From a virus, in IMG/VR virus record IMGVR_UViG_3300046524_000347, positions 1 to 24,770 of that record: DNA of 24,770 bases. The stretch is one strand, 5' to 3'. Shown here one piece after another: positions 1 to 24,770 of the stretch; position 1 is the stretch's first letter; every line of letters starts with the position of its first letter. A model generated the notes under the pieces. The model was given only the letters and a program-made list of their open reading frames with translations, was not told the origin of the DNA and searched no databases. A program made the translations under genes and the position numbers.

Positions 1-6
1 GCCGTT

Positions 7-96
7 GGAGAGATGCCAGAGTGGCCGAATGGGACGGATTCGAAATCCGTTGTACCTTCACCGGTACCTAGGGTTCGAATCCCTATCTCTCCGCCA
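7..96 (+). tRNA. tRNA-Ser(CGA)
   Basis: The acceptor stem pairs GGAGAGA (7-13) with TCTCTCC (86-92), followed by discriminator G93 and an encoded CCA (94-96). The anticodon loop carries CGA at 41-43, which reads UCG serine codons. The T arm is present as GGTTCGAATCC. The long variable arm gives a class II length of 90 nt, as expected for serine tRNA. It lies directly outside the integrase-bearing element, so it is the likely integration target, and it appears intact. Confidence 0.97.
71..96 (+). other. Probable left attachment site in the tRNA 3' end
   Basis: Tyrosine-recombinase phages commonly integrate into the T-arm and 3' end of a tRNA gene. The integrase at 2814-4043 reads towards this tRNA, the usual orientation. 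The core would be a copy of the tRNA 3' segment repeated at the far end of the prophage. No second copy was seen in this window, so the right end lies outside. The boundary is inferred. Confidence 0.45.
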
Positions 97-107
97 TATT
101 TGTAAAA

Positions 108-151
108 TACGAAAACCCCTGAAGGTAGTAGCTTTCAGGGGTTTTTCGTAT
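108..151 (+). terminator. Rho-independent terminator after tRNA-Ser
   Basis: ACGAAAACCCCTGAA pairs with TTCAGGGGTTTTTCGT around a ten-base loop, followed by a T-rich side of the stem. It lies 12 bases after the CCA end and would end the tRNA transcript. Confidence 0.8.
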
Positions 152-167
152 GTGTGCTCGCCATGGG

Positions 168-186
168 TTAGGGCATTTTTAGGGCA
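168..186 (+). repeat. Direct repeat TTAGGGCA x2
   Basis: TTAGGGCA occurs at 168-175 and 179-186, an 11-base period of about one helical turn. Close to a phage attachment site this could be an integrase arm-type site, but that is a guess from position. Confidence 0.3.
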
Positions 187-196
187 TAAATCGCAC

Positions 197-228
197 GCTT
201 CTCGCCTCTCGCCTCTCGCTTCTCGCTT
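197..228 (+). repeat. Four-copy 7-bp tandem repeat
   Basis: Tandem units are CTCGCCT (201-207, 208-214) and CTCGCTT (215-221, 222-228), preceded by a partial unit. No gene overlaps it convincingly. Confidence 0.8.
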
Positions 229-248
229 CTCACTGGTAACCAAATCCT

Positions 249-272
249 CTCCTGCTCCTGCTCCTGCTCCTG
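249..272 (+). repeat. Four-copy CTCCTG tandem repeat
   Basis: Four perfect copies of the hexamer CTCCTG at 249-254, 255-260, 261-266 and 267-272. It follows the 7-bp repeat at a gap of about 20 bases. The length may vary between strains through replication slippage. Confidence 0.85.
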
Positions 273-495
273 CTTGTGGAGGCTGCGCTGATGTTTCTTA
301 TGAAGATGCCCTCGTGATTGCTTGCCAGTTGAGCTGTGAAGCTCCGGCATGTTTTCGAGGGGGCGGGGTTTGACTTTGATAGGAATGCTCAGCGAGTCGC
401 GGTTGGATCTGTCTCAGGTGTTGGTGTACAGGAGGGTGACTCATCGACTCTTTGCTATCTAACTGATTCTCTCTGCAATAACAGCTCTCATGATA

Positions 496-524
496 TTGTT
501 TTATCTGTGGTGTCGTAGTGATAT
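496..524 (+). promoter_or_regulatory. Possible sigma70 promoter of the cargo operon
   Basis: TTGTTT (496-501), a 17-base spacer and TGATAT (519-524) make a moderate match to the sigma70 boxes in an AT-rich stretch. It lies about 100 bases before the first gene of the 629-2678 operon, which needs a promoter on this side. This is the best candidate seen, not a strong one. Confidence 0.3.
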
Positions 525-628
525 CATTCCTATAGCCCACCTTAAAATGGAATTCATGGTATGCTCAGAAGGTCAATGGTTTAATCGTAGCAATTGCTGC
601 CAAACCAGCCATATCGAAGGATTATTCA

Positions 629-1429
629 GTGCTTAAACCAATGCTCGATGCCCACTCAATAGAATCAATTACTCTTACGTGTGAGTACGATGGAGACGTG
701 AGCTCTGTTGGGTTGTCGGTAATCAAGGAAGAAGCAAGCAGGCTAAAGCTGAAGTATCAAAACCGAAGAATTGCTCGTCGCCCGGTTAACCAGGGGGATA
801 GTTTTAGCTCTGAAGCGGCAGATATTCTTGGCTACTCATTTTTAAGCAAAGATTCGGAAAGAGATATCAGTAAGTTTGATATTATTAACGAGAATTCTTT
901 GGTGACCAGTTTTGCATATACAAGCTTCAAAGCTTTCTTGGCTGACGTATCATTCAGTTTAAGTGTTGCGCATAGAGCATTTATATTGTCTGAAAGAAAA
1001 TTAGACAAGATTGTTCTTAGTTATCGTAACTCTTTTATCGCGGATAGTGCTGATGAAATCCATAAAGCAATACGCCCTTCTTCTCCGTACATTGCAAATG
1101 TGTGTTTGAGTAAAGTCAATTTTTGGCATTCGAGAATCGGTTTTTTTTCTAATGATCCTCTCCAGTATCCTCTTTTTTTGCATAATGTTGAGGCTACGCA
1201 TAAGTTGCTAAAGGTTGAAGAGGGTAGCTTCGAAGAGGATGCGAAGAACATTCATCAGCTACAGATCGATACTCATCATGTAATGAATATTAATATTCCT
1301 GTAGGTGTTGAGGAGTTCGGCCATCTCATTGAGGCTCGCTCGACAGATCTCAGGGATAAGCATTTGCAGATACTTCGTGGCATTATTACAGATGAAGTGG
1401 CTGGCTTAATTAACCTGTCGATGGAATGA
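629..1429 (+). CDS. TIGR04255-like protein, first gene of cargo operon
   Basis: Predicted 266 residues, the usual length for the sporadically distributed TIGR04255 family. The middle carries the family-like pattern of an aromatic-rich segment (SLVTSFAYTSFKAFL, about 90-104), a helix, and KIVLSYRNSF (about 127-136), which resembles the conserved I.LRYINRI element. The C-terminus ends in a helix with an ITDEV-like motif, also typical. The function of this family is not established. The start is GTG 629, with GAAGG eight bases upstream; ATG 641 is an alternative. The gene is visibly AT-richer than the phage core and is followed after 13 bases by the next gene. There are no membrane segments or catalytic motifs. 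Family assignment is from memory of the pattern and should be treated as moderate. Confidence 0.6.
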   Translation: MLKPMLDAHSIESITLTCEYDGDVSSVGLSVIKEEASRLKLKYQNRRIARRPVNQGDSFSSEAADILGYSFLSKDSERDISKFDIINENSLVTSFAYTSFKAFLADVSFSLSVAHRAFILSERKLDKIVLSYRNSFIADSADEIHKAIRPSSPYIANVCLSKVNFWHSRIGFFSNDPLQYPLFLHNVEATHKLLKVEEGSFEEDAKNIHQLQIDTHHVMNINIPVGVEEFGHLIEARSTDLRDKHLQILRGIITDEVAGLINLSME

Positions 1430-1442
1430 TAAGGATTAGAAT

Positions 1443-2096
1443 ATGTACGTTTCAATGCCGTCGGTTATAGAACCCCCAAATATATCGGGCATGTTTGCTG
1501 AGCTTTTGACTCGTGAAGCGTCGGAACCAAAGCTTTCGCACAAGATTGGTTACTGGGCTGATGTGGCAATTGATACTTGCATAAAGTTCGCTGAGCGTAG
1601 TTGCGTTTCAGAACCTCATTTCAATTGGTCTAGCTCCGAGAGTGTAGTAATTGCTCCCTCTGATTATCAATTCACGATACTTGATCATCGAAATCTTGAT
1701 TTGGTATTGATAGAGGATGATGAGCTTCTATTCAGGAGTTACTGTGACGCTGCAATTGCGGAACTGGAGCAGTACAGGGAACTGGAGGATGGGTGGGATG
1801 GTGAAGACATGCCAGCGCCACTGCCTGAATCAATTGATGATGCCTTCACTTTCTTGCGTCTCTTGAATTCATTTTTAGATGAATGCGCTGAAGCTATTCC
1901 GATGTTAGATCATGAAGGTATCTCGAGTCTTGCATTTGAAAGCGCGACAGACTATTTTTCTATTGCATTTTACGGCAATGACGAAGTGGTTACTTATCGC
2001 TGGAGCAGTATTTTAGAACAAAATACGGTGGCCAAAGGTTCGCTTAAAGATTCCGAATTTTTGATAGCGCTGGTCCAGGGTGTAAAAAACATTTAA
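1443..2096 (+). CDS. Acidic protein with WDG motif, second gene of cargo operon
   Basis: Predicted 217 residues, function unknown. Around residues 111-132 it has LEDGWDGEDMPAPLPESI, resembling the L..GWDG.gap.p motif of widespread uncharacterised small proteins. The C-terminal half looks like a mixed alpha/beta domain, including FSIAFYGNDEVVTYRW. The protein is acidic, with no signal peptide, membrane segment or obvious nuclease motif. The ATG is preceded by AAGGA at seven bases. Gaps of 13 bases before and 12 after suggest co-transcription with both neighbours. It could be a binding partner of the TIGR04255-like protein, by analogy with other two- and three-gene cargo sets; that is inference. 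Confidence 0.75.
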   Translation: MYVSMPSVIEPPNISGMFAELLTREASEPKLSHKIGYWADVAIDTCIKFAERSCVSEPHFNWSSSESVVIAPSDYQFTILDHRNLDLVLIEDDELLFRSYCDAAIAELEQYRELEDGWDGEDMPAPLPESIDDAFTFLRLLNSFLDECAEAIPMLDHEGISSLAFESATDYFSIAFYGNDEVVTYRWSSILEQNTVAKGSLKDSEFLIALVQGVKNI

Positions 2097-2108
2097 GGAT
2101 TGTCTTGT

Positions 2109-2678
2109 ATGCCCGGAAGGCTCGCGAAAATTTTCGATCGTAAACAAACTGACGTTCAAGATCGTTATAAGTGTTTAGCTGGCTGTGCTTATACTAATAC
2201 TAGTTTGGCAGCAGCCGAAAGGGTTTCATTGTTTTCGAGTCCCTCTTACGTTGCTGACAGTGAGCAGCTTGCGCGAATCATGGAGTGTCCCAATGCAATT
2301 CAGCCTAGTGGGACGTTTCATGCTTTGGCATTTCAGGAGGCGATGAAAAGGGGATTGTCCACTCAAAGAATGGGACTTGCCACTCAAACGAAAATTCACC
2401 AATTCGGAAAACGAAAAGCCGCGAGCTTTAATAAAAATAATCCGACGAAACCTCCTAGAGAATATTTGGGATACATTGAATGTACCGTTAGGGATGTCAG
2501 AGCTCTTACAAATAGTTCTGGAAGTCGCTTTTTTGGTGTGTTTGCTACCCCGGAAAATGATCCGGCACACGCAGATATTTTTCTAGTTGTAAATTTGAAT
2601 GAGGGGGATAAGCTGCAAATTCAACGCTTATTTCATCAGATTTTCAAACTCGCAAATTTGGTGCCAGCGCCTGTATGA
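2109..2678 (+). CDS. Unknown protein, third gene of cargo operon
   Basis: Predicted 189 residues from ATG 2109, which has AAGGA nine bases upstream; TTG 2100 is in frame but sits on that ribosome binding site. I do not recognise the family. The N-terminal part has RVSLFSSPSYVADSEQLARI, a basic middle segment follows (GKRKAASFNKNN), and the C-terminal half contains FGVFATPENDPAHADIFLVV. The D-P-A-H-A-D segment looks like a conserved core but no catalytic assignment is justified. The gene is AT-rich like its two upstream neighbours and reads towards the integrase tail to tail. It is likely the last gene of the operon. Confidence 0.7.
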   Translation: MPGRLAKIFDRKQTDVQDRYKCLAGCAYTNTSLAAAERVSLFSSPSYVADSEQLARIMECPNAIQPSGTFHALAFQEAMKRGLSTQRMGLATQTKIHQFGKRKAASFNKNNPTKPPREYLGYIECTVRDVRALTNSSGSRFFGVFATPENDPAHADIFLVVNLNEGDKLQIQRLFHQIFKLANLVPAPV

Positions 2679-2752
2679 GTGTGGCGCGTATTGAGGTGTG
2701 TGGGCGTCGTTTATATTCTTAGTGACCAATGCTTACCTGTCCTTCGAAGATT

Positions 2753-2784
2753 AGGTTGTTGGTTTTTAATTAAACTGACAACCT
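2753..2784. other. Hairpin between convergent cargo operon and integrase
   Basis: AGGTTGT (2753-2759) pairs with ACAACCT (2778-2784) around an 18-base AT-rich loop. It lies in the 135-base gap between the 3' ends of the cargo operon and the integrase gene. The stem is short and lacks a clean T tract, so a terminator role is only possible. Confidence 0.25.
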
Positions 2785-2813
2785 TTCGACCATTGACTGT
2801 CAAAGTTTTACAA

Positions 2814-4043
2814 TTAAGCATTTTCATCTCCCTCCCTAAATCCCAGCATTTTAGACACGATGCCCGCCATGCTCTTGGTGTCTTTTGGTATCCATCTCCC
2901 GTAATGCTTACGCACCATTGTTGTATCGGCATGCCCCAACTGCCTGGCTACCCATTCGACAGGTACGTAGCTCGATAGCATCTGGCTAGCAAAGGTGTGG
3001 CGACACTGGTTTGCCCCACGATGTCTCACCTCTGCCTTTTTTAGGTGTCCTGTGAACCAGTTGCTCAGCGTCTTCCCGCTCCAAAGCAAATTGCTGGTGG
3101 AGCTCCGGAAAAGAAACCTGACTTTCATTTTCTTTGAAGTGATGTTGTCGCGTTGGATAACCGTGATCTCCTCGGCTTGTGCGTCTTTGGCGGCAGCGAC
3201 AATCTCTCTCATGAGTTCGAGGGCAGGGTCTATCAGCTCAATGACCCGTACCCGGGAGCGTTCCTTCGGGACTTTGAACTCGCCCACGACTAACGCACGT
3301 CGAACATGCACCAGGCCGGCTTCAAGGTCGATGTCCTCAACAGCGAGTGCGATGAGTTCGGATAGCGATAGTCCGGCCCAGCAGTTGAACTCAATCATCC
3401 TGGTATCAGGTCGTCTTTCCGGATCTGCTTTGCCGATCAGATCAATCTCGGTGCGACTGAAGGGGTCGGCGTGCTCGAGGTCGACGTCCGAGCCGACGTT
3501 GCTGATTCGATCCAGTGGGTTGGCTTTCAAGATGCCGTCGCCGAAGGCGTCAGCCCAGACGCCTCTGACGACGGTGAAGATATCGTTTACTGTCTTTGGG
3601 GATAGGCCTTGCTTCAGCAGTTGCGCTTGAAAAAGTTCTATATCGCTCTTGCTGATGTCCACGATTCGGCGTTTGCCGAATTTGTTTTCGACGTGCTTGG
3701 CCTTGCTGACGTAGTTAACGACGGTACTTGATGCTTTGAGTGCGCGCTGAACCTCCAGCCATCGATCGATACCTTCTTTCACGGTGCGCTTCAGAGATGG
3801 CCCGCCAATCCCGGTGAACATTGCTGCTCTGGGAGAGTTGGGGAAGTGGGCCGCATAGTCGAAGCGGCCCTCTTTGATCTCTGCAAGGATTGTGCGGCGT
3901 TTGTTGTCGGCGTAGGCAATCGCTGCCTTGTTGACCTTCGAAATACCCTCCAGTGGTTCCCGGCATCGCTGGCCATTGAAGATGAACCAGATGCGTAGCT
4001 GTTTGCCGTTCATCTCGACACCTGTTGGCATCTTGTCACTCAT
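2814..4043 (-). CDS. int: Phage tyrosine-recombinase integrase (DUF3596 arm-binding type)
   Basis: Catalyses site-specific integration and, with excisionase, excision. Predicted 409 residues. Residues 8-35 fit the DUF3596 arm-DNA-binding domain, 85-180 the core-binding domain, and 190-400 the catalytic domain. R348 (in NQCRHTFAS), H371 (in QLGHAD) and nucleophile Y381 (in KHYGRW) are present. Two positions are unusual: the first catalytic arginine position reads GLSLSEL (S226 instead of Arg) and the H of the HxxR box is N345. This variant may be characteristic of the subfamily. ATG 4043 was chosen over GTG 4061 because it overlaps the excisionase stop as ATGA. It is the last gene of the leftward operon and reads towards the tRNA. 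Confidence 0.93.
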   Translation of the reverse strand: MSDKMPTGVEMNGKQLRIWFIFNGQRCREPLEGISKVNKAAIAYADNKRRTILAEIKEGRFDYAAHFPNSPRAAMFTGIGGPSLKRTVKEGIDRWLEVQRALKASSTVVNYVSKAKHVENKFGKRRIVDISKSDIELFQAQLLKQGLSPKTVNDIFTVVRGVWADAFGDGILKANPLDRISNVGSDVDLEHADPFSRTEIDLIGKADPERRPDTRMIEFNCWAGLSLSELIALAVEDIDLEAGLVHVRRALVVGEFKVPKERSRVRVIELIDPALELMREIVAAAKDAQAEEITVIQRDNITSKKMKVRFLFRSSTSNLLWSGKTLSNWFTGHLKKAEVRHRGANQCRHTFASQMLSSYVPVEWVARQLGHADTTMVRKHYGRWIPKDTKSMAGIVSKMLGFREGDENA

Positions 4044-4255
4044 GGTTGACCTGCCATCCACTTTTCAATTGCTTCCTTGTTGTAAACCAGCACATTGGCG
4101 GGGTCGGTTCGGTAGTGCTTGCCCTCAAGCCAAAGTCCGCGAGAGCGATACTTGCGGACTGCTTCTGTGCTGAGTCCAAACACTGGGTAAAGCAAGTCTT
4201 GGCGGAACCAGGCTCCTGGGTTGATGTAGAGATCAATCTTCTCAGCTGCACTCAT
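4040..4255 (-). CDS. xis: Excisionase-like DNA-binding protein
   Basis: Predicted 71 residues, basic, with a winged-helix-like pattern: WFRQDLLYPVFGLSTEAVRKY (helix-turn-helix, about 16-36) followed by GLWLEGKHYRTDPANVLVY and a C-terminal helix. Size, fold pattern and position directly before the integrase fit a phage excisionase that directs recombination towards excision. GGAGGG lies eight bases upstream of ATG 4255. Its stop overlaps the integrase start as ATGA, so translation is probably coupled. Its own start overlaps the stop of the long leftward ORF in the same way. Confidence 0.78.
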   Translation of the reverse strand: MSAAEKIDLYINPGAWFRQDLLYPVFGLSTEAVRKYRSRGLWLEGKHYRTDPANVLVYNKEAIEKWMAGQP

Positions 4256-5238
4256 ACTGCCGCCCTCCAGCCATTTACTGGCATATGGGGGCGAGCGGTG
4301 GGATGCTGCCGAAAGCTTGAATCAGTCAGGTTTTCAAGTTCATGGACGAGGCTTGTGGGAGTGTTCAAACTGCTTTTTTGAGTAATGGCTAGGAGCCATT
4401 TATGTGGTCCGCAGAGATCAAGATCAACACCAGCACGTTGTACAAAATAATCCTCTCTCCTCCTGGTAGCCTGTGTCTTGGGGTAGCGATTACGCTTCTT
4501 CTCAAAGGCTGGTCTAATGAAAGTGCAGCTGCTTGGGTTCAGGCGATCGGAGGCATTGCAGCTGTAGGTGCGGCTTTCTACATTGGGAACAAACAGGCAA
4601 GAGATACGGCTCGCGCTCGCCGGCAGCGCGATGAAGTTATATTTCGACTGGTATGCGGTATTGCCAAGCGAGCAGCTGAGGTCAGCCACCTGCTGTTCGT
4701 TAATTTTGATTCGCTGCACGAATCTGACACTGCCAAGCGAATTGAGGTTTTGACTGAGGCCGAAGAGCATTTGATGGCTATGAAGGTTGTCAACCCGGTC
4801 GACCTCCCATTGCCGGATATGGTCGAGCCTTTTATGGCTATCCGTGGCGCTTTGGAGAAATCTACTGTTATGGCAAGACTTCTCTCTGAGCCAAATGTGG
4901 ATCGGCTCAGGTGCGCAACCGTTCTGTCTCATAGCTCCCAAAAGATCAATTTTGCGGCCACCGCTTTGATCAATATGAAGCTTGTCAGCGACTGAATGAA
5001 CTTGCTTATACCCCTCAACAGGCTGCGCGAGCGGGCGGTTCTGAGCGATCAGCGAGGCTTTGGGTGTGGCTGCCTCGCGCAGCTTTTCGTGGGGTATAAG
5101 CGCCTCGGCGGTGCTGCTGGAAGGAGCAATAATGCCTGCTGCTGCGCAGCAGAGGCTGTTTGTTTCTAGTGTGTCGACGCTGGTTTCCATGCGGAGCAAA
5201 GCGGTCGTGTAATGGGGGTTGTGCTGGTCCTTTTGCAT
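4252..5238 (-). CDS. Leftward early ORF of uncertain extent, overlapped by antisense gene
   Basis: An open frame of 328 codons runs from ATG 5238, with strong GGAGG eight bases upstream, to TGA 4252-4254, which overlaps the excisionase start as ATGA. The first 80 or so residues (MQKDQHNPHYTTALLRMETS onward) look protein-like. The middle is exactly antisense, in the same codon phase, to the membrane-protein gene 4402-4995 and looks like a shadow. The frame also stays open upstream to ATG 5340, which overlaps the previous stop. The simplest reading is that a short early gene was interrupted by insertion of the membrane-protein gene, and the frame happens to stay open. A real product may be only the N-terminal part. 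Confidence 0.35.
   Translation of the reverse strand: MQKDQHNPHYTTALLRMETSVDTLETNSLCCAAAGIIAPSSSTAEALIPHEKLREAATPKASLIAQNRPLAQPVEGYKQVHSVADKLHIDQSGGRKIDLLGAMRQNGCAPEPIHIWLREKSCHNSRFLQSATDSHKRLDHIRQWEVDRVDNLHSHQMLFGLSQNLNSLGSVRFVQRIKINEQQVADLSCSLGNTAYQSKYNFIALPASASRISCLFVPNVESRTYSCNASDRLNPSSCTFIRPAFEKKRNRYPKTQATRRREDYFVQRAGVDLDLCGPHKWLLAITQKSSLNTPTSLVHELENLTDSSFRQHPTARPHMPVNGWRAAV
4402..4995 (+). CDS. Membrane protein on the opposite strand within the leftward operon
   Basis: Predicted 197 residues of unknown function. Residues about 19-35 (SPPGSLCLGVAITLLLK) and 44-62 (AWVQAIGGIAAVGAAFYIG) look like two membrane segments, followed by a basic stretch (KQARDTARARRQR) and a helical cytoplasmic domain. 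The start is well supported: ATG 4402 with AGGAG eight bases upstream. It reads rightward while every neighbour reads leftward, so it is probably an independently expressed accessory (moron) gene. No convincing promoter was found in 4256-4401. A membrane protein of this kind in a prophage could take part in exclusion of other phages, but nothing in the sequence proves it. Confidence 0.8.
   Translation: MWSAEIKINTSTLYKIILSPPGSLCLGVAITLLLKGWSNESAAAWVQAIGGIAAVGAAFYIGNKQARDTARARRQRDEVIFRLVCGIAKRAAEVSHLLFVNFDSLHESDTAKRIEVLTEAEEHLMAMKVVNPVDLPLPDMVEPFMAIRGALEKSTVMARLLSEPNVDRLRCATVLSHSSQKINFAATALINMKLVSD
5004..5101. repeat. Nested perfect inverted repeats
   Basis: The outer arms GCTTATACCCC (5004-5014) and GGGGTATAAGC (5091-5101) are 11-base perfect complements. 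The inner arms GCTGCGCGAG (5022-5031) and CTCGCGCAGC (5074-5083) are 10-base perfect complements. Both internal gaps are exactly seven bases, giving a symmetric interrupted hairpin around a 42-base loop. It begins nine bases after the stop of the 4402-4995 gene and overlaps the leftward ORF. Confidence 0.85.
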
Positions 5239-5336
5239 GCCGCTTTCCTCCGAGGTTCGATTGCGTGTTGGTTCATCTGCCGCTAATGGCGCGTGAGCCG
5301 GGTTACGGTGGGTGTTGGATTGGGAGCAGAACCGGT

Positions 5337-5768
5337 TCATGCGGCACTCTCCTGATCTACTGGCTCTAGTAGCGCCGCGATGGCGAGGGCCTCATCGCGC
5401 AGGGCGCGGGTTTCGCGTTCGAGTTTTTTTCCCGTGCGGAAAGCTGCGAACGTCTCGGTCGCGATCCGCAGTTTCTCGGCAATCTCCAGCAAGGTGATTC
5501 GTGCAGGTTCTCCAAGTTTCGAGGCCTCTACGGCACGTTTGTAAAAGTCGTAGAGTTGTTCGTGTTTGTTTTGAGCCTCCTTGAGCAATAGCGTGAGGTT
5601 GCGGATCTCTTCAGATTTATCAGCGCTCTGAACTGCTATGCCTTCGCTGTAGCCTTCTGCATAGCCCACAGTGAGGCCATTGTTGAAGCCGTTCCTGTAT
5701 GCGAGCCAATAAACGCCGGCAGTCATGAGGACGATTGCTATCAGCGCGTAGATTTGAACTGCAGTCAT
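5337..5768 (-). CDS. Small membrane-anchored coiled-coil protein
   Basis: Predicted 143 residues, function unknown. One N-terminal membrane segment (about 4-21, QIYALIAIVLMTAGVYWL) is followed by a glycine/tyrosine-rich stretch (NGFNNGLTVGYAEGYSEG) and a long charged helix, probably coiled coil (about 50-130). ATG 5768 was chosen because AGGAG lies eight bases upstream; the frame continues upstream without a better site. Single-span helical proteins of this type are common in early operons of Pseudomonas prophages and are usually uncharacterised. The stop overlaps a downstream ATG at 5340. Confidence 0.75.
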   Translation of the reverse strand: MTAVQIYALIAIVLMTAGVYWLAYRNGFNNGLTVGYAEGYSEGIAVQSADKSEEIRNLTLLLKEAQNKHEQLYDFYKRAVEASKLGEPARITLLEIAEKLRIATETFAAFRTGKKLERETRALRDEALAIAALLEPVDQESAA

Positions 5769-5826
5769 GTGGTGTGCTCCTGGTGTTGTCATCGGCTGGT
5801 GGTGGCAGCCGCTCGGTTTGTGGGTG

Positions 5827-6144
5827 TTACTCGTTGGTTTCGTCCTGCTGTCGCTGCATGTCTTCGTCTGCCTTGTAGGCACGGATGTCGATCAGCGAGG
5901 CGACGTGGCGGATGTGTGCGTACTTCGGAGCCTTGCGGCTGGTGTCCAGCGTGGTGATGGGGAGCTGGATGCGGCCGCTGCTGATCTCGGCCACGAACGA
6001 TTGCTCGTTGAGGTTGCGGAAATACTGTTCGCGCACTTTGTCGAGCGGGATCAGGACGTCGCCGAAGATGCGGTAAAGCAATTCGACGGTGGCTGACTCC
6101 GGTGCCGGGTGCAGGCGCAGCGGGTTTTGTGCTGTGTTACTCAT
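5827..6144 (-). CDS. PrtN-family (pyocin activator) regulator
   Basis: Predicted 105 residues. The body, with TVELLYRIFGDVLIPLDKVR, YFRNL, FVAEISSGRIQLPI and HIRHVASLIDIRAY, matches the pattern of pyocin activator PrtN. In P. aeruginosa PrtN activates pyocin genes after the repressor PrtR is inactivated by RecA. Here it sits in the leftward early operon, so it would be made once the repressor is removed. Its target could be phage late genes or bacteriocin genes elsewhere in the host; the sequence does not say. ATG 6144 is preceded by GGAGG at twelve bases, a long spacing, and overlaps the previous gene by eight bases. Confidence 0.82.
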   Translation of the reverse strand: MSNTAQNPLRLHPAPESATVELLYRIFGDVLIPLDKVREQYFRNLNEQSFVAEISSGRIQLPITTLDTSRKAPKYAHIRHVASLIDIRAYKADEDMQRQQDETNE

Positions 6145-6316
6145 GGCTTTGTTGGGCCTCCTTGCGTTGTTTTTTGGCCGGGTGGTTCCAGGCATTCAGG
6201 CAATGCGTTCTGGTCAGCTCGCGCAGATGTTCGGGCACCTCAAGGAGCGCGGCGTTGCGCTCCTCTCGTGTCCGCATGGCGATGATCTGGCGGGCGTATT
6301 CCCTAGGCCACGTCAC
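6137..6316 (-). CDS. Small conserved phage protein
   Basis: Predicted 59 residues from GTG 6316, which lies just inside the 3' end of the preceding gene (overlap of 14 bases), so translation is probably coupled. The pattern WPREYARQIIAM, then TREERNAALLEVPEHLREL, then HCLNAW, is a recurring small-protein pattern in Pseudomonas phages as I remember it. It is mostly helical and charged. Function unknown. The frame is open further upstream but that part overlaps the real upstream gene. Confidence 0.65.
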   Translation of the reverse strand: MTWPREYARQIIAMRTREERNAALLEVPEHLRELTRTHCLNAWNHPAKKQRKEAQQSHE

Positions 6317-6587
6317 GGCTGTCTGCCGGAATGGCGGGTAGGTCGATTCCCAACTGCTCAGCCAGCCAACGGATACCGGGTTGTCTGATCCGGGTAGATT
6401 GGCTGTATTGCATGCCGAGCTGGTCGTGGTACCACTGGCCGTCCTTGATGCGCAGATAGTCGCGGTCACGGTTGGGGTAGGCTGGTAGGTTGCGCTCGTT
6501 GAGCAGACCTTTTTCACGCATGCGAGCAATGAGCTTCGGGCGAGTCAGGCCGAGGTGGGTTGCGGCTTGGGCGAGGGTTCGTTCCAT
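6303..6587 (-). CDS. Antirepressor-like DNA-binding protein (KilAC/ANT-type)
   Basis: Predicted 94 residues. It begins with a helix-turn-helix-like segment (LAQAATHLGLTRPKLIARMR, about 4-23), continues EKGLLNERNLPAY, then YLRIKDGQWYHDQLGM, and a final region IRQPGIRWLAEQLGI. This order (tri-helical DNA-binding module, then a small beta element, then a helix) fits the C-terminal ANT domain of phage antirepressors, here stand-alone. ATG 6587 has GAGGGG seven bases upstream. Role probably regulation of the lysis-lysogeny switch or of host genes; not proven. Confidence 0.65.
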   Translation of the reverse strand: MERTLAQAATHLGLTRPKLIARMREKGLLNERNLPAYPNRDRDYLRIKDGQWYHDQLGMQYSQSTRIRQPGIRWLAEQLGIDLPAIPADSRDVA

Positions 6588-6597
6588 GGTGTGCCCC

Positions 6598-7188
6598 TCA
6601 TGCCGCGTGCGCAGCTGGTGTTGCCGCTGCAGCAAGGTGGTTGATGGACTCGCTGACCTTGCCGTAGATCTCGGCATCGCTGCCGTACACGGTAAAGCAA
6701 CGGGTGTGCGGGCTTTTGTTACCGATGCTCAGGATGGTGGTGACACCTGAGCGAGATTGAGTGCGGTGCAGCGCGACAATTAGCGGGTAGTCGAAACCCA
6801 TGTCGAGGTTCAGCACGCCGCCGGTGCGCACCAGTTCAAACACTCGTTGCTTGTCCGAGACTTCAAAGCGTCCGTATTCGCGGCTGGCGTGAGGGCGTTG
6901 CAGCAGGTCGCTGGTATTGCTCGCATCGAACGGGCCGTTGGCGATCTCTTCGATGAAGTCGGCCAGCTTGAGATGCATCTTCTTTTCGTTATGCAGGGTC
7001 AGTGTGTGGCGTTCGCTGCCCAGCTCCACGACGAAGGTGCTTTCTGAGATGCTACGTTCAACCTTGAGGCGAAACGCCAGACATTCGCGTCTAGGCGCGG
7101 TCCGTAGGACGTGGTTGAAAGTCTCGGTCAGGTTGACCTGAGCATTGAGCAGCTGCAGGGTGCGGTTGTCGATTTTGTACTTGATCAT
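6598..7188 (-). CDS. Conserved phage protein of unknown function
   Basis: Predicted 196 residues, no membrane segment. The N-terminal part appears beta-rich with alternating charged residues (CLAFRLKVERSISESTFVVE, HTLTLHNEKKMHLKL), followed by a helix (ADFIEEIANG) and a C-terminal region with FDYPLIVALHRTQSRSGVTT. I do not recognise a family. ATG 7188 overlaps the stop of the preceding gene as ATGA. It is the second gene of the leftward operon, so it should be expressed early. Confidence 0.7.
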   Translation of the reverse strand: MIKYKIDNRTLQLLNAQVNLTETFNHVLRTAPRRECLAFRLKVERSISESTFVVELGSERHTLTLHNEKKMHLKLADFIEEIANGPFDASNTSDLLQRPHASREYGRFEVSDKQRVFELVRTGGVLNLDMGFDYPLIVALHRTQSRSGVTTILSIGNKSPHTRCFTVYGSDAEIYGKVSESINHLAAAATPAAHAA

Positions 7189-7361
7189 GCTGCATGCCCT
7201 CCGCCGTTCGGATTGACTGGGGCAGGAGTGGTGCGTGCTGTCAGCTTCGGTTTGGTGATGGCGAACGCGCAGCCGTACTCGCGGGCTAGTCGCCGGATCT
7301 CAAAGATTTGGAAGGGGTTGGTAGCGGCCGGGTGGACGTGCAGGGTTGCTGTGGTGTTCAT
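7185..7361 (-). CDS. Small protein, first gene of leftward operon
   Basis: Predicted 58 residues from ATG 7361, with GAGG six bases upstream. Contains FQIFEIRRLAREYGCAFAIT, a possible DNA-binding-like helix pair, and a proline-rich tail. It is the first gene after the leftward promoter at 7396-7424 and overlaps the next gene as ATGA. Function unknown. Confidence 0.65.
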   Translation of the reverse strand: MNTTATLHVHPAATNPFQIFEIRRLAREYGCAFAITKPKLTARTTPAPVNPNGGGHAA

Positions 7362-7395
7362 GGTTTGCCTCGCTCTGTGGTGGAAGAGTGAGGTA

Positions 7396-7424
7396 AATAT
7401 CAACTGTAGGTTGATTATTGTCAA
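7396..7424 (-). promoter_or_regulatory. Leftward early promoter (PL)
   Basis: On the minus strand TTGACA (7424-7419) is followed by a 17-base spacer and GATATT (7401-7396). The operator at 7399-7415 covers the -10 box and most of the spacer, so bound repressor would block it. It drives 7361 leftward to the integrase. Confidence 0.7.
7399..7415. promoter_or_regulatory. Left operator 1
   Basis: ATCAACTGTAGGTTGAT is a perfect six-base dyad (ATCAAC / GTTGAT) with five central bases. The same dyad occurs at 9815-9831 next to the rightward promoter. Probable site for the repressor at 9035-9766 and/or the Cro-like protein. Confidence 0.7.
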
Positions 7425-7438
7425 CAGCTACAGGTTGA
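7421..7438. promoter_or_regulatory. Left operator 2, degenerate
   Basis: TCAAC (7421-7425) and GTTGA (7434-7438) repeat the half-sites of the neighbouring operator with an eight-base gap. It lies over the -35 box of the leftward promoter. Confidence 0.45.
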
Positions 7439-7460
7439 TAATTTTGCGTTTCGTGATGGC

Positions 7461-7483
7461 GCCTTGACATGTCTACTCAAGGC
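7461..7483. promoter_or_regulatory. Dyad overlapping the reverse-transcriptase promoter
   Basis: GCCTTGA (7461-7467) and TCAAGGC (7477-7483) are perfect complements with a nine-base gap. The dyad covers the -35 box and spacer of the promoter at 7464-7491. Its sequence differs from the phage operators, so any protein bound here would be a different one. Confidence 0.45.
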
Positions 7484-7491
7484 TCTACATT
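7464..7491 (+). promoter_or_regulatory. Promoter of the reverse-transcriptase gene
   Basis: TTGACA (7464-7469), a 16-base spacer and TACATT (7486-7491) give a good sigma70-like promoter 37 bases before the ATG at 7528. It lies beyond the phage operators, so the gene should be expressed in the lysogen. Confidence 0.6.
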
Positions 7492-7527
7492 GCCGGTTAC
7501 ACCAATTTGTCGCGCATGGGGGAACGG

Positions 7528-9024
7528 ATGTCGAAGACCGCTGATTTTTATGAAAAGGACTTTTGGTCTGGGCTATTTCCAATGCAAACAAATTTGCTAA
7601 TGATCACAAGAAAGGAAAAAGAGCTCTCTGAATATGTCTATCAGAAAGTCTTATCCACTGATGAGCAACATAATTTTATCCCCCAGCAACGGGTATACGC
7701 CGATAAATCTAACGGCCATTTGCGTAGAACGCTGAAGCTCGATCCGGTGGCAGAATATTTCCTTTATGACGTGGTGTACAGGAATCGTTCAATTTTTAGG
7801 AAGCCGTTTTCTGAGAGTAGAAAGTCCTATGGCTACAGGTTTGAAAGTGGTGAGGTTGTTCCAATTAGTCAGGCGTACAAGAGTTATAGGCAAGACGTGA
7901 CAGATAATTTGGGGAAGTTTAAGCATCACCTCAGTTTTGATATAGCGGGATTTTTTAATAGCGTTTACCACCACGATCTCTCTCATTGGTTTTCATCCTC
8001 TGAAAGTGTAACTGATAAAGATAATGAGGCTCTTGGTAAGTTTTTTCGGGAAATTAACTCTGGTCGGAGTGTTGATTTTCTGCCTCATGGCCTATATCCA
8101 TCGAAAATGATTGGCAGTGATTTTCTAAAATTTACCGAGCAGTCAGGTCAGCTTAAGAGCTCGGTGCTTTTAAGGTTTATGGATGACTACCATCTATTTG
8201 ATGACGATGAAAACAACATAAAAAGAGATTTTATTAGAATTCAAAAGATGCTGGGTGACAAAGGATTGAATGTAAATCCACAGAAGACTAGGAAGAGTGT
8301 TCAAGATGTGCAAGAGGAGGTTTCAGCGATCCGGCAAGAACTATATGAGATAGTTGAGATTGAAGTAGGAGTCTCTATTTGGGGGTCTGGGGTCGAGGTG
8401 CCAGAGATGGAGGAAATCCAGATCATCACGGACTTATCAGCTGATCAGATTAATCGCCTTCTCGCTTTTCTAAAAGAAGACTCTTTGGATGATCATGATG
8501 CTGAGTTTATACTCAATGTCCTTAGATACTATTCTACCGATGTTAATGACTATTTGCCTGTGCTTCTTGAACGTTTCCCAAGCCTCACGAAAAGTATATT
8601 CACAATGTTCAATAATAAAAGTACTGTTCAGGGGGAGGATGACAAATTAGCCGATGTTGTTCATAGCTTCTTGAAGGTTGCTGATCATTTATCCGAGTTT
8701 CAAATATTTTGGCTGGCTGTTTTGGCTGAAAATAAACTATCAAACACTCGGCTGTATGGAGAGATTCTGAATTTGTTGTACAACTGTTCCTCTGGGAGCA
8801 CCATTGCGCGATCCAAGATATTAGAGATACCGACCCAGAAGTTTGGGATGAAAGAGTTGCGTGAGGAGCACTTGAAGAATGGTAGCTCTGACTGGTTGTC
8901 GTGGGCTTCTGCTATGGGAAGTAGGACGCTAAAGAAAGCAGAAAGGAATTACGTTCTGGACTATTTTTCAAAGGGTTCATCATTGAATTATTTAATATCC
9001 TCTTGCGTAAAGGATATGGACTGA
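7528..9024 (+). CDS. Reverse transcriptase, probable antiphage (DRT/Abi-like)
   Basis: Predicted 498 residues. The palm motifs are visible in order: motif A FDIAGFFNSVYHHDL (137-151, D138), motif B LPHGLYPSKMIGSDFL (185-200), motif C RFMDDY (216-221, D219 and D220) and motif D KGLNVNPQKTRK (245-256). All three catalytic aspartates are present. About 240 further residues form a helical C-terminal region, as in defence-associated UG/Abi reverse transcriptases; there is no intron maturase or retron-like layout. Subclass not assigned. ATG 7528 was chosen because GGGGG lies five bases upstream. The gene is AT-rich compared with the phage core. It has its own promoter and converges on the repressor gene with ten bases between the stops. 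Position and family suggest protection of the lysogen against other phages. Confidence 0.85.
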   Translation: MSKTADFYEKDFWSGLFPMQTNLLMITRKEKELSEYVYQKVLSTDEQHNFIPQQRVYADKSNGHLRRTLKLDPVAEYFLYDVVYRNRSIFRKPFSESRKSYGYRFESGEVVPISQAYKSYRQDVTDNLGKFKHHLSFDIAGFFNSVYHHDLSHWFSSSESVTDKDNEALGKFFREINSGRSVDFLPHGLYPSKMIGSDFLKFTEQSGQLKSSVLLRFMDDYHLFDDDENNIKRDFIRIQKMLGDKGLNVNPQKTRKSVQDVQEEVSAIRQELYEIVEIEVGVSIWGSGVEVPEMEEIQIITDLSADQINRLLAFLKEDSLDDHDAEFILNVLRYYSTDVNDYLPVLLERFPSLTKSIFTMFNNKSTVQGEDDKLADVVHSFLKVADHLSEFQIFWLAVLAENKLSNTRLYGEILNLLYNCSSGSTIARSKILEIPTQKFGMKELREEHLKNGSSDWLSWASAMGSRTLKKAERNYVLDYFSKGSSLNYLISSCVKDMD

Positions 9025-9034
9025 GTAAAGGCTG

Positions 9035-9766
9035 TTACTCGGGAAGGAATGTGCCGACTACTTTTCCGCAAATATGAGTTTCTTCTGTAATTTCAATTAT
9101 CGGGTATTGTGGATTGATGGGCCTGAGAAATTGCCGGCCCGCGTCCTCTACCAGTATTTTGAAAGTCGCTTCGTTTGTACGAGGGACTCGAGCGATTACT
9201 CTGTCACCGGTTTTGGTTTCTGCTTCGGGGTCTACGAAAATAATGCACCCGGTTGGATAGCTGCGACCGGGTCCCGGATTCGTCATCGAATCCCCGAGAA
9301 CCTTCAAAGCGTATCCATGGTTGCTTATCGGAACCGGGCACGACAGCCAAGAATCTGCATCGTATGCCTCAAAGTTAGAGATCGCCTCACACCAAGCCCC
9401 GGCTTGAACCCACGAAATCAGCGGCACTTTGCCAAAACGCTGATTTATTTCACTGACATTGGTACCCTCGCCAACGGCAATTTGCCGAACGTTACTCTCT
9501 CCAGTTTGCTGTTTCGGCAGCACCCCGTATTCAAGCCACTCCCGTCTTACCTTCAGCCATGAGCAAAGGGCCGACATACTGTCTGCCTCAGCCATTGCTT
9601 CGCCATTCAGCCACTTGCTGATGGCCTGGGTCGTTTTATCAACACCCACGCTTTTCAACTGACGATGAATATCCACTCCACGACCCCGGCTGCGTACGCC
9701 GGCATCGTCGAGGGCTTCGTGTAGGCGCTCGCTGAACGCTGCGCGGAGAGAATTTTTATCAACCAT
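9035..9766 (-). CDS. cI: CI/LexA-type prophage repressor
   Basis: Predicted 243 residues. The N-terminal 80 residues hold a helix-turn-helix (about 34-55, with TTQAISKWLNGE). The C-terminal half is a peptidase S24 domain with nucleophile S160 (in GDSM) and K203 (in ATFKIL). A cleavage site AG at 122-123 (WVQAGAW) fits RecA-stimulated self-cleavage, so DNA damage should induce the prophage. No strong ribosome binding site precedes ATG 9766. It is divergent from the Cro-like gene, and the operators at 7399-7415 and 9815-9831 are its likely targets. Related in layout to PrtR and other Pseudomonas phage repressors. Confidence 0.93.
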   Translation of the reverse strand: MVDKNSLRAAFSERLHEALDDAGVRSRGRGVDIHRQLKSVGVDKTTQAISKWLNGEAMAEADSMSALCSWLKVRREWLEYGVLPKQQTGESNVRQIAVGEGTNVSEINQRFGKVPLISWVQAGAWCEAISNFEAYDADSWLSCPVPISNHGYALKVLGDSMTNPGPGRSYPTGCIIFVDPEAETKTGDRVIARVPRTNEATFKILVEDAGRQFLRPINPQYPIIEITEETHICGKVVGTFLPE

Positions 9767-9787
9767 GAGTTGAGAGTCTCATAAAGG

Positions 9788-9814
9788 TTGCGCAATAGTC
9801 AGTTGATCTATAAC
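9788..9814 (+). promoter_or_regulatory. Possible rightward early promoter (PR)
   Basis: A good -10 box TATAAC (9809-9814) follows TTGCGC (9788-9793) at a short 15-base spacing. It lies 31 bases before the Cro-like start, with the 9815-9831 operator directly downstream of the -10 box. The -35 box is weak. Confidence 0.4.
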
Positions 9815-9831
9815 ATCAACCGTAAGTTGAT
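9802..9831. promoter_or_regulatory. Right operator region
   Basis: ATCAACCGTAAGTTGAT (9815-9831) is the same six-base dyad as the left operator. A further GTTGAT half-site lies at 9802-9807. Binding would control both the Cro-like gene and the repressor gene, which diverge here. Confidence 0.7.
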
Positions 9832-9845
9832 AAATGGAGGTTGTC

Positions 9846-10106
9846 ATGTTGGACCCCGCAGATTTTCCGAGCGCGATTGCGTTTGCGTTTGAAGCCGTTG
9901 GCGGCATCGGGGCCGCTGCGAAGGTATGCAACAGAAGCTACCAAGCGCTGAACAAATGGCGTCAGGCTGCATGCCTGCCGCGAACGGATTACACAGGCGA
10001 AACCAAATACGCCGAGCTGTTGGCAATTGCTGCGAAGCAGAAAGGCAACGCATTCCAAGCGGCTTGGCTGTTGAACGCTTCGGCTCCACAAAAAGCTGCA
10101 GCGTAG
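9846..10106 (+). CDS. cro: Cro/YdaS-like regulator
   Basis: Predicted 86 residues. A helix-turn-helix is visible in IGAAAKVCNRSYQALNKWRQ (about 25-44), typical of Cro/YdaS-type proteins that oppose the repressor. ATG 9846 has GGAGG five bases upstream; ATG 9834 is in frame but would put its own ribosome binding site inside the gene. Divergent from the repressor gene and followed by a long structured gap. Confidence 0.82.
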   Translation: MLDPADFPSAIAFAFEAVGGIGAAAKVCNRSYQALNKWRQAACLPRTDYTGETKYAELLAIAAKQKGNAFQAAWLLNASAPQKAAA

Positions 10107-10437
10107 TCAGAAAAAAGGCGACCCAAAGGTCGCCCAGTTTCTCCCGGCACGCACCACCACAGCGCTGTCGGGTCGCGATAAAGATAGGCGGGCACACCAC
10201 ATGCAACCACCTCTCTTTATCGCGCTTTTCCAAGGCTCGGAAGCCTTGGTGTTGCTGCCTCTTCCACCACAGATTTGGCAGCTGTTGCGCCAGAGGTGAG
10301 CAATGGATTGCTCGCCCCGGCACGGTGCCGGTATCGATCCCGAAGATCTAGCCGGCGTTTGGGCCCTTTCAAGCCACGCGGCAAATGTATCACCACTGCA
10401 TGTCGCGCGGCACTGGCAACTTACAAGGATTAATGCC
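10107..10437. other. Structured gap between cro and cII, possible antisense RNA
   Basis: No convincing gene in 330 bases. It holds an 11-base inverted repeat CGCGATAAAGA (10174-10184) / TCTTTATCGCG (10214-10224), a perfect hairpin CCAAGGCT-CGGA-AGCCTTGG (10230-10249), and at its left end a terminator that works on the minus strand. This fits either a long structured leader before cII or a small leftward RNA ending at 10111. No promoter was identified with confidence. Confidence 0.4.
10111..10134 (-). terminator. Terminator on the minus strand after cro
   Basis: GGCGACC (10117-10123) pairs with GGTCGCC (10128-10134) with a four-base loop. On the minus strand the hairpin is followed by six T, a canonical rho-independent terminator; on the plus strand the T tract is weak. 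It would stop leftward transcription entering cro. Confidence 0.6.
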
Positions 10438-10956
10438 ATGAGCCGTATCGCTCTGAGTTCTGTTGAGCGGGCGCAGCGGGAAGTTTTGCCGCTCGATCTC
10501 GCGCTTTACCATGCCGCTCGGGACTACCCCGGCGGCGCCGCAGCCATCGCCGCCACTACTGGCCGAAATGCGACCACGCTGCAGCACAAGCTGTCCCCAA
10601 CCCACCCCAGCCACGCGGTGAACATTCAAGAGTTCGGCGAGATTCTGGAACTGACCAAGGATCGCCGCATTCTGGATGCAGTGCATGCCTTGGTAGGTGA
10701 CACGACTTGGCAGGAGCTGGCTGAGGCGTACACCAACGATATGCCCGAGACGTTGACCACCGGGATAGCCGAGTACTTCCGGCAGGTCGCGGATCTGGCG
10801 GATACCTGGGCCAAGAGCATTGGCGACGGAGTTGTTTCCGATGAGGAACTTGCCGCGATTCGCCTGCAGGTTTTTCGAGGCATTCAAGGGTTGCTGGGAT
10901 TGTTCAACCGCGCCACCTACGTCAATCAAACGACGCGGGGTACTGATCGTGGTTGA
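10438..10956 (+). CDS. CII-like regulator (Phage_CP76 family)
   Basis: Predicted 172 residues. Residues 17-90 follow the Phage_CP76/CII pattern: LPLDLALYHAARDYPGG, then IAATTGRNATTLQHKLSPTH, then INIQEF-like and a helix. Such proteins regulate the choice between lysis and lysogeny. ATG 10438 has AAGGA eight bases upstream. It overlaps the next gene by eight bases. Confidence 0.8.
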   Translation: MSRIALSSVERAQREVLPLDLALYHAARDYPGGAAAIAATTGRNATTLQHKLSPTHPSHAVNIQEFGEILELTKDRRILDAVHALVGDTTWQELAEAYTNDMPETLTTGIAEYFRQVADLADTWAKSIGDGVVSDEELAAIRLQVFRGIQGLLGLFNRATYVNQTTRGTDRG

Positions 10957-11179
10957 TATCGTAGACTTCGCTAATGACCTGGTTCAGGAGCGTATCGATC
11001 AGGCGCTGGCTGCACGTCTCCTCGCCGCCAAGCCCGTTTTGGCGGCGCATTCGTTTCTGTTCTGTGAAACCTGCGATGGCCCGATCCCCGAGGCTCGCCG
11101 TTTGGCGCAGCCCGGCTGTACGCAGTGCGTGGACTGCCTTTCTCTCGCGGAATTGAAAGGGGCACGCCATGCTCGATGA
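10949..11179 (+). CDS. TraR/DksA-like zinc-finger protein
   Basis: Predicted 76 residues from GTG 10949. A four-cysteine finger is visible: CETC (about 44-47) and CVDC (about 65-68), with GPIPEARRLAQPG between them as in TraR/DksA-type proteins. These bind the RNA polymerase secondary channel and alter promoter response. It overlaps cII by eight bases and the primase gene by eleven, so the three are translated as a unit. Confidence 0.85.
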   Translation: MVDIVDFANDLVQERIDQALAARLLAAKPVLAAHSFLFCETCDGPIPEARRLAQPGCTQCVDCLSLAELKGARHAR

Positions 11180-13385
11180 GGTACTGGGGCAATTCGCGGA
11201 TTACGGTCTTGAGCCAGCGCAGCCATTGGTGTTCAGCAAGCTGACCCGCTGCAAGACGACACAAGACAAGGGCAAGGAAAAGAACGGTTGGTATGTCGTT
11301 CATGAGCAACGTACTGAGAAAGGCGAAACGCTGATCTTCGGTGCGTTCGGTGACTGGCGTTCGGGCGAGTCTCAGAAGATCAAGGTAAAAGCTGGGCGAA
11401 TGTCGCCCGAAGAGCGCGAGGTTATGCGCGCTCGACAGGAAGAGGCCAAACGCCGCGCAGCAGAGATCTCGGCCAACGCGGCACGTCGTGCGGCGAAGCG
11501 TGCAGCGGGTATGTTCAAACGCATGCCTGAGAAGGGCCGTAGCGACTATCTGGATCGCAAGCAGATTGTCGGCTTCGGCGTTCGTTATGCACCGCGCACC
11601 GGTGCTTTCTTGGTGCCAATGAGCAATGTGCGCGACGAGATTGTCGGCCTGCAGGTGGTGTTTCCGACCAAGCAAGAAGACACCGGGCGGGACAAGTCTT
11701 ATTGGCCTTATGGCATGTCGAAAGACGGCGCCTTTCACTTGATCGGACCGCATCCGGATCCGGGCGAGCCGGTACTGGTGTGTGAGGGCTACGCGACCGG
11801 CGCAAGCCTGCATATGGCCACGTCACTGACCGTGGCCGTTGCGTTTGATGCGGGCAATCTACTGGTGGTTTGCAAGGCCATGCGCGAGCGCTTCGCCGGT
11901 TGCCCGCTGATCATCTGCCGAGACGATGACTGGAAGACCACCAAGCCGAATGGCGATGCCTGGAACCCTGGTGAAGAAAAAGCAAACAACGCGGCGCTGA
12001 TCGTCGGTGGCCAGGTAGTCGCGCCGATCTTTTCCGGTGAGCGGGAAGCCAAGTGGACCGACTTCAATGATCTGCATGTCGCGGAAGGTTTGGAGGCGGT
12101 GCGCCGTCAGGTGTTGGCGGTGGTCAAGCCGCCGGCTGCTGGTGGCTGGAAGGACATGCTGGCCCGCAGTGAAAGCGGCGCGCTGATTGCGCACATGCAG
12201 AACGTCGAATTGATCCTGGCCAACGATGAGCGTTGGGCCGGTGTGATCAGCTACAGCGCGTTCAGTTCGAAGATCGTGAAGCTGCGTGCGGCGCCCTATG
12301 GCGGCGGCACGGGCGATTGGGCTGACATTGACGATGTTCGGGTGATGAAGTGGCTCGCGCAGCAGTACAACTTGCGGGTCAAGGCCACGCATGTGATCGA
12401 GGCGGTGAGCGTAGTTGCGCATGACCATGCGTTTCATCCGGTGCGCCAGTACCTGCGCAAGCTGCAGTGGGATCAGGTGCCTAGGCTTGAAAGTTGGCTT
12501 ACCGATGTCATGGGAGTGAAGGCAACAGACTATTCAGCAAAGGTCGGCAAGCGCTGGATGTTATCCGCAGTGGCGAGGGTGATGAAGCCCGGTTGCAAGG
12601 CTGACTCGGTGATGATTCTGGAAGGTGCGCAGGGCGCCGGTAAGTCGACCGCGATGAGCATTCTTGGCGGTGAGTGGTTCATGGACACGCCGTTTGCGCT
12701 GGGCGACAAGGACGGGTTTCAGGCGATCCGGGGCAAGTGGATCGTCGAGCTGGGCGAGCTGGACAGCTTCAACAAGGCTGAGAGCACGAAGGCCAAGCAG
12801 TTCTTTTCGGCGTCCACTGACACTTATCGCGAGAGCTACGGCCGCAGAACGATGGACGTGCCACGCCAGTGTGTTTTCGTGGGTACGACCAACCAGGATG
12901 AGTACCTGAAGGACGCCACCGGCAACCGGCGTTACTGGCCAGTTGCGTGTACCAAGGTGGATCTGGAGCTGTTGCGTTCGATGCGCGATCAGCTGTGGGC
13001 CGAGGCGGTGTTCTGCTACGACGCGGGCGACCTCTGGTGGGTGACGCTGGATGAGGCGGCAATGTTCGGTGAAGAGCAGGACGAGCGCTTTGTTGTGGAT
13101 GAATGGGAAGGGCCGATTCTGACCTGGCTCGAGGAGTCGCAGATTGGCGAGACCACCACTGGCAGTGACGTGCTTACCAGTGCGCTGAAGTTGGACTTCG
13201 GGCATTGGGGCAAGCCGGAGCAGATGCGCGTCGGCGCGATCATGCATCGGTTGGGCTGGCGACGTGTTCGGTTGCCGGCATTGGCAAAGAGCGGCCAGCG
13301 GCCTTGGGCATACAAGAAGCCGGCAGGGTGGGGCGGTGCCTCGGCGTTGCAGCGAGTGGAGTTCGAGGAGCCTTGCTTTGATTAA
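11169..13385 (+). CDS. Phage primase-helicase (Toprim plus VirE-type P-loop)
   Basis: Predicted 738 residues. The N-terminal half is a Toprim-like primase region, with LVCEGYATGASL near 203-214 and an ICRDDDW metal-binding stretch. The C-terminal half is a virulence-associated-E/SF3-like helicase, with Walker A GAQGAGKST (486-494) and Walker B WIVELGELD (about 524-532), and the GTTNQDEYLKD and GNRRYWPV patterns of that family. It should start and unwind phage DNA at replication. ATG 11169 has AAAGGGG eight bases upstream. Confidence 0.93.
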   Translation: MLDEVLGQFADYGLEPAQPLVFSKLTRCKTTQDKGKEKNGWYVVHEQRTEKGETLIFGAFGDWRSGESQKIKVKAGRMSPEEREVMRARQEEAKRRAAEISANAARRAAKRAAGMFKRMPEKGRSDYLDRKQIVGFGVRYAPRTGAFLVPMSNVRDEIVGLQVVFPTKQEDTGRDKSYWPYGMSKDGAFHLIGPHPDPGEPVLVCEGYATGASLHMATSLTVAVAFDAGNLLVVCKAMRERFAGCPLIICRDDDWKTTKPNGDAWNPGEEKANNAALIVGGQVVAPIFSGEREAKWTDFNDLHVAEGLEAVRRQVLAVVKPPAAGGWKDMLARSESGALIAHMQNVELILANDERWAGVISYSAFSSKIVKLRAAPYGGGTGDWADIDDVRVMKWLAQQYNLRVKATHVIEAVSVVAHDHAFHPVRQYLRKLQWDQVPRLESWLTDVMGVKATDYSAKVGKRWMLSAVARVMKPGCKADSVMILEGAQGAGKSTAMSILGGEWFMDTPFALGDKDGFQAIRGKWIVELGELDSFNKAESTKAKQFFSASTDTYRESYGRRTMDVPRQCVFVGTTNQDEYLKDATGNRRYWPVACTKVDLELLRSMRDQLWAEAVFCYDAGDLWWVTLDEAAMFGEEQDERFVVDEWEGPILTWLEESQIGETTTGSDVLTSALKLDFGHWGKPEQMRVGAIMHRLGWRRVRLPALAKSGQRPWAYKKPAGWGGASALQRVEFEEPCFD

Positions 13386-13737
13386 GGAGATCGATTCGCT
13401 GCTTCGGTTGTGGGCGCAGGAGCTGCATTCAGAGCATTCAAAAGGGGGGCTTGCTGGGGGGAACATGGTTGCGATGATGATGGAGAGCAATGGGCAACTG
13501 ATCAGGGGGCGGCGTGCTTTCCGGGCGCCCCTGGAGAGTTCGTTGGACATCGAGCTGATCGTGACCAAGCACCTCGCGCCAGAGCTGGTGACGGTGGTGC
13601 GTGAGCATTACTGCACGCTCGATGTGGATATGCGCTTGCGGTATGCCCATTGCGGTTGTGGTCGCGATACGTACTATCAGCGTTTGCATGAGGCGCATCT
13701 GCAGATCTTCGGCGTGATGATGGGGCTGGCTGCGTGA
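13378..13737 (+). CDS. Phage antitermination Q-like protein
   Basis: Predicted 119 residues. The C-terminal part reads PELVTVVREHYCTLD, then AHCGCGRDTYYQRLHEAH, a helix-turn-helix-like pattern of the Q-type proteins found at this position in Pseudomonas phages. It should let RNA polymerase read through into the late genes. The start is TTG 13378, with GAGGAG seven bases upstream; it overlaps the primase gene by eight bases. ATG starts further in lack a good site. Confidence 0.72.
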   Translation: MIKEIDSLLRLWAQELHSEHSKGGLAGGNMVAMMMESNGQLIRGRRAFRAPLESSLDIELIVTKHLAPELVTVVREHYCTLDVDMRLRYAHCGCGRDTYYQRLHEAHLQIFGVMMGLAA

Positions 13738-14212
13738 CCCCAAGTATTCGCCTGGCTGTTGTTGTCCCACTGGCCCGTCTTGCCCCGCTGCGTTTTGATG
13801 CAGTGGGACAGGTGCGGGCCTTGTCGTTGTTGGGTTGTCCCACCGTCCCGCCTAGTAGTGCCTCCCGCCCGTGTGAGCGTAGCGGGCGAGCACTACGCGC
13901 TTACGCGCGAACGCGTGTTCTTTAAAATTCTTCCTTTACACGAGAAAGAAGAAAGATAAGTAGGACAGTGGGGCGAAGCCCCGAATTCAGGCGCTCTCAG
14001 GCGTCCCACTTCGATTCTGAAAAGTGGGACGTATGGGACACCGCCGCAGCAACAGATTGCCGTGGTGGTGTATTCGCCGACATTCGCTAGGCGTTCACCC
14101 TGTGTTACCCACTTATTCACCGGGTGGCATTAAAACAGGGTTGCTGCCACCGGAATCGACCTGTAAAAAGTAGTCATCTTCGATAGGTGCGACCGCAGAG
14201 AGCGGCACAACA
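13738..14212. other. Repeat-rich gap with inverted GTCCCAC elements
   Basis: No convincing gene. The element GTCCCA/TGGGAC recurs in both orientations. One perfect pair is TGTCCCACTG (13763-13772) with CAGTGGGACA (13801-13810); another is CGTCCCACTT (14002-14011) with AAGTGGGACG (14022-14031). Further copies lie at 13837-13843 and 14034-14039, with a near copy at 13845-13850. A separate stem has TAGTGC/GCACTA (13856-13861, 13890-13895) and CGCCCG/CGGGCG inside it. A stem around 14120-14155 pairs GTGGCA with TGCCAC. It could be a replication origin, a late-promoter region or both. Confidence 0.6.
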
Positions 14213-14236
14213 AACCGGCCATATGGCCGGTTTTTT
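14213..14236. terminator. Bidirectional terminator-like hairpin
   Basis: AACCGGCCATATGGCCGGTT (14213-14232) is a perfect palindrome followed by TTTT on the plus strand. It lies right at the 3' end of the leftward membrane-protein gene, and could also stop rightward transcription unless Q acts. Confidence 0.75.
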
Positions 14237-14564
14237 ATTGCTTGGCTTTTTTGCCTTTGCCCAAGTTCGTAAGCAGGTAAATGGTTACCCAGACAAACAT
14301 GCCAATGCTGATGATGTTGAGGATCAGGTTCAGAACTTCAAACCGTGTCATCGGGGCGGTGCTTCGACCGAACTGATAAATCTCTTCTCCGTAAATGCAC
14401 ATTAGAGCGAGCAGGAACAGGTAAGAGATGACCATGAAAAGGGTGGAGCTGACAGCCTGTATTGCCTCTTGAAGCTGCTTTCTTCTCTCCGGGTCAAGAC
14501 TGTACACAGCCACTGCCAGTGCTAGTACTGCGCAAATCGTTTGAATCCAGTCATGTCCAGACAC
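14235..14564 (-). CDS. Small three-span membrane protein, opposite strand to late genes
   Basis: Predicted 109 residues from GTG 14564, which has GGAGAG seven bases upstream. Three hydrophobic segments are visible: TICAVLALAVAVYSL (about 9-23), LFMVISYLFLLALMCIYG (about 43-60) and VLNLILNIISIGMFVWVTIYLL (about 76-97). The end is basic (GKGKKAKQ). A -35/-10 pair upstream (14614-14641) and a terminator downstream make it an independent unit. Its strand, opposite to the holin and lysis genes, argues against a routine late function. It could be an exclusion protein or an antiholin. Confidence 0.78.
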   Translation of the reverse strand: MSGHDWIQTICAVLALAVAVYSLDPERRKQLQEAIQAVSSTLFMVISYLFLLALMCIYGEEIYQFGRSTAPMTRFEVLNLILNIISIGMFVWVTIYLLTNLGKGKKAKQ

Positions 14565-14613
14565 GCTATTTCTCTCCGCAGATCGTTGGTAGGACAAGAT
14601 GTTTGCCCAGATC

Positions 14614-14641
14614 ACCATATCGACGATTTATCCACTTTCAA
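14614..14641 (-). promoter_or_regulatory. Promoter of the leftward membrane-protein gene
   Basis: On the minus strand TTGAAA (14641-14636), a 16-base spacer and TATGGT (14619-14614) make a fair sigma70 match about 50 bases before GTG 14564. Confidence 0.45.
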
Positions 14642-14660
14642 AAGCCTCAGGGTTAAAGAA

Positions 14661-14999
14661 ATGACAAACGAGCAACAAGCACTGGCAGAAATGCCGATCT
14701 GGTTAGTGATCGTCCTGGCTCTGGTCGGCGGCGTATCGGGGGAGATGTGGCGGGCAGACAAGGATGGGGCGCGGGGCTGGGCGTTGTTGCGCAGGCTCGC
14801 GCTTCGGTCGGGCGCCTGCATTGTCTGCGGGGTGACGGCGATGATGTTGATGATTGCTGCCGGGATGTCGCTGTGGACGGCGGGGGCGTTGGGTTGCCTA
14901 ACGGCGATGGCCGGCGCGGACGTTGCCATCGGGTTGTACGAACGATGGGCTGCCAAGCGGCTTGGCCTTTCCGAGTCGGCATCGACCGACCGCACCTAA
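14661..14999 (+). CDS. Phage holin
   Basis: Predicted 112 residues. Three hydrophobic segments: PIWLVIVLALVGGVSG (about 12-27), CIVCGVTAMMLMIAAGMSLW (about 55-74) and AGALGCLTAMAGADVAIGLY (about 76-95). The pattern closely resembles the holin usually found before the terminase genes in Pseudomonas prophages. It would form the membrane lesions that release the endolysin. The ribosome binding site at ATG 14661 is weak (AAAGAA). Confidence 0.82.
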   Translation: MTNEQQALAEMPIWLVIVLALVGGVSGEMWRADKDGARGWALLRRLALRSGACIVCGVTAMMLMIAAGMSLWTAGALGCLTAMAGADVAIGLYERWAAKRLGLSESASTDRT

Positions 15000-15133
15000 G
15001 AAGCGGGGTCAGCGCGGGGCACCTGTTTTTCCGGGTCCTCCCCGAGGGCCGTCCCCTACACGGGTTACGGAACTCGCGGGATCTCTGCAGCTGAGAATTT
15101 CACAGGGATGTCCGTCTTTTCAAAGGGTTAGAC
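15000..15133 (+). other. Possible cos region
   Basis: No gene. The segment before the terminase small-subunit gene holds GGGTCCTCCCCGAGG (15033-15047) and CGGGTTACGGAACTCGCGGG (15061-15080). ACTCGCGGG resembles the CTCGCGGG around the lambda cos nick, and lambda-type phages carry cos at this place. The nick site is not determined. Confidence 0.4.
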
Positions 15134-15658
15134 ATGGGAAAGACAGTCAGCAAGGCCGACTTGAGCGAGATCGTCGGTCGCGATGAACGCACCCTGACCC
15201 GATGGCAGAACGACGGCATGCCAGTGACCGAGTTCGGCCTCGGTCGGGGCAACGAAAACCAATACGACACCGAAGCTGTGATTCAGTGGCTGATGCACCA
15301 AGCCGCACTCAACGGAAAAAAAGAATCTTCCCGCGACCGACTTGATCGGATCCGCGCTGACCGCGAAGAACTCGCTATGGCAAAGGATCTTGGCGAGGTG
15401 GTCATCGCTGCCGATCTGATTGAGCGCTTCGAAGCAATGATCACCGCTGCAAAAGTGGAGCTGCTCAACTCTTTCCCCGACGTGCTGGCCGCCGAACTTT
15501 CGGCGCGCTACGACGTGGAAGTCGACGAGCAACTGATTCGCGACCCCATTGAAGCCATCCTGAGGAGGCTTTCTGACTATGACAAGGATGATGCCGCGTC
15601 AGATGGATATTCTGACGAACCGGACGATACGGAGGGCTTTGAGGAAGACGGCGACTAA
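15134..15658 (+). CDS. terS: Terminase small subunit (Nu1-like)
   Basis: Predicted 174 residues. An N-terminal winged-helix segment (SKADLSEIVGRDERTLTRWQ, about 6-25) is typical of lambda Nu1-type subunits, which bind cos and start packaging. A helical middle and an acidic C-terminus (EGFEEDGD) follow. AAAGGG lies seven bases before ATG 15134. It overlaps the large-subunit gene by 80 bases. Confidence 0.88.
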   Translation: MGKTVSKADLSEIVGRDERTLTRWQNDGMPVTEFGLGRGNENQYDTEAVIQWLMHQAALNGKKESSRDRLDRIRADREELAMAKDLGEVVIAADLIERFEAMITAAKVELLNSFPDVLAAELSARYDVEVDEQLIRDPIEAILRRLSDYDKDDAASDGYSDEPDDTEGFEEDGD

Positions 15659-17591
15659 AGCGCTGCGCGGCGCTTGCCGCAAGTGGGCGCCGCCGCCTCG
15701 CATGAGCATTATCGAGTGGGCGGACAAGTACCGCTGGCTCGCACCAGAAGAGGCAGCGCGCCCGGGCAAATATCGCTTTGACGTTACTCCTCACCTGATC
15801 TGGCCCGGCGGTCCATTGGAAGCGCTGGATGATCCCGCTGTCAGTGAGATCGTCGGACGCAAGTCGGCGCAGGTGGCATGGACGTCGGGTGTTCTGGGTA
15901 ACGCCCTGGGCAAGTGGATCGACATTGATCCGTCACCGATTCTGGTTCTGTTTCCCAAGGCCGAAGCGGCCAAGCAGTACGTTGGTGAAAAGCTTGAGCC
16001 GATGATCGAAGCCACGCCGCGGCTGCGCAAGAAAGTCGACCTGCGAAGCCGCAAGTTGCAGCAGCGACAGGACTTCAAGCGTTTCCCCGGCGGCTTCCTG
16101 AAAATGGTGGGTTCAAACAGCCCGGCCAGTGTGAAGTCCACGCCGGTGCCACGCGTTGCCATTGAGGAGCCGGACGACTGCAACCTCAACCTGCGCGGTC
16201 AGGGCGACAGTATCAAGCTGGCCAAGGAACGTCTGAAAACGTTTCGCCGTTCGAAGATCATCATCGGCGGTACACCGACCATCAAGGGCTTGTCCGCCAT
16301 TGATGCGGAGCTGGAACTGTCGGACAAGCGCGTCGGCCTGGTGCCGTGTCACGAATGCGGCCAAGAACACGCGTTGAGCTTCGACAACCTGCACTGCGAC
16401 GAGGATCCGGAATACCTGCATGAGGTGTACGGCAAAAAGCGGCCGGAGAAAACGTTCTACTCCTGCCCACACTGCGGCGGTATCTGGGATGACAACCAGA
16501 AGAACGCCAACCTCAAGCATGGGCGGTGGTCACCTACAGCAGAGTTTCGCGGTATCGCGGGCTACATCCTCAACGAGCTGTACGCGACGTTTTGGGGATC
16601 ACGTTTCCAGGTGTTGATGGAGAAAAAGCTCCAGGCCGAACACGCGGCCTCACAAGGCAACATCGGGCCGATGATCGCTTTCGTCAACAGCTCCAAGGGC
16701 GAAAGCTACGAGTATCAGAGCGATGCACCGAAGACCGATGAGCTGGAAAAGCGTGCAGAGCCTTATGCGGAGCTGACAGCGCCGAAAGGTGTCCTGCTGA
16801 TCACCGTTGGCGTTGACGTCCAAGGCGACCGCCTCGCTCTCACAATCATCGGTTGGGGACGAGGCGAAGAGTCGTGGCGCTTGTACTGGGGTGAGCTTCA
16901 CGGCAACCCCATCGATCCCCATGACGCCGTTTGGCAAGAACTGGATCGGGTTATCTCTCAACCCATACCGGTCGAAAGCGGTGCGCAACTGGCGGTATCG
17001 GCGGTCAGCATCGACAGCTCTGACGGCAATACCAGTGACGCGGTGTATGCCTACGTGCGGGATCGTCAACGCTACAACGTTATGGCGATCAAAGGCGCCT
17101 CTATCGACAGTCGCGACAAGGAGATCTTTACCAAGCCTCCGCAGTCGGTGGATACCTCACAGGACAACACCAAGGCTGCGAAATACGGCCTGCGAGTCCA
17201 CATCGTCGGTACGCACAAAGCGAAGACGCTCATTGATGGGCGGCTGCGCCTCAAAGGTGCTGGACCGGGGCGCATGCATTGGTACAGCGAGATCCGCTCG
17301 GACTACTACGAGCAACTCACTAACGAAGTCCTAGCACCGCACCCGCGTAACCCCAGCAAAATGGTTTGGCAAAAGAAAGCCGGCCGTCGCAACGAAGCGC
17401 TGGATTGTGAGGTGTATGCCTTGCACGCGGCTCGCAGCCTGAAAACTCATCTGTTACGCGATCACGAATGGGACCAGTTGGAGCAGCAGTTGCTGCAGCC
17501 AACCCTGTTCAGTACCGAACAACCGGTCGCACCGGTACCGCGCCGAGCTGTCGCTCGTGGGCGGGGCACCCGCAGTCGCGCGGGCTATTAA
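15579..17591 (+). CDS. terL: Terminase large subunit (GpA family)
   Basis: Predicted 670 residues. It cuts and packages phage DNA. The ATPase has a deviant Walker A, RKSAQVAWTSG (94-104), and a Walker B-like VAIEEPDD (193-200). Two cysteine pairs, CHEC (257-260) and CPHC (296-299), suggest a zinc site, as often seen in the family. The nuclease region begins at VGVDVQGDRL (about 410-419). ATG 15579 has AGGAGG eleven bases upstream; ATG 15588 is an alternative. Confidence 0.95.
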   Translation: MTRMMPRQMDILTNRTIRRALRKTATKALRGACRKWAPPPRMSIIEWADKYRWLAPEEAARPGKYRFDVTPHLIWPGGPLEALDDPAVSEIVGRKSAQVAWTSGVLGNALGKWIDIDPSPILVLFPKAEAAKQYVGEKLEPMIEATPRLRKKVDLRSRKLQQRQDFKRFPGGFLKMVGSNSPASVKSTPVPRVAIEEPDDCNLNLRGQGDSIKLAKERLKTFRRSKIIIGGTPTIKGLSAIDAELELSDKRVGLVPCHECGQEHALSFDNLHCDEDPEYLHEVYGKKRPEKTFYSCPHCGGIWDDNQKNANLKHGRWSPTAEFRGIAGYILNELYATFWGSRFQVLMEKKLQAEHAASQGNIGPMIAFVNSSKGESYEYQSDAPKTDELEKRAEPYAELTAPKGVLLITVGVDVQGDRLALTIIGWGRGEESWRLYWGELHGNPIDPHDAVWQELDRVISQPIPVESGAQLAVSAVSIDSSDGNTSDAVYAYVRDRQRYNVMAIKGASIDSRDKEIFTKPPQSVDTSQDNTKAAKYGLRVHIVGTHKAKTLIDGRLRLKGAGPGRMHWYSEIRSDYYEQLTNEVLAPHPRNPSKMVWQKKAGRRNEALDCEVYALHAARSLKTHLLRDHEWDQLEQQLLQPTLFSTEQPVAPVPRRAVARGRGTRSRAGY

Positions 17592-17601
17592 GGAAACACA
17601 T

Positions 17602-17817
17602 ATGACAGACGCACAACAGCGCCTCGCGGAAGTCCGGGCGGCGATCTCTGACGTCCTGAAAAAAGGCCAGCGCTTGCGCCGTGCGGATCGCGAGCTTTAT
17701 CGCGCTGAGCTGAACAGCTTGCGTCTTCTGGAGCAGCAGTACGCCAGAGAGGTCGCGTTGGAACAGGCCCAACAACAGGGACGTGGCCGCAACCGTGTCT
17801 CCTACATGAAGATCTGA
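17602..17817 (+). CDS. gpW-like head-tail joining protein
   Basis: Predicted 71 residues, mainly two helices (TDAQQRLAEVRAAISDVLKK and RELYRAELNSLRLLEQQY) with a basic tail ending SYMKI. Size and place between terminase and portal match lambda gpW, which closes the packaged head and connects the tail. AAGGAAA lies before ATG 17602. Confidence 0.82.
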   Translation: MTDAQQRLAEVRAAISDVLKKGQRLRRADRELYRAELNSLRLLEQQYAREVALEQAQQQGRGRNRVSYMKI

Positions 17818-17819
17818 CT

Positions 17820-19430
17820 ATGGGATTTTTTCGAAAAGACCCGGCCGAGCTGCTGATGCGCGAGGCCCTCAAACTCGCCAAGTCGGCAAACGAGTCCAGG
17901 CCTATCGTCGCCCAAGGGGGTGGGGGCGGTGTTGAGACGCGTTGGCGCGGGGCTTCTCGCGTACTGCGCAGCATGGCCAGCTGGATTCCCGGTCTTGGCA
18001 GTCCGCGTCGAGATCTCGACCAAAACGAGCGTCGAATGTTGGTTGCTCGCTCGCGAGACGCCATGCGCAATCACTTGATAGCCCGTGCGGCGATCACGCG
18101 CTTACGCACCAATGTTGTAGGAACCGGGCTGGTTTGCCGGTCACAGATCGATCATGACGCATTAGGTCTCGACGAGACGCAGGCTGAGAAAATCAACAAT
18201 CAGCTTGATCGCTTGTGGTCGCTGTACGCCGATGATCCACGCGAATGCGACGCCGAGGCGACACTCAACCACTACCAGCTACAAGCACTGGTATTGATCT
18301 CGTCCATGGTGGGCGGTGACGTGCTGATTGCCAGTCCTGACGATGAGCGCCCCGGCTGCATCTTCAGCACGCGCTTGCAGTTGATCGAATCGGACCGGGT
18401 CTGCAATCCAGCCGGGCAACTTGATGGCGCAAATCTCGTGGACGGCGTCGAGTTCGATCGGCTGGGTGCGCCTCTAGCTTATCACGTGTGCACCGGATAC
18501 CCCAACGAATACACCGCCGGCCAAGCGCTGAAATGGGAGCGTCTGCCAGCGTTTGGCGAGGCCACGGGCCGGCGGCGCGTCATGCACGTCATGGCCGACA
18601 AGGAGCGTCCGGGACAGAAGCGCGGAGCGCCTTACCTGGCTCCGGTGCTGGAACCACTGCAGAAGCTGGAGCGCTACAGCAGCGCCGAGCTGATGGCTGC
18701 GGTGATCTCCGCAATGTTCACGGTGTTCATTAAAAAGACCAACGACTTTCAAGTCGGGAATCTCCCGCTGACCGCATTAGCCAACGAAGGTGACGGCCCC
18801 GCAGGTGACACAACGGCTGACGGCGAACTGGCTCTGGGCGAGGGGGCGATTGTTGACCTGGGCCAAGGTGAGGAACCGGTAATCGCCAATCCTGCGCGGC
18901 CCAATGCGCAGTTCGATCCGTTCTTTACCGCAGTGGTCAAGGAAATCGGCGCTGCTTTAGAGCAACCGATGGAGGAGCTGTTGCTGCACTACAGCAGCAG
19001 TTACAGCGCAGCCCGTGCGGCGATGTTGCAGGCGTGGCGCTTTTACAGCCTGCGCCGCTGGTGGCTGATCTGTGACTTTTGCCAGCCCAGTCGGGAATTG
19101 CTGATCGATGAGGCGGTGGCCCGTGGATTGATCAGCCTGCCGGGTTACGCGGACCCGGCGAAACGCAAAGCCTACTGCCAGGCGATCTGGATCGGCCCGG
19201 CACGTGGCGCCATTGATGAGCTGAAGGAAGCCAACGCTGCCGGTAAGCGCATCGAGATTGGTGTCAGCAACGAAACACTGGAAACCGCCGCAATGACCGG
19301 CGAGCCGTGGCAGCAGGTGTATCGGCAGCGCGTGCGCGAAGTCACCCAGCGGCGCAACGATGGCCTGCACGTTTTACCCAAAGGGCGGGAGCAGGAAACA
19401 CCGCCGTCCGCCAACCCCAACGAGGAATAA
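17820..19430 (+). CDS. Portal protein (lambda gpB family)
   Basis: Predicted 536 residues, close to the 533 of lambda gpB. Features include RRMLVARSRDAMRNHLIARA near 60-90, a SGGDVLIASPDD-like stretch, and QPMEELLLHYSSSYSAARA near 381-399, as in this family. It forms the ring through which DNA enters and leaves the head. It starts two bases after the gpW stop and has only a weak ribosome binding site, so translation is probably coupled. Confidence 0.93.
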   Translation: MGFFRKDPAELLMREALKLAKSANESRPIVAQGGGGGVETRWRGASRVLRSMASWIPGLGSPRRDLDQNERRMLVARSRDAMRNHLIARAAITRLRTNVVGTGLVCRSQIDHDALGLDETQAEKINNQLDRLWSLYADDPRECDAEATLNHYQLQALVLISSMVGGDVLIASPDDERPGCIFSTRLQLIESDRVCNPAGQLDGANLVDGVEFDRLGAPLAYHVCTGYPNEYTAGQALKWERLPAFGEATGRRRVMHVMADKERPGQKRGAPYLAPVLEPLQKLERYSSAELMAAVISAMFTVFIKKTNDFQVGNLPLTALANEGDGPAGDTTADGELALGEGAIVDLGQGEEPVIANPARPNAQFDPFFTAVVKEIGAALEQPMEELLLHYSSSYSAARAAMLQAWRFYSLRRWWLICDFCQPSRELLIDEAVARGLISLPGYADPAKRKAYCQAIWIGPARGAIDELKEANAAGKRIEIGVSNETLETAAMTGEPWQQVYRQRVREVTQRRNDGLHVLPKGREQETPPSANPNEE

Positions 19431-19432
19431 CC

Positions 19433-20665
19433 ATGCCCCGCGCATTCGAGCTGGCTGCATCGCAGCCGTGGCTGATGCTGCCCGGCGCCCTGGATAACTT
19501 GCTGACCATTGCAGACCGCATGGGCGATCCGGCGGCGCTGGAAACACGCACTGGCATGCGACTGGATAACAGCCGCACTGTCAGCGTACGCAATGGTGTG
19601 GCGATCATCCCGGTAGTCGGTCCGGTGTTTCGCTATGCCAACCTTTTCACCGAGATCAGCGGTGCGACCAGCACTCAGGTGCTGGCCACCGACCTGCAGG
19701 CCGCGCTCGATGATCCCAAGATCAGCGCGATCATCCTCAACATCGATAGCCCAGGCGGCGTTGCCGCCGGCATCAACGAACTGGCTGACCAGATCCATGC
19801 GGCCCGTGACCGTAAACGCATCGTTGCCTACATCGGCGGCACTGGTGCAAGCGCGGCCTATTGGATTGCGTCAGCTGCCAGTGAAATCGTCATCGACGAA
19901 ACGGCGCTCGCCGGGAGTATCGGTGTGGTCGTTGAAGCTGTGGTCGGCGGCGAGGAAGGCAACGGCCGTAAGCGCTATCAGATCGTCAGCCGCAATGCCC
20001 CGAACAAGCGTGTAGATCTCTCTACCGAAGAAGGGCGAGCCAAGGTCGGCGAAACGGTCGACGCCATGGGTGATGTGTTCGTCGCCAAGGTGGCCCGCAA
20101 CCTGGGCGTGGAGCCGGAGCGTGTCCCAGAGATGGGCGACTTCGGCGGCCTGCGTGTTGGCGCCGCAGCTGTCGAGTCCGGCTTGGCCCACCGTCTGGGG
20201 TCCCTTGAAACATTGATTACCGAACTGGCCAAACCGGCCGCCACTCAACCGAGGAAATACAACATGACCACCGTCAGCAGCACGGCGGAGTTGCGTGAGG
20301 CGCTGGCCGCCGGCACGGATCCGCAAACCATCGAAATCGCTCAGGCCAATCAGCCGGATCTCGAAAGCATCCGCACCCAAAGTCGCGAGGAGGGCGCTAC
20401 TGCAGAGCGGCAACGCATCACCGGCATCAATGCAATGGCCAGCAAGGGGTTCGAAACTGAAATCGCCGCTGCCATCGAAGCAGGCTCCACGGTTGAAGCT
20501 ACAGCGCTACAGCTGTTCAAGGCTGCGCAGGATCGCGGCATTTCTCTGAGCGCCATCAAGGCCGACGCCACTGGTGCATCGACGTCCACTCCGACGGGCG
20601 ATGCCGCTCAGGGTGAGCGCAAGGCCGTCGTAAACGCCATTGTCGAGGGCGCCTCGCGCCGCTGA
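19433..20665 (+). CDS. Head maturation protease with scaffold (S49, lambda gpC-like)
   Basis: Predicted 410 residues. Residues 55-240 form an S49 (SppA-like) protease: NIDSPGGVA (103-111), GGTGASAAYW with nucleophile S140, and an AGSIGVVV oxyanion element. The C-terminal part is a helical scaffold. It processes the prohead. GAGGAAT lies before ATG 19433. An internal in-frame start at 20264 could yield a separate scaffold. Confidence 0.92.
   Translation: MPRAFELAASQPWLMLPGALDNLLTIADRMGDPAALETRTGMRLDNSRTVSVRNGVAIIPVVGPVFRYANLFTEISGATSTQVLATDLQAALDDPKISAIILNIDSPGGVAAGINELADQIHAARDRKRIVAYIGGTGASAAYWIASAASEIVIDETALAGSIGVVVEAVVGGEEGNGRKRYQIVSRNAPNKRVDLSTEEGRAKVGETVDAMGDVFVAKVARNLGVEPERVPEMGDFGGLRVGAAAVESGLAHRLGSLETLITELAKPAATQPRKYNMTTVSSTAELREALAAGTDPQTIEIAQANQPDLESIRTQSREEGATAERQRITGINAMASKGFETEIAAAIEAGSTVEATALQLFKAAQDRGISLSAIKADATGASTSTPTGDAAQGERKAVVNAIVEGASRR
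20264..20665 (+). CDS. Nested scaffold protein (Nu3-like) in the protease frame
   Basis: An in-frame ATG at 20264 is preceded by GAGGAAA at eight bases and begins MTTVSSTAELREALAAG; it would give 133 residues. Lambda makes scaffold Nu3 from the 3' end of gene C in just this way. The protein is helical and acidic, ending SRR. Confidence 0.6.
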   Translation: MTTVSSTAELREALAAGTDPQTIEIAQANQPDLESIRTQSREEGATAERQRITGINAMASKGFETEIAAAIEAGSTVEATALQLFKAAQDRGISLSAIKADATGASTSTPTGDAAQGERKAVVNAIVEGASRR

Positions 20666-20677
20666 TTGGAGAACTTT

Positions 20678-21028
20678 ATGAGCAACCCAGAACGCCAAAC
20701 CTATGTCCCGGACCAGCTGTCCGCCGGTGCCTTCCCGGTGATGATTGACACCGCCGTGATCGCTTCCGGCCAGAAGCTCAGTCGAGGCGCCGTCCTTGGG
20801 CAAGTAACGGCCAGTGGCGAATATGTGCTGTGCAAGGCCGCAGCAACCGATGGCTCCGAAGCTCCTGCGGCTGTACTGGATCAGTTCACTGATACGACCT
20901 CAGGCGCGCAAGTAGCGCCAATCCGCCTGACCGGTGAAGTGCTGGCCAGTCAACTCACACTCGGCGAGGGTTTTACTTTGGCGCAGGCAAAAACTGCGCT
21001 GCGTTCCCTGTGCCTGTTCGTTCGTTAA
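20678..21028 (+). CDS. Head decoration protein (lambda gpD-like)
   Basis: Predicted 116 residues, close to lambda gpD. The pattern is FPVMIDTAVIASGQ, LSRGAVLGQVT and AVLDQFTDTTSGAQVAPIRL. It binds the expanded head and stabilises it. ATG 20678 has GGAG eight bases upstream. Confidence 0.88.
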   Translation: MSNPERQTYVPDQLSAGAFPVMIDTAVIASGQKLSRGAVLGQVTASGEYVLCKAAATDGSEAPAAVLDQFTDTTSGAQVAPIRLTGEVLASQLTLGEGFTLAQAKTALRSLCLFVR

Positions 21029-21041
21029 TTCGGAGTCTTTG

Positions 21042-22070
21042 ATGGATATTTTTGATACCCGCACCATGCTTGAAGCGGTTGAGCAGATGCCAACCGCGCG
21101 GCGCTTTTTGCTCAACACCTTTTTCAATGGCGGCAGTCCTGTCACGTTCCCGACCAAAACCGTGGACATCGACATCATCAAGGGCAAGCGCAAAATGGCG
21201 CCGTTTGTTAATCCGCGCCTGCCGGGCAGTGTGTCGTTGCGTGAAGGCTATACCACCAGCACTTACAGCCCGCCGTACATTCAGCCAAAACGTGAGACCA
21301 CCGCCGAGCTGGTGCTCAAACGTTCGGCCGGCGACAACCCGTTTTCCTCACGCACACCGCTGGAGCGTGCCGGGCAACTGCTCGGTAAGGACCTGCGCGA
21401 TCTGGACGACGAAATCATCCGCCGGGAAGAGTGGATGTGCGCCCAGGCACTCACCACCGGAAAGGTTCGCGTCGTGGGAGAAGGGGTGGATGACACCATC
21501 GACTTCCTGATGGCCAGCGATCACAAGATCAGCCTGGGCAGCGGTCAGTGGGGCACCGAAGACGGCGATCCGATTGCCAATCTTCGTAGTTGGAAGCGCA
21601 AGATCGCCAAGGATTCCGGCCGCACTGCAAACACCGTAGCCATGAGCGGCGAAGCGCTGGATGCATTTCAATCCAGCTCAATGGTGATGAAACAACTCAA
21701 CACTCGCCGCGTTGACATGGGCTTGATCAAGCCAGAGGAACTGCCCGACGGCGTGACTTACCTGGGCTATCTGAATGATCCCGGCGTTGACCTTTACGGT
21801 TACGACGAGTGGTATCTGGACGACGAGGATGACGAGCAGCCAATGATTCCGGCAGGTGGCTTGATTCTCGGCTCGACGTCCACGCGCAACGCCATGCTGT
21901 ACGGGGCGATTCAAGATCTGGAAGCCGTGGAAAGCGGCTTGGTCGAAGCGGCGCGCTTCCCGAAGAGCTGGGTGACCCAAGAGCCGAGCGCTCGTTGGCT
22001 GAAGCTGCAGAGTGCGGCATTGGCTGGCCTGCTCGAACCGGATGCGTTCATTTACGCCAAGGTGGTGTGA
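21042..22070 (+). CDS. Major capsid protein (lambda gpE-like)
   Basis: Predicted 342 residues, against 341 for lambda gpE. It carries FFNGGSPVTFPTKTVDIDII near 27-46, family-typical KMAPFVNPRLPG, and the segment EEWMCAQALTTGKV. It is the main shell protein. GGAG lies eight bases before ATG 21042. Confidence 0.95.
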   Translation: MDIFDTRTMLEAVEQMPTARRFLLNTFFNGGSPVTFPTKTVDIDIIKGKRKMAPFVNPRLPGSVSLREGYTTSTYSPPYIQPKRETTAELVLKRSAGDNPFSSRTPLERAGQLLGKDLRDLDDEIIRREEWMCAQALTTGKVRVVGEGVDDTIDFLMASDHKISLGSGQWGTEDGDPIANLRSWKRKIAKDSGRTANTVAMSGEALDAFQSSSMVMKQLNTRRVDMGLIKPEELPDGVTYLGYLNDPGVDLYGYDEWYLDDEDDEQPMIPAGGLILGSTSTRNAMLYGAIQDLEAVESGLVEAARFPKSWVTQEPSARWLKLQSAALAGLLEPDAFIYAKVV

Positions 22071-22071
22071 C

Positions 22072-22290
22072 ATGGCCAAGAAAGCCGATTTTCTGGTGAT
22101 CGACGGTTGCGTGCAGGATGGCCGCGTCGTTGTTGTGAAGGGCGAGCCCTACAGTCCGCCAAGTAAAGGTATTGAGGAAGCGTTACTCGCCGAAGGGCGT
22201 ATCGCTCCGCTCAAGGACCCCCGAGCCCAAGAACTGCTGCGCCAGAAATCGGGCGTTGCCAATGAGGACGACGACAGCGGCGGTGAGTGA
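22072..22290 (+). CDS. Small head protein at the gpFI position
   Basis: Predicted 72 residues, acidic at the end (NEDDDSGGE). Not clearly assignable by sequence, but it lies between the capsid gene and a gpFII-like gene, where lambda has FI. AAGGTGG precedes ATG 22072. Start follows the capsid stop by one base. Confidence 0.7.
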   Translation: MAKKADFLVIDGCVQDGRVVVVKGEPYSPPSKGIEEALLAEGRIAPLKDPRAQELLRQKSGVANEDDDSGGE

Positions 22291-22604
22291 TGGGGTTTCG
22301 CGAATTGAGCGACGACATGGACGCCCTGGTGTTGGATGGCTTGGGCGACATGGCAACGGTCGGCGGTCGAGAGATCGCCGGTTTCTTTTCCGCGCCATGG
22401 CTGCAGCCGCGCATGGGGCGGATCAACACCGCATTGCGCGAGCCGCAATTTGAGATTCGCGTCGTCGATGCGGCGGGTGTTGAGCCGGGGCAATTGGTCG
22501 TTGTAGATCTGGCAAAGCAGGACGGGGGAGGCCAGTACGATCTGGTCAAGCTGGAGCCAGATGGTTCAGGCTGGGTGGCATTGCTTTTGAGGGCTAAAGC
22601 ATGA
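22290..22604 (+). CDS. gpFII-like head-tail connector
   Basis: Predicted 104 residues. A helical start (LDGLGDMATV) is followed by beta-rich stretches (QFEIRVVDAAGVEPGQLVVV and GWVALLLRAKA). Order and fold pattern fit lambda gpFII. ATG 22290 overlaps the previous stop (TGATG); GTG 22287 directly before it is an alternative. Confidence 0.72.
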   Translation: MGFRELSDDMDALVLDGLGDMATVGGREIAGFFSAPWLQPRMGRINTALREPQFEIRVVDAAGVEPGQLVVVDLAKQDGGGQYDLVKLEPDGSGWVALLLRAKA

Positions 22605-23257
22605 GCGTCGGCAGCTATTTCAAACCCTCAGCCAGTGGCGGGATGATCTCGCTGCAAACCTCGGCGGCAGACTTGAAAGCCTTTCAGGACTTTGCCGCCT
22701 TGGTGCCGAAAGCAGCATCCAATGCCCAGCGTCGCGCGATCAATAAAACCTTGCGCTGGCTTGCCACCCACATCGCTCGCGCCGTCGGCCGGCAGGAACG
22801 CATTGCGGTCGCCGCTGTGCGGCAACGTCTGCGGGCCTACCCGGTCAGCGGCGGCGCGAACAGCGGCAAATTGTGGTTCGGCCTCAACGCTATGGAAGCC
22901 AGCCGCATAGGCCGGGCACGGCAAACCCGATCCGGTGTGTCAGTCGCGGGGCGACGCTTCCAGGGCGCGTTCCACAAGCGAGTCTATGGGGGCAGCGCAG
23001 ATGTCTGGATCCGCGTCGGCAGCAAGCATTTCAAATCTTCGGATTACCCCGATAGCGATGTCAGTGCAGCCGGCGGCGCGAGTTCGGGCTGGATTGCCGA
23101 ACATGACAACCGCTTCCCGCTGGCCAAGGCCAAGGTGTCGCTGGAGCAAGCCCGACCGCACTTCGATAGCTGGGTGCGTAAAGCAGACGAACACCTAGTG
23201 CATGTCCTGCAGCAGGAACTCAATTTCGAAGTGCAGAAGTACTTGAAGGGGAAATGA
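22601..23257 (+). CDS. gpZ-like minor tail / tail completion protein
   Basis: Predicted 218 residues. The pattern VPKAASNAQRRAINKTLRWL (about 35-54) and ISVRQRLRAYP-like motif near 72-80 belong to the lambda gpZ family. It joins or completes the tail at the head end. ATG 22601 overlaps the previous stop as ATGA. Confidence 0.82.
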   Translation: MSVGSYFKPSASGGMISLQTSAADLKAFQDFAALVPKAASNAQRRAINKTLRWLATHIARAVGRQERIAVAAVRQRLRAYPVSGGANSGKLWFGLNAMEASRIGRARQTRSGVSVAGRRFQGAFHKRVYGGSADVWIRVGSKHFKSSDYPDSDVSAAGGASSGWIAEHDNRFPLAKAKVSLEQARPHFDSWVRKADEHLVHVLQQELNFEVQKYLKGK

Positions 23258-23261
23258 CGTG

Positions 23262-23780
23262 ATGGATTCAGTCGACGAACCATTCAGTCTTGAGCAGCTA
23301 TATCGAGCCATCGAACGACATCTTCATGATCATTTGCCGGGCGTTCAGACGGTCGCGGTCTGGCCCAACATTGATGATCGCATCGCCTTGCCGGCGGTGC
23401 TGGTGGAACTGGCAGAAATGGAGCCGGGCGTTGATCCGGGGACGGGAGAAACCTGCTTGGCCTGCAAGTTTGAGGCGCGGGTGATCACCGATCCGATCCA
23501 GCCCGACCATCATCAGCAAGCAGTGTTCTTGGCGGGTCAGTTGGCCGTTCTACTACGGGCGCAGTCTTGGGGCGTAGAGGTCGAGCCAGCCGAGTTCGTT
23601 CAGGCCATGCAGGACTGGACCAAACCCGAACTGGACGGCTACACGGTCTGGGTCGTGGAATGGACACAGCAGATCTACCTCGGTGAAACCTGCTGGCCCT
23701 GGCCGGATCAGCCACAGGGGACGTTGGTGTTTGACGTTGAGCCGGGTGACGGACCATTCAGGCCAGAGGATCTGTCGTGA
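23262..23780 (+). CDS. Probable tail terminator / completion protein
   Basis: Predicted 172 residues, not assigned with certainty. PALVLVELAEM-like beta strands (IALPAVLVELAEMEPG) and a QQAVFLAGQLAVLLRAQSWG helix resemble tail-terminator proteins between the connector and gpV genes. ATG 23262 follows AAGGGG; GTG 23259 is an alternative. It lies at the switch from lambda-like to P2-like genes. Confidence 0.6.
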   Translation: MDSVDEPFSLEQLYRAIERHLHDHLPGVQTVAVWPNIDDRIALPAVLVELAEMEPGVDPGTGETCLACKFEARVITDPIQPDHHQQAVFLAGQLAVLLRAQSWGVEVEPAEFVQAMQDWTKPELDGYTVWVVEWTQQIYLGETCWPWPDQPQGTLVFDVEPGDGPFRPEDLS

Positions 23781-24343
23781 GTTACGCGAGTGCTCAGCAT
23801 GACCGCATGATCGCGGGAACGGTAAAGGCTTGCTACGTGGTCGCAGTGGATCTGTCCGCTTCACCGCCGGTATGTCGCGTGTCGGATGGCAGTGAATGGG
23901 TCAGCGCTTGGGTGCGGTGGCACAGCATTGCAGCGGGCAAGGCCAGGCACTGGCGGGCACCGTCTTTGGGCGAGCAGGGCAGTTTGATCAGTCCCAGTGG
24001 TGACGTGTCGCAAGGCACGTTTGTCCCGGGGCTGTATGGCAATGCCGGACCGCCGCCGGATAATCGCGACCATGTCGAGGTCTGGCGCTTCGATGATGGC
24101 GGCTCGCTGATCTACGACTGGCAGGCCAAGAGCTACAGCATCACCCTGCCCAGCGGGACGGTGACCATCAAAGTGGCCAGCACGGAAGCGGTTGTAACCG
24201 ATAGCGCGGTGAGCGTGACCACCGGCAACATCAACCTGAAAGCGGCGGTAATGATCGACGGCGCGCTACACGTTACCAAGGGCATCACCAGCGCCGGCGC
24301 AATCATTGATGCCACGGGCAACAGCAACCACCACACGCATTAA
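23777..24343 (+). CDS. Baseplate assembly protein V / tail spike (P2 gpV)
   Basis: Predicted 188 residues. The N-terminal OB-like domain includes VCRVSDGSEWVSAWVRW and GEQGSLISPSGDVSQGTFVP, and the C-terminal part is a repeating beta-helix-like tip ending NSNHHTH, with histidines suitable for metal binding. It is the membrane-piercing spike of a contractile tail. GTG 23777 overlaps the previous stop and has AGAGGA upstream. Confidence 0.9.
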   Translation: MSYASAQHDRMIAGTVKACYVVAVDLSASPPVCRVSDGSEWVSAWVRWHSIAAGKARHWRAPSLGEQGSLISPSGDVSQGTFVPGLYGNAGPPPDNRDHVEVWRFDDGGSLIYDWQAKSYSITLPSGTVTIKVASTEAVVTDSAVSVTTGNINLKAAVMIDGALHVTKGITSAGAIIDATGNSNHHTH

Positions 24344-24357
24344 TTTCAACTCACCAC

Positions 24358-24381
24358 AGCCCGCCCAGTGCGGGCTTTTTC
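24358..24381 (+). terminator. Terminator-like hairpin inside the late operon
   Basis: AGCCCGC (24358-24364) pairs with GCGGGCT (24370-24376), loop five bases, then TTTT. It lies between gpV and the next gene, in a late operon that otherwise runs on, so it may attenuate downstream expression or be overridden by Q. Confidence 0.65.
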
Positions 24382-24397
24382 ATGCCTGGAGAACCAC

Positions 24398-24646
24398 ATG
24401 GCCAAGATCGATACGACCTCAACCGATGCGCAAACGCCCTCGGAACCGGCATTGTCATCCTCAACTTACTCATCGCCTGGGTCCTTGAAATTCCGCGACA
24501 AGCTCTACACGTCGCGACTGGTGATCGTGCCCGGTACTGACCGTTCCTATCCGGTGGAGAAGGCGACGGTCGTGGTGCCGGCCTCCGACATCGAGGCGGT
24601 CAAGTTCCTGAAAGCCAGCGAAGAATACGAGCCGTTCAAGGAGTGA
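24398..24646 (+). CDS. Small tail-region protein
   Basis: Predicted 82 residues, function unknown. A low-complexity start (TSTDAQTPSEPALSSSTYSS) precedes a beta-rich half (SLKFRDKLYTSRLVIVPGTD). It is placed between gpV and the gp25-like gene. ATG 24398 has GGAG eight bases upstream. Confidence 0.7.
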   Translation: MAKIDTTSTDAQTPSEPALSSSTYSSPGSLKFRDKLYTSRLVIVPGTDRSYPVEKATVVVPASDIEAVKFLKASEEYEPFKE

Positions 24647-24651
24647 CATCG

Positions 24652-24770
24652 ATGATCGGAATGGATCGCCAGACCGGCCTACCCATATCCGGCATCGAGC
24701 ACCTGCGCCAATCCATTGCCGACATCTTGAGCACGCCGCTGGGCAGTCGCCGGCACCGCATGGAGTACGG
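24652..24770 (+). CDS. Baseplate protein W / gp25-like, 5' part only
   Basis: Only the first 39 codons are present; the gene runs off the window. MIGMDRQTGLPISG, then EHLRQSIADILSTPLGSRRH, fits P2 gpW / T4 gp25-like baseplate proteins, in which the TPLGSR motif recurs. It confirms a contractile-tail module. ATG 24652 starts five bases after the stop of the previous gene. Confidence 0.85.
   Translation, partial: MIGMDRQTGLPISGIEHLRQSIADILSTPLGSRRHRMEY

Follow-up and report, generated by a model that had tools for sequence, protein, structure and literature searches.

DRT2, DRT9 and DRT10 are class 2 reverse transcriptases (RTs) of the UG type, which use a cis-encoded non-coding RNA (ncRNA) as their template. 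The class 1 UG RTs are characterized by the combination of an RT with a helical-repeat (alphaRep) domain and, where studied, catalyze synthesis without a template (PMC13174585), with AbiK being both protein-primed and untemplated and AbiA likewise untemplated (PMC11077055). Phage resistance has been reported for the DRT5 family (PMC7699616), whereas a 2026 review regards its biochemistry as not established (PMC13213688). A further 2026 paper presents template-free, protein-primed synthesis by enzymes termed "DRT5S" and "DRT5L" and places them in class 3 along with the nitrilase/phosphohydrolase RTs (PMC13275509); an RT of unknown group 5 (UG5) with a nitrilase domain has also been described (PMC9122126). 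These "DRT5S/DRT5L" may be UG5 enzymes rather than members of UG16, for which reason we set that paper aside as direct support.

Defense genes are also known from sites adjoining the CI-type repressors of prophages. The rexAB genes of lambda are co-transcribed with cI. The RexABpp system of Pseudomonas putida comparably lies downstream of a CI-like repressor (PMC12894663), and hotspots, in which conserved phage genes flank varied defense genes, have been described in P2 and P4, plus one between cI and the integrase in Vibrionaceae prophages, which thus adjoins the repressor (Rousset et al., PMC9122126).

DRT5 in a temperate, Pseudomonas-associated phage

The window analyzed here comes from IMG/VR as a virus record 24,770 bases long. 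The phage belongs to a temperate, Pseudomonas-associated family and is a prophage integrated at tRNA-Ser: a tRNA-Ser(cga) detected with ARAGORN at the left end (7–96, +) is the probable attachment site, and a tyrosine integrase (PF00589, PF12167) is encoded at 2814–4061 (−). Further along are a 243 aa repressor of the S24 peptidase type (CI/LexA-like; 9035–9766, −; Pfam PF00717, E 3.9e-24; phrog_4, transcriptional repressor), a Cro-like regulator (9834–10106, +; phrog_35) and a CII-like activator (10303–10956, +; phrog_101). Together with the tRNA-Ser at the left edge and the integrase, these genes identify an immunity region. Hence, the original prediction was correct in locating the RT gene in such a region beside a real repressor gene and in calling it AT-rich, with a GC fraction of about 0.41 as compared to about 0.60 for most of the prophage. 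Between the tRNA-Ser and the integrase, three adjoining low-GC genes (629–2678, +; 266, 217 and 192 aa) matched nothing in Pfam, PHROGs or PADLOC and have no relatives among the related prophage loci; a scan of viral contigs with the 266 aa gene likewise yielded none. This trio is possibly a second cargo site.

The RT gene, hereinafter drt5 (7528–9024, +), is an intact frame open throughout its length that codes for 498 aa. While an alternative in-frame TTG start lies upstream at 7507, the conserved N-terminus MSKTxDFY begins at the ATG at 7528. The palm motifs are complete, as had been read from the sequence: motif A is FDIAGFFNSVY with D138, motif C is RFMDDY with the correctly numbered D219/D220, and both D138 and R216-F217-M218-D219-D220 are invariant across the 54 homologues compared. 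Thus, the predicted catalytic residues D138, D219 and D220 are all intact.

The protein is a DRT5 (UG16) RT, a known subclass. It matches the NCBIfam Drt5 equivalog NF041750 over residues 7–495 with 639.4 bits against a curated cut-off of 550, scores up to 678 bits with the PADLOC Drt5 models as compared to 110 for the next-best family, Drt8, and shows 49% identity over 500 positions to an annotated Drt5 from E. coli, with which it also shares motifs and length. The two differ in their setting, the E. coli copy examined lying beside a chromosomal relaxase gene and that of the window in the immunity region of a prophage. Homologues were gathered from 58 bacterial loci across several phyla, three viral contigs and four plasmids, the last being all the plasmid matches to DRT5; a search of 50,697 phage records returned no DRT5 match. 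In a tree that also included Drt4, Drt8, a retron and further RTs, the DRT5 sequences all fall into one clade (support 97/96), inside which the window protein groups with those of two other prophages, L058 and L067 (99/94); the deep branches were flagged as unreliable, and the DRT families are not ordered from them. The recognition of a UG/Abi-type antiphage RT is therefore upheld by both profile and phylogeny, while the suggestion that its subclass was unresolved and perhaps new is ruled out by the same equivalog score and tree placement. DRT5 is rare in the genus, as only one of 299 Pseudomonas genomes, the one holding L058, has a protein over the cut-off. Another phage-borne drt5, 72% identical, is found outside this type of site (L068:5065–11503) on a contig that also has genes for a portal-like protein and a 592 aa ATPase.

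An AlphaFold model built on a 51-row alignment, from which three rows from plasmid records were left out, has a mean pLDDT of 85.3 and a pTM of 0.88. It displays an RT domain at about residues 1–261, a low-confidence linker at 277–300 and a dozen helices at about 305–495, in agreement with the long helical C-terminal region anticipated earlier. Compared with solved structures, the model aligns along nearly its whole chain to DRT6 (9wy8; Z 21.5, 448 residues), DRT4 (9vdo; Z 19.5, 434 residues) and AbiK (7z0z; Z 16.7, 443 residues), with further near whole-chain matches to UG15, AbiA and Abi-P2. In contrast, group II, retron, DGR, R2, DRT9 and DRT2 structures match the model essentially across the RT domain. 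The fusion of an RT to a helical-repeat domain in the predicted model is that by which class 1 is recognized, pointing to a class 1 architecture for the window DRT5, namely an RT palm followed by an alphaRep-like C-terminal domain. While this whole-chain organization is common to DRT6, DRT4 (UG15) and AbiK, sequence identity to them in the structural alignments is only about 11–17%, and the families are separate.

The cargo slot between the left operators and the repressor gene

The palindrome ATCAAC-N5-GTTGAT, which resembles an operator, occurs at 7399–7415 and 9815–9831, with weaker copies at 7423–7439 and 9758–9774; the search gave nine matches, counting both strands, against 0.78 expected. 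We interpret 7399–7439 as the putative left operators and 9815–9831, which lies between the repressor and the Cro-like gene, as a putative right operator, the further copy at 9758–9774 being at the start of the repressor gene. A leftward promoter-like sequence (TTGACA at 7424 to GATATT at 7396, −) overlaps the left operators. Leftward of these lie a 58 aa gene read from its ORF (7185–7361, −) and the gene for a conserved 196 aa phage protein (6598–7188, −; phrog_15582). In the other direction, beyond the left operators, a candidate drt5 promoter, TTGACA-N16-TACATT (7464–7491, +), leaves a leader of some 30 nt before the ATG. Although a scan of the region for sigma-70 promoters is by itself not significant (four found against 4.2 expected), L058 and L067 have a counterpart, TTGACA-N16-TAGATT, at the identical position and with the identical spacing. 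The earlier proposal of a promoter outside the operators thus finds support at the level of a promoter-like sequence, and given its location and conserved position drt5 is likely to be free of direct operator control.

The drt5 and repressor genes are convergent, being on opposite strands with their stop codons 10 bp apart. The original prediction had termed the position rex-like, which holds for the neighborhood, as drt5, like the lambda RexAB and the P. putida RexABpp genes, adjoins a CI-type prophage repressor. It does not hold for the orientation: those genes are downstream of the repressor and codirectional with it, whereas drt5 occupies the other strand, has a promoter-like sequence of its own, forms no single operon with the repressor and belongs to another protein family. 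Thus, it does not constitute a Rex-type exclusion operon, which would be placed downstream of the repressor and in the same direction.

A variable cargo slot occupies 7440–9034, with the left operators at one end and the stop of the repressor gene at the other. Defining the slot by its flanks, the repressor and the 196 aa neighbor, we collected 90 distinct slot sequences from IMG/VR and a P. fluorescens locus, the window included. Eight of these are empty (275–287 bp), while 75 contain a large ORF (at least 180 aa), which together fall into 40 cargo types; in 70 of the 75 the cargo runs opposite to the repressor. In a PADLOC scan at 1e-5, 16 of 30 cargo representatives matched defense models, some of them partially, including Septu PtuA and PtuB, a CBASS cyclase, a retron type VI RT, Lamassu LmuB, NsnB/HEC-03 and several candidate systems. 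None of ten window genes outside the slot did so (Fisher p 0.0023), this control being a small set from one phage. Some of the cargos without a PADLOC match carry NACHT, AAA, DUF4062 or DUF2806 domains.

The cargo has been exchanged independently of the phage backbone: repressors 92–94% identical to that of the window accompany CBASS or Septu cargo, whereas those of the other two DRT5 slots are just 81–82% identical to it. Among the slots listed, operator-like palindromes occur at a similar distance from the 196 aa gene, and the sequence beyond them is cargo-specific. With the same flanks, many unrelated cargos, empty sites and an enrichment of defense genes, the slot is a prophage defense hotspot, a kind of site already known. 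As in the P2-like, P4-like and Vibrionaceae hotspots, conserved phage genes flank varied defense genes; however, it belongs to another phage family and is bounded by the left operators and the 3′ end of the repressor gene, with cargo converging on the latter. A description of this exact site was not found in the literature searched, of which the coverage was partial, and it appears to be a further, new instance of such hotspots. The window enzyme is accordingly a further member of the known DRT5 family, real and intact, in a prophage defense hotspot.

Several slots present features of their own. A set with TTAACC-type palindromes (among L150–L229) has the same 196 aa neighbor, a repressor only about 31–37% identical to that of the window and a differing operator palindrome in the same place, suggesting that repressor and operators were replaced together while the slot was retained. 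The retron type VI RT (L189:3780–4865) fills the slot of a related prophage with a repressor of a different type. A family of about 600–635 aa proteins fills six slots (L210, L147, L117, L120, L096 and L097); the member scanned, that of L210, matched no PADLOC model but carries a NACHT domain, and the family is a candidate defense gene. Five occupied slots of 1.4–1.6 kb (L078, L086, L104, L119 and L122) have no ORF of at least 110 aa, and their cargo may be decayed or misassembled.

Competing explanations for the RT cassette

The capture of a retron or group II intron RT by the phage would account for the shared RT palm and for weak matches to the respective profiles, but these are far under the cut-offs (18.6 bits against 235 for retron St85 and 29 against 300 for the group II maturase), the whole-chain structural matches go to class 1 UG/Abi enzymes, and an Rfam scan found neither an msr-msd nor an intron RNA. 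Both identities are rejected on these profile scores and the missing RNA, and we regard such an origin as scarcely credible. An RNA-templated, class 2-like DRT with a cis-encoded ncRNA, comparable to DRT2, DRT9 and DRT10, could be argued for in that the RT domain by itself aligns with DRT9 and DRT2 and an RNA may be concealed inside the ORF, on the opposite strand or antisense to the repressor. Against this, the ORF leaves no adjoining space for such a gene, with about 90 nt of non-coding DNA from the operators to the ATG and 10 nt separating the two stops; in Phaeobacter drt5 even begins within the end of the ATPase gene ahead of it. DNA similarity in the DRT5 flanks, of which 63 upstream and 64 downstream ones were compared, is confined to close relatives or shared backbones, the exception being two short, weak downstream matches, and the two Rfam matches near drt5 are far below their gathering scores and both within the ORF. 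These sub-threshold matches and the lack of conservation in the flanks of divergent loci argue against a flanking ncRNA gene and, with the scant space, make a cis-encoded partner unlikely from the genomic comparison. As the C-terminal domain also resembles those of class 1 enzymes, we consider an RNA-templated mode improbable, if the least so of the alternatives.

A different role would have the RT cassette act on the genetic switch of the prophage, such as through antisense transcription running convergently into the repressor gene, instead of or besides excluding phages. The gap of 10 bp between the stops, in which no terminator-like site was found, and the prevailing convergent orientation of the slot cargos are compatible with it. 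However, the cargo is unrelated between phages and often of a known defense type, and empty slots exist, which implies that the switch depends on no particular cargo gene; accordingly, we hold this role to be decidedly improbable. That drt5 is a decayed passenger with no present function could be argued from its scarcity in the genus, but the intact ORF and catalytic residues, along with two further prophages of this type in which close relatives at 79% identity have stayed intact, leave this reading very little probability.

Proposed function and wider meaning

Taken as a whole, we think it quite probable that drt5 is single-gene antiphage cargo of a temperate phage, expressed in the lysogen, the class 1 product of which stops infection by untemplated synthesis of single-stranded DNA. 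The analysis establishes the family, the intact catalytic residues, the architecture in the model, the lack of any normally sized ncRNA gene in the flanks, the location and the exchange of cargo, whereas the expression, the untemplated synthesis, the trigger and the outcome are inferred. As part of a cassette open to exchange, with the left operators on one side and the repressor gene on the other, drt5 would probably be expressed in the lysogen, as suggested by the promoter-like sequence outside the operators, and would shield the host, and thereby the prophage, from other phages. By analogy to the untemplated synthesis of the class 1 enzymes, with which it shares the predicted architecture, DRT5 should most likely make single-stranded DNA that copies no nucleic acid, and one of the enzyme's own hydroxyl residues would probably serve as primer; conserved hydroxyls in the protein include Y80, Y147, S181, T68, Y479 and S484. 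Infection may trigger or stabilize this synthesis, which would then stop the infection, probably with the loss of the infected cell.

The implications extend to the DRT5 family and to the phages carrying the slot. The grouping of the predicted DRT5 fold with DRT4, DRT6 and AbiK offers a direct biochemical prediction for the enzyme, and the compact cassette argues for DRT5 working without a cis-encoded RNA. With regard to the slot, we lean slightly towards the view that the stretch between left operators and repressor in this phage family serves specifically for the exchange of antiphage cassettes with their own promoters and that many of its undescribed cargos, which make up about half of the types scanned, would be new defense systems. 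With 75 natural cassettes of 40 types at one site, it represents a compact and easily cloned source of candidate defense systems.
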